57,352 nt of DNA from a virus, in IMG/VR virus record IMGVR_UViG_3300044960_000873, positions 1 through 57,352 of that record, one strand, 5' to 3'. Under the pieces are notes generated by a model. That model was given only the letters and a program-made list of their open reading frames with translations, had not been told where the DNA came from and made no database searches. The stretch's first letter is position 1. Each line of letters begins with the position of its first letter. A program made the position numbers and the translations under genes. This document shows, in pieces, positions 1 to 57,352 of the stretch.

Positions 1-232
1 ACGCCTGGGCTGACGCACCATTCAGATTCGCCGTCGTTCGGCTCAGATTCACGATGCTCGATCCGCCGCCCGGCACGGCAACATACATCGAGTCGTAATC
101 GCTCTTCCCCTGCGTCAGCAGTTCGAACGTGACTGCTGCCCCGTCGGACTGCAACTGGTAGACGATATTGGCGGACGGGTTGTGATATGCCGTCGCCGCT
201 GGCACCCAGGAACCGGCGAACGATGGATGCGT
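1..232. repeat. left copy of terminal overlap (circular closure)
   Basis: The first 232 bases match 57121-57352 at every position but one: T at 105, G at 57225. The open reading frame of the distal tail gene runs unbroken through the join. This is the overlap of a circular contig, not a biological repeat flanking the genome. The mismatch changes Thr (right copy) to Lys (left copy) in the tail protein, so it is either population variation or a base error. Confidence 0.93.
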
Positions 233-1084
233 GCTGATCGGCCAGTTATCCCAACGCCAGGAATCGTTCGCCACCGAGAGGCTATCGAACAGATCAGGGT
301 CCTCCAACTTCCCACACAGGGGATTCGTCAGCCCGCTCCCGTAAATAATGTCCACCTGGGTGCTCGTACCGTCCGGGTTCGTATCCACCAATGTCCAGAC
401 CACCGACGTCGTCGTGCCGCCATTGACGACGGTGCATTTCGCTGGCACACCGTTGACCCAAACGAATACGTTCGTCGCCGTCGCGTTGGCGTCGTTGAGC
501 GCGAACTTGATCGGCGTCGCCGTAAATCCATTCGCCATGCCTGCCCCAGACACCTGGCACGAGCGGTATGTCACGTGCGTCCCCGTCGTCAATTCGATGA
601 CCGGCGGCGTTGGCACATTGCCGCTGTTCGTCACCGATGCCGGGTTGCTCGCGCTCGTCGTCAGGCTCTCCGCCTGCCAGATCGGCGTCGGCGCGACACA
701 GCGCGCCTCATATTGCAACGTCTGCACCGCCCCGGCATCCTGGCGCGGGCGCAACTCCAACAACTCCACATCGACGTAGACCGATGTCCCGTCATGCCAG
801 TTGGCCACCAGGCGGGTCGTGCTGTTCCCCCACGGCTGGAACCATTGCTCGATGGTCGTCTTCAGCGTCGCGTAGGCCGTCGCCGTGTCTGCCGCCGCGA
901 TCAGCAGCGAAAACTCCAGCGGTTCCCAATTGCGCGCAATCACCCGTGGCCCGCCGACCCGTCGCCGCGCATATTGCACCGTCTTGCGCCGCACGAGCGG
1001 GTCCCCGGCCGGGAATACCACCCGGTACGAGGTCGAGCCGTTGACCGCGTTCCCCCCGATCGACGTAATCACGTTCGCTGGCAT
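1..1084 (-). CDS. distal tail protein (Dit-like), N-terminal part; continues at 57120
   Basis: Reading from ATG at 1084 toward base 1 gives 361 codons without a stop; the frame continues at 57120 and ends at 56633, for 523 residues in all. The ATG overlaps the tape-measure stop (TGATG). Residues 1-150 resemble siphovirus distal tail proteins (Sipho_tail family): short beta-rich stretches with VQYARRR, NWEPLEFSLLI and a Trp-Gln-Pro-Trp segment, then a middle beta-sandwich region with VELLELRPR. Position directly after the tape measure is the classical place for Dit, the hub ring joining tail tube to tip. The C-terminal part may be a carbohydrate-binding extension. Confidence 0.75.
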   Translation of the reverse strand, partial: MPANVITSIGGNAVNGSTSYRVVFPAGDPLVRRKTVQYARRRVGGPRVIARNWEPLEFSLLIAAADTATAYATLKTTIEQWFQPWGNSTTRLVANWHDGTSVYVDVELLELRPRQDAGAVQTLQYEARCVAPTPIWQAESLTTSASNPASVTNSGNVPTPPVIELTTGTHVTYRSCQVSGAGMANGFTATPIKFALNDANATATNVFVWVNGVPAKCTVVNGGTTTSVVWTLVDTNPDGTSTQVDIIYGSGLTNPLCGKLEDPDLFDSLSVANDSWRWDNWPISTHPSFAGSWVPAATAYHNPSANIVYQLQSDGAAVTFELLTQGKSDYDSMYVAVPGGGSSIVNLSRTTANLNGASAQA

Positions 1085-4000
1085 CAGAGCGCTCCGCTCA
1101 ACGCCTCACGCATCGCGTTCCCGATCGACCGCGACACCTCGCCGCTCATCTGTCCAGTCGCGCGTTCCAATGCCGCCGCCACCGCCGCCGCGATGATCTC
1201 TGCCTGCACGGTCGCCGCGTCGGTCACTGCCTGCCCCACCGCCGCCGGCAGATCCGCCAGCGGCGACACCCCCACCGCTCCCAGCAACGTGTTGACGAAA
1301 TCGAGTTGGCTCATGCCGAGGATGCCCAGGTCCGCCAGCGACGCCGCGAGCTGGTCCGCCACCGCCTGCGTCGCCGCCGCTGGCCATGCCTCCGGGTTGC
1401 TCAGCATCTCCTGCAACAGCGCCAACTGCTCCGCCGCGTAATTCGCAGCGTCGAGCGCCCCGGAATCTGAGCCAGTATCGATGGGGAATAAGCCCTGCAT
1501 TTCCCCCTGAATGAGGGAAAATATCTTGTTGATTTGTTCCATGATCTCGAATATATTCGTGACTGTGCCGGACTCGATCTGTCGTTCCAGTTGGCTGATG
1601 AGACTGTCGACCCAATCCTGTTGCGCGAGCTCACGCAGTTGATCGAATAGCGCAGCCAATGCCTCTGGGTCGTCTCTCGCCCTCAGGCTTGGGTACCCTC
1701 CACCCTGCCCATAGATTGCGCCGCCAATCAGACTCAGAAACTCGTTCTTGAGATACCACCCCTCCTGGCTGAACCAATCCGCATGTGGTTGATTGGCCGC
1801 CTCGATCTGACTCGCCACGAGTTCGATCACATCCGCCAACTGCTGCGCCGTCGCGTCGAACCCCAGCAGCGACGAGATCAACGCGTCGATCGTCGGGTCG
1901 CTGCTCGTCCCAGCGCCACCCCCAGCGTTCGGCGGGCCGCTGAATGGCCCCCGCCCCCCAGGCCCGCGCCCGATGCTCGCCGCCAGCGCATTCGTCGCCC
2001 CAGCCGTCGATCCCAACGCCTTCGCGCTATCCCCCGCTGCGTCCCCTACCGCCTCAGCCGCCGCCCCGATCGCGTCGGCGATATCCTCCAGCGTCGCCGC
2101 CAGGTCGGCCGCCAGTTCGGCGTACGGTTCCGCTGCCGCCGCCATCTGGGCGATCAGCTCCAGGATGTCGAGGAAATTCGCGTAGAACACCTGCATCTGC
2201 TGCTCGGACAGCCGCGAGGTCTCGGCGATCGCCGTCATCGCCCGCGCCGTCTCGCCCATCAGGGCCACGCCCTGACCCGCGCCCTCGGCGAATGTGGCCA
2301 GCGCCTCGACCTGCAGCGGCGTGTAATCGTCAGCGATGGTCAGGAGCGCGTCGGTCATGATCCTGACGTCGGCGGCCATCTGTTGCGATAGCCCGGCCAC
2401 GTCGACTCGGTCTTCGGTCGCGCCGAAGGCCAGGATCGCCTCCAGCGCGGTCGGGACGGCCGCGAGGACATCCAGACTGTGCCCCGCCGCCTCGGCAAAC
2501 TCCTCGACCGCCGGGTTTACCTCGCCCCGCCACCCGTCGGCCGCCGCCGCGAACGCGTCGGCGATCACGCGCGCATCAGCACTCCACTGCGCGACGCGTC
2601 GCTCAATCAGCACCGCGCGCTTCGTCCCTTCCTCGATCGGGGTGTCGAGCGCCGCCAGCAGATCCAGGGTATCGGTGAGCGCCCGGGTCGCCGCCGAGAC
2701 GGCCTCGGCCAGATCGCTCATCGCCGGACCGGCCGCGTCGTCCCACCCTGCCGCGGCGTCGGCGAACCGTGCCGCGATCGTCCGCGCCTGCTCGGCCAAT
2801 CCGGCGACCTGTCCCTCCAGCCGGTGGTTGCTCTTCACCGCCGCGGCAGCGCCGTTCCCGAGGGCATCCAGCAGGGCGATCGTGTCCGCGAGCGCCCTGG
2901 TCGCATCCGCCACCGCCGCCGCGAGCTGCTCCGTCTCACCGCCCCGCCAGGTCGCGGCCGCGCCGCCAAAGGCCGTCGCCGCCTGCAATGCGACGGCAGC
3001 CAGCGTCGCCGCGTTGCGCGTCACGATCCCCATATCGACCGTCGCCAGAGCGGTCGTGTCGCGCAACGCCTCGACCAGCTCCAGCGCGTCCTGCAGCACC
3101 GACAGCGCCGACGCGGCCGCATCGGCGTATATCTGCGTCTGTTCCAGATAGGGACCTGCATAGATCGCGGCCGAGTCGCCGATACTGCTCAGCGCCTTCT
3201 CAGCGATGAATTTCAGGTTGGCGACCGCCTGTGCCTGCCACTCGCCATAGACGATGGTCGTGTCGTCGAGCTCCCGCACGAGCGCGACGGCATCGGTCAC
3301 GACGCCCAACGCGCCTCGGGCAGCATCGGCGTAGACGGTCAGGTGCTCGAGGTACTCGCCTGAATAGAGCGCGGCCGAATCGCCCAGGCTCGCCACGGCC
3401 TTCTCGGTCAGGAACTTCAATGCCGCGATGGCCGCTTCCTGCACGTCACCGTAGACGACCGCCGACTGCCCCAACTCGCGCGTCAGGTCAAGGGCGGTCG
3501 AGAATACGTCCAGCACCGTCCTGGCGGCGGAGGCATAGGCCTTCGCCGCCTCGACAGCGGACCCTTCTCGCGCCGCGATCTCGCCGAGCGCGCGCACCAG
3601 TTCGTCGATAAGCGCGGCGTACTCCTGGGCATTACTCAGGCTGTCACGGGCTCCTGCCAACGCCTCGGGCCCGACCGCGGGCAATCCTCCCAGCCCCTGC
3701 GCCTGCTGCCCCTTCGACCCGCCGCCACCGCCACCGTCCGAGACAACCCCACCGGGTGGCGTTCCGCTCGTCTGATAAACGGTCGTCACCGTGGCCGCAT
3801 AGGTACGTCCCGCGAAGGTCGTCAGGTCGGTCAGCAGGGTATCGAACACCGTGCGTTCGACCGCGGCCTGGGCCGTGGCCGTCGCGTCATGCTCCCCCTG
3901 CGCCATCTCTCCCATGTCGAGCACGAACGTATCGAACGGGCCACGCTGGACATTGACCCCGACCGGGATCGTGTAGCGCGCAAGCGGTTTCCCGCCGGCC

Positions 4001-6111
4001 GGCAGCGCGTTCGACGCAGGCCCGCCGCCGCCGAACCCGCCGGCGAACGTCCCGCCCAGGTCGCCGAACAGCTTGTCCAGCTCGCTCTGCCCGTTGATCG
4101 CGATATCGACGGCGATCGCGATCTCCTGGGGCAGCAGCTTGATCGCGGCGATCAACCCCTCGTCGCCTGAGATGGCCTCAGCGATGGCGTCGATCGCCTG
4201 CTTCATTGGCGAATCCGGCTGGAACCCATTCAGGACATCGCCGGCTTTCTGCACGTCCTCCAGGTAGGGTTCCAGGTTCTCCTCGCCCCGCGCGATCGCC
4301 TTCGCCAGCTCCTCCTGGGCGATCACGAGGTTCTGTTTCGCTTCGGCGAGCATCCCCTCCGCGATCGTCGCGTCCTCGACCCCGCCGATCGCGCGCGCGT
4401 GCGCGCGCTCGTAGTTCTCGAGGAACAGCACCTGCTCCGCGGTCAGCTCGATGTTGTTTTTCTGGCGCTCGATGAGGATGTCGTACGCCTGCTCCATCGC
4501 GCTCGCGTCGCGCTGGAACTGCGAGCGCTGGGTAGCGTAGATGTCCATCACGCCGGTGATCGAGTCGAGCGCTCCACCAAACGCACGATGGGACTCGGCG
4601 AGCTTGTCGGCGGCAAACGCCGCGGCGGACGATGCCTGGGTGACGGTATCCAGCCCATCGGCCATGCTCATCATCGCGTCACGGCCCTGGGCGCCGGCCA
4701 GCTCTGCCTGCGTCGCGAGGTGCTGCAATTCATCCGCGGTGGACGCTGATGCCCGGCTGACCCCACCGAGATCGCCCGCCGCTTTCTCGCCAAACCACCA
4801 GTCCGGCTTGCGTTCGAGCGCGTCGATCAGATTGTTGGTGGACTCGGTAACGTTGCGCGTAGCGAGATCAACGTTGATCAGTTCTTCACGATAGTTTTGC
4901 GCCGCTCTTTGCTCCTCGGATGTCCTCGCAGTGAGGTTGGCGAGCGCTTCCTCGTAATCGTCAGAGAACTTGATGATGAGGTGAAGTGGGCCGCCCGATG
5001 CTGTCCAGCGAGCGATATCGAACGCGGTTTCTTTTGCGGCATCCCGAAAATCGGAGAGCGCTTGCTGCCACCCACGGGCTTTTTCTTGCGCCTCTGGAGG
5101 GAACATGTTGCCGAGGATCTCTGAAAGTGTCCCGAGCGCCTCGCCGGTTATCGCAATGCTTTCCGCAGTTGACTCAAGTGTGTCAACGAGGGCTGGGAGA
5201 GTTTCGCCCGCAACCGACCCGAACGCCTTCGCAAGCGTCTCAGACGCTGCTGTCCATCGCTCGATCCGCGCGTCAAAATGAGCACCCTCAGTTGCGCCCA
5301 TCGCGCTGGAGAGTCCGCGCTTGAACTCATCAAACCAGGGCTTCGAGAGGGCTAGGGCTGCAAGCTCGAAGCGATCTGTCAGGGTCGAAATCTGTCCGGT
5401 CGTAGTTTGCGACAGGCCTGTAACGACTGCCATGTCAAGGCCCATGTCGCGCAACGCCGTGCTGACAGCTTCGAGCGCAGGCACGCCCTGAGCACGGAGA
5501 TCATTGATCGCAACGCGGGATAAGTTGAAACGCTCAATGACGGACGTGAAATCACCACTAAGAGCTTCGCGAAGGGCGAATGCTGCGCCCGCCAGTCCTT
5601 CTGCCGGATTCGACGCCGCCAAAATCTGCGCCAGGTCGATCAGTTCCTCCAGCGCCGCGCCGGTGACCTTCGCCGCCGGCAACAACCCCGCGACAGCATC
5701 GGCCATCTCCCCGAACGCGAAGGGGCTCTTCGCTGCCTCCTCCTGGATCATGCCCAGGAGCCGCTCTGTCTCCGCCCCGTCCTTCGTGAACGCCAGCAGC
5801 CGCGCGCGCGTGTTCTCCAGCCCCGTATGCAGTTGCCAGAGCCCTCCGGCCGCGGAACGCAATCCCCCGAGCAGCGCCATCGTGCCCGCCTGGGCAACGC
5901 CCGCAGCAGAGCCGAACCCGATGATCTCCAGCGCGCCGGACCGGAACCGGCCACCGGTCTGCGTCGCGGCGACTCCAACCTGTTGGAGTTGCCCCGACAC
6001 CCGCGCGCTGGCCGCGCCCACCTGGCCCAGGTCAGCCACGACCTCCTTCAGCGCGCTGTCAGAGAGGTTGGACGCTCTGATGGTGATCGTGACTGTATGG
6101 TTCTGACTCAT
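1084..6111 (-). CDS. tail tape measure protein
   Basis: 1675 residues from ATG at 6111 (MSQNHTVTI), chosen because upstream Met codons lack a convincing ribosome-binding site and run toward the oppositely oriented lipoprotein gene. The protein is the longest in the genome. It is Ala-rich and helical, with coiled-coil segments and several diverged internal repeats of about 60-70 residues in the middle third (for example the related stretches near the AVVYGD, TIVYGE and TALATVD segments). Such proteins set tail length and are ejected with DNA. Gly/Pro-rich linkers occur near residues 770-830 and 1390-1410. It is followed by the distal tail gene with a TGATG overlap. Confidence 0.9.
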   Translation of the reverse strand: MSQNHTVTITIRASNLSDSALKEVVADLGQVGAASARVSGQLQQVGVAATQTGGRFRSGALEIIGFGSAAGVAQAGTMALLGGLRSAAGGLWQLHTGLENTRARLLAFTKDGAETERLLGMIQEEAAKSPFAFGEMADAVAGLLPAAKVTGAALEELIDLAQILAASNPAEGLAGAAFALREALSGDFTSVIERFNLSRVAINDLRAQGVPALEAVSTALRDMGLDMAVVTGLSQTTTGQISTLTDRFELAALALSKPWFDEFKRGLSSAMGATEGAHFDARIERWTAASETLAKAFGSVAGETLPALVDTLESTAESIAITGEALGTLSEILGNMFPPEAQEKARGWQQALSDFRDAAKETAFDIARWTASGGPLHLIIKFSDDYEEALANLTARTSEEQRAAQNYREELINVDLATRNVTESTNNLIDALERKPDWWFGEKAAGDLGGVSRASASTADELQHLATQAELAGAQGRDAMMSMADGLDTVTQASSAAAFAADKLAESHRAFGGALDSITGVMDIYATQRSQFQRDASAMEQAYDILIERQKNNIELTAEQVLFLENYERAHARAIGGVEDATIAEGMLAEAKQNLVIAQEELAKAIARGEENLEPYLEDVQKAGDVLNGFQPDSPMKQAIDAIAEAISGDEGLIAAIKLLPQEIAIAVDIAINGQSELDKLFGDLGGTFAGGFGGGGPASNALPAGGKPLARYTIPVGVNVQRGPFDTFVLDMGEMAQGEHDATATAQAAVERTVFDTLLTDLTTFAGRTYAATVTTVYQTSGTPPGGVVSDGGGGGGSKGQQAQGLGGLPAVGPEALAGARDSLSNAQEYAALIDELVRALGEIAAREGSAVEAAKAYASAARTVLDVFSTALDLTRELGQSAVVYGDVQEAAIAALKFLTEKAVASLGDSAALYSGEYLEHLTVYADAARGALGVVTDAVALVRELDDTTIVYGEWQAQAVANLKFIAEKALSSIGDSAAIYAGPYLEQTQIYADAAASALSVLQDALELVEALRDTTALATVDMGIVTRNAATLAAVALQAATAFGGAAATWRGGETEQLAAAVADATRALADTIALLDALGNGAAAAVKSNHRLEGQVAGLAEQARTIAARFADAAAGWDDAAGPAMSDLAEAVSAATRALTDTLDLLAALDTPIEEGTKRAVLIERRVAQWSADARVIADAFAAAADGWRGEVNPAVEEFAEAAGHSLDVLAAVPTALEAILAFGATEDRVDVAGLSQQMAADVRIMTDALLTIADDYTPLQVEALATFAEGAGQGVALMGETARAMTAIAETSRLSEQQMQVFYANFLDILELIAQMAAAAEPYAELAADLAATLEDIADAIGAAAEAVGDAAGDSAKALGSTAGATNALAASIGRGPGGRGPFSGPPNAGGGAGTSSDPTIDALISSLLGFDATAQQLADVIELVASQIEAANQPHADWFSQEGWYLKNEFLSLIGGAIYGQGGGYPSLRARDDPEALAALFDQLRELAQQDWVDSLISQLERQIESGTVTNIFEIMEQINKIFSLIQGEMQGLFPIDTGSDSGALDAANYAAEQLALLQEMLSNPEAWPAAATQAVADQLAASLADLGILGMSQLDFVNTLLGAVGVSPLADLPAAVGQAVTDAATVQAEIIAAAVAAALERATGQMSGEVSRSIGNAMREALSGAL

Positions 6112-6167
6112 GCTATGATCCCGCTCACCAACCAGCGGCTCCATCGGGGACATGAGAGGGAGAACCA

Positions 6168-6614
6168 ATGCGCTACCTGGCTGTTGCCCTCATCATCTGG
6201 GGCGCTATCGCCTGTGGCGGCCGGCGAGAACTGTCCGAGCAGGCCTACGCCGAGCAGGTGCAGGAATACACCGCCACACTGGCGGATGCGATTGCCGAGA
6301 TCCGTCGCCTGTTGACCGACGCGGAACAGCGCGTCGCGCTGATCCTGAATGACGCGTGGCGCGCCGATATCCAGGCGCAGTTCGCTATCGTGCACGGCGC
6401 GGCGGACGATGTCGCGAACATGCGCCCCCCAGAGCGTTTTGCCGAGGCGCATCGTGCGCTCGAACGCGCCACCGAGTGCTACGCCGATGCCACCGATCTG
6501 TTGCGGGATGCACTGGCAACGCCGCCAGTCGCCTCCGCTATGGTGGTTAGCATGCTGCTCTCGTGCAACGATCTCATGCAGGACGCGCTCGTCGCGATGC
6601 AGCGGGTGCGCTAA
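6168..6614 (+). CDS. predicted lipoprotein on the opposite strand of the tail operon (moron-like)
   Basis: 148 residues. The start ATG has a good ribosome-binding site (GAGAGGGAG seven bases upstream). The N-terminus has a basic Arg, a hydrophobic core (YLAVALIIWGAI) and a lipobox-like AIAC-GG, so Cys16 is the likely lipidated residue. The rest is helical and charged, with two further Cys. It lies antisense between the tail chaperone genes and the tape measure, the typical position of a moron. Phage lipoproteins in such places are often superinfection-exclusion or host-fitness factors; no family is recognised, so the role is inference. Confidence 0.75.
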   Translation: MRYLAVALIIWGAIACGGRRELSEQAYAEQVQEYTATLADAIAEIRRLLTDAEQRVALILNDAWRADIQAQFAIVHGAADDVANMRPPERFAEAHRALERATECYADATDLLRDALATPPVASAMVVSMLLSCNDLMQDALVAMQRVR

Positions 6615-6652
6615 TGCACCCATGATGGCGATGGCCAGCGCGTCGTTCTGAT

Positions 6653-7422
6653 TCATCCTCCGCCCTCCTGCTCACCGCCGCCGTGGCCCGGGCCCTGCCG
6701 CGTGGCGACCATCGCGAACGTCTGCGCCGCCCGCGTCTGCGCCTGCCGCCATTTCGCCAGGTACGTCTCCCCCTCGCGCGCCAGCGCCTCGACTGCCCAG
6801 ATGCGCGCGATCCGCAGCCGCTGGTCGTCCTCCAACCCATCCACCTCCGCCAGCGTCCAGCCGTAGTCCCGCATCAGCCGGCCGTCGAACAGGTCGCTGT
6901 CCCACGTTTCCCAGCCGGCCGGCGGCGGCTCCCCTCTCAGCCGGCCATCGACGTACCATTGCTGGAACTCGTCGCGGCTTTTGGGTCAGCGAACAACGCC
7001 GGTGGGTAAAGGATCTGTCCCACCAGCCGGGCGAGGTCGGTGAACGACAACTCCCAGGCCAGGTCCAGCCCCCGCTGCGGCAACTCGTTCCCCGCCCAGT
7101 CGGTGATGTTGTGGGCTACCACCCGGTCATCCAGGAAGGTCGCCAGTTGCGCGATCGCCTCGATCTCCCGCGCGATCGGGTCCTCGATCGTCGTCAGCCG
7201 CGCCAGCATCGCCTGGTGCCAGATGCGCTCCCGGTTCGTGCCACCGCCGCGAACCTCCACCCAATGCTCGCCATGCTCGCCAAACGTGATCCGCCGGGTG
7301 CGTTTGCGCACGTCCACCGGCGGCGTCCCCTCGACCCTCCCCGGCCGCTCCAACGTCACCTCCCAGACCCCCGGCTCGATCGTCGTCACCGCCTGTGGCG
7401 TTACCCGCCCAGCGTCGTCCAT
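6653..7422 (-). CDS. tail assembly chaperone fusion GT, made by -1 frameshift
   Basis: Joins the upstream chaperone frame (from ATG 7422) to the -1 frame at the slippery site 6979-6985. After the shift the frame reads SRDEFQQWYVDGRL and on to WTLAEVDGLEDDQRLRIARI, ending at 6653; total about 256 residues. The downstream frame is open, acidic and protein-like well before its first Met (6874), so it is made as a fusion, not from its own start. In lambda-like phages G and GT chaperone the tape measure during tail assembly. Position between the tail tube gene and tape measure fits exactly. Confidence 0.82.
6937..7422 (-). CDS. tail assembly chaperone, short product G
   Basis: 161 residues from ATG 7422, which has GAGGG six bases upstream; an in-frame TTG at 7428 is less likely. 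The sequence has RRITFGEHGEHWVEVRGGG, a mixed domain, then a C-terminal helical part IAQLATFLDDRV. The unshifted product ends in a polar tail at the TGA at 6937. It is known from lambda-like phages that most ribosomes make the short form and a few percent the fusion. No direct family match is claimed beyond position and frameshift architecture. Confidence 0.78.
   Translation of the reverse strand: MDDAGRVTPQAVTTIEPGVWEVTLERPGRVEGTPPVDVRKRTRRITFGEHGEHWVEVRGGGTNRERIWHQAMLARLTTIEDPIAREIEAIAQLATFLDDRVVAHNITDWAGNELPQRGLDLAWELSFTDLARLVGQILYPPALFADPKAATSSSNGTSMAG
6979..6985 (-). other. programmed -1 frameshift slippery heptamer C CCA AAA
   Basis: On the minus strand the chaperone frame reads GAC CCA AAA GCC, a perfect X XXY YYZ heptamer. 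A -1 slip re-pairs both tRNAs (CCC AAA) and enters the downstream open frame at AGC CGC GAC. It sits about 45 bases before the G stop codon, the usual place. Confidence 0.85.
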
Positions 7423-7488
7423 CGGCAACCCTCATCCCTCACGCTGCCGGCTGGGGCGCGCAAACCTCGCGCCCCAGCCAGCGCCGCG

Positions 7489-7893
7489 TTACGAGCGCAC
7501 CCAGGTCGGCTGCGTCGCGAACACAATGTCGAACGTCGCTGAGATCATCCCGGTCAGGCTCCCCGCCTGCGGTGCGCCACCCGAGACGTACCCCGTCCAG
7601 TAGATGTAGTCCCCCGTCTGCGACCGGTCCGGGTACCAGTAGAATTTCCCCAGCGCGCGCGCATCCCGCGCCGCCGCTAGCGCCGTCTCACTATGGTCGT
7701 AGTGCTTCATCACCTGGCAGGTCGCCTGGATGATCGTCGGCCGTTGCGTCTGGAACACGTCCCCCCAGCTCGTGTCGTCCGCGAACTGGGTCGAGGTGTT
7801 CATCGTGAACCCCGTCCCCTCGGAGACGGGAGACGCCGTGCCGGTGCCGAAATAGAGGATCTGGTTGACCCCCGCGACTGGTCCGAGTGGCAT
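7489..7893 (-). CDS. major tail protein (tail tube) candidate
   Basis: 134 residues from ATG 7893, with AGGAGGGC upstream, the strongest ribosome-binding site in this region, as expected for an abundant structural protein. It starts MPLGPVAGVNQILYFGTGT and contains SWGDVFQTQRPTIIQATCQ, GKFYWYPDRSQTGDYIYW and a C-terminal ATFDIVFATQPTW: alternating beta strands without Cys-rich or charged tracts, typical of tail tube proteins. Gene order (connector genes, tube, chaperones, tape measure) supports the call. Confidence 0.65.
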   Translation of the reverse strand: MPLGPVAGVNQILYFGTGTASPVSEGTGFTMNTSTQFADDTSWGDVFQTQRPTIIQATCQVMKHYDHSETALAAARDARALGKFYWYPDRSQTGDYIYWTGYVSGGAPQAGSLTGMISATFDIVFATQPTWVRS

Positions 7894-8015
7894 CGTTCGC
7901 CCTCCTGTTCAACCGTCTGGTCGAGGAGAGCGAGCGCGACCGCCGCGGTGGCTCCTGCGTCGCCGGCGGGACCGTGGGACCTGGTGCGGCCAGCGACGCG
8001 CAATGTCATTGCCAA

Positions 8016-8102
8016 TTATCGCATCTGGTGCCGTTTCTCGATCGCGCTGACGATCATCAGCAGCGCCCGCCGGACGATCAGCCAGAACTCGCGTTCGTCC
8101 AT
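8016..8102 (-). CDS. 28-residue small protein
   Basis: ATG 8102 begins MDEREFWLIVRRALLMIVSAIEKRHQMR, ending TAA at 8016. It overlaps the last codons of the glycosyltransferase gene, in keeping with the tight packing here. The peptide is one amphipathic or membrane-associated helix with a basic C-terminus. The function is unknown. The remaining 120 bases before the tail tube gene hold no convincing gene. Confidence 0.5.
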   Translation of the reverse strand: MDEREFWLIVRRALLMIVSAIEKRHQMR

Positions 8103-9256
8103 CGTCCCCCCAGCACCTGCTCCAATACCATCCTCATTCGCGCCGCCAGCGTATGCGGTTGCACCCGTCGGCGCGCCTCCGCCGCCAGTTCCGCCCGCTC
8201 GTCCGGCCGCGCCAGCCAGTAGCGCAGCACCCGTTCCAGGTCCGCGCTACTATCATGCCGGTAGGTCGGGATGCTCGCGCCGAATAGCTCCGCCAACTCC
8301 GGCCGGCTGTCGTCACACACCTGGAACACCCCAGCCGCCGCCAGTTCGTACACGCGTGGGTTCAGGCTCTCCGCCTCTCCCTCCGCGATCGTATCGTCCA
8401 GCCCGTAATAGCGCACCCGCCGGTGGTGGTTGATCACAATCCGCGCCCCCGCGTAATACCGGTGCGCCTCGTCGTTATCGACGAAACCCCGTTCCGGGTC
8501 GAGCACCTCCTCGGCCACTGGCGCATCCACGAACACGCCCCGCGCCCGGAAGTGGATCCCCGTCCAGTCCACCCCGCGCAACAACGCCTGCCGCTCTGGG
8601 AACGGCGAGCCGATGAAACACACGTCCGACTGGTACTCCGCGGGCATCTCCTCCCGCCGCAACGGCCGGTGGCGCTGCGGGTCGAACCCGTGCGGCAGAT
8701 AGACCACCCGCTCCGGGTGGGGATGGTTGTAGCGCGCGCGCACCTCGCGGAACCGCGCCACGCAGGTGCGCTCGTTGGTGAACACCCAATTGAACCCGGT
8801 CGCCAACCGCGATTCCGTCTCCCACTGGTAGGGCGACTCGGTGCACAGCAGCGCCGTGCGCGTGTATTGCCCCACCAACACCGCCCCGGCCATGGGAAAC
8901 ACGTACCCCGTCACCCAGAGCACCAGGTCCGGATGGAACGCCAGCATGCGCGGGAACGCCGCGCAACTCGCCAGGTCGAGCACTCGCGCCGTCGCCTGCT
9001 CCGCCGGCAACCCCGCCGCGATCCATTGCTCCTCCAGCGGCAGCAGCTCGTCGATGTACTCGTGGTAGCGGAACGCGTACACCTCCGCGCCCGCCGCGCG
9101 CAGCCCATTCACCACCCCATCGGCCACATCCCGCGTCGAGAACCGGTGGCCAGGGTAGACCACGAACACCCGCGGCGCGGACACCCGGCCTGGCGCGATC
9201 TCCGCCTCCGCCGCTGCCGCGTGGTCCAGGTAGAGCAGCCGGGACGACGCGCTCAT
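8078..9256 (-). CDS. glycosyltransferase, CgeB-like (GT-B fold)
   Basis: 392 residues. An N-terminal nucleotide-binding-like half (PRVFVVYPGHRF, DLVLWVTGYVFP, LLCTESPYQWE) is followed by a C-terminal half with FNWVFTNERT, YLPHGFDPQRH, DVCFIGSPFPER, YYAGARIVINHH and LNPRVYELAAAGVFQVCD, the arrangement of CgeB/spore-maturation-type GT family 1 proteins. The acceptor is unknown: phage DNA, a virion protein or host surface are possible. The next gene downstream in the order of transcription is the 28-residue gene; upstream it overlaps a methyltransferase (ATGA), suggesting joint action. Its place inside the head-tail joining block is unusual. Confidence 0.82.
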   Translation of the reverse strand: MSASSRLLYLDHAAAAEAEIAPGRVSAPRVFVVYPGHRFSTRDVADGVVNGLRAAGAEVYAFRYHEYIDELLPLEEQWIAAGLPAEQATARVLDLASCAAFPRMLAFHPDLVLWVTGYVFPMAGAVLVGQYTRTALLCTESPYQWETESRLATGFNWVFTNERTCVARFREVRARYNHPHPERVVYLPHGFDPQRHRPLRREEMPAEYQSDVCFIGSPFPERQALLRGVDWTGIHFRARGVFVDAPVAEEVLDPERGFVDNDEAHRYYAGARIVINHHRRVRYYGLDDTIAEGEAESLNPRVYELAAAGVFQVCDDSRPELAELFGASIPTYRHDSSADLERVLRYWLARPDERAELAAEARRRVQPHTLAARMRMVLEQVLGGRWTNASSG

Positions 9257-9777
9257 CTCAGCGCCTCCGGTTTGCGCGCCAGCGCGTACACGTCGCCGCC
9301 ATCCGCCTCACGCACCTGCTCCGGGTCGAGTCCGGCATCTATCAGCCACGCGAGCAACTGAGCCGCACTCACTCCGGCGTAGAACTCGGCTCCCACCTGC
9401 CCGCCGTCCACCCCGTGCGGCGTGCGCGCCGGCGACGCCGCCGTGACGATGACCCACCCACCGGGACGCAGCAGCCGCGCCGCGTTCGCCACGATCTCCC
9501 GCGCGGCCGGGGTATGCTCCAGCGTCTCCGTCGTCACCACCACATCGCAGTGCTCCGGCTCGCCCCAGGTCGCTGCGTCGCCGACCACATCCACGCCGGG
9601 GCCGGGCCGCAGGTCCACCCCGATGTATCCCGCGCAGCCCGCGAACAACGGCCGCACCGACCCGTTCACGTCGTAGCTCCCCAGTTCGACCACCGTCAGT
9701 TGGCTGACATCCAGTTTGTCCACGACGCCGGTCACGAACCGGTATGCCGCCGGATGCATCTCAGACCACCCGCTCAT
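9253..9777 (-). CDS. SAM-dependent methyltransferase (class I, type 11)
   Basis: 174 residues. Motif I is VVELGSYDVNGS (a diverged E-x-G loop); YIGVDLRPGPGVD gives the acidic residue for SAM ribose; CDVVVTTETLEHTP is motif IV; RLLRPGGWVIVTAAS is motif V/VI. The family is the small-molecule/O-methyltransferase-like group, not a DNA methylase with an NPPY or DPPY motif. Its 4-base overlap with the glycosyltransferase suggests the two modify the same glycan or sugar, perhaps methylating a sugar placed on virion protein or DNA. This is inference from context. Confidence 0.8.
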   Translation of the reverse strand: MSGWSEMHPAAYRFVTGVVDKLDVSQLTVVELGSYDVNGSVRPLFAGCAGYIGVDLRPGPGVDVVGDAATWGEPEHCDVVVTTETLEHTPAAREIVANAARLLRPGGWVIVTAASPARTPHGVDGGQVGAEFYAGVSAAQLLAWLIDAGLDPEQVREADGGDVYALARKPEALR

Positions 9778-10252
9778 TGCGCAGCGTCACCGCGATCTCC
9801 GCCGTGTGCACCACCGCGCCCATGCCCACCCCGGGAACATCGAGCTCGGCGAACGCGTTCTGCCGCAGCGTCACCGGCACGTGCGATTGGCGCGGCGAGA
9901 GCGAGGCCATGCAGGTCGCCAGCGCCGTCATTGCCTGCTCGATCAACCCCGACCACACCCGGTCGGTCGCCCCGGCATCGTGCGCCGACATATACCCCCG
10001 CACCACCCATACCTCCTCACCGGCCATGCGCATCTGCCCCGTCGTCGTCACGCCATCCGGCCGCCATTCCGCCGATTCCCAGGCCACCGACCAGCCGCGC
10101 ACCTGTTTCTGCCCGCCGACCGTCGCGGTGAATGCAGCCTCCAGGTGCGCGAACGTCTGCGCCGTGCGCCGGTAGTCCTGCACGTTGCCGATATCGGCCA
10201 CCGTCTCCAGCCGCGCCACGATCGCATCGCGCACCTGCGCATACGTCGCCAT
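9761..10252 (-). CDS. tail terminator / head-tail joining protein candidate
   Basis: 163 residues. The N-terminus MATYAQVRDAIVARLETV and the later VWVVRGYMSA...TDRVW pattern, followed by ALATCMASLSP and a beta-rich end VVHTAEIAVTLRN, are the layout seen in tail-terminator proteins. The gene sits after the HK97-gp10-like gene and before the tube gene, separated only by the sugar-modification pair. It overlaps the start of the methyltransferase gene by 17 bases. The family assignment rests on layout and position. Confidence 0.6.
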   Translation of the reverse strand: MATYAQVRDAIVARLETVADIGNVQDYRRTAQTFAHLEAAFTATVGGQKQVRGWSVAWESAEWRPDGVTTTGQMRMAGEEVWVVRGYMSAHDAGATDRVWSGLIEQAMTALATCMASLSPRQSHVPVTLRQNAFAELDVPGVGMGAVVHTAEIAVTLRNERVV

Positions 10253-10734
10253 CAGAGCACCTGCCGCAGCGTCGCCAGCAGCTCACGGATGCGCCCCTGC
10301 GCCCGTGGCGCGCGGTCGCGGAACCCCCGCTCGAACATATGCGCGCCACGCGTCCCCCGCCGACCGATCGCCCGGGCAACCAGGAACGCCACCGCGCGCC
10401 CCTCGCCCAGTTTCCGGTTCACCCACAACTCGATCGGCCGGCGCGGCGGCATCCGCCCCGGCCGGCGGCCATGTTCGACGGAGAGCACCTTGATCGGCAC
10501 GTCGGTCGAGTACACCCTCCCGACGACCAGCAGCCCGCTGCCGCTCACGTCATGCGTGATCGACTGGCGCAGGTGCCCGGTCGCGCCGACGGGGGTATGC
10601 GCGATTACCCCGCCCTCGATATCCACCGCCAGCAGCTCCACCGTGCGGCGCAGCGCCGCCTCCACCGCCGCCGGCGCGCGCTGGAACGCCGCCACCAACG
10701 GCCGCGCATCGATCTCCAGCGTCAGGTTGCTCAT
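10252..10734 (-). CDS. HK97 gp10-like head-tail/tail component
   Basis: 160 residues. The helical N-terminus (VEAALRRTVELLAVDIEGG), the segment HTPVGATGHLRQSI, the turn to VYSTDVPIKVLSVEHG and the PRRPIELWV region match the common pattern of gp10-like proteins: a helix, a T-P-x-x-T-G-x-L-x-x-S loop and a YA-x-x-x-E-x-G type strand. The protein joins head and tail. It overlaps the upstream gene by 4 bases and shares one base with the downstream one. Confidence 0.7.
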   Translation of the reverse strand: MSNLTLEIDARPLVAAFQRAPAAVEAALRRTVELLAVDIEGGVIAHTPVGATGHLRQSITHDVSGSGLLVVGRVYSTDVPIKVLSVEHGRRPGRMPPRRPIELWVNRKLGEGRAVAFLVARAIGRRGTRGAHMFERGFRDRAPRAQGRIRELLATLRQVL

Positions 10735-11441
10735 GCCCGCCGGCCCCGGTGGGTCAACCGCGCCGCGCCAGTGCCGGCCACCGACGTACTCCAGTCCAGC
10801 CGCAGCGCCGCCGGCGCCTCGCCCCCGCGTACCCCCACCAGCTCGCGGTATTCGTTGAGCAACGCGCCCGCCAATTTCTGCGCCCGATCGGCCTTTGACG
10901 ACCGCTCGACGCTATCGATCGCCAGCGTCGCCTCCTGCTCGTGCACGAACCGCGCCGCCAAACGCGAGAATGCCCGCGCGGTGCACAACGCCAGGAACGC
11001 CTGCCGGTGCCAGGCCGGGACCGTCGTCGCCGTCGCCCCATCCAGGTCCTCGACCGTGTGCCGCGCCGTGTACGACACCCGCACCGTCTCGGTCGCGCCG
11101 GGGGTATGCCAGCGCAGCCGCAGTTTCGTCGTCGTCGGCGTGCGGTAGATCTGCCAGTCGGTCGGCTCCAGATAGACCGGCTGGCGCAGGCCGGCCGGGT
11201 ATTCGACCGCCGTGATCCGGCTGAATCCGTCGACATACCCGGCCGGCAACGTGAAGTCGTAGGTCACCCCGTCCCCAGCGATATCCGCGACGAGCACCCG
11301 TGGCGCATCGTCGTCGTACTGCTCCAGCCCATCGCGCACCGCCTGGTACAGGTCCCCCTCGGTCCCCGCATCCAGCAGCCCGGCCACGTCCTGGAGCCGC
11401 GAGCGCATCCGCTCGATCAGCGTCGCCAGGTCGTCCGCCAT
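10731..11441 (-). CDS. head-tail connector / neck protein
   Basis: 236 residues, helical N-terminus (LATLIERMRSRLQDVAG), a beta domain with DFTLPAGYVDGFSRI and TDWQIYRTPTTTKLRLRW, then VSYTARHTVEDL and a helical end with AFLALCTARAFSRLAARF. This matches phage adaptor proteins that bind below the portal. Located after capsid and decoration genes and before gp10-like, as expected. Confidence 0.65.
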   Translation of the reverse strand: MADDLATLIERMRSRLQDVAGLLDAGTEGDLYQAVRDGLEQYDDDAPRVLVADIAGDGVTYDFTLPAGYVDGFSRITAVEYPAGLRQPVYLEPTDWQIYRTPTTTKLRLRWHTPGATETVRVSYTARHTVEDLDGATATTVPAWHRQAFLALCTARAFSRLAARFVHEQEATLAIDSVERSSKADRAQKLAGALLNEYRELVGVRGGEAPAALRLDWSTSVAGTGAARLTHRGRRA

Positions 11442-11460
11442 AGCGCCTCCTCGCTGGGGT

Positions 11461-11736
11461 TCAGCTAAACGCCACCGCCGCCGCCGGCCCCGTCCCGCTC
11501 AGGTCGACGTAGACGCCGCTGCTGAACACCACCCCGCAGGGGAATTGCGCCGTCGCCGTCGTGTTGGCCGGCGCACGCAGCGTCAGCAGCACCGTCCCGC
11601 TCGCCCCGCCGTCGCGCAGTTCCAGCGTCGCCGTGTCCGACCCCGCCGCCAGCGTCGCGGCGTAGACAATGTACGGCGTCCCCGCGCTGGCGAGTTCGCC
11701 GTCCGTCGTGCGTTGGACCAGTCGCGCCGGGCCCAT
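11461..11736 (-). CDS. small virion protein, possible head fibre/decoration
   Basis: 91 residues, beta-rich with no charged helices: YIVYAATLAAGSDTATLELRD, then VLLTLRAPANTTATAQF and a C-terminal VYVDLSGTGPAAAVAFS. The ATG follows the previous gene's stop directly. Similar short beta sandwich proteins coat capsids or tails; the capsid gene lies three genes upstream. No family is recognised. Confidence 0.6.
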   Translation of the reverse strand: MGPARLVQRTTDGELASAGTPYIVYAATLAAGSDTATLELRDGGASGTVLLTLRAPANTTATAQFPCGVVFSSGVYVDLSGTGPAAAVAFS

Positions 11737-12147
11737 CTAGGCCGCCTCATACTCGACGACGACCAGGAGCGACGGCATCGCCAGCCCGGTCCCCACCAGT
11801 TCGCGTTGCAGGTCCAGGCACGCGCCGGCCGCCAGCGAGAGCGGCGTCGACGGCTGATAGAGCACCCGCCGGGTGTAGGCCGTCTCATTCGTGCCCGACA
11901 GGTAATCCCGGTTGGCCACCTCGGTCGAGGATGCGCCATCTACGCCCCGGTTGATCACGTTGAGGTTGAACGTATTCGTCGCCTGGCCGGTAATGCCCGC
12001 CGCCGGCACGATCGTCACCGAGCGGATCCGACAGGCGAATGGGGCCATGAACACCACCCGGCTCGCCGTCGCGTCCCCCGCCGCCGCCGGCGGGATCAGC
12101 GTCTGCTGCACCAGCGGTCCGGCCAGGTCATGCATCGTGTTCGCCAT
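11737..12147 (-). CDS. virion protein, possible capsid decoration
   Basis: 136 residues, beginning MANTMHDLAGPLVQQTLIPP, then FMAPFACRIRSVTIVPAAG and NTFNLNVINRG, a pattern typical of jelly-roll-like surface proteins, ending SLLVVVEYEAA. It directly precedes the 91-residue gene without a gap. It probably decorates the capsid; this is inferred from location and beta content only. Confidence 0.6.
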   Translation of the reverse strand: MANTMHDLAGPLVQQTLIPPAAAGDATASRVVFMAPFACRIRSVTIVPAAGITGQATNTFNLNVINRGVDGASSTEVANRDYLSGTNETAYTRRVLYQPSTPLSLAAGACLDLQRELVGTGLAMPSLLVVVEYEAA

Positions 12148-12176
12148 CTGGTTGCCTCCTCATGTTCGCTCGCGCG

Positions 12177-12440
12177 TCAACGCCCGCGACGCTGCCGCGC
12201 CCGTCCCAGTTTCGTCTCGTCCGCTACGCTGATGTCCGCCGACGTCTCGTCGTCATCCGCTACGCTGGTCTCGGCTGAGGTCTCGTCCACCGCCACAGCC
12301 TCGGCTGTCGCCAGCGTCGCCCAGTGTTTCGCCCCGTCATCGGTCACCACACAGACGCGGTCGGTGAACGCATACACCGCCCGCACCCGCGCCGGGTCCG
12401 CCCGGGACAACCGCGCTGCCTGCTCGCGTGAGATCATCAT
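12177..12440 (-). CDS. small hypothetical protein with acidic repeat
   Basis: 87 residues. The N-terminal half is SREQAARLSRADPARVRAV and VCVVTDDGAKHWATL; the C-terminal half has the repeats ETSAETSVAD, DETSADISVADETK and ends basic (GRARQRRGR). At DNA level the repeat is a tandem near-copy. It lies between capsid and decoration genes, as small head-completion proteins do. The function is unknown. Confidence 0.6.
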   Translation of the reverse strand: MMISREQAARLSRADPARVRAVYAFTDRVCVVTDDGAKHWATLATAEAVAVDETSAETSVADDDETSADISVADETKLGRARQRRGR

Positions 12441-12494
12441 CGCTACGCCCTCTCAGGCGAGGGTGGGGGCCAGAGCCCCCACCACTCCGTCAGT

Positions 12495-14966
12495 TTAGGC
12501 CACGACTTCCTTGTACAGCCCGCGGTAGTCGAGCACTGCGTAGCCCCAGATGTGGCGGATCTTGTAGGTGATCTTGTCGGCGGTGAACACGCTGCCGACC
12601 GTCGGCGCGTCCTGCACGAACAGTTCCGGCTCCTCGCGACCATTGAGGAAGCCGAGCTCAATGATCGGCGTGTTCGCCGGATCTGCCGCCGCCACCCAGT
12701 CGTTGGCATCCGTCCACTCGTCCACCACCGTGTACTCGATCCCGCGGTGGATGTTCGGCGTCGTCGCGTTCTCGTTGCTCGCCAGCACGTACGGCGCGCT
12801 GTTGGAGAGTTTGAACGCGATCTCCTCCAGTTCCGCCGGCACGAACAATCGCCGCGGCAGATTGCTCGCCCCCAACGGCTGCGTGGTCACACCATACGGC
12901 ATCTGGTCGCGCATCGCCCGGCGTACCACCGAGAGCTCCGCCGCCGACAGCGCCGTCGAGCCCAGGTTGCCGTGCGAGGCGTGGAACAACGCCACACCGT
13001 CGTAGATCGTCGGATTGTCGCGCAGCACCGTGTTGAAGATGGCGTGGCGCAGGGTGCGCACCGCCGCCTCGCCCAGCCGCACCGGAATCTGCCGCACGAC
13101 CTGCATATCGTCGTTCATGATGGTTTCCATCGTGAGGTCCTCGAGGCCACCGCGTTTGGCTGGCGCGTAGGTGGCCTCCTCGTCCCCTGGCGAGGTCAGC
13201 GGCTGGTACGTTCCGCCTTCGCTCACCGTCGGCAGGTCGCCGTACCCGCCGAGGCGCACCCGGCGGTTCGTGCGGAAATCGCTCAATCCGCTCACCTCGG
13301 AGACGAGCAGCATGAACGATTGCAGGTCCGGCATCAGGTACTGCGCGATCATGCGCCGGCGAATTGAGTCGCCGAGGATTTCGGCGAACGTGCTGGTGGT
13401 CACCGACTCGCGCAACCCATCCGGCAACTCGCGCGGCGCGTACTGCACCGCCTCGGCCAGGATCTCGCGTGGATCGGTCACCCGCCGGCCGGTGATCTGC
13501 TCGAACGCCTCGCGCAACGAGCGGAAATGCATCGGCGTGCGCAACCACAACTGCACCTGGTCCTGCTGCGGCGTCGCGCCGCGGACCAGGCCGAAGAACC
13601 CGTCCATCGCCTGCTGGAACTTGTCGCGTTGGTCGGTCGTCACCTCGATCCGCCCCAGCCCAGTCGGACGTACCTGCGCCAGCCGCGCCGCGATCTCCCG
13701 GTCACGGTCAATGCGCGCGTCGAGCTCGGCCGCCTCGAACAGCCGGCCGGAGAAATCCGCCGCGATCGCCGCGCGGAGCGGCTCCGGCAACCGGCTCTCC
13801 GCGAGCCGCTCCCGCAACACCGCCTCAGCCTGCGCCAACGCCGCGCGCTGCTCCGCCTCGCGCAGCCGCGCCTCCAGCGCCGCCAGCGATTCGCGCAGCT
13901 CGCCGTTGCCGGCGACGGCCATCGCCTCTCCCGTCGCGCCGCTATCGGCAGCGCCCGTTTCCTGCCCTGTCGCGCCAGCGCGCGCGCTCTCGGCCAACGC
14001 CTCAGCCAGTTCCTGCGTCCCGACTGCCTCGTTCAGCGCCGCCAACTCCTCGAGGCTCAGCTTGCGCCCCTCGCGCAGCCGCGCCAACAGTTTCTGCACG
14101 TCCATGATCGCCTCCTGCAATGCATCGAACACATATTCGCTCGCCCCCGGAGCGGCCACGCCCTCGGCCAATGGACCCAATAACGACCCGCCGGCAGCCG
14201 GGTTCATCACCAGGTCGACCGATTCCGCGCGCAAGATTTTGGTCACTCGCCGGCCCGACGGGCGGCGCGCCTCGGAAATGAACCCACCGCTGGGGATCAC
14301 GTGCGAGAACCCAATTGCCTCGCGTCCCGTGCGCCGTTTCACGTCGTAGGCATGCCGCACGCTCTCGCGCACGTCCGGTTTCCCCCGGTTGATCTCGAAC
14401 ACCCCCTCGACGCCCACGGCGTTCGGCCGCGCCGCGGTGATCCATCCCGCCACCGCGTCCGCGCCACGTTCGTTGCGGTTGTGGTCCGGACCACGCCCGT
14501 AAAACACCGGCACCCCGGCATATACCGGCGCGGCCTCGTGCAGCACCGCCAGCGGGTACTCGTTGCCGTTTGCGCTCACTCCGGCCCGGATGATCTGCAC
14601 GCGCCAGTCCCAGCCGTCGGCGTCGACCGCCTCGAGCAACGTCCCATCCACTGGCTGCGCATCCTGCCGCGCCGCCGCGCCGCCATCAGTCGGCTGCTGT
14701 GCCTCGTCCATCGCCCCCACCGCCACATACTCCACCCGCCGCTCGACCGCAACCGCGTCGCCCAGCGTCACCTGCCCCTCGGCGTCGATCGCGTACGATC
14801 GCCGGTAGAGTTGCCCCCCGTCGTCGTAGACGACCATGTCGTCGTACACCTCCACCGGCCAGATGCGCTCCTCGCCGTCCGGGTTCAGCGCGCGCGCCAG
14901 CAACCGGCAGATGTCGTTGTGGGAGAGGTCGGAGGCTTCCGTGAGGAAAAACCGCGTCTCGGCCAT
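12495..14966 (-). CDS. prohead protease - scaffold - major capsid fusion
   Basis: 823 residues. Residues about 110-270 look like a prohead protease (AVLHEAAPVYAGVPVFYGRG, AVAGWITAARPN, REAIGFSHVIPSGG). Residues 300-430 are an Ala/Glu coiled coil typical of scaffold. The C-terminal 390 residues are the major capsid protein, Mu-gpT-like (FRTNRRVRLGGYGDLPTVSE, VALFHASHGNLGS, LFVPAELEEIAFKL). Phages usually encode these as two or three genes, so the fusion implies self-processing during head maturation. ATG 14966 follows GGGGG. The upstream 150 bases carry no gene. Confidence 0.88.
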   Translation of the reverse strand: MAETRFFLTEASDLSHNDICRLLARALNPDGEERIWPVEVYDDMVVYDDGGQLYRRSYAIDAEGQVTLGDAVAVERRVEYVAVGAMDEAQQPTDGGAAARQDAQPVDGTLLEAVDADGWDWRVQIIRAGVSANGNEYPLAVLHEAAPVYAGVPVFYGRGPDHNRNERGADAVAGWITAARPNAVGVEGVFEINRGKPDVRESVRHAYDVKRRTGREAIGFSHVIPSGGFISEARRPSGRRVTKILRAESVDLVMNPAAGGSLLGPLAEGVAAPGASEYVFDALQEAIMDVQKLLARLREGRKLSLEELAALNEAVGTQELAEALAESARAGATGQETGAADSGATGEAMAVAGNGELRESLAALEARLREAEQRAALAQAEAVLRERLAESRLPEPLRAAIAADFSGRLFEAAELDARIDRDREIAARLAQVRPTGLGRIEVTTDQRDKFQQAMDGFFGLVRGATPQQDQVQLWLRTPMHFRSLREAFEQITGRRVTDPREILAEAVQYAPRELPDGLRESVTTSTFAEILGDSIRRRMIAQYLMPDLQSFMLLVSEVSGLSDFRTNRRVRLGGYGDLPTVSEGGTYQPLTSPGDEEATYAPAKRGGLEDLTMETIMNDDMQVVRQIPVRLGEAAVRTLRHAIFNTVLRDNPTIYDGVALFHASHGNLGSTALSAAELSVVRRAMRDQMPYGVTTQPLGASNLPRRLFVPAELEEIAFKLSNSAPYVLASNENATTPNIHRGIEYTVVDEWTDANDWVAAADPANTPIIELGFLNGREEPELFVQDAPTVGSVFTADKITYKIRHIWGYAVLDYRGLYKEVVA

Positions 14967-15121
14967 ACAACCCCCGTGAACACAGACAACGCCGTCAGCC
15001 GAGGCTCTCTCGTCCTCGCGCGACGGCGTCTAGCGCTCACTCAGGCGGTCGCATGTACCTGCTATGCGGTTGTCGCCCGCACACATACCACAATCGCGGG
15101 CTGGCCGTCAAATGCCCCGGT

Positions 15122-15373
15122 TCAGCGTGGCACGAGCCGGCAGGCGTCCTCCTCGGTCAACCGGTGCTCGATCCCGTGGTAGCACACTGCCTCGATCGGC
15201 GTCGGCAGCGGCCGGCGCACGCGGTAGATCCGGCGCGAGGGCCGGATGACCACCACCTCCGCCGTCACCGCGCCGAGCATGCAGCCGCACGCCCCGCGCC
15301 ATTCCCGGCTGCTCGGCAGCGGCTGGCCGATCGCCTCGCCGATCAGCGTCCCATTCACCCGCACCAGCGCCAT
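15122..15373 (-). CDS. small hypothetical protein
   Basis: 83 residues from ATG 15373, with GGAG seven bases upstream; a GTG at 15379 is possible (GTGA overlap with the preceding stop). The sequence is MALVRVNGTLIGEAIGQPLP, then CGCMLGAVTAEVVVI, YRVRRPLPTPIEAVCYHG and a C-terminal HRLTEEDACRL. It has no known family. Four Cys may bind metal. It lies between the head morphogenesis gene and the capsid fusion. Confidence 0.6.
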   Translation of the reverse strand: MALVRVNGTLIGEAIGQPLPSSREWRGACGCMLGAVTAEVVVIRPSRRIYRVRRPLPTPIEAVCYHGIEHRLTEEDACRLVPR

Positions 15374-15375
15374 CG

Positions 15376-16197
15376 TCACTCCGTCGCCTGCGCGTCCGGC
15401 GGGACCAGTTCCAGCCGGCAGCGGCAGCGGTTCGTTTCCGTCGCCGGCAACGCCGGGTCGTGCGGGAACCGCGCCCGGATGCCGCGCCCCAGGTTGAACA
15501 CCTCATCCATCGGGATGGGTTTCTTCTGCGTCCGCCGCGCCACAGCGATATGGTGGGGCCGCGACCGCTGCCGTTGGACGGCGGTAAACCCCGGCGAGGA
15601 TGACGCGTGCACCCAGCGTTTGCGCATCCCCTCCACCCGGCTGGCCAGTTCCACCGCCTGGTCGTAATAGGCCAGGTTGTATAGCCGGCTCACCTCGGTC
15701 TGGGCGATCGTCTCCACCCGGCTGCGCGCTGGTTTCCAGGCCCCGCTGGTCATGTCCCGCCCGATGCGGTCGAGCAACGTCGTGAACGGCATCCCCCCCA
15801 GCGCCGCCAACCGGATGTGCATACTGATCCGCTGAAGCACGTCCGCCATCAGGTCCTCGGTCAGTTTCGCCACGTACTCCCCGGCCACCCGCACCAGGGT
15901 TGGGTTCACCCCCACATAACTGCGCGCGTCCACCCGCGACAGCCGCAGGTCGGCCAGCGCCGTCGCATCCCCCAACGCCGCTGCGCGTTCCACCGCGTCG
16001 CGCAACGGCAGCGCCATCTGCCCCGTCACCGCCTGGGCCAGCGCCTCCGCCTCGCGCAGCAACTGCCGGTAGCGCAGCGTTAGCCCCCCCTCGGAGCCCG
16101 CCAGCAGGCCGAGGAGCTCGCGCCGGTAGCGGTCGAGCAACCGCAGCACCGTCGCCGCCGCCTCGTCGCTCAACCCGGCCAACGCATCGTCGGCCAT
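15376..16197 (-). CDS. phage head morphogenesis protein (SPP1 gp7 / Mu gpF-like)
   Basis: 273 residues. The helical first half contains LLRYRQLL-type segments and the mid region RVETIAQTEVSRLYNLAYYD, the hallmark T-E-x-x-R motif. The C-terminus has KRWVHASSSPGFTAVQRQRS, RPHHIAVA, then RFPHDPALPATETNRCRCRL, the conserved pattern ending N-C-R-C seen in Mu gpF and SPP1 gp7. This minor head protein acts in procapsid assembly next to portal. It shares one base with the portal stop. Confidence 0.9.
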   Translation of the reverse strand: MADDALAGLSDEAAATVLRLLDRYRRELLGLLAGSEGGLTLRYRQLLREAEALAQAVTGQMALPLRDAVERAAALGDATALADLRLSRVDARSYVGVNPTLVRVAGEYVAKLTEDLMADVLQRISMHIRLAALGGMPFTTLLDRIGRDMTSGAWKPARSRVETIAQTEVSRLYNLAYYDQAVELASRVEGMRKRWVHASSSPGFTAVQRQRSRPHHIAVARRTQKKPIPMDEVFNLGRGIRARFPHDPALPATETNRCRCRLELVPPDAQATE

Positions 16198-17675
16198 CAG
16201 CCCACCGCATCCAGCGGCTGCGGTTCATCCCGCCGTAGCCGCGCCACAGGGAACACCGGCGCCTCCACTGCCGGCTCCCCCTCCGGCATTTCCTGCGGCT
16301 CCAACTGCGCGGTCTCCTCGTCCAGATCGATATCCGCGCCCAATTGGGTGGCCATGAGCAGGAACAACCGCCGCGCCGTGTCCTGGCTGACGTACCCCTC
16401 GCCCACCGCCAGCGCCAGCGTCTGGGTCAGCGTGGACAACGCGCCGACCACCTGCTGCGTATCCGCCGGCGAGAGGTCGGGCATCTCCACCCGGAACGCC
16501 TCCCCTGCCGGGATCATCACCCCCGTCAGCTGACCATCGCCGCGTTCCTCCGGCACCTCGGCCGGCAGCCGGCCAGCCAGCACCGCGTAATCCACCTGGC
16601 AACGCAGCACATCGCCCACGATCGCGCGCCACTCGTCCTGTACGCTGGTCATGCGTTTGCGCACCGGCTCGGCCATCGCCTGCGCCGAGGCCCGGTTGAC
16701 ATCCTCGCCCTCGGCGAACCAGTGCACCGGGATGCCCACCGCCCCGAAAATATGGTTGCGCAGGAACCGCATCAGGTTCGCCGCGTCGTACGTGTCCAGC
16801 CGGGGGGTCTTCGCCTCCCAACTGATGCGCTCGTTTTGCAGCATCACCGCGCCCGGCTTCGGCGGCTGCGCGTACTGCGGCAGCGCGGCCAATTCAGCCA
16901 GTTCTCGCGCTGTCGCGTCCTTCACCGTCACCGTCCAAATGAAGGCCTTCATGAGCAGTGCGCGCTCGACCTCGTTGAACACCATCTGGTCGAGCAGGTC
17001 AATGAAATCGGCCAGGGTATAGAGCAGCGAGATCCCGCGTGTACCCAGCGGGTTCTGCCGTTTCCAGAACAGCGCTGGCCGCTCGATCTCGCGCAGATCG
17101 TCAGCCCCCTCGCGCAGGTTGACGATCTGGTAAGCGCGTGGTTCCTCGCCGGGGAACGAGCGCAGCCGCACCTCGCGCACCACGCGCCAGTTCTCCGGGT
17201 CCGGCCGCACCTCGCGCACCTCCTCCGGCACGACGCAGCCGACGCGCAGATGGCCATCCAGCGGGTTGGGGAACAGCGGCAGCAGCAACTCACCGCTGAC
17301 CAGGTACACGGTCAGCAGGTCAGCCGCGTTGCGCTCCCAGTCGTTATAGCCGTCCTGCCAATGACGCTCGATCACCTCGCGCACCTGGGCGTTGCGGTAG
17401 GTCAGCGTCATCCCCTCGCCGAGGACGAAATCGACCAGCATCGAGACGAGCCGGTGCGCGACCGGGTTCGTCCGGTAGAGGTAACTGGCTACGCGCAGCA
17501 TGTGCTCGTGCTGGTAGGCCGGCAGGTTCTGTCCCCGCTCGCCAGTGATGCGCCGGTAGAGGTGGTCGTCGTCGTCGATCCCCTGGTTGGCCAACAGGTC
17601 GAACGTCGCCTCGCGTGCCGCCTCACGCCGGGTCGCAGCCGGTTGTCGCTGCCGGCGCGCGCGTCTGGTCGTCAT
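16197..17675 (-). CDS. portal protein
   Basis: 492 residues. Features: ARVIRITGERGQ-like start (YRRITGERGQNLPAY), YLYRTNPVAHRLVSMLVDFV, GWHCDGYNDWERNAADLL-like helix, VSGELLLPLFPNPLDGHLRV, then PALFWKRQNPLGTRGISLLY, IDLLDQMVFNEVERALLM and MRFLRNHIFGAVGIPVHWF, all in the order expected for the stem and wing of the SPP1/HK97-type portal. A C-terminal acidic tail ends near PQPLDAVG. It forms the DNA entry ring with the adjacent terminase. Confidence 0.9.
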   Translation of the reverse strand: MTTRRARRQRQPAATRREAAREATFDLLANQGIDDDDHLYRRITGERGQNLPAYQHEHMLRVASYLYRTNPVAHRLVSMLVDFVLGEGMTLTYRNAQVREVIERHWQDGYNDWERNAADLLTVYLVSGELLLPLFPNPLDGHLRVGCVVPEEVREVRPDPENWRVVREVRLRSFPGEEPRAYQIVNLREGADDLREIERPALFWKRQNPLGTRGISLLYTLADFIDLLDQMVFNEVERALLMKAFIWTVTVKDATARELAELAALPQYAQPPKPGAVMLQNERISWEAKTPRLDTYDAANLMRFLRNHIFGAVGIPVHWFAEGEDVNRASAQAMAEPVRKRMTSVQDEWRAIVGDVLRCQVDYAVLAGRLPAEVPEERGDGQLTGVMIPAGEAFRVEMPDLSPADTQQVVGALSTLTQTLALAVGEGYVSQDTARRLFLLMATQLGADIDLDEETAQLEPQEMPEGEPAVEAPVFPVARLRRDEPQPLDAVG

Positions 17676-17677
17676 CC

Positions 17678-19258
17678 TCAGCCTCCACGTCCCTGGCGCA
17701 ACACCGCGCGCCGATCCGTCCGATACGCCTCCAGCACCGGCACGCTCGCCGCCAGGATTCCAGCCGCCGGCGCGGTCCCAGCATAGGCCAGGTTGAGCGC
17801 ATCGGCATCGTCCGGCGACCGGCCCAGCCGGCGCTTCGTGTCTGCCTTCGGCTCGACCACCCGCCGGCCACGGTTATCCAGCCGCCAGGTCGGGGCCAGA
17901 CATTGCCGGCGCAGGTCGGCCAGCACCGCGTCCGCCAACCGCGACAGGTCCAGTTGCCCCTCCAGCGCCCGTTCCGCCGTCGCGAACCACAGTTCCGAGC
18001 GCCGGTTGGGGTAGTCCTCTGGCGCGATGGCCGGTTTCCCCGCGTTCACCGGCAGGAACGTGTACTCCTCGCGCTGGTCGACCACCCCGCCGCCAACCCC
18101 GTCGTCGTCCACCCGCACGATCACCGCCCGGCCGTCCAGCCCACAACGCCGGCCATATTCCCGCGCCAATTCCTTCAGGCGGCCGGCCGTCTGCGCGGTG
18201 TCCCAACCATGCCGCTGCTCGTGGTGCAACGAGACCGGCCCGCGCCGCACATGGATCGCCGTGTGGTCGTCCCCGAACCGGGCCACGTCGCAGCCGATCT
18301 CGCAGGGCACGTCGTCCGGCTCGGGCAACCCCGCCGTCGCCGCCGCCTGGAACGCCGCGTCGCTCCAGACGGCATTCACCGTCGTCGACGGCCAGCGTCC
18401 CATCACCCGCGATTCGAACAACGGTCCGGGCCGGTACCACGCCCCCGACCCCGGCGGCCACTCCAGATCGGTCGCGCGCGCATCCCCCGACGCCAGCGGC
18501 GTGCACCAGCGCGCCAGCCGTTCGTTCACCCAGGCCAGCCGAACCGCCTGGGGGAATGGCGGCGGCTCCCCGCGCAGTTCGGCCAGCACGTTCGGGTGCT
18601 CCAACGCGCTCACGCTGATCAGCACGGCGTCGGCGCGCAGCTCCGCCCGGTACGCCGCGCTGGCCACGTCGGTCGGGTTGTAGATGCAGAGCCAGCGGTT
18701 CTCCGGCCCACTGGTCAGCATCGCCTCCGCCCCCTCCCAGAACTCCAGCGGCACCCCCACCGCCTCGTCGAACACGATCAGCAACCGCTCCTCGTGGGTG
18801 CCCTGGAACGCGTTCACGTCGCGCGCGGTGTAGCCAGCGGCGTAATGATTCGGCCCATCCTGCATACGCGGCGCCTTCGGGTAGAGCCCCGGCCGGCCAC
18901 GCCGTTGGGTGCGCACCTCGCGCCAGAGCAGGTCCTGCACCTGCCTCCCCGTCGGCGCTGTCGTCAGACAGATCGAGGGCGTGCGCGTGTCATACCACCA
19001 GTTGACCAGCCCGCCGGCCACGTGCGTCTTGCCCACCGCATGCGAGGCGCGCACCAGCACACGTGGATGCGTCGCTAGCGCCTCGGCGATGCGCGCCTGT
19101 TTCTCCCACCAGGTCACCCCGAGTACGTCGCGTGCATACCCCAGCGGGTCATCCCGGTAGGCCGCGTAGGCAGAGCGCAACCGCCCCTGCGCCTCATATG
19201 CCTGGCGCAGGCGGGCGAGCGCATACAACGCCGAGATCGTCGCCTCTGCCGCGCTCAC
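17678..19258 (-). CDS. terL: terminase large subunit
   Basis: 526 residues from GTG 19258, whose GTGA overlaps the small-subunit stop; the longer open frame upstream is not protein-like. Walker A-like RASHAVGKTHVAGG, then ICLTTAPTGRQVQDLLW and Walker B LLIVFDEAVGVPLEFW give the ATPase. The RuvC-like nuclease has EIGCDVARFGDDHTAIHV, VIVRVDDDGVGGGVVD and a C-terminal DDADALNLAY. It packages DNA through the portal. The order small subunit, large subunit, portal, head morphogenesis is standard. Confidence 0.92.
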   Translation of the reverse strand: MSAAEATISALYALARLRQAYEAQGRLRSAYAAYRDDPLGYARDVLGVTWWEKQARIAEALATHPRVLVRASHAVGKTHVAGGLVNWWYDTRTPSICLTTAPTGRQVQDLLWREVRTQRRGRPGLYPKAPRMQDGPNHYAAGYTARDVNAFQGTHEERLLIVFDEAVGVPLEFWEGAEAMLTSGPENRWLCIYNPTDVASAAYRAELRADAVLISVSALEHPNVLAELRGEPPPFPQAVRLAWVNERLARWCTPLASGDARATDLEWPPGSGAWYRPGPLFESRVMGRWPSTTVNAVWSDAAFQAAATAGLPEPDDVPCEIGCDVARFGDDHTAIHVRRGPVSLHHEQRHGWDTAQTAGRLKELAREYGRRCGLDGRAVIVRVDDDGVGGGVVDQREEYTFLPVNAGKPAIAPEDYPNRRSELWFATAERALEGQLDLSRLADAVLADLRRQCLAPTWRLDNRGRRVVEPKADTKRRLGRSPDDADALNLAYAGTAPAAGILAASVPVLEAYRTDRRAVLRQGRGG

Positions 19259-19836
19259 GTCTGCCCCTCCAGCAGCCGGCGCAGGTCGCGCCGCACCTCC
19301 TCCGGCGACACCCCGAACGTCGCCGCCACCCGCTCGATCTCCTCGGCGAACGCCAGGTCCAGCCGCGAGCGGTCCACCCACTGCCCCAGTTCGCGCGCCG
19401 CCTGTTCCTCCACCGCACGCAGCTCGCGCAGCAGCCCCGTGTCCAACGCGAACTCCCCCGACTTCCCGTAGCGCATCAGCAGCCCGGTACTCCCACCCGG
19501 GACAAGCGGCTTCCCCTCGGCGTCGCGGCCGCCATATGCCTCCGCGCGTTCGGCGATGATCCGCTGCAGCCGCTGCCAGCGGTCGTTGAGCGCCTCGACC
19601 CGCGCGCGCCGGCTGGCGATGCCAGTGGCTGCAACCGCGTCTGCCTGCACCGCCTGGTGGTGGGCAATGCGTTGTTGGAACTGGGTGGATTGTTTCCACC
19701 GCACGAGGGTGCGCCGGCTGACGCCGGCCCGTGCGGCGATCTCGACGTCGGTCAGCCGGTCCTCGGCCAGCAGCGCTGCCGCGAGTTCGCGTTTCGCGCG
19801 TTGCGATGCCGGAACGCGTGTGCCATTTTGCGCCAC
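19255..19836 (-). CDS. terS: terminase small subunit
   Basis: 193 residues. The N-terminal helix-turn-helix LTDVEIAARAGVSRRTLVRW binds the packaging site; the helical middle (RVEALNDRWQRLQRIIAERA) and C-terminal LAFAEEIERVAATFGVSPEEV are the oligomerisation and large-subunit-binding parts. Upstream 57 bases separate it from the Com-like gene. Confidence 0.85.
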   Translation of the reverse strand: MAQNGTRVPASQRAKRELAAALLAEDRLTDVEIAARAGVSRRTLVRWKQSTQFQQRIAHHQAVQADAVAATGIASRRARVEALNDRWQRLQRIIAERAEAYGGRDAEGKPLVPGGSTGLLMRYGKSGEFALDTGLLRELRAVEEQAARELGQWVDRSRLDLAFAEEIERVAATFGVSPEEVRRDLRRLLEGQT

Positions 19837-19893
19837 GCCAACCCCCGACGCATGAGCACGAGGGCCGCGTGGGCCGCGAGATCAACGCCGCCA

Positions 19894-20040
19894 TTATGGT
19901 ACCCGAATGGTGACATACGTGCCGCAGCGACGGCAACGCAGCGCCAGCCAGCCGATAGGCGGCAGGTATTCGGCCAGCACCCGCCCACAACGCCAGCAGC
20001 GCAACCGCTGAGGGCGACGGACCGGTGGCGGTGCACTCAC
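19894..20040 (-). CDS. Com-like zinc-ribbon protein
   Basis: 48 residues from GTG 20040 (GTGA overlap with the preceding stop). The sequence carries two CxxC knuckles: LRCWRCGRVLAEYLPP and WLALRCRRCGTYVTIRVP, closely following the Com layout of phage Mu (C-x2-C-x-x-L, then I/L-x-C-x2-C). In Mu, Com is an RNA-binding activator that unfolds the mom mRNA. A Mom-like gene lies two genes upstream here, so the pair may be functionally linked, although the order is mom before com and two other genes intervene. Confidence 0.75.
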   Translation of the reverse strand: MSAPPPVRRPQRLRCWRCGRVLAEYLPPIGWLALRCRRCGTYVTIRVP

Positions 20041-20297
20041 CCGGTGACGCGGCCCCGGCGCATGCCGGCCACCGACTCATCGTCGTCGGCGACGGTCACC
20101 TCCCAGGGTTGCTCCGGCGCGTACAGGTTGGGCCGGTGTTTGCCGCGTACGCGGAACTCCCCCTCGCTGGAGGTGTCGGCGGTCGCGCCATCGAGCGCGC
20201 GCCAGGGGCCGTCGCCGGCGCGCTGGTAGATGCGGGTCTGCTCGCCAGTGGCGTCGACCGCGATGGTGTCGCCGACGGCGGGTTTCGGTAGGCTCAT
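20037..20297 (-). CDS. small hypothetical protein
   Basis: 86 residues, beginning MSLPKPAVGDTIAVDATGEQ with a beta-rich middle (TRIYQRAGDGPWRAL) and ending VADDDESVAGMRRGRVTG. Its stop overlaps the Com-like GTG. No family is recognised; the fold looks like a small beta barrel. Confidence 0.6.
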   Translation of the reverse strand: MSLPKPAVGDTIAVDATGEQTRIYQRAGDGPWRALDGATADTSSEGEFRVRGKHRPNLYAPEQPWEVTVADDDESVAGMRRGRVTG

Positions 20298-20836
20298 ACG
20301 CGCCCCTCTAGATAGTCAAACAAACGTTTGGTTTGCCATTTCCGCTCGGCAGTCTGTGCGTCATCCCGTGCAGCAGCCCATGCGGCAGCCCGCGCCGCAT
20401 GTACTGCAGCGAGCCACGCGGCACTCTGCGCAGCATCCCAGTCGGTGTCCCAATCTGCGGCCATCGCCGCGGCGTAGGCCGCCTCCCGCGCTGCTTTCGC
20501 CGCAGCAACATCCCGTGCAGTAGCCATCTCGGCAGCCAATTGGGCATCCCACGCGGCAGTCGCGGCATCCCGTGCGGCATCCCACGCGGCAGCCCGTGCG
20601 GCATCCCATGCAGCAGCCGCAATCATGCCCTTCGCGTAGGCGCGGCTGGCCGCGATTGCGTCGCGTGGCCGCGAGTCATTGGGATACGCCTGCGTGTACA
20701 GGTGCAGCACATGTTCAGCGCAGTCGGCGGCGAATAGCCACGCGGTGCGTTCGTTCCACGTCTGGAGCTGCCGCACCAACCGCGCCCGGCGGACGACGAC
20801 ACTGTGCTCAGTCACGATCATCTCGGCCTCATCCAC
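20294..20836 (-). CDS. Ala-rich immunity-protein-like repeat protein
   Basis: 180 residues from GTG 20836, preceded by GGGAGG; ATG 20821 is an alternative. After a head domain (VLHLYTQAYPNDSRPRDAIA) it consists of helical Ala-Trp-Asp-Ala-Ala repeats (AAAWDAARAA, ATAAWDAQLA, ADWDTDWDAAQ). The R-P-x-x-A-I motif followed by Ala-rich helices is the look of the putative immunity protein/Imm5-like family often found in actinobacterial and Chloroflexota mobile DNA. The codons for the repeats are a GC-rich degenerate 12-15 bp unit. It lies between the Mom-like and Com-like genes; its target is unknown. Confidence 0.65.
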   Translation of the reverse strand: MDEAEMIVTEHSVVVRRARLVRQLQTWNERTAWLFAADCAEHVLHLYTQAYPNDSRPRDAIAASRAYAKGMIAAAAWDAARAAAWDAARDAATAAWDAQLAAEMATARDVAAAKAAREAAYAAAMAADWDTDWDAAQSAAWLAAVHAARAAAWAAARDDAQTAERKWQTKRLFDYLEGRV

Positions 20837-20871
20837 CTCAGCCTCCCAGATGGTAGGTCCGAGGCAGTAGA

Positions 20872-21579
20872 TCAGGTCCTGCCGACGGAAGACGTGCAGT
20901 CCATGTTCGTTTCGTTCTCTAGTACAAACACCCAAACGGATTTGGGGTCGTATTGTTTGCCGCGCCCCCAATTCCCGCCAGCGATTCCGCCGGGGACGTC
21001 TGCCACCTTGCGCCAGCCGTCGAACCGATAGATATCTCCTGTGTGGCGGATTGCGTTGGCATAACTCACACAAGCGCGCACCTGCCAATATACGCTAGAC
21101 CATGCTGGCGGAGCTGTAATGCGCCATAAACGGAGCGCGACTCGCGTTAGATTGCGATGCTCAGGATGGGCACAGAGACGTGCCAATTCCACACATTCTC
21201 GCCGATCAAATCCCGCGCAACGTCGATTCACGGTGCTGGCCGACACCGCTACCGCGACAAGCTCTGTGCCCAGCCATAATCCGAACGATTGCCTGCCAAA
21301 TGGCCGAGTGCTAGCCCCCAGCCAATGACCCCACTGTTCTAATGCGGCATCTGCCTCACAATCTGGGATGCGATTCCAGGCCACTAAGGGAAGAAGAGGC
21401 AGCGACATCGTCACTGGCAGTGCGTCCTGTGCAACCGGGATGTCATTCGCCTCGCGTCGCCAGTACTCGCGCAACGCATCAGCGATATCCTCGGCGTCCT
21501 CCGCGCTGGCGCACCCAGCGCCACAATCGTCGATGTGTTTGCGGAGCCGCGCCTCGTCTACCTGCCGGCTGAGTGTCAT
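20872..21579 (-). CDS. Mom-like DNA modification protein (GNAT fold)
   Basis: 235 residues. The C-terminal half has FGLWLGTELVAVAVSAS, then CVELARLCAHPEHRNLTRVA, CVSYANAIRHTGDIYRFDGW: the L-x-R-x-C-x-H-P and S-Y-A-x-x-x-x-H-x-G-x-I-Y-x-x-x-G-W motifs of Mom-type proteins. Mu Mom converts adenine to N6-methylcarbamoyl-adenine and protects phage DNA from restriction. A 90-residue N-terminal extension with several Cys (DDCGAGCASAED) is unusual. Its codon use has more A/T third positions than neighbouring genes. The start overlaps RusA stop (ATGA). Confidence 0.75.
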   Translation of the reverse strand: MTLSRQVDEARLRKHIDDCGAGCASAEDAEDIADALREYWRREANDIPVAQDALPVTMSLPLLPLVAWNRIPDCEADAALEQWGHWLGASTRPFGRQSFGLWLGTELVAVAVSASTVNRRCAGFDRRECVELARLCAHPEHRNLTRVALRLWRITAPPAWSSVYWQVRACVSYANAIRHTGDIYRFDGWRKVADVPGGIAGGNWGRGKQYDPKSVWVFVLENETNMDCTSSVGRT

Positions 21580-21965
21580 CCTCGCTCCTCTCCATCGTCC
21601 CGACGCAACGTCACGACGACCAATGTGTCAGCCGCGGCGACGCGGCTGAACGTGACCCTGCCGGTGCGGATGTCGTGGTCGTTGCGCACGAGGCCGCGCG
21701 CCTGACACGCGTCACGCACCCCAGCCACCCGCGCCCACACGTTGTCGTCGTCCGGCGGCCGGCCAGCGTAGTAGCGCCACGCCACGTCCATGACGGCCGC
21801 TGGCCAGGGCCATTCCGCCCGGCCGGCGATCTCCAGCAATGCGCACCCCGCCCACTCCCGCTGGTCGCGCATGGCCCGGTAGCGTGCGGACCAATGCCCG
21901 CGGCCATTTTTCGAGAGCACGTTGGGGCAAAGCGGCAGCGGGATGGCGATGGTGACTGTCGTCAT
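21576..21965 (-). CDS. RusA-like Holliday junction resolvase
   Basis: 129 residues. It begins VTIAIPLPLCPNVLSKNGRG and carries YAGRPPDDDNVWARVAGVRD, which gives the D-x-D-N acidic pair and the flanking RPDxDN pattern, then GLVRNDHDIRTGRV with a third acidic residue. RusA proteins resolve branched DNA before packaging. The start overlaps the previous stop (ATGA). Confidence 0.85.
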   Translation of the reverse strand: MTTVTIAIPLPLCPNVLSKNGRGHWSARYRAMRDQREWAGCALLEIAGRAEWPWPAAVMDVAWRYYAGRPPDDDNVWARVAGVRDACQARGLVRNDHDIRTGRVTFSRVAAADTLVVVTLRRDDGEERG

Positions 21966-22423
21966 ACCGACCGCGCCAGCGCATGCTCGTCGGCAACGGC
22001 AATCGCCCGACGGACCACCAACGCAATCTTGGTGCGCACCTCGTCGCGCCGTTCCGCTGGCACACGGTCATCCCGCAGAAACGCCAGCGCCGCTGCTATA
22101 GCTGGTTCCTCCTCCAGCAGATACTCCAGCCGCAGCGGCAGGAATCCGGCGGACGCCAGCAGCTGGTCAGTGTCGCGCCCGTCCAGATCCATCGCGTGCG
22201 CCAGGCGCAGTACCGTATCACGCGAAGGCAGCCGGCTCCCTGACTCGAGCCGGCTGACGAACGAATGGTCGTACCCGACGCTACGACCGATCGCATCCTG
22301 GGACAGGCAGCTGCGCCGCCGGTAGGCGCGCAGCAATTCCCCGAATGGCGGCCGGACCAATTCGCTCCGCGTCACCCCACGCCCACAACCAACAGTCCCC
22401 AAGCACATACCACCGTTCCGCAT
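21962..22423 (-). CDS. XRE-family helix-turn-helix regulator
   Basis: 153 residues from ATG 22423 (later starts at 22408 or GTG 22375 are possible; the core begins at FGELLRAY). The HTH is LRAYRRRSCLSQDAIGRSVGYDHSFVSRLESGSRLPS with the typical S-Q-x-x-I...S-x-x-S-x-x-E pattern, written here as its key residues. A helical C-terminal tail follows. It is probably a regulator within the early/middle operon. Confidence 0.75.
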   Translation of the reverse strand: MRNGGMCLGTVGCGRGVTRSELVRPPFGELLRAYRRRSCLSQDAIGRSVGYDHSFVSRLESGSRLPSRDTVLRLAHAMDLDGRDTDQLLASAGFLPLRLEYLLEEEPAIAAALAFLRDDRVPAERRDEVRTKIALVVRRAIAVADEHALARSV

Positions 22424-22473
22424 GTCAGCAGCCTGTTCTATCCCCTCGTCGCGCCTTCATGGCCGCTCCAGCG

Positions 22474-22872
22474 TCACCGCCGCGCACACGGCTCGTCGCT
22501 GCGAGGATCGCCACGCAATATTCGCTCAACCTCGCCGTTCAACCAGTCGGACGGACGGACGACGTAGCACGCGACGCCTGGAACGTATGCCAGCTCCGAC
22601 AACCAATCATCCTGTTCCGGCGTCGGGTGTTGGCCTTCACGTTTGCACTCGATGGCCAACAGCCGGTCATAGCCCACCGCGATGATGTCCGGGAATCCCG
22701 GCGTGGAACGCCTCGAATCGAACGTGTGATACACCAGATAACCGCATGCGCGGGCCAGGTCCAGCACGTATTGCAGGAGTTGCTTTTCGCTCATGCGCTT
22801 GGCAGTTGCCTCGCGGAACTCGGCAACGGGGATGGGGTCACCAATTGTGTATGGCGGCGTGATGCGCGTCAT
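22474..22872 (-). CDS. VRR-NUC domain nuclease
   Basis: 132 residues. The motif order is SEKQLLQYVLDLARACG, VYHTFDSRRSTPGFPDIIAV, DRLLAIECKREG and HPTPEQDDWL, the complete VRR-NUC core: E, PD, and E-x-K. In phages such nucleases replace classic Holliday or flap nucleases. The ATG overlaps the previous stop (ATGA). Confidence 0.85.
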   Translation of the reverse strand: MTRITPPYTIGDPIPVAEFREATAKRMSEKQLLQYVLDLARACGYLVYHTFDSRRSTPGFPDIIAVGYDRLLAIECKREGQHPTPEQDDWLSELAYVPGVACYVVRPSDWLNGEVERILRGDPRSDEPCARR

Positions 22873-23432
22873 GCGACGCCCCGCATGCGATGCCAGCGGT
22901 TCGCGACGGAACTGATTGACCGACCGAGCCGCTGCGCGATGACGGCATACGCCGCACCCGACGAGCGCATCTCACGCAGCACCGCGTCATCGTCGGTTGT
23001 CCATGCCCGGAGCTGCAGACCATGGCGGCTCCGCTGCCCAGGCGGGACGAACCCAGCCAGGTCCGACTCGCGCACCAGATGGTTACCATTGCACACAGCC
23101 GGAATCCGCCCCTCTCGTATCCAATTCTCCACCGTTCGGCTCGTGACGTAATAGCGCTCCGCCACCTCGGTGAGGCGCAAAAACCGCACCCCGGCACGCA
23201 ACTCGGACGCCCATTCCCGCAGGCACGGCTCGGTAATGCGCTCAGGACGCCAGCGGTGCCAGTGCGCTTCATCCTCCAGAAACTCCAGCAGTCGGTCCTC
23301 CCAGACCAGCCATCGCCGGTGTGGCCCAACCCGTTGGCCACGTTTGCCGTACAACCAGCCACGCTCGATCCAGCGCACGACCGTCTTCGAGCACCCGATC
23401 CCCAATAGGTCAGCAACTGCCCGCGCGCTCAA
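22869..23432 (-). CDS. multi-HTH DNA-binding protein
   Basis: 187 residues from TTG 23432 (TTGA overlap with the preceding stop); a TTG at 23471 would add 13 residues but its purine tract abuts the codon. It has an excisionase-type HTH (SARAVADLLGIGCSKTVVRW), a second one (RLTEVAERYYVTSRTVENWI) and a Myb/SANT-like end (DAVLREMRSSGAAYAVIAQR and SISSVANRWHRM). Three DNA-binding domains in one small protein fit a regulator or DNA organiser. Confidence 0.7.
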   Translation of the reverse strand: MSARAVADLLGIGCSKTVVRWIERGWLYGKRGQRVGPHRRWLVWEDRLLEFLEDEAHWHRWRPERITEPCLREWASELRAGVRFLRLTEVAERYYVTSRTVENWIREGRIPAVCNGNHLVRESDLAGFVPPGQRSRHGLQLRAWTTDDDAVLREMRSSGAAYAVIAQRLGRSISSVANRWHRMRGVA

Positions 23433-23602
23433 TACGAGTTTCCCGCGTGATCGCAGACCATTTCGATCCAACCCTCCAGTTGGAATAGGTCATGCGCTGT
23501 CCAGCGCCGACGCGAGCGGTGTGCGCGTACCGACGCGTGATACGATGCAACCGGACACGCGCGCACACGTTCCGCGCCATCACGTCGGTCCGTGTGTGTC
23601 AC
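23429..23602 (-). CDS. 57-residue hypothetical protein
   Basis: GTG 23602 overlaps the previous stop (GTGA), and its own stop overlaps the next TTG start (TTGA), so the frame fits the chain. The peptide has basic segments (RAHRSRRRWTAHD) and ends LFQLEGWIEMVCDHAGNSY. The function is unknown. The chained overlaps are the main support. Confidence 0.5.
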   Translation of the reverse strand: MTHTDRRDGAERVRACPVASYHASVRAHRSRRRWTAHDLFQLEGWIEMVCDHAGNSY

Positions 23603-24012
23603 GCCAACTCCCCCCGCCAACGCGCCGCTTGCCGCGCATATTCCGCCGCAGCGTCGGGAGCGGCCGCGTCGTCCGCAGCCGTGCGCGCGGCGTCACGCGC
23701 TTCCAAATCCGCCATCCGCGCCTGCATCTTCCTCCACGATGTCCAGCACGGCGCCGCTCCGTCTCGTCCGATGCCGATAGCATCGGGACAACACACCCAT
23801 GGACGGTAATGGGGAACATTGGCCGCTATCGGTTCCTCCGCCAGGAGTTCACTCGTCCGCTTCTCCCGCATCAGCTCGTCCTCGCCGAACCAGCGCACGA
23901 GCCCCGTACTCGTCATCCGCACGTGATACCCGCCGTCCAGCGCTGCCACGATCACCCCGGTGCAGCCCTCGTAACAGCCGTGAGATATCCGCACGAAATC
24001 TCCGTCGTTCAT
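23599..24012 (-). CDS. KOW-like small protein with helical tail
   Basis: 137 residues from ATG 24012 (ATGA overlap; GGAAGG eight bases upstream). The N-terminus NDGDFVRISHGCYEGCTGVI resembles a KOW/SH3-like beta barrel, which in other proteins binds RNA or ribosomal complexes. A long Ala/Asp/Arg helix ends the protein (RMADLEARDAARTAADD). It directly follows the DpdA-like gene. Confidence 0.6.
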   Translation of the reverse strand: MNDGDFVRISHGCYEGCTGVIVAALDGGYHVRMTSTGLVRWFGEDELMREKRTSELLAEEPIAANVPHYRPWVCCPDAIGIGRDGAAPCWTSWRKMQARMADLEARDAARTAADDAAAPDAAAEYARQAARWRGELA

Positions 24013-24710
24013 CGACACACCTTCCGACAGATCGCCGGGTTCCTCGCGCCGAGATGCGGTCGAGACGGCGTCGTCCATGCTCCCGCATCCCAGAGCGCCC
24101 GCTGCTGTTTCACGGCCTGCCATGTTTGCAGCCGTTCGACGCACTCCCGCGGGTTGAACGCGACGTAGGTCCCGTCGCACGAGTCGTAGCCGCCTGCGTA
24201 GGCCGCGCGAAACCGGATTCGACTATTCACCCGGCCCATGTGCGTCCATTTCCCGCGACGTTTTGCCTCGGCCACTAAGGCAAAGGCGGGTTCCGAGAGC
24301 TTCCATGCGGTGCTTCCGCCCGTAAACAGACAGTCAAACGCATCCCAGGGCACCGGGAGCTTGTCCTGCCCGTCCTGCGAGACAAAGGCGGCTGGAAACC
24401 CCATCTCGCGGATGACCGGCAGGTAGGCGCGCGACCGCTCCCACGTTGCGGCCGCGTCGCCGACGACGTCCGGCGCGACGACGAACAGGCACTTCGTCGC
24501 GAATGGGATGAACCCCTCCAGCTGCTTCAACCACCGGTCCGCATCGAACCGATCTCCCGCCGCGTAGCAGCCGTTGTCGCAGGCGAATGCAGGGTACCGC
24601 TGCAGCCGGTCCGGGCAGTGACCGTGCCGGGGGTTCCACATGAACCCCGCACCCATGGCGATCAGCTTGTCTTCGATCGCCCCGCGCGTTGCGCCAGTCA
24701 GGTACATCAT
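24009..24710 (-). CDS. DpdA-like DNA-guanine transglycosylase (7-deazaguanine insertion)
   Basis: 233 residues from ATG 24710 (or 24707), overlapping the transporter stop. Key segments: TGATRGAIEDKLIAMGAGFM, AFACDNGCYAAGDRFDADRW, CLFVVAPDVVGDAAATWERS, PAAFVSQDGQDK, CLFTGGSTAWKLSE and KWTHMGRVNSRIRF. The PDVVGDA, QDG, GGST-W-K and H-x-GRVNS motifs are the TGT-like signature of phage DpdA proteins that swap guanine in DNA for preQ0 or a derivative. Asp in PDVVGD is the probable nucleophile. With the adjacent preQ0 transporter the phage can modify its DNA from salvaged precursor. Confidence 0.8.
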   Translation of the reverse strand: MMYLTGATRGAIEDKLIAMGAGFMWNPRHGHCPDRLQRYPAFACDNGCYAAGDRFDADRWLKQLEGFIPFATKCLFVVAPDVVGDAAATWERSRAYLPVIREMGFPAAFVSQDGQDKLPVPWDAFDCLFTGGSTAWKLSEPAFALVAEAKRRGKWTHMGRVNSRIRFRAAYAGGYDSCDGTYVAFNPRECVERLQTWQAVKQQRALWDAGAWTTPSRPHLGARNPAICRKVCR

Positions 24711-25222
24711 CCCGCCGGCGCCGCCACTCGCTCGCGCCGACGGAGGAACCACAGCGCCACAACCGCGCCGGCCGTCATATACGCCTTCGCCAACATCTGT
24801 CCCGGGATGAACGCGAGCGATCCGAACGCCAACCACAGAAACACCGCCGAATCGACCGTCAGACCGACGCTGTTGCTCAACGCCACCGCGCCCAGCCATC
24901 GTCGCGCGCGCAGACGCGCGTATACCGCGAAGTCCGCTACCTCACTCAGCAAAAACGCCGTCGCCGATGCGGCGGCGAACGTCGGCGACACGAACCAAGA
25001 GAGCGCCGCGCCGACCAGGATCGCGACGATCACCCACGAGCGGCCCAGCCACTCGTGCGTCAGGTCCCGAAACGTGAAGGCGAGTCCCGCCGCGAATACA
25101 CCCGCCGGCGCATCCCATCCGAACCCCACGGGCACGATGCCGTAGCGCTGGATCGCCCAGTTCGCCGCGAAGATCGTTCCGATGTACCCCGCGCACGCCG
25201 CGATCCCGTAGTAGCGGCTCAT
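24707..25222 (-). CDS. yhhQ: queuosine-precursor (preQ0) transporter, VUT/YhhQ family
   Basis: 171 residues from ATG 25222, with GGGAGG upstream. Five to six membrane helices; the family motifs are TFRDLTHEWLGR near residue 52, TAFLLSEVADFAVYARLRAR and NSVGLTVDSAVFLWLAFGSL, ending PGQMLAKAYM. YhhQ imports 7-cyano-7-deazaguanine. Immediately followed by the DpdA-like gene (ATGA-type overlap), so import and DNA insertion are coupled in one operon. Confidence 0.85.
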   Translation of the reverse strand: MSRYYGIAACAGYIGTIFAANWAIQRYGIVPVGFGWDAPAGVFAAGLAFTFRDLTHEWLGRSWVIVAILVGAALSWFVSPTFAAASATAFLLSEVADFAVYARLRARRWLGAVALSNSVGLTVDSAVFLWLAFGSLAFIPGQMLAKAYMTAGAVVALWFLRRRERVAAPAG

Positions 25223-25271
25223 TCCGTTCCGCGCCTCCCTCTTCTGCTTCCCTGCTCGCGTCCGCGCCGAT

Positions 25272-26303
25272 TCACGCGGGCCAACGCTGCCGTGGCCGGC
25301 CCTGCTCGTCGTACCACTGCGCCAGCAACCCATTTGGCCGGATCTCCAACGGCGGCGGCGGATTCCAGTATGCCGGCGCCACCGCCGCCGTCTCCTGGTA
25401 GTCCAGCTCCACAACCGCTGGCGATGCTCTGCTCGGCGGCACATACACCCGCGTGAACCAATTCGTCAGCGCATTTTTCCAGCCGGCGAACCGCTTCTCT
25501 CCCTGGTTCGCCCGCCTCATGCTCCAGTAGTCGCGGAACTTCATCGCCTCCACACGCAGTTGCGCGTACCCGATAGCCGGACCATCGCGGCAGGCCAGCA
25601 CCTCCCGCAGGTGCGCGACCACCGCCGCCTCTTGTATCGCGCCCATACCAGGAACTGCGCGGATGATCGCCACGATCTCCCGTTCCTCGGCCGATACCTC
25701 CCGTTCCTCATCGATCATCGCGGCAGCTGCAGCTGGCGGCATGCCGCCAGCTTCTCTTCTTTTCTTTTCTATTCTTTTCTTTTCTATTAGGGCCGACTGG
25801 TCGTCGATTGATCGTCGACTGGTCGTCGATTGATCGTCGACTGGTCGTCGATTGATCGTCGACTGGTCGTCGACTGGTCGTCGATTGATCGTCGACTGGT
25901 CGTCGACTGGTCGTCGACTGGTCGTCGACTGGTCGGGGATGGAATCCGAAGCCAATTCCTCCGCCTCGTCCGGGCCAGGCAACAAACTGGGGGCCGGTTT
26001 CTCGATCCGCTGCCAGGTGTTGTAATTGCGGAATACCAGGTACGCCTTCCCGGCCACCACGTAACGCCGCAATTGGCTCATGCTGCGCAGCACCGCCGCG
26101 AGGTCCGCCTCGATCGTCTCCAGGTCGCACCCGCCATAGACCGCCGGCAGCATCAGCCGGATCGCCCGCGCCGAGCCTTTCAGCCGCCCCTCATCGTCCG
26201 CGTTGGAGAACAACCCGATGTAGAGCACCTGCTGCGCCGGGGTGAGTTCGGAAAACCCGTCGTCGCTCCAGATCGTCGGGTCGATCATCCGTTTTCGCGC
26301 CAC
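25272..26303 (-). CDS. replication initiator (replisome organiser-like) with internal iterons
   Basis: 343 residues from GTG 26303, which shares its G with the DnaB stop (TAGTG). The N-terminus has the winged-helix look of phage initiators (TIWSDDGFSELTPAQQVLYI, SMSQLRRYVVAGKAYLVFRN, NYNTWQRIEKP). A linker of 11-residue repeats (SRRPVDDQS, NRRPVDDQS) follows, then a Lys-rich EKKRIEKKR and a C-terminal domain with AMKFRDYWSM and FAGWKNALTNWFTRVY, DnaD-like. The linker codons are the 11-bp iterons. It precedes nothing but the transporter block and follows dnaB, so it likely loads that helicase. Confidence 0.78.
   Translation of the reverse strand: MARKRMIDPTIWSDDGFSELTPAQQVLYIGLFSNADDEGRLKGSARAIRLMLPAVYGGCDLETIEADLAAVLRSMSQLRRYVVAGKAYLVFRNYNTWQRIEKPAPSLLPGPDEAEELASDSIPDQSTTSRRPVDDQSTINRRPVDDQSTINRRPVDDQSTTSRRSIDDQSALIEKKRIEKKRREAGGMPPAAAAAMIDEEREVSAEEREIVAIIRAVPGMGAIQEAAVVAHLREVLACRDGPAIGYAQLRVEAMKFRDYWSMRRANQGEKRFAGWKNALTNWFTRVYVPPSRASPAVVELDYQETAAVAPAYWNPPPPLEIRPNGLLAQWYDEQGRPRQRWPA
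25751..25790. other. pyrimidine/AT-rich tract, probable DNA unwinding element
   Basis: A 40-base C/T-rich run with a duplicated TTTTCTTTTCTATT unit, the lowest-GC stretch within kilobases, directly beside the 11-bp iterons. On the coding strand it codes for IEKKRIEKKR. Confidence 0.6.
25795..25937. repeat. 13 tandem 11-bp iterons, probable replication origin
   Basis: Thirteen end-to-end copies of GACTGGTCGTC or its variant GATTGATCGTC, starting at 25795, 25806, 25817 and every 11 bases to 25927; the last copy ends GGG. They lie inside the initiator gene and next to an AT-rich tract, the same design as the lambda origin in gene O. Eleven bases is close to one helical turn, so bound initiators would line up on one face. 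Confidence 0.75.
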
Positions 26304-27637
26304 TATTCGACCCCGTCCCACATATCGCACGAGACGAACTCCGCCGTCCGCGCCCGAAACCGCATGCGTCCCACGCCGGTCGGTCCATTCCGGTGTTTCG
26401 CGACGATCAACTCGGCCATCCCCGCCTCGGCCGACGTGTCGTACTGGTCCGGCCGGTGGATGAACACGATCACATCCCCGTCCTGCTCGAGGCTGCCTGA
26501 CTCACGCAGGTCGGACAGGATCGGCCGCGGCGGCGTGCGCCGTTCCACCGCCCGGCTCAACTGCGCCAACGCCAGCACGGCGACGTCCAGCTCCCGCGCG
26601 AGCCGTTTCATCTCGCCGGAGACCAATGTCATCTCCTGCACTCGGTTCTCCGGCCGTCGCCGCCCCTGGCCGCTCGGTACCGTCACCAGCTGCAGGTAAT
26701 CGACGATCAGCACGGCGATGCCCCGTTCCGCGTGCATCCGCCGCGCCCGTCCCACCACCGACGAAAGCGACATGTCCGGCGCGTCGCTGATGTACAGCGG
26801 CCGTTCCGCCAACTGGGCGAATGCGCGCATCACCGCGCTCGTCTCCGCCTCGTTTCCGCCGGCCAACTGGTAGGCGTACATGTCCACGCCTGAGTTCAGT
26901 GCCAGGAACCGGGACGCCAGCCCCGCCTCATGCATCTCCAGCGAGAGGAACCCGACCGGCGTTCCGCGCAGGCTCACCGCGTTGGCGATCTGCACCGCCA
27001 GCGCCGTCTTCCCCACCGACGGCCGCGCCGCCACGATCGTCAACTCCCCGCGCCGCAAGCCGCCGATGATCCGGTCGAGCGGGTAAATCCCCGTCTCAAT
27101 GGGCCGCACCGCCGGCTGCCCCAACGCGTCGAACACCCGCTCCGCGATCTCGGCCATCGCCCGATACTCCGTCCCCATGCGCGCCATCGCCGCCTCGGTC
27201 AGCGCCTCGGTCGAGCGGGCCGTCACCTCCTCGATGCTCAGCCCCCGGTCCATCGCCGCCTCGCCGATCGCGCGCGCCGCCGTCAACAACCGTCGCCGCA
27301 CCGCCGCCTCGCGCACCCGGCCAGCGTAATATCCCGCGTGCACCGCCGTCGGCGTCGCGGCGATCAGCTCCGCCAGGTAGGCCTCTCCGCCGGCGTCGCC
27401 CAAGGTCCCCCGGTCGCGCAGCTCCGCCGCGAGCAGCAGCAGGTCGATCGGCACACGTCGTTCGAACAGCGCCACCATCGCCGCCCAGATCGCCTGGTGC
27501 GCCGCGCGGTAAAAGTCGCTTGGCTCCAGCCGCGTCGATAGGCTGATGATCGTCTCGCGGTCGATCAGGCAGGCGCCCAGCACCGCCTGTTCCGCATCGA
27601 TTTCGTGCGGTGGCAACTCCGGCGTTCGCCATCCCAC
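26303..27637 (-). CDS. dnaB: replicative DNA helicase DnaB
   Basis: 444 residues from GTG 27637. N-terminal domain: PHEIDAEQAVLGACLIDRET and FYRAAHQAIWAAMVALFERR. C-terminal RecA-like motor: ELTIVAARPSVGKTALAVQI (Walker A), GFLSLEMHEAGLASR, IAVLIVDYLQLVT (Walker B), VLALAQLSRAVERR, ILSDLRESGSLEQDGDVI (the arginine-finger region). Full length for DnaB. Confidence 0.95.
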   Translation of the reverse strand: MGWRTPELPPHEIDAEQAVLGACLIDRETIISLSTRLEPSDFYRAAHQAIWAAMVALFERRVPIDLLLLAAELRDRGTLGDAGGEAYLAELIAATPTAVHAGYYAGRVREAAVRRRLLTAARAIGEAAMDRGLSIEEVTARSTEALTEAAMARMGTEYRAMAEIAERVFDALGQPAVRPIETGIYPLDRIIGGLRRGELTIVAARPSVGKTALAVQIANAVSLRGTPVGFLSLEMHEAGLASRFLALNSGVDMYAYQLAGGNEAETSAVMRAFAQLAERPLYISDAPDMSLSSVVGRARRMHAERGIAVLIVDYLQLVTVPSGQGRRRPENRVQEMTLVSGEMKRLARELDVAVLALAQLSRAVERRTPPRPILSDLRESGSLEQDGDVIVFIHRPDQYDTSAEAGMAELIVAKHRNGPTGVGRMRFRARTAEFVSCDMWDGVE

Positions 27638-27685
27638 GCCACACCTCGCTCGTCGCAGCCACGCTGTTCCCCGCTGGCGTCCGCC

Positions 27686-28486
27686 TTACCCCTCGCTCCA
27701 ACAGCGTGCCTTCGCTGCGCTGAGCGCTTCCTCCACGGCTGGTTCCTCGCGGATACCCAGCCGCACCGCCTCCGCGTGCAGCTGACGCACCCGCGCCCGG
27801 TGGTGTTCGTCCACGCATTCCTGCGCCTCCGTCACGATGCGCAGAATGTGGACCGCATCGAGTCCGGCCTCTGTCGCGCTGGGCAACGACTCTCCGGTCG
27901 CTCCATCGACCGTGTCCGCGCCTGGGCTCACCACCACGAGCTGTCCCTCGGCGTCGACTTCGACCTCGGCGCCGAGCTCTTCCGGCGTATACATCCCGCC
28001 GATGCTGTCCGGGAACGCCATCCGCGCTACGGCCGAGATCGAGCGCGCGCGCAACATCGCCGCCGGGTATTTCAGCCAACTGGGGTTGTTGAGCAAACCG
28101 GCCCGTTTCGCGTCCTCCAGCGTAAACGCGTACCGCTGCCGGCTCGTCCATCCCCGGCGTTTGTATGAGACCTCGCAGCGCGTCTCGTCGGTGTGGGTGA
28201 ATATCACCGCCCCATCACCGTGGTCGCGGTAAATCAACGCGAGCATGAGCTCGCTGTTCGCCGTCGGTTTCCCCTGGAGATGCAAAATGTTCGACAGCGC
28301 GTACATCGGCGGGACGCCCAGTTCCCGCCCGCGCTGCATGACCGCCAACGCAGCCTGCCAGGTGGTGATATGTTTGGGCAGCAGCCCCGAAGCCACCAGC
28401 GCCTCCGCCATCTGGGTCATCGTCTGCCACTCCTCAACGGAGGGCAGCAAGCTCATCCCGGCTGTCACGGCCGGCAATTGGGTCAT
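27686..28486 (-). CDS. recT: RecT-family single-strand annealing protein
   Basis: 266 residues from ATG 28486, GAGAGG upstream. Motifs: QALAVMQRGRELGVPPMYAL (after a segment like TTWQAALAVMQRG), SELMLALIYRDHG, VSYKRRGWTSRQRYAFTLED, PSWLKYPAAMLRARSISAVAR and FPDSIGGMYTPEELG, the RecT/Bet-like order (motifs I, H/R and the conserved P-x-x-M-L-x-x-R). It anneals single strands during replication and recombination. No matching exonuclease gene is seen nearby, although the VRR-NUC gene may supply resection. Confidence 0.85.
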   Translation of the reverse strand: MTQLPAVTAGMSLLPSVEEWQTMTQMAEALVASGLLPKHITTWQAALAVMQRGRELGVPPMYALSNILHLQGKPTANSELMLALIYRDHGDGAVIFTHTDETRCEVSYKRRGWTSRQRYAFTLEDAKRAGLLNNPSWLKYPAAMLRARSISAVARMAFPDSIGGMYTPEELGAEVEVDAEGQLVVVSPGADTVDGATGESLPSATEAGLDAVHILRIVTEAQECVDEHHRARVRQLHAEAVRLGIREEPAVEEALSAAKARCWSEG

Positions 28487-28497
28487 GGTCGTTCCTC

Positions 28498-28620
28498 TCA
28501 GCGCCAGCCGGCGGCCAACGCCGCCGTGGCCAATACGCAGGTGAACAGCGTCGTCAAGGTCAGCAACAGCGCGCAGCCGAGCATGCGCGCGCTGGCCTCC
28601 AGGTCGTCCTCGCCATCCAT
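28498..28620 (-). CDS. 40-residue single-pass membrane peptide
   Basis: ATG 28620 (a GATG duplication, ATGGATGG, gives a second start) reads MDGEDDLEASARMLGCALLL, then LTLTTLFTCVLATAALAAGW and stops at 28498, upstream of recT. An acidic N-terminus plus one hydrophobic helix of about 24 residues. The function is unknown. Confidence 0.55.
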   Translation of the reverse strand: MDGEDDLEASARMLGCALLLTLTTLFTCVLATAALAAGWR

Positions 28621-28648
28621 CGCTCGCCTCATTCCCACCGAGAGCGCC

Positions 28649-28975
28649 TCAGTGGATCAGGTTCCAGCACACGAGGAACACGCCGCTCCACATCGCTCCG
28701 CCGGCCACGCCGGCGAGCATGAGCAGCGCCGCCTCCCCCACTCGCCGCCTGTTCACCCCGCGCGGCGCGCCGGACGGCGATGACGATGGCGCGCCGGGGC
28801 AGGCAATCAGGTCGAGCAACCGTTCCCAATCCCGGTCGGCTGGGGGCGATATCCTCGCCCCCAGTTCCCACCCCGCCGAGAGCACATCGCCCGCTGGCGG
28901 ATACATCGGCAGGGTTTCGTGCCGGAGCCGAACGTACATGCTGACGAGCGTGTCATCCGGCTCGTAACGCTTCAT
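28649..28975 (-). CDS. hypothetical protein with C-terminal membrane helix
   Basis: 108 residues from ATG 28975 (ATGA overlap). Polar N-terminus (MKRYEPDDTLVSMYVRLRHE), a helical middle (RDWERLLDLIACPGAP), a Ser/Pro-rich linker, then a membrane helix near the end (LLMLAGVAGGAMWSGVFLVC). No family is recognised. Confidence 0.6.
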   Translation of the reverse strand: MKRYEPDDTLVSMYVRLRHETLPMYPPAGDVLSAGWELGARISPPADRDWERLLDLIACPGAPSSSPSGAPRGVNRRRVGEAALLMLAGVAGGAMWSGVFLVCWNLIH

Positions 28976-29529
28976 GCTTCGTTCTCCACGTCCCACCCGG
29001 GGTCGTCGGCGCCGACGTAACGTGCGAACTCGTCCGCCGTTATCGCGTCCTCGTCCGCGTACGGATCGCGGCCGGCCATCGGCGGCGGACTCCAGGCCGG
29101 CTCCTCGTCGTGCTGCTCGGAGCAGCACGACGTCTCCTCCGCCAGGATCGCGCCCAGCTGCTCCAAGCTGTCGACGAGGTACTGCCTCACTCGCCCGCAC
29201 CCCTCACACCGGTGCGTCATATGCATCTGGGGGTCATAATCGCTGAACCCCCAGTGCCGCACCGCGCTTCCGCGAAACGTGAACGCGATGCCATCGATCA
29301 TCACGGTGGCGACCAGACACCCTCGGTAGCCCTCCTCCGTGATGACGATCTTTGCCGGGTCCAGGCTGATCCCGAAACATACCTGGACCCGGTTCGTCAC
29401 GTGTTCCCGCACGGACCGTTCGTGCGCCGCAATACGCCCCAACCGCTCGGCCTCCAGCCGAGCCTCCCGCGCCGCATGCGCGGCCAGTGCGCGCTCCCGC
29501 AGCGTCGCCAGTTGTGTTGCTGTGCTCAT
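28972..29529 (-). CDS. hypothetical protein with Cys pair
   Basis: 185 residues from ATG 29529 (MSTATQLATLRERALAA). The N-terminus is a charged helix (ERLGRIAAHERSVREHV), followed by a central beta part (KIVITEEGYRGCLVATVMID, IAFTFRGSAVRH) and a zinc-like HRCEGCGRVRQYLVD...SCCSE segment with four or more Cys. The C-terminus is acidic. The role is unknown. Confidence 0.6.
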   Translation of the reverse strand: MSTATQLATLRERALAAHAAREARLEAERLGRIAAHERSVREHVTNRVQVCFGISLDPAKIVITEEGYRGCLVATVMIDGIAFTFRGSAVRHWGFSDYDPQMHMTHRCEGCGRVRQYLVDSLEQLGAILAEETSCCSEQHDEEPAWSPPPMAGRDPYADEDAITADEFARYVGADDPGWDVENEA

Positions 29530-29592
29530 GGTGTTATCCTGTCCGTACACTCTCACGCATCGCCTGTCCCCGGCCGCTGTCACCGGCTGGGG

Positions 29593-29958
29593 TCAGGCCG
29601 CGTTCTGCGGCAGCGCCTCGGCCTCGGTCCAGGGGACGAGCCGCCCCAGGTCGTAGCCGATCTCCTCGGCCTGCCGGGCGATCTCGCGCTCGTAGCGCAG
29701 CGTGCGCGGGGTCACCCCGCCGGCCAGTTCTCCCCAGGCTCGCCGTTCACCCGCGTCGGTCCATTGCGCCGCGATCAGCGCCTCGGCGCATTCCCGCGCC
29801 AGCCGCGCCAACAACAGCCGCGTGCGCGACACCTCCGACGGGCTGATCAGACCGTCGGCGCAGGCTTCCTCGAACATGCGCCGGAACTCTCCCAGCGCGT
29901 CGTACACATCCTCCACCTCGGCGATTGCCCGCACGGCTCGCCGTTCGTGCGAGGTCAT
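29593..29958 (-). CDS. hypothetical helical protein
   Basis: 121 residues from ATG 29958, with GGAGGTGGGC upstream, a strong site that decides this start. It is all-helical (IAEVEDVYDALGEFRRMF, LLLARLARECAEALIA) with a C-terminal VTPRTLRYEREIARQAEEIG. It lies after a long untranslated stretch, so translation is likely set by that RNA. Confidence 0.6.
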   Translation of the reverse strand: MTSHERRAVRAIAEVEDVYDALGEFRRMFEEACADGLISPSEVSRTRLLLARLARECAEALIAAQWTDAGERRAWGELAGGVTPRTLRYEREIARQAEEIGYDLGRLVPWTEAEALPQNAA

Positions 29959-30326
29959 GCCCACCTCCATTCGCCTGACATGCGTGCCATTGGGCCAATG
30001 GCCGCTATGCTCGTCCTGGGTGGCCCGTTCGCCACCGGCGAGCCGGCCAACCGGGGAGTCTGACGACCGGTTGCCCAGCTCGCCGGTGGCGGGCGCCGCG
30101 CCAGAGATCCAGCGCCGCGCCACGCCACGGAGAGAGGAGGAGTGAGGGATGCAATGGGGACCGGCGGCGGCGCAGTGTGGGGAACGCCGCCGCCGGCGTG
30201 CGGAAGGAAGATCCCGTGCCGAGGGGAATCGGCACCTGGCAACCGCCAGCGGTCGGCCAGCGGCTGTCACGTGCCGGCCGGCGAACCAGCCGGCACGCGC
30301 AGGGAGGAGTGAGGAGGAAATATGCA
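29959..30326. other. untranslated region with nested perfect inverted repeats
   Basis: 368 bases without a gene. It holds a 14-bp perfect inverted repeat (30030-30043 with 30078-30091, CGCCACCGGCGAGC and its complement) that encloses a 7-bp one (30048-30054 with 30067-30073), a GTGCCGA hairpin near 30217-30236 and an 8-bp GTGCCGGC hairpin at 30269-30296. Purine-rich strings GGAGGAGTGAGG occur at about 30130 and 30302 and again at 46440 on the same strand. On the transcribed (minus) strand this would be a structured leader between excisionase-like and downstream genes. Confidence 0.6.
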
Positions 30327-30596
30327 TCAGGAACCCGGCCCATCGCCGGCCGACTCGCGCACCGTCTGCGCCGCCAACCAGGCGAGCACGTCCGCCGCGA
30401 TGAAGCGCACCACCCGCCCGCGCTGGATGTACGGCATCCCCTGCGAGCGCCATAGCGCCGCGGTGGTCGCGCCGATGCGCAGCGCCCGGCAGAGTTCCGC
30501 CTCATCCCAGATCAGCGGCGCGGGCGTCTCCGCCGGCGCGACGACTGGGGCCGGAAGCCGCCGGCGCACCCGGCGGACGATGACCGTCGCGCTCAT
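30327..30596 (-). CDS. excisionase-like / MerR-type HTH protein
   Basis: 89 residues from ATG 30596, ATGA overlap with the Cro-like stop. A basic N-terminus is followed by the HTH IWDEAELCRALRIGATTAALW and the wing YIQRGRVVRFIAADVLAWL, the layout of small excisionase/HTH_17 proteins. Placed second in the lytic-direction operon, opposite integrase, so it may act in excision. The assignment as excisionase is by context. Confidence 0.7.
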   Translation of the reverse strand: MSATVIVRRVRRRLPAPVVAPAETPAPLIWDEAELCRALRIGATTAALWRSQGMPYIQRGRVVRFIAADVLAWLAAQTVRESAGDGPGS

Positions 30597-30808
30597 GCCG
30601 CGCCGCGTTCCTGGTCGCTGGCCAGGAACTCGTGCGGCAGTTGCAGGACCCGAGCCGCCTCGCGGGCGAACTGCTCGGTCATCGGGTAGCGGCCGGCCAG
30701 GATGCGCGAGACCGTCTCGCGCCGATACCCGGTGGCATCGGCCAGCCACACCGTCGTGCGGCCCTGCACCTGGAGCACGCGGCGCAGTTTGCGCCGGTCG
30801 AACGCCAT
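30593..30808 (-). CDS. Cro-like HTH regulator
   Basis: 71 residues from ATG 30808 (MAFDRRKLRRVLQVQ). The HTH is VWLADATGYRRETVSRILAG, with the XRE-like A-x-x-x-x-x-x-R-x-T-V-S-R-x-L pattern. It is divergent from the repressor gene and first in the leftward operon, the position of Cro. It should compete for the operators at 30840-30925. Confidence 0.75.
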   Translation of the reverse strand: MAFDRRKLRRVLQVQGRTTVWLADATGYRRETVSRILAGRYPMTEQFAREAARVLQLPHEFLASDQERGAA

Positions 30809-30854
30809 GCCCACCTCCCGTTCGGCTCATCATGGATATATCACGTTGTCATGC

Positions 30855-30884
30855 ATGATACGGTGATGCCCGTGAGAATGTCAA
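30855..30884 (-). promoter_or_regulatory. sigma70 promoter for the leftward lytic operon
   Basis: On the minus strand, -35 TTGACA (30884-30879), 18-base spacer, -10 TATCAT (30860-30855). It fires toward the Cro-like gene whose ATG is at 30808. It lies in a TCACG-rich operator region next to the repressor start. Confidence 0.7.
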
Positions 30885-30895
30885 TGGTCTGTGGT

Positions 30896-31591
30896 ATGGA
30901 TATTCACGTGAACACACGTGATATCAAACTCACGTTCGGGGAATGGCTGGACGATCAGCTCGTCGCGGCTGGGTACAACCAGACCACGTTCGCCGAGGCG
31001 ATCGGGGTTGCCCAAAGCGCGGTGAACCAGTGGGTGAATAACGTCCAGCCGCCGAGCCGGCGCAACGTCGCCCGCATCGCCCGCGCACTGAACATGGCGG
31101 CATCCGACATCGAGGCCCGGATCGATCGACGCCGGAGAGGAGGTCTGCATGCTGCCACTGCTGTCCGGGTCGCCCGGAATGTCGCCACGTTCAGGGTGCA
31201 CGGCGTTGTTCCCGCCGATGCATTCCGTTGGGCCGACAGTGGAGGCGAGTGCGGCGAGGTGGATGTTCCACTATCCTGGCTGCAAGGCCGCGACCAACGC
31301 GAGTTTTTCGTCGTCGAGGTCTCCGGGGATTGTCTCAGTTCCCTCGGCATTGGCGATGGCGCGTATCTGTTCTGCCAGCGCGCCACGCGGTTGCCGCGTG
31401 ACGGCGACCTGGTCATCGTCCGCATCGGGGACGAGGTAACCTGCAAACGCTGGCGCTGGGCGGGTGGGCGCGTGGAACTCGTCGACGGCGACGAGCGCGT
31501 CGTCTATTCCTGTGACCCGCGCTCCAGCGAACTGCACGTCGAGGGCTACGTCATCGCCGAGATCCAACCCCACGGCAGCGTGCACACATGA
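30896..31591 (+). CDS. CI-type repressor, XRE HTH plus S24/LexA-like C-terminal domain
   Basis: 231 residues from ATG 30896; no ribosome-binding site precedes it, so the mRNA may be leaderless. HTH: FAEAIGVAQSAVNQWVNNVQ. C-terminal domain: FFVVEVSGDCLSSLGIGDGA, PRDGDLVIVRIGDEVTCKRW. In LexA/CI the nucleophile lies in V-x-G-D-S-M; here the Ser is Cys (GDCL), while the catalytic Lys in T-C-K-R is kept. The protein may be self-cleaving through Cys, or use SOS-independent derepression. It sits beside integrase, opposite Cro. Confidence 0.87.
   Translation: MDIHVNTRDIKLTFGEWLDDQLVAAGYNQTTFAEAIGVAQSAVNQWVNNVQPPSRRNVARIARALNMAASDIEARIDRRRRGGLHAATAVRVARNVATFRVHGVVPADAFRWADSGGECGEVDVPLSWLQGRDQREFFVVEVSGDCLSSLGIGDGAYLFCQRATRLPRDGDLVIVRIGDEVTCKRWRWAGGRVELVDGDERVVYSCDPRSSELHVEGYVIAEIQPHGSVHT
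30899..30925. promoter_or_regulatory. repressor operator candidate (inverted repeat)
   Basis: GATATTCACGTG and CACGTGATATC form an inverted repeat with a 4-base centre. It lies at the start of the repressor reading frame and next to a promoter, so it is probably the repressor or Cro operator. A partial copy (ATCACG) lies at 30842. Confidence 0.6.
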
Positions 31592-31762
31592 TCCCAGGCG
31601 CGGTGACGCCGGCCGAGCCACACCACCACCGCGCGACCCGGCCGACGCGCCCCGCGAGGCGGCAATCAGCCTAATCAGCCACGCCGTATCCGTCCAGTAG
31701 GCCAAACGTCCTAGGAGCGCCCTCGCCATGCACACGGCTATGCCCAACCGTTCCGCTGCGCT

Positions 31763-32869
31763 ATGACCCGCGATTACCCCGGCGTGCGCATCCTCCCCTC
31801 GGGCGCGATCGCCTACACGATCCGCGAACCCGACCATGCGGGGATCGTCCGCCATCGCACGATCACCCGCGACCAGGTCACCGGCGAACCGTTCCGCACC
31901 CCGGCCGCCGCCCATCGCGCCCGGTTGCGCCACCAGGCGCGCATCGCCGCCGGCCAACGTCCCCGCTCGCGCGAAACAACCGGGAGCTACGCTCGCGCCT
32001 GGCTGCGAACCAGGCGCGACCTGAAGCCCTCCAGCCTGCGCGTCTACCGCTACGCCGTCGAGCAGGTCGTCGCCGGGCTGGGGGAGATCTCCCTCGCCGA
32101 GCTGCGGCCGTCCGATGTACGTCGTTTCCTCGACATGCTCGTCCAGCGCGGTCTCGCCCCGCGCTCGATCCGCCTGATCCACACCGTCCTACATATGCTC
32201 CTGGAGGCGGCGCTGGCCGACGATCTCGTCGGCCGCAACCCCGCCCGGCGCGTCCATCCACCGAGCGTGACCAAACACGAGGTCGTCGTCTGGCAGCCCG
32301 AGGAGATCCGCCGCTTCCTCGCCGTCGCCGACGCGCATGCATACGCCGCGCTCTGGCGGCTCGCGCTGGAGACGGGCATGCGCATCGGCGAGTTGCGCGG
32401 GCTGAGCTGGCGCGACATCGACCTCGCCGCCGGCCAACTCACCGTGCGCCGCACCGCGACCGTCGATGACCGAGGAAGGGCGATCCTCGGCGACAGCCCG
32501 AAGTCGCCGGCCGGCCGGCGGACGCTGCCCCTCTCCCCCCGCGTGGTCGCGCTCCTCGCTGCCCAGCGGGCCAACGCCACGAGTACGCTGGTGTTCCCCG
32601 GCCCCTCGGGCGACCTGCTGCGCCGCGACACGCTGGGCCGCTGGTTCCGCGCGCTCGTCGCCGAAGCCGGCGTGCGCCCGATCCGGCTGCACGACCTGCG
32701 CCACACCGCAGCGACCATCCTCCTGCTGCAGGGAGTCCCGGTGCACGTCGTCGCGGCGGTGCTGGGTCACAGCAACCCGAGCGTCACCCTCGCCGTCTAT
32801 GCCCACCTGATCCCCGGTTCGACCCGCGACGCGCTCGAGCTGCTGGCGCGCTACCTCGACGCCATGTAG
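31763..32869 (+). CDS. int: tyrosine recombinase integrase
   Basis: 368 residues. N-terminal arm-binding region, SAM-like core-binding domain (SLRVYRYAVEQVVAGLGEIS, LAELRPSDVRRFLDML), catalytic domain with the pentad: Arg in LALETGMRIGELRGLSWRD, Lys in the PKSPAGRRTLPLS region, HDLRHTAATILLLQG (His, Arg), VLGHSNPSVTL (His), and nucleophile Tyr in VYAHLIPGSTRDA. Full length for the family. The 170 bases between it and the repressor carry two AATCAGCC direct repeats and no gene. Confidence 0.95.
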   Translation: MTRDYPGVRILPSGAIAYTIREPDHAGIVRHRTITRDQVTGEPFRTPAAAHRARLRHQARIAAGQRPRSRETTGSYARAWLRTRRDLKPSSLRVYRYAVEQVVAGLGEISLAELRPSDVRRFLDMLVQRGLAPRSIRLIHTVLHMLLEAALADDLVGRNPARRVHPPSVTKHEVVVWQPEEIRRFLAVADAHAYAALWRLALETGMRIGELRGLSWRDIDLAAGQLTVRRTATVDDRGRAILGDSPKSPAGRRTLPLSPRVVALLAAQRANATSTLVFPGPSGDLLRRDTLGRWFRALVAEAGVRPIRLHDLRHTAATILLLQGVPVHVVAAVLGHSNPSVTLAVYAHLIPGSTRDALELLARYLDAM

Positions 32870-33111
32870 CACGTTTGGCGCACGCGCGCGCTAACATGTC
32901 CCAGCATCCCCAGCCAAATGCGGGTCTGGCGCAAAACCGCGTTAGAGTTGTGTTAGCGGAAGCGCGCTTTCCGGCGATCAGCGGCGGGAAGCCGGCCGGC
33001 CGCAACCCCCAAAACCCGCGTACGGACGCCGCAGCCCCAGTCGCCAGGGCACGCCGGGGCGTGCGACAGTAGCACGCCATTGCAGCCAGTCTGTAGCACG
33101 TTTGTAGCACG
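32866..33111. other. attP candidate with GTAGCACG direct repeats
   Basis: Four direct copies of GTAGCACG (32866, 33069, 33093, 33104), the first spanning the integrase stop codon, and a TTAG repeat pair (CGCGTTAGAGTTGTGTTAGCG near 32940). Direct arm-type repeats beside a tyrosine integrase are typical of attP. The core cannot be fixed without a host junction. No tRNA gene was seen. Confidence 0.45.
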
Positions 33112-33128
33112 ATGGGCCGCTGAGGGTA

Positions 33129-33157
33129 TTGACAAACGCTGAATCGTGCGCTATTAT
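33129..33157 (+). promoter_or_regulatory. consensus sigma70 promoter of accessory array
   Basis: TTGACA (33129-33134), 17-base spacer, TATTAT (33152-33157). A near-perfect sigma70 promoter about 70 bases upstream of the first accessory gene; it stands out in a GC-rich region. Confidence 0.8.
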
Positions 33158-33224
33158 TACGCCATGAGAGGAGGCCCCGCTGGCGAGGGACGCCACAGGG
33201 GCCGGGACACGGAAGGGAACTCCG

Positions 33225-33422
33225 ATGCGCAGCCGATTCACCACCATCCGCGACCTCGTCGCCGCCGTCTACTATGCCGACCCCATGCTCTTCGAGGAGC
33301 TGGGCGAGCAGCGCGTCGAGGAGATCGCCTGCGAGGTGCATACCTCGCGCTACGAGGACATCGACGACGAGGAGTTCGACATGATCCTCGCGCAGGCCCT
33401 GCGCGAGGCGGTAGGCATGTAG
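33225..33422 (+). CDS. small acidic protein (65 aa)
   Basis: ATG 33225 with GGAAGGGA upstream. 65 residues, MRSRFTTIRDLVAAVYYADP, then an acidic middle RYEDIDDEEFDMILAQAL. Phage proteins of this size and charge can mimic DNA or block host factors, but none is recognised. Its TAG stop begins the first ribozyme cassette. Confidence 0.7.
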   Translation: MRSRFTTIRDLVAAVYYADPMLFEELGEQRVEEIACEVHTSRYEDIDDEEFDMILAQALREAVGM

Positions 33423-33454
33423 CACACCCTGGGGGCGGCTCGCCACCGCCCCCA

Positions 33455-33505
33455 CCGGTCGCCGGAACTGTCCGGCCTGACGAGCCCCGCGAGGGGCGAA
33501 ACCGG
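33455..33505 (+). ncRNA. type III hammerhead ribozyme 1
   Basis: Stem III CCGGU pairs with ACCGG (33501-33505); cleavage is expected after C33460 (GUC). Stem I GCCGGA/TCCGGC (33461-33476, loop ACTG), core CTGACGA (33477-33483), stem II GCCCC/GGGGC (loop GCGA), then GAAA. The pattern matches the sTRSV-type hammerhead base for base in its core (CUGANGA...GAAA). An 8-bp hairpin GGGGGCGG/CCGCCCCC (33431-33453) ends one base before stem III. Confidence 0.9.
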
Positions 33506-33518
33506 GAGGAGACCCACG

Positions 33519-33824
33519 ATGACCAGCAGCCGCGATGCACGCGTCCCCTATATCGTCACGCCACGCGCCGTGCGCGCCGCTCCTGACGCCGGCTACGACG
33601 CCTGGGCGGCGCTCGCCCGGGACGTCATGGAGCGCGCCGCCGGGGCGTTCCCGGCGGGCGTCGATCGCGAGGCGCGCCTCGGCCTGATCGGCCGGGCGCT
33701 CGTGGACGCCGGGTTCGTCGCCCCGGCGTTCCTCGACGGGCAAGCCGCCGTCTGGTCCGTGCCCGGGACCGGCGGCGTCGAGATCACGTATCCGTGGGAG
33801 GTCTACACGGCCATCCACGGATAG
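33519..33824 (+). CDS. hypothetical protein (101 aa)
   Basis: ATG 33519, GGGAGGAG ribosome-binding site from the ribozyme cassette. 101 residues, helical middle (YDAWAALARDVMERAAGAFP, ARLGLIGRALVDAGFVAP) and beta C-terminus (GQAAVWSVPGTGGVEITYPW). No family is recognised. It stands between ribozyme cassettes 1 and 2. Confidence 0.7.
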   Translation: MTSSRDARVPYIVTPRAVRAAPDAGYDAWAALARDVMERAAGAFPAGVDREARLGLIGRALVDAGFVAPAFLDGQAAVWSVPGTGGVEITYPWEVYTAIHG

Positions 33825-33857
33825 CACACCCTGGGGGCCGGCTCGCCACCGGCCCCA

Positions 33858-33910
33858 CCCGTCCGCCGGGACAGTCCGGCGCTGACGAGCCCCTCGCGGG
33901 GCGAAACGGG
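33858..33910 (+). ncRNA. type III hammerhead ribozyme 2
   Basis: Stem III CCCGU/ACGGG (changed from CCGGU/ACCGG in copy 1, pairing kept), cleavage after C33863. Stem I CGCCGG/CCGGCG, core CTGACGA at 33882-33888, stem II GCCCC/GGGGC with loop TCGC in place of GCGA, then GAAA at 33903. Upstream hairpin GGGGCCGG/CCGGCCCC at 33834-33856. Confidence 0.9.
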
Positions 33911-33922
33911 AGGAGAGCCACG

Positions 33923-34123
33923 ATGACAGAGTTGTACGGGCCGATTACCCGCGTGCGGTTTGCACGCGGGACGCTGGACATCCAGCGCTTCTTCGGCGGG
34001 TTCTTGCTGATCGCACGGGACCTCGTTGGCCACATCGTGGCCGAGGAGGCCCGGGACGACCTCACTGGCCGCGATATTGCGGCCTTCGCCCTGCGCGCGG
34101 GCCTCCTGCGCAGGGCGAAGTAA
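33923..34123 (+). CDS. hypothetical protein (66 aa)
   Basis: ATG 33923, same GGGAGGAG cassette site. 66 residues: MTELYGPITRVRFARGTLDI, QRFFGGFLLIARDLVGHIVA, DLTGRDIAAFALRAGLLRRA. It reads as a small beta-alpha domain. No family is recognised. Unlike its neighbours it ends in TAA and is followed by another type of hairpin linker. Confidence 0.65.
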   Translation: MTELYGPITRVRFARGTLDIQRFFGGFLLIARDLVGHIVAEEARDDLTGRDIAAFALRAGLLRRAK

Positions 34124-34140
34124 CATTTGCTTCCGACGCA

Positions 34141-34213
34141 CGCCGGCCCGGCTCACCACCGGGCCGGCGAGAACTAGGCGATCAGTCGTCGGGCCGGGAT
34201 CACTCCCCGGCCC
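34141..34213 (+). terminator. two strong GC hairpins (possible terminator/stabiliser)
   Basis: First hairpin: GCCGGCCCGG/CCGGGCCGGC with loop CTCACCA (34142-34168). Second: GGGCCGGG/CCCGGCCC with loop ATCACTC (34191-34213), followed by TCTTCG. The first is copied exactly at 38135-38161. No clear T-run follows, so they may protect RNA ends instead of terminating. Confidence 0.5.
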
Positions 34214-34234
34214 TCTTCGCGTGAGGAGAAAACA

Positions 34235-34585
34235 ATGGATCGCTTCGGCGCCGACCTCCTGTCCGCCGCCGTGGATCGCGCCGTCGAGGCCCTCGCTGGG
34301 CCGGCCGGCGCGCAGGTGGTCTCGGAAGCTCGCGCGCGCCACGTGTGCGAGCAGCTCGCCCAGCGCGCCTACCAGGCCGGGCGCGACGCAGCCATCCGCG
34401 AGCTGCGTACCACCGACGACGCCATCGCGGAACTCGGCCGCAGCCGGGCGACCATCACCGCCCTCGCCCGCCGGTACGAGATCGGCTGGCGCATCGGGCG
34501 GGATTGGCTGTTCCGCCCGGACGACATCGAGCGCCTGCGCGCCATCATCGCCGGCCTCCGCCCCGGCCGGCCACGTCAGTCGTGA
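34235..34585 (+). CDS. helix-turn-helix protein (116 aa)
   Basis: 116 residues. N-terminal helices (LLSAAVDRAVEALAGPAGAQ), the HTH TTDDAIAELGRSRATITALA and the wing RIGRDWLFRPDDIERLRAII, like excisionase/HTH_17 proteins; likely a regulator of the array. It ends ahead of the second promoter, whose palindrome could be its operator. Confidence 0.65.
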   Translation: MDRFGADLLSAAVDRAVEALAGPAGAQVVSEARARHVCEQLAQRAYQAGRDAAIRELRTTDDAIAELGRSRATITALARRYEIGWRIGRDWLFRPDDIERLRAIIAGLRPGRPRQS

Positions 34586-34604
34586 AGTTCCTCCTCGTCA
34601 CCCA

Positions 34605-34633
34605 TTGACAATGTACACGATACCGTGTATATT
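34605..34633 (+). promoter_or_regulatory. sigma70 promoter with embedded operator
   Basis: TTGACA (34605-34610), 17-base spacer, TATATT (34628-34633). The spacer holds a perfect palindrome TACACG-ATAC-CGTGTA (34614-34629) that touches the -10 box, so a bound protein would block polymerase. The promoter sits directly after the HTH gene, which may encode its regulator. Confidence 0.8.
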
Positions 34634-34658
34634 GTGGGTGTAGCCAGAGGAGGCGGCG

Positions 34659-35201
34659 ATGATCACCACGGCGAGCCCCAACAGCGCGATCCCCGGCGAG
34701 GCCTTCCGCGCCTCGCACCCGACAGACCGTTGGGGCGCGCGCCGGAACGGCCACTGGGCCGCCTACGACCGCGACGGCAACCGTCTCGCCGTCGGGGCGG
34801 ACTGGTGCACCGCCCCGACGGCCGCCGAGCTCGAGGCCTGGGACGCCGAGGCGCAGGCGGCGGCCGCCCGCGTGGCCGCCTGGCCGGTCGACGTCATCGG
34901 CCAGGCGCTCTACATCCGCTTCGGCCGTCTGCCGCGCGCTGGCCGGTCGCGCAACTACGCGACCGGCCAGCTCGAGCGGGGCGTCAGCGTCTACCGCGCG
35001 CGGTACAACGCGCGCACCGACGCGCTCGACGCCTCGAGTGCACTAGCCGGCACGTACGTTCACTACCTCATCGCCGGCAAGCGGCCCTACCTGGTCGCGG
35101 GCGATGAGGTCGGCACCGGCTCCGACGGCGAGCCGGTGCTCGCCAACGCCCGCGTGGTGGCGGAACTCGTCGCCACCCCCGACGGGTTCCGCATCGCCTA
35201 G
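34659..35201 (+). CDS. hypothetical protein (180 aa)
   Basis: ATG 34659 with AGAGGAGG upstream. N-terminus has WGARRNGHWAAYDRDGNRLA, middle helices (AELEAWDAEAQAAAARVAAW) and a C-terminal beta part (TYVHYLIAGKRPYLVAGDEV). The family is unknown. It is the first gene after the operator-controlled promoter and ends in the TAGCAC of the third ribozyme cassette. Confidence 0.65.
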   Translation: MITTASPNSAIPGEAFRASHPTDRWGARRNGHWAAYDRDGNRLAVGADWCTAPTAAELEAWDAEAQAAAARVAAWPVDVIGQALYIRFGRLPRAGRSRNYATGQLERGVSVYRARYNARTDALDASSALAGTYVHYLIAGKRPYLVAGDEVGTGSDGEPVLANARVVAELVATPDGFRIA

Positions 35202-35234
35202 CACTCCCTGGGGGCCGGTGGCGAGCCGGCCCCT

Positions 35235-35285
35235 CCGGTCGCCGGAACTGTCCGGCCTGACGAGCCCCGCGAGGGGCGAAACCGG
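35235..35285 (+). ncRNA. type III hammerhead ribozyme 3
   Basis: Core is identical to copy 1: CCGGU/ACCGG, cleavage after C35240, stem I GCCGGA/TCCGGC, CTGACGA, stem II GCCCC/GGGGC with GCGA loop, GAAA. The upstream hairpin (35211-35233) has the same stem as copies 2 and 4 but a loop (TGGCGAG) that is the reverse complement of theirs. Confidence 0.9.
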
Positions 35286-35298
35286 GAGGAGAGCCACG

Positions 35299-35856
35299 AT
35301 CGAGGTCGCGTTCATCCGCTTCGAGGTCGATTCCGGGATCCTCCTTTTCGGGTCCTCTAACCCCGACGAGGAGGGCTGCGACCGGTGGGCGTCGGCCCAC
35401 CGGTTCGGGGAAAAGGTCGCCGACCTCATGCGTCGGGAGTTCCCCGACGCCGAGGTCCTCTTCAGCGTCGCGCTGCCGGGCACTGCCCGGCACGGCGTCA
35501 CGACCGACACCGACGACCCTGAGACCGTCGGTGAGGTCTACTCGTGGGCGCTCAACCGCGTGCTCGGCGAGGGAGACTGGCTGGTCTCCCTCGACCTGGA
35601 CGACCCGGACTGCCCGATCAGCATCCTCCGCCACGCCACGAGCGGCGAGGACTTCCTCGCCCTCGTGGACGACGCGCTGGTCGTCGTCCAGGTGCTGGGC
35701 CCGCTGGAGGGCCGCACGGTGGCCGCTCTCCAGCGCCGCGACATCACCGTGGCCCAGGTCATCCAGCAGGTTCCCACCTGGTGGGAGCCTGCGGACGACG
35801 ACGACGACGCGTTCATCGCCACCCCCGACATATCCGACCAGTATCCCGCCGCCTAG
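35299..35856 (+). CDS. hypothetical protein with ATC at the expected start
   Basis: 185 residues if translation begins at ATC 35299, at the same offset from GGGAGGAGAGCCACG as the ATG in cassette 2. No ATG, GTG or TTG lies near. The frame is open from before 35200, so the start is either a true non-standard ATC or a lost ATG. Sequence: IEVAFIRFEVDSGILLFGSS, then DLMRREFPDAEVLFSVALPG, a Trp-Glu-Pro acidic end. It is a functional-looking frame with no stop. Confidence 0.55.
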   Translation: MEVAFIRFEVDSGILLFGSSNPDEEGCDRWASAHRFGEKVADLMRREFPDAEVLFSVALPGTARHGVTTDTDDPETVGEVYSWALNRVLGEGDWLVSLDLDDPDCPISILRHATSGEDFLALVDDALVVVQVLGPLEGRTVAALQRRDITVAQVIQQVPTWWEPADDDDDAFIATPDISDQYPAA

Positions 35857-35889
35857 CACTCTCTGGGGGCCGGCTCGCCACCGGCCCCA

Positions 35890-35942
35890 TCCGTCTGCCG
35901 GGAGTGTCCGGCACTGACGAGCCCCGCGAGGGGCGAAACGGG
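35890..35942 (+). ncRNA. type III hammerhead ribozyme 4
   Basis: Stem III CCGU/ACGG, with an outer T35890-G35942 wobble; cleavage after C35895. Stem I TGCCGG/CCGGCA closes with U-A where copies 1 and 3 have G-C and copy 2 has C-G, a double compensatory change at pair 1.1-2.1. Core CTGACGA 35914-35920, stem II GCCCC/GGGGC, GAAA 35935. Confidence 0.88.
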
Positions 35943-35955
35943 ACGGGAGGACCCG

Positions 35956-36300
35956 ATGTACCACGAGGTGTCGAGCGACGTCGACCGCGCGGGGGCTGTG
36001 ATCCCGCGCGTCTGGTGCGACCGAACTGGGGCTGTGCGCCTGAGCGGCGCGCACAGCCCGGAGCAGGCTATGGTCGCCGAGACGGTCGGGTACCACAACG
36101 TCGTTGCCGGCTCCGCCGGCGACGACGTCGCATTCATCGGTCGGCTGAACGCGCGCTGCCCGCAGGGGTGGCGCGTCATCGATGCCCGCGCGACGTTCTA
36201 CTCGGCCCCACGGGCCGGCGCGATCCGCATCGGACAGATGAAGTTCCGCCCGGGCGGCCCCGCCTGGGCGTTATACGCGGTACCGGCGGAGGGCCGCTAG
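35956..36300 (+). CDS. hypothetical protein (114 aa)
   Basis: ATG 35956, GGGAGGA upstream. Sequence MYHEVSSDVDRAGAVIPRVW, then DDVAFIGRLNARCPQGWRVI and AIRIGQMKFRPGGPAWALYA: a small beta-rich domain. No family is recognised. The stop is followed by a linker of a different kind that contains a Cys-pair fragment in another frame. Confidence 0.6.
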   Translation: MYHEVSSDVDRAGAVIPRVWCDRTGAVRLSGAHSPEQAMVAETVGYHNVVAGSAGDDVAFIGRLNARCPQGWRVIDARATFYSAPRAGAIRIGQMKFRPGGPAWALYAVPAEGR

Positions 36301-36505
36301 GCAGCCCTCCGGCCCGTTCCTGCTCCGGTACAACGGGGCTACGACCTATCTCGCCATCCTGGCCTGCCCGGCCTGCGGGCACCGGGACGAGATGTAGTCG
36401 CGCCGCCCGTCCCGTGGGGAGGACCACCGCCGGATCGTCGCCGGCCACGGGGCCCGCCGAAGCCCGGCAGCGGGCCGGGCTGGCCTAGAGGACTGAGAGG
36501 ACAAC
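36301..36505 (+). other. linker with GC hairpin and a Cys-pair ORF fragment
   Basis: The linker carries AGCCCGGC/GCCGGGCT with a short loop near 36459-36480. A +1 frame from the previous gene reads FLLRYNGATTYLAILACPAC, then GHRDEM and stop near 36398; it has no start codon and may be a gene remnant. Part of the linker (GCCCGCCGAAGCCCGGC) repeats at 37110. Confidence 0.45.
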
Positions 36506-37054
36506 ATGGATCCATCCCTGTCGGTCGTGCCCCTCCCTGTGCGTATCGCACAGGGCATCGCGCGCTCCCTCCACCACGCCTGCGCGTTGGAGGCGAGCGT
36601 AACTCGTGAATGGCGAGAGGCGCGTACTCTCGCCGAACTCAACGACATCTGGGCGGCCGGGGTGTGGTTGGCCCTGGCCGAGAACCCCGGCCGTTACCCC
36701 ACCAATATGCCGCCGCCCAGGTTCTGCTGGACGGCGTTCGATGGGGGACTCGAGCACACGACAGCGAGCGGCCGCCTGCACATCATCGTGCAGGACGAGG
36801 ATATGCCGCTCCACATCACCGCCTGGGCCGGCCCAGACGGTGACCGCCCGGCGACTTCGGTCGCCGAGTTCTGGCTCGCCTACGACAGTGGGCGTCTGGT
36901 CGCAGACGCCCAGATTCTCCGGCCAGACCTGATCGAGGGGCGCGAGGATCGCGTCGCCCCGATCGGTGACCTGGTGCACGTCCTCCGGGATCGGTACGGC
37001 GTCCAGTGGGACGTCATCACGCCGGAGGGAGAGGAGGTGCTGAGCATCGTCTAA
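36506..37054 (+). CDS. hypothetical protein, paralogue A
   Basis: 182 residues from ATG 36506, MDPSLSVVPLPVRIAQGIAR, then a central beta part (GRLHIIVQDEDMPLHITAWA) and RPDLIEGREDRVAPIGDLVH. It aligns over its length with the next gene (VVP-P-RIAQG, HAC, ATGRLH, RPDLIEGREDR). The two are a tandem duplication with different linkers. The function is unknown. Confidence 0.65.
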   Translation: MDPSLSVVPLPVRIAQGIARSLHHACALEASVTREWREARTLAELNDIWAAGVWLALAENPGRYPTNMPPPRFCWTAFDGGLEHTTASGRLHIIVQDEDMPLHITAWAGPDGDRPATSVAEFWLAYDSGRLVADAQILRPDLIEGREDRVAPIGDLVHVLRDRYGVQWDVITPEGEEVLSIV

Positions 37055-37162
37055 TCCCCCAGTCCCCAGTTCCGGTCCGCCGGACAGGGCGCTCGCGACG
37101 CCCCTGGGGACCCGCCGAAGCCCGGCGCTGGGCCGGGCTGGCACAACGAGAGGAGTTCCCCG
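37055..37162 (+). other. linker with shared GC hairpin
   Basis: Carries the same block CCGCCGAAGCCCGGC...GCCGGGCT found in the previous linker (36450 region), here with loop GCT. The AAGCCCGG string and paired arms suggest a structured RNA, but no cleavage core was found. Confidence 0.45.
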
Positions 37163-37801
37163 GTGGATCCGTTTCTGCCAGTCGTCCCCATCCCCATCCG
37201 CATCGCCCAGGGCGTTGCGCTCGGGCTCGGTCACGCCTGCGCTGGCTACGCGCAGGCGACCGGCGAGTGGATGCGCGCAGTCACGCTGCGCGAACTCTCG
37301 GCATGGTGGACCATCGCCTACGCCGAGGGGACGCGCCGCGACCGCGAGTATTTTCAGTCTCTGGGCATTCACCCCGCTCCGTTCGTCGGCGGCGTCTCCG
37401 GATGGAGCGCTGGTCAGGACGGGCCAGTGCCCACACTGGAGTGGACGACAGCGACCGGTCGGCTGCACGTTGTGGTCCGCGACCAGACGCCACTGCCGTC
37501 GGTCATCGCACGAATCACGATCTGGGCCGGACCGGCTGACGACCGGCCCCCGACCGAGATCGTGATGCTAACAATCAGCAGCACGATCTCGTCCAACGGG
37601 TTCGTGGCCGAGGCCAAGATGCTTCGGCCTGACCTGATCGAGGGGCGGGAAGACCGGCTGATTGTGATCCCAGACGTGGTCCGGGGACTCACAGAGGTCG
37701 GTCTTGACCTCCGTAACCCCGAAGCCGACAGCGAGACCATGCCGTCGGCGAAGGAACTCGTCGACCGGGCGTTCCGGGCCCGGTACGGAAAGGATGACTG
37801 A
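37163..37801 (+). CDS. hypothetical protein, paralogue B
   Basis: 212 residues from GTG 37163 (GAGAGGAG upstream). MDPFLPVVPIPIRIAQGVAL, a Trp-rich stretch, EWTTATGRLHVVVRDQ, then AKMLRPDLIEGREDRLIVIP. Its paralogue is the gene before it. The C-terminal EADSETMPSAKELVDRAF is an extension with more A/T-rich codons. No recognised domain. Confidence 0.65.
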   Translation: MDPFLPVVPIPIRIAQGVALGLGHACAGYAQATGEWMRAVTLRELSAWWTIAYAEGTRRDREYFQSLGIHPAPFVGGVSGWSAGQDGPVPTLEWTTATGRLHVVVRDQTPLPSVIARITIWAGPADDRPPTEIVMLTISSTISSNGFVAEAKMLRPDLIEGREDRLIVIPDVVRGLTEVGLDLRNPEADSETMPSAKELVDRAFRARYGKDD

Positions 37802-37802
37802 T

Positions 37803-38123
37803 ATGTACACCATCACCGAGATTCGCCTGCCGGCGCAAAGCCGCCGGATAGTCTGGAGGGGCGAAGACCTCGGCCAGGCGGTCATGGCCCTCGAGGCCAT
37901 CGCTGCCGAGGCCATCGACGACGCCCAGTACTGGCCCGAGTCTGCCGAGGTCGTGACGTACTGGCCGAGCGGCAACCGCCGCGACCGGTACGTCCTCCGG
38001 GACGAGGACGGCCTCGTCCCCTACGAGATCGACCCCTGGCGCGGGTGCACGGCCCGGCGCGAGGTCGCGCACATCGCGCTCGCCGGCATCGCCGTGCGCG
38101 ACCAGCGCGTCGGCCCCGCCTAA
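37803..38123 (+). CDS. hypothetical protein (106 aa)
   Basis: ATG 37803, GGAAAGGA upstream, starts immediately after the previous stop. MYTITEIRLPAQSRRIVWRG, LGQAVMALEAIAAEAIDDAQ, then YWPSGNRRDRYVLRDEDGLV: beta-helix-beta. No family is recognised. Confidence 0.65.
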   Translation: MYTITEIRLPAQSRRIVWRGEDLGQAVMALEAIAAEAIDDAQYWPESAEVVTYWPSGNRRDRYVLRDEDGLVPYEIDPWRGCTARREVAHIALAGIAVRDQRVGPA

Positions 38124-38133
38124 TCGTTCAGCA

Positions 38134-38162
38134 CGCCGGCCCGGCTCACCACCGGGCCGGCG
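38134..38162 (+). repeat. second copy of the CTCACCA-loop hairpin
   Basis: Identical in stem and loop to 34141-34169 (GCCGGCCCGG/CCGGGCCGGC). Both copies lie upstream of small HTH genes (34235 and 38185). Confidence 0.7.
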
Positions 38163-38184
38163 GGGAGGAGATTGTGGGGGAGCA

Positions 38185-38580
38185 ATGACCAACGACCTGC
38201 TCACCCTCGCTCAGGCGGCCCAACTGGCCGGGGTCAACCCTGCCAGCCTCCGCCGCGCCATCGCGCGCGGCACCCTCGCCGCCACCAAATACGGCAAAAC
38301 CTATCTCGTCACGGCTGACGAGATCGCCCGCTTCATCCGCGAGCGCCGGTTCGCGGACCGCAGGAGGGAGATACCCGGTATGCGCATGTACGTCACCGAG
38401 TCCCTCCCCAACCACTGGGTCATCAACGACGCCACCGGGTGGTGGCTCGTCCCCAACGTCCCCGGCGGCTGGACCCGCCGCACCGCCTATCGCGGACACG
38501 TCGCCAGCCTCGCCCCCGTTTCCGTCGGCGTCGCCGCGGGTATGGCCCGCCTCGTCGGTTACGAGGAGCCCACGCCATGA
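38185..38580 (+). CDS. HTH_17/excisionase-like DNA-binding protein
   Basis: 131 residues. HTH LLTLAQAAQLAGVNPASLRR, wing TLAATKYGKTYLVTADEIAR, a basic link (RFADRRREIPG) and a C-terminal beta domain (WVINDATGWWLVPNVPGGWT). The stop overlaps the TnpB-like ATG (ATGA), so it is cotranscribed and perhaps its regulator. Confidence 0.75.
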   Translation: MTNDLLTLAQAAQLAGVNPASLRRAIARGTLAATKYGKTYLVTADEIARFIRERRFADRRREIPGMRMYVTESLPNHWVINDATGWWLVPNVPGGWTRRTAYRGHVASLAPVSVGVAAGMARLVGYEEPTP

Positions 38581-39761
38581 CCGACGCCACCCGCACCTAC
38601 CGGTTCCGCCTCTACCCCACGCCATCCCAGGCGGCCCGCCTCGACCTCTGGCTGATGCGCTGCCGCCATCTCTACAACGACATGCTGACCCAGCGCATCT
38701 GGTCATGGCAGACGCGCCGGGTATCGATCACCTATTACGACCAGCAGAACGCGCTGCCGGAAATCCGGCGCGCATTCCCGGAGTACGCCGAGCTCCCCTC
38801 GAACGTGCTCCAGAACGTCGCCCGCCGTGTCGATATCGCCTATCAGCGTTTCTTCCGGCACGGCGCGGGGTTCCCCAAATATCAGGGGTTCCGCCGCTAC
38901 AACTCGTTCTGCCTCCACTCCCCCAGCGGCTGGAAGCTCCGCCCCGGCCCCGGCCGCATGGGCCGGCTCTCGATCCTGCGCCTGGGGGATATCCCCGTGC
39001 GCGTCCACCGTCCAGTCGCGGGAGAATTGCGCACCTGCACCATCGTGCGCCAGGCCGGCCGCTGGTATGCCTGCATCACCGCCCGCCACGTGCCCATCCC
39101 CGAACTCCCGGCCAGCCCAGCCGCGGTCGGCGTCGACCTGCGCGTGGCCGAGCATTTCCTCGCTACGAGCGACGGGGAGTTGATCGACAACCCCCACCCG
39201 CTGGAGCAGGCATTACGCGACCTCGCCCGCATCCAGCGCACGGTCTCTCGCCGGCAACGCGGCAGCAACCGGCGCGAGGACGCCGTGCGCCAGCTCCAGC
39301 GGGCGCATCAGCGCGTCGCCAACCTGCGGCGCGAGTTCCACCACCGCCTCAGCCACGACCTGGTGACGCGTTACCAGGTGATCGTCGTCGAGGACATCTC
39401 CCCCCTGTTCATGGTCGAGCGCGCGCAACGCGACCCCTACCCGCGCAACCAGGCGCGGCGCGCGCTCGACTCCGGCTGGGGGCAGTTCCTCGGTCTGCTG
39501 GAGTACAAATGCCGCGACCTGGGGCGGATGTTCATCCGCGTCGAGCCGGCCATGACCAGTCAGACCTGCTCGCGCTGCGGGGCCGAGCACGATACCGGCC
39601 CAACCGAACGTATATTCCGTTGTCCGCAGTGTGGATGGGAGGTGCACCGGGCGATCAACGCTGCGCGCAATATCCTGGCGCGTGGCCTGGAGTTGGAGTA
39701 TCATTGCACCAACAGCCGACTACCGGCTGACGGGGACGGGGGGCAATGGCCCCCCGGATGA
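38577..39761 (+). CDS. TnpB-like RNA-guided protein with RuvC third acidic residue lost (TldR candidate)
   Basis: 394 residues. N-terminal WED/REC region (YRFRLYPTPSQAARLDLWLM, LPSNVLQNVARRVDIAYQRF), RuvC-I AAVGVDLRVAEHFLATSDGE (Asp kept), RuvC-II YQVIVVEDISPLFMVERAQR (Glu kept), zinc finger CSRCGAEHDTG...FRCPQCGW, and RuvC-III VHRAINAARNIL. Active TnpB proteins carry Asp in R-D-x-N-A-A; here the codon is GCG (Ala). Cleavage should be lost while RNA-guided binding may remain, as in TldR repressors. No TnpA is present. The right end (GGATGAACCG) and hairpins resemble the omega-RNA scaffold end. Confidence 0.85.
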   Translation: MTDATRTYRFRLYPTPSQAARLDLWLMRCRHLYNDMLTQRIWSWQTRRVSITYYDQQNALPEIRRAFPEYAELPSNVLQNVARRVDIAYQRFFRHGAGFPKYQGFRRYNSFCLHSPSGWKLRPGPGRMGRLSILRLGDIPVRVHRPVAGELRTCTIVRQAGRWYACITARHVPIPELPASPAAVGVDLRVAEHFLATSDGELIDNPHPLEQALRDLARIQRTVSRRQRGSNRREDAVRQLQRAHQRVANLRREFHHRLSHDLVTRYQVIVVEDISPLFMVERAQRDPYPRNQARRALDSGWGQFLGLLEYKCRDLGRMFIRVEPAMTSQTCSRCGAEHDTGPTERIFRCPQCGWEVHRAINAARNILARGLELEYHCTNSRLPADGDGGQWPPG

Positions 39762-39812
39762 ACCGTGGACTTCGCGCCCGTGGAGGTGAGCGATCCCGCG
39801 TACGAACGAGGT

Positions 39813-40060
39813 GTTCCGCCCACGCGTGCGGGGAGTAGGCGACAATCACCCAGTCGTTCTCCGAGTACAAGACGTTCCGCCCACGCGTGCGGGGAGTAGG
39901 CGTTCGCCATGGCCACGATATCTTTGGCGAGCTCGTTCCGCCCACGCGTGCGGGGAGTAGGCGGCAGCACCGTAATAGCAACCACGCGCCAAGTCGTTCC
40001 GCCCACGTGTGCGGGGAGTAGGCGAAATGCGCTGGATGCCTGTGCCGCGAGGAATAGGCG
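39813..40060. CRISPR. CRISPR array: 4 intact 29-nt repeats plus one degenerate half
   Basis: Repeats at 39813-39841, 39874-39902, 39935-39963 and 39996-40024 (one C-to-T change in the last, at 40010), each starting GTTCCGCCC, ending GGGGAGTAGGCG and with a CACGCGTG core. Spacing is exactly 61, so three spacers of 32 nt. The last 12 bases recur at 40049-40060 as a decayed copy. The type I-E-like layout suits type IV. Strand: on + the degenerate end is distal; on - the stem pairs better. Not decided. No spacer matched this window by eye. Confidence 0.93.
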
Positions 40061-40122
40061 TAGACGCTGCCGGCCAGCACGCCGGTCCACTCGATGCAGT
40101 GCTGGTGTGACGAGGAAACATA

Positions 40123-40150
40123 AGCCCCGCTACCACCCGGTAGCGGGGCT
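40123..40150. terminator. 12-bp perfect hairpin between array and cas operon
   Basis: AGCCCCGCTACC and its exact complement around a 4-base loop (ACCC). Minus-strand reading is followed by TATGTTTCC, plus-strand by TCGTTC. It is likely a bidirectional terminator, so the array may have its own transcription start. Confidence 0.75.
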
Positions 40151-40216
40151 TCGTTCATCAGCGTGCGATTGCCTCTACGCTAGGCTCCCTCGTCCCCATG
40201 GCGCGGGCGTGGAGTG

Positions 40217-40518
40217 TCAAAAAATGCCATTAATTCGGCGTCTGAGGGCAATCGGATCCGTCAGGTAGCGGTAGACGGTGCGCTCTGCGACGCCGAGCGC
40301 GCGGGCGATATCCCTGCGGGTCAGGCCCTGGCGGTCGAGTTCGTGCGCGCGGGCGACGCGTTCGCGGTGTCTCGTCTGGTGGCTCCCAACGCGCCGTGGC
40401 CTGGCCGGCGCGGGTCGATGTCGCCGGCGAGGATGCGGTCGATCACGGCGCGGACGACAACGAACCGGCTGCCCAGGTTGTCAAGGCCATAAAATGACAC
40501 GAATCCTGCATCCCGCAT
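40217..40518 (-). pseudogene. HTH regulator gene broken by a frameshift near 40390
   Basis: The frame from ATG 40518 (8 bases after the Cas6-like stop) reads FVVVRAVIDRILAGDIDPRR and PGHGALG, then loses meaning; another frame from about 40390 to the stop at 40217 reads RERVARAHELDRQGLTRRDI and ARALGVAERTVYRYL, a clear resolvase-type HTH. One base inserted or deleted joins them into about 95 residues. Either a decayed gene or a base error. Confidence 0.65.
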
Positions 40519-40526
40519 GCCAGGGC

Positions 40527-41189
40527 TCACCACGGCGTCACCCGCTCTCCCAGTCTCCACACCGCCTCCGCCGCCAGCGCCCGCAGCCGGCCCAGCCCGT
40601 ATGTCGTATGTTTCCCTACCCCGCGATACTCCCCGAACCGCGCCAATAGCCACAGCGTCGCCAGGTCCTCCGCATCCACCCGCGAGCCGTCGAAGCGCAC
40701 CACCCCCACGAACCCGCGCTGCGGCTTCCCTCCGGCGATCGGCAGCGTCGCGTAGCGCAACACCTCCGGCACCACCCCCACCCGGCGCACATCCGGGTAC
40801 GCGATCTCGCCGCCCAACGCCCGCCAGCGTTCCACCAACGACCCGAACACGTGGAACGCGTCCGGCGTCTGCACCTCCAGCCCCGCCGTGCGGAAATGCG
40901 TCGGCGTCTCGAACGCCAGCCGCAGCGTCCGCGGCAAATCACCAGCCGGCGACAGGTCAGCCAACCGCGCGCGCCGCACCAACCGCGCCCCCGGGTCTCC
41001 CAGCAGTAACGCCCGCGTCAGGTCATCCTCGAACGACACGACATCGATCGTCCGGGCCCGCACGACCACGCTGTATGGCCGTACCGCATCCCCCGCGTGC
41101 AGCCGGTCGGCCAGCTCCAGGTCGACCCGCCCCACCGTGCTCATCACCCGCTCGATCGGCCCACGCCCCGTCGCGTCGGACAACCTCAC
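40527..41189 (-). CDS. cas6: Cas6-like CRISPR RNA endonuclease
   Basis: 220 residues from GTG 41189 (GTGA overlap); ATG 41144 is a later option. Motifs: LPRTLRLAFETPTHFRTAGL and FHVFGSLVERWRALGG in the middle; LWLLARFGEYRGVGKHTTYG and LGRLR at the end, the Gly-rich loop of Cas6 (CRISPR_Cas6 family). It should cut array transcripts at the repeat stem. Type IV-A carries its own Cas6 (Csf5); IV-B normally has none. It is about 500 bases from the array. Confidence 0.82.
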   Translation of the reverse strand: MRLSDATGRGPIERVMSTVGRVDLELADRLHAGDAVRPYSVVVRARTIDVVSFEDDLTRALLLGDPGARLVRRARLADLSPAGDLPRTLRLAFETPTHFRTAGLEVQTPDAFHVFGSLVERWRALGGEIAYPDVRRVGVVPEVLRYATLPIAGGKPQRGFVGVVRFDGSRVDAEDLATLWLLARFGEYRGVGKHTTYGLGRLRALAAEAVWRLGERVTPW

Positions 41190-41572
41190 CACCGTGACGC
41201 AGCCTGCCAGCGCCGCCACAGTTCCGGGTTGTGCTCCCGGCAGAGCCGCTCCACCTCCTCCGGCGCGATCAGCCACCACGCATGGTGCGCCCGCCGGCGT
41301 GGCTTCACCCGCCGCGCCCGGATCCGTTTCTCCCGCGCCAGCCGCGCCAGCCACTGGGGCGTATACCCCGTCACCAGCGCCGCTTCCCCCGTCGTGTACC
41401 AGCCTCGCTGTTGCGTTTTCCAGATGCGCAGCCGCCAGCGCCAGTTCTCCAGCGTCCGCGGCGCGATCCCCAGCCGTCTCGCGATCCAGCGGTCCGTGCG
41501 CGTCGCGCCCCATCGGCTCAGCGCCTCCTCCACCTCAGCCCGTCGCCGGCGTTGGGTCCTGTTGCTCCCCAC
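41186..41572 (-). CDS. double-HTH DNA-binding protein
   Basis: 128 residues from GTG 41572. The first HTH is TRTDRWIARRLGIAPRTLEN (homeodomain-like), the second an excisionase-type ALVTGYTPQWLARLAREKRI with a wing and WWLIAPEEVERL. It overlaps the zinc-ribbon gene and the Cas6 start. A regulator of the cas operon is the simplest guess. Confidence 0.7.
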   Translation of the reverse strand: MGSNRTQRRRRAEVEEALSRWGATRTDRWIARRLGIAPRTLENWRWRLRIWKTQQRGWYTTGEAALVTGYTPQWLARLAREKRIRARRVKPRRRAHHAWWLIAPEEVERLCREHNPELWRRWQAASRW

Positions 41573-41837
41573 TGCGCGTGTCCACCTGCCGTTGCAACGA
41601 GAACCCGATCGTTGGCGTCAGATGCGCAATCCCGCTCGCCGGGTGCTCGGCGTAGGCGCGCAGCATCTCCCGGAACGCTGCCTCGCTCGCTGCCGCGACG
41701 CCCGCTGCCAGCACGACCCCCTGTTCAGCGTCCACGCACAGCCGCTCCATCAGCGTCAGCGCCAATTGGCTGCAATCGTCACAGAGGCCCGTCGTCCCGA
41801 GCACGCGTGCCTCATCCCCACATGCCCGGCAGGGCAT
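41535..41837 (-). CDS. zinc-ribbon small protein
   Basis: 100 residues from ATG 41837 (GAGAGGGG upstream). Four-Cys knuckle MPCRACGDEARVLGTTGLCD, then DCSQLALTLMERL, and a helical tail ending DPTPATG. The partner is unknown; zinc ribbons occur in transcription and CRISPR accessory proteins. Confidence 0.65.
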   Translation of the reverse strand: MPCRACGDEARVLGTTGLCDDCSQLALTLMERLCVDAEQGVVLAAGVAAASEAAFREMLRAYAEHPASGIAHLTPTIGFSLQRQVDTRSGEQQDPTPATG

Positions 41838-41846
41838 CGGCCCCTC

Positions 41847-42461
41847 TCATTCCGCCGGCCACCCGAACGTTACGCTCACCACCCCACGCCGGCTCCCCAC
41901 CGTCGAGCCGATGTCCCGGTGTTGCGCCAGATTCGGCAGCGCCACATAGAGCATCTCCCCATGCGCCCGCAGGTACTCGCGCAGATGCACATCCCAGCCG
42001 TGGTGCGGCGACGGCCAATCCCGCACGCCCTCCGCGATCCGCCGCGGCAGCAGCACCGCGATCGTCCCCACCCAGATGCGCAGCGAACGCAGTCGGTCGA
42101 TACACGCCCGGATCGGCCGGCCGGCGTCCAGCGCCCGGTTCACCCAGGCCGGGTGGTAATAGCGCGCCGCCGTGAACAACGTCACCGCCACGTCCGCCGC
42201 CAGCAGCTGCGGCAACCGCGTCGCCAGGCTGGGACAGATATCCGCGTCGTCCTCGACATACAGCAGGTGCGTCGCATCCGGGCGCGCGTGCAACCCCAGC
42301 GCCACTGCCCGGTCGGCCGTCCGCCGCTGCGCCCGGTGGTTCGTCGGCTCCTCCGCCGCCTGCACCGTCACCAACGGCGGCAACCCCAGCCGTTCGAGTT
42401 GGCGCACCGTGTCCCGCAGCGCCTCCGCCCGGCTCCAGACGCTGGGGATGACCGTAACCAC
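41847..42461 (-). CDS. glycosyltransferase-like protein (GT-A type)
   Basis: 204 residues from GTG 42461; upstream frame is Ala/Pro-rich and unlikely to be coding. VVTVIPSVWSRAEALRDTVR, THLLYVEDDADICPSLATRL with a D-D-x-D metal motif, VTLFTAARYYHPAWVNRALD and WDVHLREYLRAHGEMLYVAL. The layout follows family GT2/GT25-like proteins. No link to CRISPR is known; a host-surface or phage glycosylation role is possible. Confidence 0.6.
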   Translation of the reverse strand: MVTVIPSVWSRAEALRDTVRQLERLGLPPLVTVQAAEEPTNHRAQRRTADRAVALGLHARPDATHLLYVEDDADICPSLATRLPQLLAADVAVTLFTAARYYHPAWVNRALDAGRPIRACIDRLRSLRIWVGTIAVLLPRRIAEGVRDWPSPHHGWDVHLREYLRAHGEMLYVALPNLAQHRDIGSTVGSRRGVVSVTFGWPAE

Positions 42462-42712
42462 CCGCGCCGGTGCGTCAGATGGTCCAGCAACACATGCCGG
42501 CCCCACGCCCGCGCCGGCCGGCAGGGGAGCGCGAGCAACAGCACCCACGCCGGGTGATGCGTCAGCCGATGCAGCCGGTACAGCCGCGACCGGCTCGGGT
42601 GCACGCGTCGCGTCAGCAACACCGCCATCAGCAGTGGCGCATCCGGCGCGATCCCCCACACCCGGTCCATATACCAATGCGTCCCCAGGCAGGCCATCAA
42701 CTGAACCCCCAT
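42368..42712 (-). CDS. small His-rich protein, possible membrane hydrolase fragment
   Basis: 114 residues from ATG 42712, overlapping the cysH stop by 16 bases. MGVQLMACLGTHWYMDRVWG, then YRLHRLTHHPAWVLLLALPC and WGRHVLLDHLTH. The three His-rich motifs (THW, HRLTHHP, DHLTH) resemble the metal-binding sites of LexA-binding-type membrane hydrolases. The C-terminal 40 residues overlap the next gene and look out of frame. Confidence 0.5.
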   Translation of the reverse strand: MGVQLMACLGTHWYMDRVWGIAPDAPLLMAVLLTRRVHPSRSRLYRLHRLTHHPAWVLLLALPCRPARAWGRHVLLDHLTHRRGWLRSSPASGAGRRRCGTRCANSNGWGCRRW

Positions 42713-43422
42713 TGCCGGCCATAGCGCGCCTCCAGCCGCTCCATCAGCCCCGGCCACCCCTGACGCAACACCCAGGCATCGGACAACGGCAACGGCCCCA
42801 CCCGCCACGTCTCGCGCGGCATCCCCAGGCGCGCATACACGTCGTACGCCGGGTGGTAGTGCAGCCCCCGGTCGCCGATATAGGCCCAGATATCGGCATC
42901 GCTCCAGCGCCGCAGCGGCCATGCCCGCCATTGCCCATCCACCGCCTGGAACAACCCGCCGAACCGGCGGGTGGCGATGCGCCGGTGCCGCGCCTCGGCC
43001 GCCCGGATGCCCACGAGACAGCCGTCATACCCAGCCGTCAGCGACCAGGGTTCCATCTCCTGCCCGATCCAGCGCATTTGCGGCAACGGCTCGCGCCAGA
43101 ACGGCTCCTCCCGCCAGGGGTCGAACCACCCCGCGTGCCGCGCCCACCCCTGCACCACCTGCAGCTCGGGGAAGCTCAGCACGAACTCCTCTTCGCCGGG
43201 GTGGATCAATTCGTCGTCGGCCCAGATCGCGGTGATCCCCGGCCGCACTAGGCGCGCTAGGTCGAGCACCACCAGCGAATCCTTCCCCCCGCTGAATGCC
43301 ACGTACCAGCGACGCCCCAGCTCCAGCGCCGTCTCGATCTCCCCGATCGCCCGGTCTACCCGCTGGCGGAACGGGCGCGTGCGTGCATGCAGCGCGTCCT
43401 CGCGCCGCAACGCCGCCCCCAT
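42697..43422 (-). CDS. cysH: CysH-like PAPS-reductase/PP-loop protein of type IV-B CRISPR
   Basis: 241 residues from ATG 43422, two bases after the csf3 stop. PP-loop RRWYVAFSGGKDSLVVLDLA (SGGKDS), a helix with DELIHPGEEEFVLSF, GYDGCLVGIRAAEARHRRIA (arginine motif) and WPLRRWSDADIWAYIGDRGL. Such genes accompany subtype IV-B loci almost always; the biochemical role there is unknown. It lies directly after csf3 in a packed operon. Confidence 0.9.
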   Translation of the reverse strand: MGAALRREDALHARTRPFRQRVDRAIGEIETALELGRRWYVAFSGGKDSLVVLDLARLVRPGITAIWADDELIHPGEEEFVLSFPELQVVQGWARHAGWFDPWREEPFWREPLPQMRWIGQEMEPWSLTAGYDGCLVGIRAAEARHRRIATRRFGGLFQAVDGQWRAWPLRRWSDADIWAYIGDRGLHYHPAYDVYARLGMPRETWRVGPLPLSDAWVLRQGWPGLMERLEARYGRQWGFS

Positions 43423-43424
43423 GC

Positions 43425-44093
43425 TCAGCGCAACTCCGGCATGAAACACCGCGTCCGTTGCTCTGGTCGCCGCCCCGGTGGACGAATCCCCCAGTCCATC
43501 TGCGTCCCCGGCCCCAACTGCCCCATGTGCGCCGCCGCGAACTCCACCGGCAGCGGCCGGCGGAACCGCGCGATCGCCGCGTCGCCCCCCGGCTCCACCG
43601 TCCAGGCGCGCACCTGCCCCCAGCCATGCGCATATCCCGCGCCAATGTTGTGGCAGCGCGCCAGCAGCCGGCGCAGCTCCGCCGCATCGCCGATCGCGTG
43701 CCAGCGCACCCACGGCGTGACGATGCGCGTGTGTCGCGTGCGGTAGGCCTTGTACGGCCCGCCGGCGGTCAATACCCGCCGCACCGTCTCCGGCGTAAAC
43801 CCCAGCGCCGGGCCGTCGTCGAACCGCCGGTGCGTCCACGACTCGAACGTCGCCCGCGCCTCGGCCAGCGGTGAGGAAACGCACCACCACCAGTGCCCCT
43901 CCCACGATTCCCGCGCCAGCGGCAGTTCCGCCTCGACCACCGGCCGATGCCCGGTCATGCCCAGCGCGAATTCCTCCTCCCCCAGTTGCTCGCGCAGCGC
44001 CCAATAGGCCAGGATGCCCTCCAGCGCCGGCGACCACGGGTCGGAGGCCGCATACCCATTCACGAGCCACGCCGTCACCAGCAGCGGCTCCAT
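43425..44093 (-). CDS. csf3: Csf3 (Cas5-family) subunit
   Basis: 222 residues from ATG 44093, sharing its A with the preceding TGA. N-terminus VTAWLVNGYAASDPWSPALE, GILAYWALREQLGEE; the middle GPYKAYRTRHTRIVTPWVRW; end RRLLARCHNIGAGYAHGWGQ and VRAWTVEPGG. This is the Csf3 layout: L-D/E-G-I-L-A-Y near the start, H-x-x-I-G-x-G-x-x-x-G-x-G late. Csf3 caps the 5' end of the type IV crRNA complex. Confidence 0.88.
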   Translation of the reverse strand: MEPLLVTAWLVNGYAASDPWSPALEGILAYWALREQLGEEEFALGMTGHRPVVEAELPLARESWEGHWWWCVSSPLAEARATFESWTHRRFDDGPALGFTPETVRRVLTAGGPYKAYRTRHTRIVTPWVRWHAIGDAAELRRLLARCHNIGAGYAHGWGQVRAWTVEPGGDAAIARFRRPLPVEFAAAHMGQLGPGTQMDWGIRPPGRRPEQRTRCFMPELR

Positions 44094-44587
44094 CAGGTCA
44101 CCTCATGGCCGATCGTGTCCAACACCGTCTCGAACCGCCGCTCGGCCGGCCGTTCCCGCTCCAGCCGGTCGCGCACCAGCGCGATCACCAGCGACGACTG
44201 CGTGTTGTAGATATCGAGCACCCGCCGGTGGTCCACCCGGCGCAACACCCCGGTGAGGAATTCGCGCTGCTCCGGGTCCGCTCCCGGCTGGATGTACTCC
44301 CCCTCCGCCGTCTCCACCAACGGGATCACTCCACGAATGCCCACCTCCACCGCCCTGGGGTGGAGCGAGCCACAGGCCAGCCTGGGCATCAACCGGTCGA
44401 GGAACTCCGGCAACGTGCGCGAGCGTTTCGCCGATGCGCGCACGAACCGCGCGACCTGGCTCCAAACGTCCGGCGTGATCTTGAACCGGTTGCGGTCCCG
44501 CGAGCGCCAGGTGGCATACACCAGCAACGCCGCCGTCGCCTCATGCAGATCCCCGGTGTCGAACCCGTAGATGTACTCCCCGCTCAC
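44093..44587 (-). CDS. small-subunit-like protein (Cas11 candidate)
   Basis: 164 residues from GTG 44587 (GTGA overlap with csf2). Mostly helical: EATAALLVYATWRSRDRNRF, KITPDVWSQVARFVRASAKR, RTLPEFLDRLMPRLACGSLH, DHRRVLDIYNTQSSLVIALV. In IV-B complexes a helical Cas11 lines the backbone. Its place between csf2 and csf3 and its size fit, but no sequence motif proves it. Confidence 0.6.
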   Translation of the reverse strand: MSGEYIYGFDTGDLHEATAALLVYATWRSRDRNRFKITPDVWSQVARFVRASAKRSRTLPEFLDRLMPRLACGSLHPRAVEVGIRGVIPLVETAEGEYIQPGADPEQREFLTGVLRRVDHRRVLDIYNTQSSLVIALVRDRLERERPAERRFETVLDTIGHEVT

Positions 44588-45579
44588 GCGCCGGCTCCGA
44601 TCATGCGGCGGATCTCCGGTTGGTTCGCGTCCAGCATTGCGTCGTAAATCCCGCGCAGGTGCTGGTCATAGGCATCCTTCGCCGACGCCGCCGGCAGGCT
44701 CAACAAACACCGGTCGGCGACGGTGACGAATTCGGGCACCACCTCTCCCGTATCCAGGTCCCCCAACACCGTCTCCAGCGTCACCAGCCCATGCCCCCGG
44801 TTCGCCTGTCCGCCGATGTGCGGCGAGCGGCTGAACGTATGCAGCCCCGAAACCAGGCAGCCCAGTTCCACATCGGTCACGTCGAGCAGGTCGATGTGCG
44901 CCAGCAATTGCGTCCCCGCTGCGAGCAGCTCCACCGTCATGCGCATCTGCTGCGCCGGCGCATCCCCCCGCGCCGGTTTCGACTCGTCGCTGGGCAACAA
45001 CGCCCCCTGGGTCAACGCCGGAGCCGATTGCGCCAGGTACGGCAGGTAGGCGGGGTCTTTCGCGTCGTCCTTGCGCGAGAACGATTTCTCGAACGTCAGC
45101 GCCGCGTAGGAGACGGTCGTCGTCAGGCGGTGGAACGGATCAATCGCCGGCAGCGCCTCGACGCATACCGGGTAGGCGTTGGATACGCGCATTTTCCCCG
45201 GCAGCACCTGGTTGCCGATCCCCCCGCCTAGCAGCGCCAGCATCGGCAGCAGCCGGCGATACGCCCGCGCTACCCCCAGGTCGGTCTGCTGTTGCCCACC
45301 GATCGCGCCGCCGGAGAACAACAGGTGGAACGCGTCCAGCGAAATCACCGGGTTGCCCAGACGCTGGAGCAAATACGTCGCCATCAGGTCGCGCAATTGC
45401 CCCCGCCAGGCGTTGCCTGAGTAGCAGAATACCCTCGCGACTGACTCGTCCGGCTGGAGGATCGGCTCCTCCACCAGGAATGACGTCGTCGATTCCGACT
45501 CGCCGATGTGCGAGAGCGGGCTACGTAGGGTGAACCGTTGCAGCAGGCGCAGATTGCGCGTGCGCGTCGTCGTCTCCAT
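44584..45579 (-). CDS. csf2: Csf2 (Cas7-family) backbone subunit
   Basis: 331 residues from ATG 45579, inside the end of csf1 (59-base overlap). LQRFTLRSPLSHIGESESTT, VARVFCYSGNAWRGQLRDLM, FHLLFSGGAIGGQQQTDLGV and LGGGIGNQVLPGKMRVSNAY. S-P-L-S-H-I-G-E, then G-N-x-W-R-G-x-L-R-D, is the Cas7/Csf2 pattern. It should polymerise on the crRNA. C-terminal HIGGQANRGHGLVTLE is the Gly-rich loop. Confidence 0.9.
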   Translation of the reverse strand: METTTRTRNLRLLQRFTLRSPLSHIGESESTTSFLVEEPILQPDESVARVFCYSGNAWRGQLRDLMATYLLQRLGNPVISLDAFHLLFSGGAIGGQQQTDLGVARAYRRLLPMLALLGGGIGNQVLPGKMRVSNAYPVCVEALPAIDPFHRLTTTVSYAALTFEKSFSRKDDAKDPAYLPYLAQSAPALTQGALLPSDESKPARGDAPAQQMRMTVELLAAGTQLLAHIDLLDVTDVELGCLVSGLHTFSRSPHIGGQANRGHGLVTLETVLGDLDTGEVVPEFVTVADRCLLSLPAASAKDAYDQHLRGIYDAMLDANQPEIRRMIGAGA

Positions 45580-46327
45580 CCAACCTCCGGGCGATATGCA
45601 ATACCAACCGGAACAGGTCGCGTTCGTAGTTGCGCCAGTGGACGAGTTCGGCATCCAGCCGCCGCCACTCCCGGATGCCCAGCCTGGCGATACGGTGCGG
45701 TGGCGGCTCTCCGCTGAATACGTCATCGCGGGTCAGCCCCGCCGCCAACGCCGCCTCCACCGCCGTCAGGCACGCGCGCAGTCGCTCGCGGTCCACGATC
45801 AACGTGTCCTCCTCGACCTGCACCGGGAACGTACCGCTGCTGTAGGCGATCTGGGCGCGGAAGATCGTGTGTTTCTGCCCCGTCAGGGCGATGCAGAGCA
45901 CGAACGGAGGCGCTGGGGGATCGAGCAACGACTCGCGCAGGTCGGCGCGCCCCAGCCGGCGGTGGCCACTGGGGATGCCTGGGGAGAACGCATGCGAGTA
46001 ATTGCGCCAGCCGAGCCGCTGGGAGGCTGGGGGCGGCTGCCCCGCGCGCGCCAGGTGGTCGCGCCACCCCTCGTTCGTCGAGAGATAGACGCACGCCTGG
46101 CACACCGTCTGCGACGTCGGCACGGCCGCCGCGTTCACGTTGGTGAACGTCGCCGGGTCGAACGCCGGCCGGCCACGCTGGGGCCAGCCCACCCCGCCGG
46201 TCTCGCCGCCACATAACCAGCAGGCCGGATCAGCCCCATACCGCTCCCCGCGTTTGGGGATTGGCGGGCGCCATTCGGGTGATCCAATCAGCCGGTGCGC
46301 CAGTTGCGGCGCGCTGAACACGCGCAT
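45521..46327 (-). CDS. csf1: Csf1 (type IV large-subunit-like, zinc-binding)
   Basis: 268 residues from ATG 46327; a GTG at 46333 is possible. Zinc knuckles PACWLCGGETGGVG and SQTVCQACVYLSTNEGWRDH, then ENYSHAFSPGI-like NYSHAFSPGIPSGH, IALTGQKHTIFRAQIAYSSG and VEEDTLIVDRERLRACLTAV, the Csf1 family order. It begins the operon, starting within about 10 bases of the -10 box, so its mRNA may be leaderless. No DinG/Csf4 gene is present in the window. Confidence 0.9.
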   Translation of the reverse strand: MRVFSAPQLAHRLIGSPEWRPPIPKRGERYGADPACWLCGGETGGVGWPQRGRPAFDPATFTNVNAAAVPTSQTVCQACVYLSTNEGWRDHLARAGQPPPASQRLGWRNYSHAFSPGIPSGHRRLGRADLRESLLDPPAPPFVLCIALTGQKHTIFRAQIAYSSGTFPVQVEEDTLIVDRERLRACLTAVEAALAAGLTRDDVFSGEPPPHRIARLGIREWRRLDAELVHWRNYERDLFRLVLHIARRLDGDDDAHAQSAPAATVHPT

Positions 46328-46333
46328 GTGCAC

Positions 46334-46362
46334 AGTGTACGAACAATGGATGGTATGAGCAA
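46334..46362 (-). promoter_or_regulatory. promoter of the type IV cas operon
   Basis: Minus strand: -35 TTGCTC (46362-46357), 17-base spacer, -10 TACACT (46339-46334). The csf1 ATG is only seven bases beyond the -10, consistent with a leaderless transcript and independent control of the CRISPR cargo. Confidence 0.65.
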
Positions 46363-46390
46363 CCCCTATTGGATGGGGAAATGGATGGAG

Positions 46391-46434
46391 CCAAACAGCG
46401 GGCAGTGGCTGTCAGCCGGCCGCCCGCTGTTTGG
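46391..46434. terminator. 13-bp perfect hairpin between structural and cas operons
   Basis: CCAAACAGCGGGC and its exact complement with an 18-base loop. It separates the end of the late operon (46566) from the cas promoter, so it is probably the late terminator, though no T-run follows on the minus strand. The adjacent bases 46440-46560 hold no gene; a GGAGGAGGGAGAGGAG purine string resembles those at 30130 and 30302. Confidence 0.6.
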
Positions 46435-46565
46435 CACAGGGAGGAGGGAGAGGAGAAATATGCACTGGGTGGCCCGGCCACGCCGCCGGGCCATGCGTGA
46501 CCGCCGGCCAGTTCCCACGGCCTCTGGGCTCCGGGTCATGCCGCGCAATCTGGCCTGCCCGCAGA

Positions 46566-47849
46566 TTACTGCGAACCCGGCAGGCGCACCAATGTCGCCC
46601 GTCCAAATCCCAACGGCACGTCGCTGCCGTCGTCGTCGCGCCAGATATCCCAGGCGTAATCGCTGCCTGCCGCCAGATTCGCCGGCCACGCCGTGTCCGC
46701 GATGGTCATGTCCACGATCCGGTTTGCCGCGTCATTGATCGTCACCGCTGGGGAGAGCACTGTCTGTGCCGGATTCGACCGCCGCGCGATTTCGCTCCGG
46801 AACGTTTGCCCCGCAATGCTCCCCGTGCCCTGGATCGTCATCCGCACTACCTGGTCGCTGCCGATGTACAGCGTGATGTCCGTCTCGACCGGCATGTCAT
46901 CATCTCCCATCACCGCAATGACTGCATCATTCCGCCCCGTCACCGCCACGATGCGGTCATCCCGGCCGCTCACCAGTACCAGCGCGTCGTCGCGCCCCGC
47001 CACGTGAATGACGCGCGGATCGCCCGGCGGCGGCGTCGATACCGAGCCGTCCGCCCGTACTTCGCATCCGCCGCTGAGCACGCCCGGAGCGCCTGTGCCA
47101 GCGAACGCCGCCGCACTGGCCACGCCGCCGGCCGCCAGCAGCGCCGCCGCGCTCGTCCCCAGTGTGGCCTCGGCCAGCAGCCGGTCTGCTCCATCCAGCC
47201 GCCCCGTGCCGCTCGTCCCCAGCGCCCCAGCGCCGGCCGTGCTCACATGCGCGACGGCACTGCCCGCAGCCAGGACATCCGCGCCAGCGTGCCCGGACAG
47301 CGATGCGCCGCCGGCCAGCAGCCCGTCCCCGAGCACCTCGTTGCCGCCGGAGATCGTCCCGTCGCCGGCTAGCGCCCCCGCGCTGGTGACCAGCGCCGCG
47401 CCCGTCGTCCCCAGCGCCCCAGCGCCGGAGAGCGCCGGCCGCTCCGCAATCAGGCCGTCGGCGACGACGCCCACCGCCGGCTGCGCCGTGGCCAGCGCGC
47501 CGACCGCGACGACCCCGCTGGCCACCACCTCGGGCGTCGCCGTCGCCGCAATCTGCCCCGTCGCCAGCGTCAGTCCCGCGCCGGGAATATCCGCCGCGCC
47601 AGCCGCCGTCAGCGTCGCCGCGCTCCCGAGCGCGCCTGGGGAAACCGTCTCGACCAGCGCTGCTGTCGCAAGCTGCCCCGTGGCGCTGACCGGAGCGCTG
47701 CCGGCCATCTCCAGCGTCGCCGCGCCAGCCAGATTCGGCGTCGCGCTCAGCAGCCCATCGCCGAATATCTCACCAGCCCCAGGCGCCGCCGATGGCAGGA
47801 ATCGCCGCCGCCGGCGCGGGCGATAAATTGTCCGTCGCCACGCCGGCAC
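46566..47849 (-). CDS. baseplate/fibre protein with Ala-Gly repeats and BppU-like end
   Basis: 427 residues. A basic start (MPAWRRTIYRPRRRRRF), then about 230 residues of degenerate Ala/Gly/Thr repeats (GDGLLSATPNLAGAATL, VVADGLIAERPALSGAG) predicted as a fibre. A short repeat of GRDDALVLVSGRDDRIVAV type follows. C-terminal domain DITLYIGSDQVVRMTIQGTG, AVTINDAANRIVDMTIADTA and SDYAWDIWRDDDGSDVPLG fits a BppU/IgD1-like baseplate domain. It is the last late gene. Confidence 0.7.
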   Translation of the reverse strand: MPAWRRTIYRPRRRRRFLPSAAPGAGEIFGDGLLSATPNLAGAATLEMAGSAPVSATGQLATAALVETVSPGALGSAATLTAAGAADIPGAGLTLATGQIAATATPEVVASGVVAVGALATAQPAVGVVADGLIAERPALSGAGALGTTGAALVTSAGALAGDGTISGGNEVLGDGLLAGGASLSGHAGADVLAAGSAVAHVSTAGAGALGTSGTGRLDGADRLLAEATLGTSAAALLAAGGVASAAAFAGTGAPGVLSGGCEVRADGSVSTPPPGDPRVIHVAGRDDALVLVSGRDDRIVAVTGRNDAVIAVMGDDDMPVETDITLYIGSDQVVRMTIQGTGSIAGQTFRSEIARRSNPAQTVLSPAVTINDAANRIVDMTIADTAWPANLAAGSDYAWDIWRDDDGSDVPLGFGRATLVRLPGSQ

Positions 47850-47857
47850 GGGCTATT

Positions 47858-48343
47858 TCACTCCTCCTCGATCCAAAACGTCAGTTGCACGGTGATGTCG
47901 TCCGCCGGCGTCGTTTGCGAGCGCACGATCAGCGCTTCCCCCTGTTTCGCTTTCGGCGCGAACGCCGGGTCGGGAAACCAGAGGTCGAGCGGCGACAACC
48001 GGATATTCCAGCCGAATTCGGCCAGCGTCACCGCCGTGCCGGTCGTCGTCGCGACGGTCGCGTTGTTGCACTCGGCCGCGACGCCGGCCGCCGCGTCGGC
48101 GCTGTCCACCGGCGCGGGCGTCACCGCCGAGCCGCCCGAGCCGCTCGTCACCGTGGCCGGCAAGCGCAGGATGCTGATACGCAGCCCCTCCTCCGCCGCG
48201 TCGGCCACCTCGCTGATCTGCGAAAGCATGATCCCCCGCAACCTGACGGGTTTGTCATCCGCCGGCAGCAGCTCCAGCAGGTCGGCGTCGCCGCCGGCCG
48301 TGGCCAATGTGCCCTGATAGGCAACGGAGTAAATACGTCCCAT
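47858..48343 (-). CDS. virion protein (tail/fibre associated)
   Basis: 161 residues from ATG 48343. MGRIYSVAYQGTLATAGGDA, DLLELLPADDKPVRLRGIML, then AEEGLRISILRLPATVTSGS, WNIRLSPLDLWFPDPAFAPK, EALIVRSQTTPADDITVQLT. This recurring phage family carries beta strands on both ends. The previous gene overlaps its start by 89 bases. Confidence 0.65.
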   Translation of the reverse strand: MGRIYSVAYQGTLATAGGDADLLELLPADDKPVRLRGIMLSQISEVADAAEEGLRISILRLPATVTSGSGGSAVTPAPVDSADAAAGVAAECNNATVATTTGTAVTLAEFGWNIRLSPLDLWFPDPAFAPKAKQGEALIVRSQTTPADDITVQLTFWIEEE

Positions 48344-49496
48344 ACCCAATGCTCCTGATCCACACGCGCGTAGCCCGCCGCCGGATTGGCAGCGACGCAG
48401 CAGCCGCGCCAGTCGCCGTCGGACAGACCAGCGTGATCCACGACACGCGCAGCGTCGTGCTCGCGCCTGTTCCGGTCGCGTTGCACGTCACCCGCACCCG
48501 CAGGTTGCTGTAGTCCGTGATCGCCGCCGCCTCGCTCGTTGTCAGTCGGTAGCCGAGCAGCTGCCAGGCGGTCGTCGCGCTGGTGATGTTGCTCACCGTG
48601 CGCGTGGCGATCTGCGTCGTCCCCTGGTACACCTCGATCTGCAGCGACAGCGTACGCCCGCCGGAGACGAACTGCGCGTACACCATGACCACGTGGTCGT
48701 CATCCACGCTGGGCGCCGAGAGACTTCCCAGCGCCACCTCGAACGCTGCGTTGTTCGGGTTGCCCGGCGTCGTCACGTAGGTCGTCGTGTCGATCGCCGT
48801 CGCCGCCTCGTCCAGCGCCTCGTGCACCGTCGAGGCCCCCGTGATCGTCCACGACCCGGAGTTCGAGACGGTCGAGGTCGGCAGCGCGTGCTGCAGGTCC
48901 CCGGCCGTCCAGTCGTCCCCGCGCATGCTCTGGTTGCCGACGCCCCCGTCCCAGGCAGCCACTCCTGGCTGGCCGCTGGTCAGGTTGCCATCGACGACCC
49001 CGTATTCGCGCTGCTCAGCCACATCTCGCGCATACAATTCGCCGGTGAGCAGCGGTAACAGCGCCTGTCCCACGACGTACAACGCGATGTCGTCGCTCGT
49101 CGTCAGGTCAGGCGGCGTGGCAAATCCCGTGCCTGTATTGCTCAGCTCGCTGAATGTGCCCGAGTGTCGGAACGTCCAGGCGGCGTTGCCGTTGCCCTGG
49201 ACGTAAAACCCGTAATACGCGCTGCTGCCCGCCGCGCCCATGCGCACGCCCACGCCGAGGCCAGAATCCTGCGCTGCCACGCTGGCGAACCGCAGCCGCG
49301 CAAAATGGTTGGCGCTGAACGATGCGGACGACGTTTTCCAGCGCGCGCCAACGTCGTCGTTGGTCGTTCCGTCCCAGGTCAGCCCGTTCGACTGCACCTG
49401 GAGGTCGGAACCGCTGCCGCGCACGTACTCCCAATTGGCCAGCGAAGAAATCGCCGTGCCGTTAGCGGCCGTGAAATTCTCGCTGGCCGTGGCCAT
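48255..49496 (-). CDS. tail fibre / receptor-binding protein, C-terminus possibly shifted
   Basis: 413 residues. MATASENFTAANGTAISSLA, NWEYVRGSGSDLQVQSNGLT opens a lectin/LamG-like domain (HFARLRFASVAAQDSGLGVG, YYGFYVQGNGNAAW). A second part (WTITGASTVHEALDEAATAI, VYQGTTQIATRTVSNITSAT, LRVRVTCNATGTGASTTLRV) is also beta-rich. The last 50 residues are Arg-rich and overlap the next gene, unlike the rest, so a frameshift near 48400 is likely. Confidence 0.7.
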   Translation of the reverse strand: MATASENFTAANGTAISSLANWEYVRGSGSDLQVQSNGLTWDGTTNDDVGARWKTSSASFSANHFARLRFASVAAQDSGLGVGVRMGAAGSSAYYGFYVQGNGNAAWTFRHSGTFSELSNTGTGFATPPDLTTSDDIALYVVGQALLPLLTGELYARDVAEQREYGVVDGNLTSGQPGVAAWDGGVGNQSMRGDDWTAGDLQHALPTSTVSNSGSWTITGASTVHEALDEAATAIDTTTYVTTPGNPNNAAFEVALGSLSAPSVDDDHVVMVYAQFVSGGRTLSLQIEVYQGTTQIATRTVSNITSATTAWQLLGYRLTTSEAAAITDYSNLRVRVTCNATGTGASTTLRVSWITLVCPTATGAAAASLPIRRRATRVWIRSIGYGTYLLRCLSGHIGHGRRRRRPAGAAAGG

Positions 49497-49497
49497 C

Positions 49498-50418
49498 TCA
49501 GTTCACGGGTTCCACGCTGCCGCCGGTCTCATATTCCCGGCTCTGCACCAGGAACGAAAGCCGGCGCACGCCGAACTCGTTGCGGCAGTTGTCCTGCAGC
49601 GCCTGCGGCAGTCCCCCACACGGGATGATCCAATCCACCGTCCGGAACGAACCGTCGCCGCCCAGCACGGAGCCGTCGAACCGTTGGTAGCGCTGGCACA
49701 TCGTCCAGCCCACGTCGACTACCCCGCCAGGCACGTCGTACCACGTCTCGCAGCCGTCGCTCGGGCTACGCTCACCCAGCGCGATCGGCCGCTCACCGGT
49801 ATCGCTCGTGCGCTCCGGGATCGGCGCGGTACACGGTTCGGCGAAACAGAGCACGCCCTCCCAGTACCACACCTGGCCACTCTCGGGGTCGCGTAGCCAT
49901 AACTGGTAATCGTGATCGCCGTGCATCCGCGCCATCTCCGTGCTGACGATGTGGGCGATCAGGTAGGACTGGGCCCCGCCTGGGGAGACGTCATACGCGC
50001 CTTTGTAGCCGGTGTGCGATTCGCGGGTTTGGGTAAACGGCGGATGCTCCGACGCCAGCACCCAGGCGGGCGGCGCGTCGCCGTGCTCGTGCGCGTTCAG
50101 CCCGTCATGGCTGGCCGGGCCGTGCCAGCCGAGCGTCACCCCAGGCGTAGGCATCGCGTGCGTGGCCGTCGCGGTTGCGGTCGGCTCCGACGTGGCCGTG
50201 GCCGGCAGCGGCCGGCAGGTCACCTCCCACGAGCCCGGCTCCTGCTGGTACGCCAGTTCTTCGAACGCCGTCTCGCAGGTGATCGTGTACGTTTCGCCCG
50301 GGGTCAACGCGATATGCCCCGGCGCGTGCTCCGCGCCTGATGTCAGCGCCAGCGCCGGCAGCGCGACCGCCGCCGTGGCCAGCGCCAGGCCCAATGTCCA
50401 TCGTCGTCGGTCGCGCAT
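49498..50418 (-). CDS. secreted protein with signal peptide and Thr-Ala-Pro linker
   Basis: 306 residues. Signal peptide RRRWTLGLALATAAVALPAL, then a beta domain (TPGETYTITCETAFEELAYQ), a linker TSEPTATATATHAMPTPG, and a Cys-bearing domain (GWHGPASHDGLNAHEHGDAP, QSYLIAHIVSTEMARMHGDH, FAEPCTAPIPER). T-A-P linkers of this kind are common in Chloroflexota secreted proteins. Its target may be host glycan; the presence of a signal peptide in a virion gene cluster is odd. Confidence 0.7.
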   Translation of the reverse strand: MRDRRRWTLGLALATAAVALPALALTSGAEHAPGHIALTPGETYTITCETAFEELAYQQEPGSWEVTCRPLPATATSEPTATATATHAMPTPGVTLGWHGPASHDGLNAHEHGDAPPAWVLASEHPPFTQTRESHTGYKGAYDVSPGGAQSYLIAHIVSTEMARMHGDHDYQLWLRDPESGQVWYWEGVLCFAEPCTAPIPERTSDTGERPIALGERSPSDGCETWYDVPGGVVDVGWTMCQRYQRFDGSVLGGDGSFRTVDWIIPCGGLPQALQDNCRNEFGVRRLSFLVQSREYETGGSVEPVN

Positions 50419-50435
50419 GTAACTCCTCCAGTCGG

Positions 50436-51050
50436 CTAAGCGAACACGATGTCGAGGTCACCGTCGGCGATGGTGAACGTGTCGCCAGCGTTACACGTTT
50501 TCGCGTTGATGAACCGCACCACGCCCGATCCGTTGCTGGTGATGTCGATCGCCGCACCGCCCGACGTGGCCGCTAATTTGAACGTATTCGTCGTGCTATC
50601 CCGCACGAAATAGATCGTGTTCACGCTCACCCCAGCGGGCAACGTTGCGCCGCTGGGGGCCTCCAGTTCCACGCGGTTCCCGTCGGCCAGCCCGTGGCTG
50701 GGGGCCGTGAACACGTCTGTCGCGGCATCGGCCGTGAACACGTCCGCCGCGCCGCCCAGCGGCGCGCTGCCATAAAACGTCCCCGCCGTCGCCGCGCTCC
50801 ACAGCCCGATGTGTGTGATCGGGTTCGAACTCGTCTGCTCCGGCAGCCCGGTGAACTGCTCCTGCGCCGCGTTCTGCGTCGCGCCGCTCGCCGCCGCGTC
50901 GTACGCGCAGGCCTGCCGGGCATAACTCCCGCCGCTCAGCTCATTCACGCCGGTCGTCCCCGGGTGCCCAGCGTGCAGCGAGATATGCGTCGCCGCGGCT
51001 GTAATCGCGTCGATGCCGATGTTTTTCGCCGCGTTGGTCAATCCCGCCAT
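50436..51050 (-). CDS. phage tail fibre-like protein
   Basis: 204 residues from ATG 51050. MAGLTNAAKNIGIDAITAAA, THISLHAGHPGTTGVNELSG, SYARQACAYDAAASGATQNA, ITHIGLWSAATAGTFYGSAP, then a second domain FTADAATDVFTAPSHGLADG, NTIYFVRDSTTNTFKLAATS. The first half is a common phage tail fibre/minor structural family, the second a beta-rich receptor-binding module. Confidence 0.7.
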   Translation of the reverse strand: MAGLTNAAKNIGIDAITAAATHISLHAGHPGTTGVNELSGGSYARQACAYDAAASGATQNAAQEQFTGLPEQTSSNPITHIGLWSAATAGTFYGSAPLGGAADVFTADAATDVFTAPSHGLADGNRVELEAPSGATLPAGVSVNTIYFVRDSTTNTFKLAATSGGAAIDITSNGSGVVRFINAKTCNAGDTFTIADGDLDIVFA

Positions 51051-51367
51051 CGCTCTGCTCCTGTCTGCTCCACCCACTCCGTGCACTCGCGCAGCCCGCG
51101 CTCAGCCACCCCCTCAATGCGCAGCAGCCGTGCGATGATTGCCGCCCGCACGCTCCCCCGCGTGTTTTCCATGCCGATCCGCCGCGTCATCAGCGTCACC
51201 TGATTCTTCACCGTCCGTTCGGTGATGTACAGCGCCTCGGCGATCTCCGCGTTTGTCCGCCCCGCCAGTATCAGCCAGGCCACCTGCCGCTGGCGCGGCG
51301 ACAGCCGATAACGGCGCATGCCGGCATCGGCCACGCTCTCCACCACCTCCAGCCACCGGCTAGCCAC
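51038..51367 (-). CDS. LuxR-type HTH regulator
   Basis: 109 residues from GTG 51367. C-terminal GerE/LuxR HTH: YRLSPRQRQVAWLILAGRTN, AEIAEALYITERTVKNQVTL and MTRRIGMENTRGSV. No receiver domain. A transcription factor within the lysis-structural late region is unusual; it may set late timing or bind host promoters. Confidence 0.8.
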   Translation of the reverse strand: MASRWLEVVESVADAGMRRYRLSPRQRQVAWLILAGRTNAEIAEALYITERTVKNQVTLMTRRIGMENTRGSVRAAIIARLLRIEGVAERGLRECTEWVEQTGAERWRD

Positions 51368-51524
51368 GCAGCCTCCGCAGGATGCTGAACGCTCCGCCGA
51401 ACCACGCGCCGCCGGCTGCCGCTCCCGTCGCCAGCGCCGCCGACGGGTCATTCGCCAAGATGTACGAGAGCGCAGCGGCGAGTACCGCCATCACCAGCCC
51501 CCATATCCATTGCCGCATGGTCAT
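51360..51524 (-). CDS. small membrane protein
   Basis: 54 residues from ATG 51524. MTMRQWIWGLVMAVLAAALS, YILANDPSAALATGAAAGGA, WFGGAFSILRRLRG: two membrane helices, holin-sized, with a basic C-terminus. It lies in the lysis region near other membrane genes. Confidence 0.6.
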   Translation of the reverse strand: MTMRQWIWGLVMAVLAAALSYILANDPSAALATGAAAGGAWFGGAFSILRRLRG

Positions 51525-51826
51525 GTGTCGCCTCCGTTCAGCAAGCCGCGCGGTTTCGCATCGCCCGTCTTCTTCGCTGTCACGCTGGCCAACGTCGCCA
51601 GCGCCAAGCCCAACATGCCCCACTGCTGCCATTCCGCCCACGACCACACTGGCCACGGCGGATCGGCCAGCGTCACCAGCGCGAACGCGACCGGGTAGTT
51701 GAGCCAGTCGAACAACCGGTCGGCCCGGCTGCCGGCCCGGGTCAGCCGGCGCAACTGCGCCATAATCACCATTTGCACCGATAGCGCCGTCACTCCGCCG
51801 ATGGTGATCGTCGCCGCGTCAGTCAT
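51521..51826 (-). CDS. membrane protein, holin candidate
   Basis: 101 residues from ATG 51826. Hydrophobic N-terminus ITIGGVTALSVQMVIMAQLR, a basic loop (RRLTRAGSRADRLFDWLN) and further helices LNYPVAFALVTLADPPWPVW and WGMLGLALATLASVTAKKT. Three helices and small size fit a holin or its antagonist. The two adjacent small membrane genes may form one lysis unit. Confidence 0.6.
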   Translation of the reverse strand: MTDAATITIGGVTALSVQMVIMAQLRRLTRAGSRADRLFDWLNYPVAFALVTLADPPWPVWSWAEWQQWGMLGLALATLASVTAKKTGDAKPRGLLNGGDT

Positions 51827-52046
51827 CCCGCAACGCCCCCCGGGCATACAGCCAGCGCCAGAACAGGAGCCGCCGCGGCGATACGCCGTATTCTTCCTGG
51901 ATCAGCCGGTCGCGGTGCTCCTCCAGCCACAGCACCGTGCGGACGCCGAGCACCGCGTGCACCGCTCCGTCGTCGTACACCCGCCGTGGCATCTGCGCGC
52001 CGTCGTCCTCGTCTCCCGGGTCGCGGCCGGTCGCCTCGCACATCAC
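51819..52046 (-). CDS. hypothetical protein (75 aa)
   Basis: MMCEATGRDPGDEDDGAQMP, then RRVYDDGAVHAVLGVRTVLW, LEEHRDRLIQEEYGVSPRRL. Acidic start and a helical middle. The function is unknown. Overlaps both neighbours by a few bases. Confidence 0.5.
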   Translation of the reverse strand: MMCEATGRDPGDEDDGAQMPRRVYDDGAVHAVLGVRTVLWLEEHRDRLIQEEYGVSPRRLLFWRWLYARGALRDD

Positions 52047-52312
52047 CCCTGCTCCGCCAGCGCCAGATAGGCTCGATGCAGCGCGTGCAGATCGCGGCCA
52101 GGCGGGCAGAGCAGCGCCAGCCAGCTATCGCTCTCTCGCCGCATCCACATGAGCGCCTCGGCCCGCAACAGGCTGTTCCGCCGCTGCCGCGCGTCCGCGC
52201 ACGCCTGGAGCAACACCGCCGCCGCCAGCCGTTGCGCGGGCTCGGACGGCGTGGTCGCGATCAGCCCCATGCCCATCGCTGGCGACGGCCAACTGCCAAC
52301 CCGACGCCTCAT
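52043..52312 (-). CDS. hypothetical protein (89 aa)
   Basis: ATG 52312 overlaps the previous stop (ATGA). MRRRVGSWPSPAMGMGLIAT, then EPAQRLAAAVLLQACADARQ, RRESDSWLALLCPPGRDLHA. Helical. No family is recognised. Confidence 0.5.
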   Translation of the reverse strand: MRRRVGSWPSPAMGMGLIATTPSEPAQRLAAAVLLQACADARQRRNSLLRAEALMWMRRESDSWLALLCPPGRDLHALHRAYLALAEQG

Positions 52313-52620
52313 GCCCCCACCAGGCGTGGCGGCGGGATCGGATCGTCCTCGCGCACCTGCACGATGTCCCATGGCGGAGCAACCCCAGGCGTCCACTGCA
52401 ACACCGCTCTCTCGAATCGCTGGTACACCAGCCCGTCCTGCCCCAGGAACTCCGCCTCCAGCGGGTACCCGAACACGCTGAGGATGCCCGCGTTCACGTC
52501 CGCTGGATACCGCGCGCTCCCCAGATCAATCACGTATTGCCGGAAACCACCGGTGATCGGCACCGGCCAATCGCCCCCATCCGCCGCCGTCAGATACAAC
52601 GTCCCGTTCTCGTCCCGCAT
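52309..52620 (-). CDS. stand-alone copy of the endolysin C-terminal module
   Basis: 103 residues. YVIDLGSARYPADVNAGILS, VFGYPLEAEFLGQDGLVYQR, FERAVLQWTPGVAPPWDIVQ matches the last 70 residues of the endolysin just upstream (SVTGYPLEAEWRGADGLTYQ, RFERLTLQWTPDQAPPWDIV). It looks like a wall-binding module freed from the enzyme or duplicated from it. Confidence 0.75.
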   Translation of the reverse strand: MRDENGTLYLTAADGGDWPVPITGGFRQYVIDLGSARYPADVNAGILSVFGYPLEAEFLGQDGLVYQRFERAVLQWTPGVAPPWDIVQVREDDPIPPPRLVGA

Positions 52621-52623
52621 GTA

Positions 52624-54024
52624 CTACTCCAATTCCGCTCGCGCCGGCAGCGACGCGCTGCACGGCAATACCACGATGTCCCATGGCGGAGCCTGATCCG
52701 GCGTCCATTGGAGCGTCAGCCGCTCGAACCGCTGATACGTGAGCCCATCCGCGCCGCGCCACTCCGCCTCCAGCGGATACCCCGTCACGCTCAGCATCGC
52801 CGCGTTTTGGTCGTCCCCGCCCCGCGCCCGCCCCTGCGCCTCGACCCAGGCGCGGAACCCGGCGATCACCGGATGCGGGCAGCGCGTGCCATCGGCGTAC
52901 GTGAGGTACAGCGGTTCCGTCGCAGCAATTTCCCTCACCCGTGCCATCAGCGCATTCCACCCCACGCCGCCGTTCGCCCTCATCCGTGCCGGACAGTCCT
53001 TCCCGTCCCGCGCCCATTTATTGTGCTGGGCGACCCGTTCGGTTGATTTTTGGGGATGATGCGTTGCCAGCCATGCCACGAGCTGCGCGAGGTGTTCCCT
53101 CGTCTTCGCGTCGTCGCCGTCGCTGTTGATGCACGTCTCAATGCTGGTGCTACTGTTGCCAGGCCCGTCCGCGCCGTCGCTCGCCTGCCAGGTGCGTTCC
53201 TCCAACGGCACAAGCCAGACGATCTCGCTGTCATCCACGACGAACGTAAACGACACGCCGGGATTGCCCGGACTCGCGCCACCGCCGTTGTGGGTGAACC
53301 GCCGGTGCATCTCCGCGTTCGCCCCCGGAGATGGGTTGCCCGTCTCGTGCACGGTGATCCACTGCGCGCCTTCAGGCGTCACCGGCAGCCCAGGCCGGTT
53401 GCTATTGCCGGCCGGGATGAACGATTTCCGGACGGGTATTCCGTTGATGTTGTCCGGCATCTCGAATGCCATCGGCCCAACCTCCACCGTGAGCAGCTGA
53501 TTCGCCAGCCGCGCGATGCCTGCCCCGTAGCCGATGCCGGGGTATGCCCATTTACCGTCCAGATCGCGCAGTACGCGCACCGAACCGCGCCAGGCTGGCG
53601 GCGTCGCCGCATACCTCGGGTCGTCCGCCGTCCACGGTCCTTCGCCCCGTGCATAGGTCGCCAGATGCGCCATATGCGCCCGGATACCCTCGGCCGGCGT
53701 GGCGAACCGTAACGCGGCGTCCGGATTGTTGTTCACCGCTCCTAGCCCGCCGGGGTTGTTGCGTTCCCGTGCAAATCGCGACTGCCACGCCGCCGTTTCG
53801 TGCAGGATCTGCGCCGCCGCCAGGTCATGGTTGATGCCCAGCCGCCGCGCCTCGGTGACGATCGCCGCGCCGATGCCCGCCGGAGCCGGCCAGTACTGCC
53901 CATCCGGCGCGTAGCGCGCGGCATACCCCGGCCCCCGCTGGGCAAACCAGCGTTCGATCTGCGCCGCGCTCGCCGTCCCGTCCCCCAGCACCGGCGTCTC
54001 CGCGTCGTACCGCGCCATCAGCAT
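52624..54024 (-). CDS. endolysin: glucosaminidase plus amidase plus binding module
   Basis: 466 residues. Residues 20-170: glucosaminidase-like (ITEARRLGINHDLAAAQILH, ETAAWQSRFARERNNPGGLG, ALRFATPAEGIRAHMAHLAT). Residues 190-370: amidase_2 with zinc His (AQWITVHETGNPSPGANAEM, HRRFTH, FVVDDSEIVWLVPLEERTW, RVAQHNKWARDGKDCPARMR). The C-terminal 70 residues repeat as a separate gene. It cuts both glycan and stem peptide. Confidence 0.87.
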   Translation of the reverse strand: MLMARYDAETPVLGDGTASAAQIERWFAQRGPGYAARYAPDGQYWPAPAGIGAAIVTEARRLGINHDLAAAQILHETAAWQSRFARERNNPGGLGAVNNNPDAALRFATPAEGIRAHMAHLATYARGEGPWTADDPRYAATPPAWRGSVRVLRDLDGKWAYPGIGYGAGIARLANQLLTVEVGPMAFEMPDNINGIPVRKSFIPAGNSNRPGLPVTPEGAQWITVHETGNPSPGANAEMHRRFTHNGGGASPGNPGVSFTFVVDDSEIVWLVPLEERTWQASDGADGPGNSSTSIETCINSDGDDAKTREHLAQLVAWLATHHPQKSTERVAQHNKWARDGKDCPARMRANGGVGWNALMARVREIAATEPLYLTYADGTRCPHPVIAGFRAWVEAQGRARGGDDQNAAMLSVTGYPLEAEWRGADGLTYQRFERLTLQWTPDQAPPWDIVVLPCSASLPARAELE

Positions 54025-54320
54025 CTGTTCCGCTTTCGCTGGTCAAACTCCACCAACGTCGCGTAGGTGGTGCTCACCAGCAACACCGCCAATTGCGCCG
54101 CGATCAGCCCCTCGTTCGTCACCACGCGTCCCACGATCCCCAGGCCAATCCCGTTCAGATCGAACCAGCGCAGGCTGATGCGCAGAACCAGCAGCGCCCA
54201 CAGCCCAGTGACCAGCGCCTCGGCCGGCCGGCCGGCCGTCCAACGCATCCATGCCAGCGTCAGCAGCGTCACCGTCAATGCAGCGTATAACCCGCCGATG
54301 ACCACGATTAGGACAACCAT
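54018..54320 (-). CDS. membrane protein, holin candidate
   Basis: 100 residues, VVLIVVIGGLYAALTVTLLT, AWMRW; AEALVTGLWALLVLRISLRW; then LIAAQLAVLLVSTTYATLVE and a basic tail. Three membrane helices next to the endolysin start. Likely holin. Confidence 0.65.
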   Translation of the reverse strand: MVVLIVVIGGLYAALTVTLLTLAWMRWTAGRPAEALVTGLWALLVLRISLRWFDLNGIGLGIVGRVVTNEGLIAAQLAVLLVSTTYATLVEFDQRKRNRC

Positions 54321-54625
54321 CGCTGTACCAAAACGAACAACGACGCACCTAATGCTCCCGCAAACGCCAGGATGATCGCCCGCGCAAACCGGCGCGCCGT
54401 TTCCTCCAGCGCCCGCCAGTTCTCCGCCGCCCGCAGGTCCTCTTGCCGCTCGTCGCGTTGCGCCAGCATGCTGGGCAACGCCTCATGCAGCGCTGAGGTG
54501 ACAATCTCGCGCACGAGCATTGGCAGCGCCGATGTCGACGTCGCCACAGACCGCTCCAACGTCGTCACTCGCTCCTCCAGCCGCGCCAGCCGCGCCAGGA
54601 TTGGCGCGAGATCGTCACCACTCAT
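54308..54625 (-). CDS. coiled-coil membrane protein (XhlA-like)
   Basis: 105 residues. MSGDDLAPILARLARLEERV, TTLERSVATSTSALPMLVRE forms a coiled coil, then RRFARAIILAFAGALGASLF near the end is a membrane helix. The layout resembles haemolysin XhlA lysis proteins that work with a holin. Confidence 0.65.
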   Translation of the reverse strand: MSGDDLAPILARLARLEERVTTLERSVATSTSALPMLVREIVTSALHEALPSMLAQRDERQEDLRAAENWRALEETARRFARAIILAFAGALGASLFVLVQRWLS

Positions 54626-54634
54626 GCATCCTGC

Positions 54635-54994
54635 CTACGTGTTCAGCGCCACCACGGCCCGGAACCAGGCGACCGCCGCCGCCGCATCCTCGCCCTGCTC
54701 CGTCGCCACCCGCGTGATCTGCCGCTCCATCAGGGTGACGAAACAGGTCAAGCGTCCGAAATACGCCGCCTTGCGGATCTCGCGGCGCAACACCGCGCTC
54801 GCGTCCTCCGGCGCGACCGTCTCATACGAGGCAACGACGTACTGCGCCAGAGCCGCGTATTCCCGCTGTGCGCCTGGGCTGACGGAGCACCGCTCATGCC
54901 GGCTGGGGTGCTTCACCCCCGCCAGCGCCGTCGCCGGCGCAGCAACCGCCGCTGCCATAGCCACCACCACCATTGCCAGGATCATCCGTCGCAT
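54635..54994 (-). CDS. secreted protein, unknown
   Basis: 119 residues with a signal peptide: MRRMILAMVVVAMAAAVAAP, ATALAGVKHPSRHERCS. The mature part is helical with two Cys (RHERC, RLTCFV) and an acidic stretch. Possible envelope-active late protein (spanin-like or antiholin is not supported). Confidence 0.55.
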   Translation of the reverse strand: MRRMILAMVVVAMAAAVAAPATALAGVKHPSRHERCSVSPGAQREYAALAQYVVASYETVAPEDASAVLRREIRKAAYFGRLTCFVTLMERQITRVATEQGEDAAAAVAWFRAVVALNT

Positions 54995-55003
54995 CGGTTC
55001 CTC

Positions 55004-55525
55004 CTATTGCCCACGCCGGCCCGCGCCGGCAGCTTCGAGCCGTTGTCGCGCGCGCGCCACCCGCGCGCTACTCCCAGCAATTGCGCTATTCGCATGCGCG
55101 CGCAGGTCCGCCAGTTTTTGCGCCCTCGTTCGTGTCGCGTCGCGCGCGAGCGCGATCAGTTCCTCCCGGTCCACCCAGCGGTACACTCGCGCATCGGTCT
55201 CCTCGTGCACCAGTTCCAGCAGCACGTGGTGGCCGGCCGACGGCATTGCAGCCAAGTCCTCCGCCGCGTCTTGATCCTTCAGCCGAACGTGCCGATCCCG
55301 GAACGTCTGCCCCCAGCGCTCCCGCTGCTCCGCCGCGAATAATTCCCGGTTATCCAACCCATCGTCCCGTGGCGCGTCGTCGGCGAGTTCGTAATTCACG
55401 CGCCACCCGGCCGGCGGGTTCAATTGCAATTCGCACAGCAGCAGATTCAGCGCTTGCGCATCCGCAGACCATGGCCGTTTCCCCGGCGGGTTCATTGCCC
55501 GTAACAGCCGTTCGCGCCGATCCAC
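55004..55525 (-). CDS. hypothetical late protein
   Basis: 173 residues from GTG 55525, two bases after the previous stop. MDRRERLLRAMNPPGKRPWS, NLLLCELQLNPPAGWRVNYE, then LLELVHEETDARVYRWVDRE and a basic helical end. No family is recognised. It follows the tail-tip gene. Confidence 0.6.
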   Translation of the reverse strand: MDRRERLLRAMNPPGKRPWSADAQALNLLLCELQLNPPAGWRVNYELADDAPRDDGLDNRELFAAEQRERWGQTFRDRHVRLKDQDAAEDLAAMPSAGHHVLLELVHEETDARVYRWVDREELIALARDATRTRAQKLADLRAHANSAIAGSSARVARARQRLEAAGAGRRGQ

Positions 55526-55526
55526 G

Positions 55527-56633
55527 TTAGTGCTCCCGCAACCACGTGTTATGCGCCCGCCGCTCATTCGCGCGCAGCCGCTGCCGAAAACTCCCTCGGG
55601 GCCGCGCCCCGGCATTACCCCCACTCGTCGCCCGCTCTGGAGGCGCTACCCGCACTCCCACCGCCGGCTCGATCGCCTGCATCTCCACCTGCATCAACTC
55701 GTTGTCATCCGAGAGTTGCCGTCGCAGCACCCGGCAGGTGTGGCGCCGCCCGCCGAATCCCACGCCGGGCAGGTACACCTGCGCGAACATCCCCTCGCGG
55801 ATATTCCACAACTCCGGTCCCACTCCACCCCGCACGGTTACTCGCGGATTCGTCCGGCGCAGCAACTCATCCCGCGCCGCCAGATACAGCGATGCGCCTG
55901 CTTCCGTCGTGATCGTCACCTGGGCTGGCCGGGACAACGTCGCTCCGCCGTCACTCAGGCTGTACCGCTCGGTCCCGCGTTTTACGACCACCTCCGCCGC
56001 CCAGTCATCCCCGCTCGATTGGTACACCCATTGCAGCAGGTTGCCGTCCGCGACCAGCGGAATTGCCAGCTGTCCCGGTCCCGCCAATGCCCCCATCCAG
56101 CGCACGTCGCCGTTTTCCGCATCGATCCACAACTCGCTCGTCGATTGCTCCATCAATTCCACCAGGATCGACCAGGCATCCTGCCCCGTGAACTGGTAAT
56201 TGCGCAGCGGCGCGTCCGAGCCGTCCGCGGGCAGGTAACGCGTGTTGAACCATCCAATCCCCGACAGCGCCTCGCGCAGCACCCGTCCTGCGATATAGCC
56301 CGGCGATGTCGGGTGCCGAAATATCGTCTCCCAGCGCATCACCCGACCCGAGAGAAGTACCCACGGCTGTCGCGCCGTGATCACCAACCGGTCCACGTCG
56401 AATTGCGGCTGATCGATAACCCCCACCCAACCGCCACATCCTCCCGCGCCGACGATCTCCAGCCAGCTCCCGCCCGCCGGATCGATATATGCCGCGCTGG
56501 CCGCCGGATCGGAGTAGGACAGCGTCACCGTGGCCATCCCTGGCTCCCCCAACGCGGCTATCGTCCATTCGCGTTGACACCACGCCTCCGCGTAAACCAT
56601 CGCCGCTCCACGCCGGAACACCACCGTCGCCAT
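55527..56633 (-). CDS. tail tip / baseplate hub protein candidate
   Basis: 368 residues from ATG 56633, overlapping the Dit stop (TGATG). MATVVFRRGAAMVYAEAWCQ, VTLSYSDPAASAAYIDPAGG, VIDQPQFDVDRLVITARQPW, then YQFTGQDAWSILVELMEQST and YLAARDELLRRTNPRVTVRG, a GQ-VYLPGVGFGGRRHTCRV end. The beta-barrel/hub pattern fits proteins after Dit in siphovirus tails (Gp37/hub-like). Confidence 0.65.
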   Translation of the reverse strand: MATVVFRRGAAMVYAEAWCQREWTIAALGEPGMATVTLSYSDPAASAAYIDPAGGSWLEIVGAGGCGGWVGVIDQPQFDVDRLVITARQPWVLLSGRVMRWETIFRHPTSPGYIAGRVLREALSGIGWFNTRYLPADGSDAPLRNYQFTGQDAWSILVELMEQSTSELWIDAENGDVRWMGALAGPGQLAIPLVADGNLLQWVYQSSGDDWAAEVVVKRGTERYSLSDGGATLSRPAQVTITTEAGASLYLAARDELLRRTNPRVTVRGGVGPELWNIREGMFAQVYLPGVGFGGRRHTCRVLRRQLSDDNELMQVEMQAIEPAVGVRVAPPERATSGGNAGARPRGSFRQRLRANERRAHNTWLREH

Positions 56634-57352
56634 CAGCCAAACGCATTCCGGTGTTTGATCACGTCGGTCGCCCCCAGCCCATCGGTCACGGTGTTCGCCC
56701 CCGGATTCAGCACCGGCCAGCCGGCCGCCGTCGTCGGCAGCGGGCTGTTGTAAATCGGCCCGCTGCCGCTCGTCGTCGGTATGCCCGTCTCGCAATCGAG
56801 CGTCAACGTTGCGTCCGGCGCGAACGTCCCGGGGAAATTGATCGTGTACGCACCAATGGTGTAATTGCCTGCGTAATAGTCGTAATTTTGCGGCGCACCC
56901 ACCACGACCGTCGGCGGCGCGTTGATGGTGGTCCGGACCGGCGATCCGATATCATCGAACGTCACCGTCGCCGGGTCAGCCCCACCGCCGTCGTTCTCGA
57001 TCCCAGCCGCGATGGCTATGTAATTGATGGCGATATTGATCGACGTGGAAACCGAGGCGTTCGCGCGCGTGGTCCACGCGTTGAGCCAGCGGTCGCTGTT
57101 CGGCTGTCGAACGCGCACGTACGCCTGGGCTGACGCACCATTCAGATTCGCCGTCGTTCGGCTCAGATTCACGATGCTCGATCCGCCGCCCGGCACGGCA
57201 ACATACATCGAGTCGTAATCGCTCGTCCCCTGCGTCAGCAGTTCGAACGTGACTGCTGCCCCGTCGGACTGCAACTGGTAGACGATATTGGCGGACGGGT
57301 TGTGATATGCCGTCGCCGCTGGCACCCAGGAACCGGCGAACGATGGATGCGT
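56633..57352 (-). CDS. distal tail protein (Dit-like), C-terminal part plus repeated segment
   Basis: The end of the gene that begins at 1084: bases 57121-57352 repeat 1-232, so the unique part is 57120-56633. The GTG at 57325 is internal, not the start. The C-terminal half carries FGVRSVSTSINIAINYIAIA-like IAINYIAIAAGIENDGGGAD, PTVVVGAPQNYDYYAGNYTI and NFPGTFAPDATLTLDCETGI: a carbohydrate-binding-module-like extension. Confidence 0.75.
   Translation of the reverse strand, partial: THPSFAGSWVPAATAYHNPSANIVYQLQSDGAAVTFELLTQGTSDYDSMYVAVPGGGSSIVNLSRTTANLNGASAQAYVRVRQPNSDRWLNAWTTRANASVSTSINIAINYIAIAAGIENDGGGADPATVTFDDIGSPVRTTINAPPTVVVGAPQNYDYYAGNYTIGAYTINFPGTFAPDATLTLDCETGIPTTSGSGPIYNSPLPTTAAGWPVLNPGANTVTDGLGATDVIKHRNAFG
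57121..57352. repeat. right copy of terminal overlap
   Basis: Same as bases 1-232 except for one base (57225 G, 105 T). See the left copy. Confidence 0.93.

Follow-up and report, generated by a model that had tools for sequence, protein, structure and literature searches.

The role of hammerhead ribozymes in phages has been debated since their discovery there. The window analysed here, a 57,352-nt stretch of viral DNA (IMG/VR record IMGVR_UViG_3300044960_000873), has four type III hammerheads, all complete, between small phage genes (Table 1). The contig carries terminase, portal and integrase genes, and ribozymes flank genes 2 and 6, so that it forms a clustered prophage array, in which single phage genes are bracketed by at least two hammerheads of the same strand. 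The first-pass annotation had placed type III hammerheads in the linkers 33420-33518, 33822-33922, 35199-35298 and 35854-35955; a full parse confirmed all four, and our predicted cleavage sites are identical to the base to those it had named. Each linker extends exactly from stop codon to start codon and holds, in this order, the stem III 5' strand, GUC, the stem I hairpin, CUGACGA, the stem II hairpin, GAAA and the stem III 3' strand, which bears out the sTRSV-like arrangement of CUGACGA, stem II, GAAA, stem I and GUC that had been described. With a CUGANGA and GAAA core, three helices and an open stem III, all four copies belong to the type III class, and the GUC of every copy is an NUH cleavage site with the A15.1-U16.1 pair. 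Element order, core and cleavage site are those of RF00008 and of the sTRSV satellite RNA; the copies differ from the satellite in their short stem I, closed by a tetraloop, and its bulged loop contacts are not evident in them. By eye, tetraloops I and II show no Watson-Crick pairing, and non-canonical contacts are beyond what sequence can judge.

The linkers alternate in an A-B-A-B pattern, copy 1 resembling copy 3 and copy 2 resembling copy 4, and both stem III and the hairpin upstream of it vary between copies by paired changes. The compensatory changes claimed earlier were real in stem III, where a G-C pair of copies 1 and 3 is C-G in copies 2 and 4. The changes at pair 1.1-2.1 had been given correctly by position, but because stem I is one base pair longer in copies 2 and 4, the one clean change of both partners is C-G in copy 2 versus U-A in copy 4.

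Table 1 Features of the ribozyme-bearing gene cluster, in window coordinates.
Feature	Position	Strand	Remarks
Promoter, operon 1	33129..33157	+	sigma-70-like TTGACA-17-TATTAT, ahead of gene 1
Gene 1	33225..33422	+	65 aa, no function assigned; its stop codon TAG opens linker 1
Hairpin 1	33430..33454	+	9 bp, no gap to stem III
Type III hammerhead ribozyme 1	33455-33505	+	predicted cut after 33460
Gene 2	33519..33824	+	101 aa, no function assigned; Shine-Dalgarno GAGGAG just past stem III
Hairpin 2	33834..33856	+	8 bp, 1 nt upstream of ribozyme 2
Type III hammerhead ribozyme 2	33858-33910	+	predicted cut after 33863
Gene 3	33923..34123	+	66 aa, no function assigned
Stand-alone hairpin after gene 3	34138..34169	+	family D8; without ribozyme, without U tract
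Gene 4	34235..34585	+	HTH_17 / excisionase-like regulator
Promoter, operon 2 start	34605..34633	+	sigma-70-like TTGACA-17-TATATT; spacer palindromic, operator-like
Gene 5	34659..35201	+	180 aa, no function assigned; weak DUF6098 match below cut-off
Hairpin 3	35211..35233	+	loop inverted relative to hairpins 1, 2 and 4
Type III hammerhead ribozyme 3	35234-35286	+	predicted cut after 35240
Gene 6	35299..35856	+	about 185 aa, no function assigned; ATC at the expected start codon position
Hairpin 4	35866..35888	+	8 bp, 1 nt upstream of ribozyme 4
Type III hammerhead ribozyme 4	35890-35942	+	predicted cut after 35895
Gene 7	35956..36300	+	114 aa, no function assigned

Chance occurrence of these hammerheads was rejected. 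The loose core CTGANGA..GAAA occurs 8 times versus 1.2 expected, and the full parse of three stems plus core was found 4 times in the window and in none of 200 dinucleotide shuffles. A covariance search, which the first-pass annotation had named as a check, gave a mixed outcome: RF00008 (Hammerhead_3) was the best-matching family for all four copies in cmscan, at 35.2, 35.8, 37.3 and 30.3 bits (E-values 1e-3 to 3e-7), scores below the gathering score of 48.5 bits, and for this reason Rfam at its default settings returned no match anywhere in the window. Nine type III hammerheads of other viral loci also score below 48.5 (32.9-47.6 bits), indicating that the cut-off is strict and does not define the ribozyme class. 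When hairpin and ribozyme were folded together, the hammerhead was the local minimum-energy fold of copies 1 and 2 and lay at most 0.6 kcal/mol from that of copy 3; for copy 4, a competing fold was 5.8 kcal/mol more stable with tertiary contacts ignored, which counts against the 3'-end role proposed below.

The first-pass annotation had regarded the arrangement as previously undescribed. Tandem hammerheads flanking single genes were, however, already described in prophages, with processing into single-gene mRNAs proposed as their role, in the Agrobacterium tumefaciens ardA triple array, Azorhizobium caulinodans and Clostridium scindens; three tandem arrays were tested in vitro and one in E. 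coli, with cleavage shown in both settings (Perreault et al. 2011, PMC3088659). The window resembles these arrays in placing several hammerheads around single small genes close to integrase genes, and is itself one further array, in which the predicted ribozymes would plausibly cut a phage operon into single-gene mRNAs. It differs in that all four ribozymes are type III, two per operon, and that each abuts an upstream hairpin. This hairpin is absent from the main text of Perreault et al. 2011 (PMC3088659), and our search found no earlier description of its pairing with a hammerhead.

The hairpin led us to a rule that reaches beyond this locus. As had been claimed for the window, a hairpin (8-9 bp) adjoins stem III in all four copies, with gaps of 0, 1, 0 and 1 nt. 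Intrinsic termination was rejected as the role of these hairpins, none of which is followed by a T-rich tail (U tract); a scan of the cluster found no terminator-like site and only the two sigma-70-like promoters, 2 sites in 5.4 kb versus 0.2 expected. We then surveyed 643 distinct hammerheads from viral contigs (212 type III and 431 type I), counting as abutting any hairpin of at least 6 bp that ends 0-3 nt before the ribozyme. Such a hairpin precedes 109/212 type III but 13/431 type I hammerheads; expressed as survey percentages, the values are 53% and 3.4%, compared with 2-3% in shuffles and 4% on the downstream side, where abutting hairpins stand at background (8/184); type I has 15/321 there. 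The contrast persisted after similarity clustering and within every GC class, and a held-out scan gave 12/28 type III (43%) versus 2/110 type I (1.8%; p = 4e-8). Type III hammerheads begin about 31 nt past the stop of the preceding gene, whereas type I are located at the stop itself. Only 4/132 of the surveyed hairpins have at least five T within the next 8 nt, which argues that they are not ordinary terminators, and the predicted cut lies a median of 6 nt beyond the hairpin. The upstream hairpin of type III hammerheads therefore looks general; that about half of those surveyed are without one counts against the 3'-end role. Tandem arrays are likewise common: 158 of the 486 hammerhead-bearing contig-strands carry at least two hammerheads, with a maximum of nine.

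It is probable, at roughly 0.6, that the window's hammerheads make hairpin-capped 3' ends of upstream mRNAs independently of termination. The cluster would consist of two short operons next to the integrase gene; each would have a sigma-70-like promoter to itself and carry type III hammerheads in the gene gaps. As the polycistronic RNA emerges, each ribozyme would cut itself at GUC, leaving the upstream mRNA with a strong 3' hairpin and a 6-7-nt tail that ends in a 2',3'-cyclic phosphate. On the other side of the cut, the downstream mRNA would begin with a 5'-OH and the stem I hairpin of the ribozyme, with a Shine-Dalgarno sequence just past stem III. The main function would be to give every upstream mRNA a defined hairpin-capped 3' end while transcription is not stopped, and the genes of one transcript could thereby be expressed and decay separately. 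We infer that these four copies cleave, that their cleavage sets the upstream 3' ends and that mRNA lifetime is affected. The survey makes protection of the upstream 3' end by the hairpin, as claimed earlier, much more likely, and it too is something that we infer. RNase II stalls 5-7 nt ahead of double-stranded RNA, whereas RNase R can enter structures given a 3' overhang of at least 5 nt (PMC10240344), so a 6-7-nt tail would not be full protection.

The hairpin may instead be a folding aid that stacks on the short stem III or blocks upstream mispairing, the upstream 3' end being unimportant. Most surveyed hairpins are indeed flush with stem III (gap 0 in 86/132), and the type III stem III, at 4-6 bp, could profit from stacking. 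However, type I hammerheads are also open-stemmed and occupy gaps of the same kind, and only 3% have a hairpin; nor do abutting hairpins exceed background on the downstream side, though the Shine-Dalgarno sequence may forbid them there. We therefore consider a pure folding role unlikely. Still less probable is that cleavage serves the downstream gene, by freeing the Shine-Dalgarno sequence next to the 3' strand of stem III, shielding the 5' end with stem I and turning translation on. The Shine-Dalgarno sequence overlaps stem III or directly follows it in all four copies, and the predicted cuts would give 3' products that begin with the stem I hairpin; yet this sequence lies mostly outside stem III already before cleavage, and type I arrays leave an unstructured 5' start with no compensating downstream hairpin, which argues that 5' protection is not the shared feature. 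It is quite improbable that the linkers are spreading or recombining repeats, homology joints for small-gene shuffling in which cleavage is incidental: their exact stop-to-start extent, the A-B-A-B alternation and the inverted loop of hairpin 3 would fit, but no copy has lost the core, the GUC site or a stem, the differences in stem III and hairpin are paired, and the layout recurs in unrelated phages with unrelated sequences (82 distinct hairpins). Hammerhead cleavage yields 5'-OH and 2',3'-cyclic phosphate ends, which are substrates of RtcB-type ligases. That paired ribozymes release the intervening gene, as a piece of 403 nt from cut 1 to cut 2 or of 655 nt from cut 3 to cut 4, so that such ends can be ligated into circular or spliced RNA is nevertheless barely credible, as it gives the hairpin cap no role and spliced or circular products of such arrays were sought and not found (Perreault et al. 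2011, PMC3088659).

The formation of hairpin-capped 3' ends may extend to other phage hammerheads. Those of type I in tailed phages (for example Salinibacter phages 4_13 and 4_2, and survey loci L016 and L301, where they are in tandem like those of the window) also lie between phage genes. Unlike the window's ribozymes, they have an open stem I, sit on the stop codon and have no extra hairpin; their own stem III is the hairpin that would be left at the upstream 3' end, which would likewise be capped. Either layout, type I on the stop or type III after a hairpin, would thus give the upstream mRNA a hairpin at its 3' end. We tentatively suggest that phage hammerheads are a general means of forming mRNA 3' ends while transcription continues: type I, placed on the stop codon, would supply its own stem III as the end hairpin, type III would rely on an added hairpin located between stop codon and ribozyme, and in both cases the tail behind the cap would be very short. 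The rule makes simple predictions for mRNA 3' ends and is testable in phages of cultured hosts, such as those of Salinibacter ruber, in which a type I copy lies on a stop codon.

Gene 5 and the terminase had no protein relatives in viral contigs, and the cluster had no DNA relatives in phage records and only short, chance-like matches in plasmids. A near-identical ribozyme pattern occurred at three loci in viral contigs, of which only L121 parses as type III, with no homologous cluster, and in three unrelated MAGs among bacterial genomes. The general hammerhead pattern is rare in bacterial genomes (2/398 and 1/398, centre genomes counted), and cellular genomes were therefore unusable as a second data set. 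A core-like match directly after a stop codon in PaP3 failed the full ribozyme parse, and the repeats at 36449-36484 and 37107-37142 were rejected as a further ribozyme, their Rfam matches being at chance level only.

Two details had escaped the first reading of the window. The gene after ribozyme copy 3 has ATC, not ATG, at its start position, and hairpin 3 has a loop whose sequence is the reverse complement of that in the other three hairpins. The stand-alone hairpin after gene 3 has a loop like those of the linker hairpins, and an exact copy of it lies at 38131-38162.

The four linkers are about 100 nt long, and each extends precisely from one gene's TAG stop through to the next gene's start codon. 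All four share the order TAGCAC, GC-rich hairpin, complete type III hammerhead (stem III open), Shine-Dalgarno sequence, start codon. The four hammerheads proposed in the first-pass annotation were indeed all recovered as complete type III ribozymes by a parser that requires the core, a GUC-type site and all three stems, and the same parser returned none from 200 dinucleotide shuffles of the window. A covariance search, suggested at the same time, matched all four copies to the Rfam Hammerhead_3 model (RF00008; 35.2, 35.8, 37.3 and 30.3 bits for copies 1-4), although every score is below the gathering score of 48.5. Because nine type III hammerheads from other viral loci likewise miss the cut-off (32.9-47.6 bits), we take this as a trait of the cut-off and not as a point against the four copies. 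The linker with ribozyme 3 leads to ATC and the other three to ATG; the ATC would reflect a mutation, a sequencing error or a rare start codon.

The most productive remark of that annotation concerned the hairpin just upstream of the cut, and the same layout recurs in about half of the type III hammerheads of our survey. Viral contigs were scanned with patterns that fix some stem II bases, listing up to 120 loci per scan, and the matches listed gave a first set of 514 distinct parsed hammerheads, 188 of type III and 326 of type I (stem I open). Among the matches listed, 97 of the 184 type III hammerheads, but only 11 of the 321 of type I, are preceded at a distance of 0-3 nt by a perfect hairpin with 6 bp or more, compared with 2-3% of shuffled flanks; on the downstream side 8/184 type III have one. 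Requiring at least 8 bp left 58/184 versus 2/321 (all among the matches listed). The contrast was present in every GC class. Once similar sequences were clustered, the hairpin was found in 51%, 43% or 24% of type III, depending on the threshold, and always in 2-3% of type I. The test was then applied unchanged to a further scan that used another stem II pattern, and gave 12/28 versus 2/110 among the matches listed (Fisher p = 3.5e-8). The combined sets, which include the window's four copies and related phages that are not fully independent, reach 109/212 versus 13/431 among the matches listed. The hairpins comprise 82 distinct sequences, and about half of the type III hammerheads have none abutting. 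Type III ribozymes start a median of 31 nt past the upstream stop codon, whereas type I ribozymes start at it (294 of the 363 listed matches within 10 nt); among listed type III matches with a stop 20-60 nt away, 94/133 have the hairpin. The window copies, 32-33 nt from the stop with the hairpin in between, are typical. We found no description of this hairpin rule in the open-access literature, which is not proof of novelty. In cultured Salinibacter ruber phages (phage 4_13, survey locus L516, 5995-6079, and locus L517), stem I of a type I hammerhead takes in the upstream gene's stop codon, and a short query matched 144 Salinibacter phage records.

After a type I cut, the 3' end of the upstream RNA consists of the ribozyme's own stem III hairpin and one further nucleotide. 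After a type III cut it is a stem III strand without its partner, unless a hairpin has been added in front. The added hairpin stands before the type III stem III and only there; in the survey it lacks a U tract and is followed by a tail of median 6 nt. RNase II stalls 5-7 nt ahead of double-stranded RNA, and RNase R requires an overhang no shorter than 5 nt (PMC10240344). Judging from this anatomy, hairpin position, tail length and nuclease limits, both layouts would yield a common product, an upstream mRNA with a 3' hairpin and a very short tail. The strongest rival is that the hairpin is a folding aid stacking on stem III, since most hairpins are flush with it. In type I arrays no matching hairpin guards the downstream RNA at its 5' end. 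On these grounds we favour formation of the upstream mRNA's 3' end as the probable role, ahead of activation of the downstream gene, circular RNA and linkers that are mere repeats.

In the first-pass annotation tandem hammerheads in a phage operon appeared to be a previously undescribed arrangement, but they were already reported by Perreault et al. (2011, PMC3088659), who found them around single genes of prophages, suggested that they process transcripts into single-gene mRNAs, and demonstrated cleavage in vitro and in E. coli. Among the viral contigs listed, 158 of the 486 contig-strands having any hammerhead carry at least two, and up to nine. Four of type III is the highest type III count among the loci listed (truncated at ~15 kb); others reach three.

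In local folds of hairpin plus ribozyme, the hammerhead is the minimum-energy structure of copies 1 and 2 and lies within 0.6 kcal/mol of the minimum in copy 3. In copy 4 a competing pairing is 5.8 kcal/mol better, so this ribozyme may be weaker. Paired changes are seen at the third pair of stem III (G-C in copies 1 and 3, C-G in 2 and 4), at pair 1.1-2.1 (C-G versus U-A, copies 2 versus 4) and at the fifth hairpin pair (C-G except in copy 1, which has G-C). Copies 1 and 3 are nearly identical and copies 2 and 4 are alike, and this A-B-A-B order suggests that a pair was duplicated. Hairpin 3 has a loop that exactly matches the reverse complement of the loop shared by copies 1, 2 and 4, as though the hairpin had been turned round.

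The contig comes from a virus record, and its minus strand carries terminase, portal, head morphogenesis and head protease genes. A scan found two sigma-70-like promoters in the cluster, versus 0.2 expected, and no terminator between its genes, so the cluster would form two small operons. The ribozyme-flanked genes have no convincing protein family, and no relatives of the cluster were found in phage records or, with the queries tried, in viral contigs. The palindrome TACACGATACCGTGTA in the second promoter's spacer is a likely repressor operator.

Features of the ribozyme cluster and its neighbourhood
Feature	Position	Remark
Tyrosine integrase	31763-32869	immediately ahead of ribozyme cluster
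Promoter 1	33129	sigma-70-like
Ribozyme 1 (R1)	33455-33505	predicted cut after 33460 (parser)
Hairpin loop comparison	33834-33856	compared with hairpin 3
Ribozyme 2 (R2)	33858-33910	predicted cut after 33863 (parser)
Repeated hairpin	34138-34169; 38131-38162	identical, 32 nt
Promoter 2	34605	sigma-70-like
Promoter 2 palindrome region	34605-34640	
Hairpin 3	35211-35233	inverted loop
Ribozyme 3 (R3)	35234-35286	predicted cut after 35240 (parser)
ATC codon	35299-35301	gene after ribozyme 3
Ribozyme 4 (R4)	35890-35942	predicted cut after 35895 (parser)
Second repeated element	36449-36484; 37107-37142	structured, intergenic
Paralogous genes	36506-37054; 37163-37801	downstream of second repeated element
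TnpB gene	38439-39761	
CRISPR array	39806-40024	four 29-nt repeats, 61-nt spacing
Cas6 gene	40527-41513	minus strand
Putative operon 1		gene 1 - R1 - gene 2 - R2 - gene 3 - hairpin - gene 4 (excisionase-like)
Putative operon 2		gene 5 - R3 - gene 6 - R4 - gene 7, perhaps further

The two identical hairpins have neither a ribozyme nor a U tract; each lies 3' of a gene and 5' of a helix-turn-helix gene, and their loop resembles that of the linker hairpins. The second repeated element, found upstream of each of the two paralogous genes, matched no Rfam family. A small CRISPR array with a Cas6 gene and an adjoining TnpB gene lies inside the viral contig, and array and Cas6 may be a mini-array carried by the phage, or else DNA of the host.
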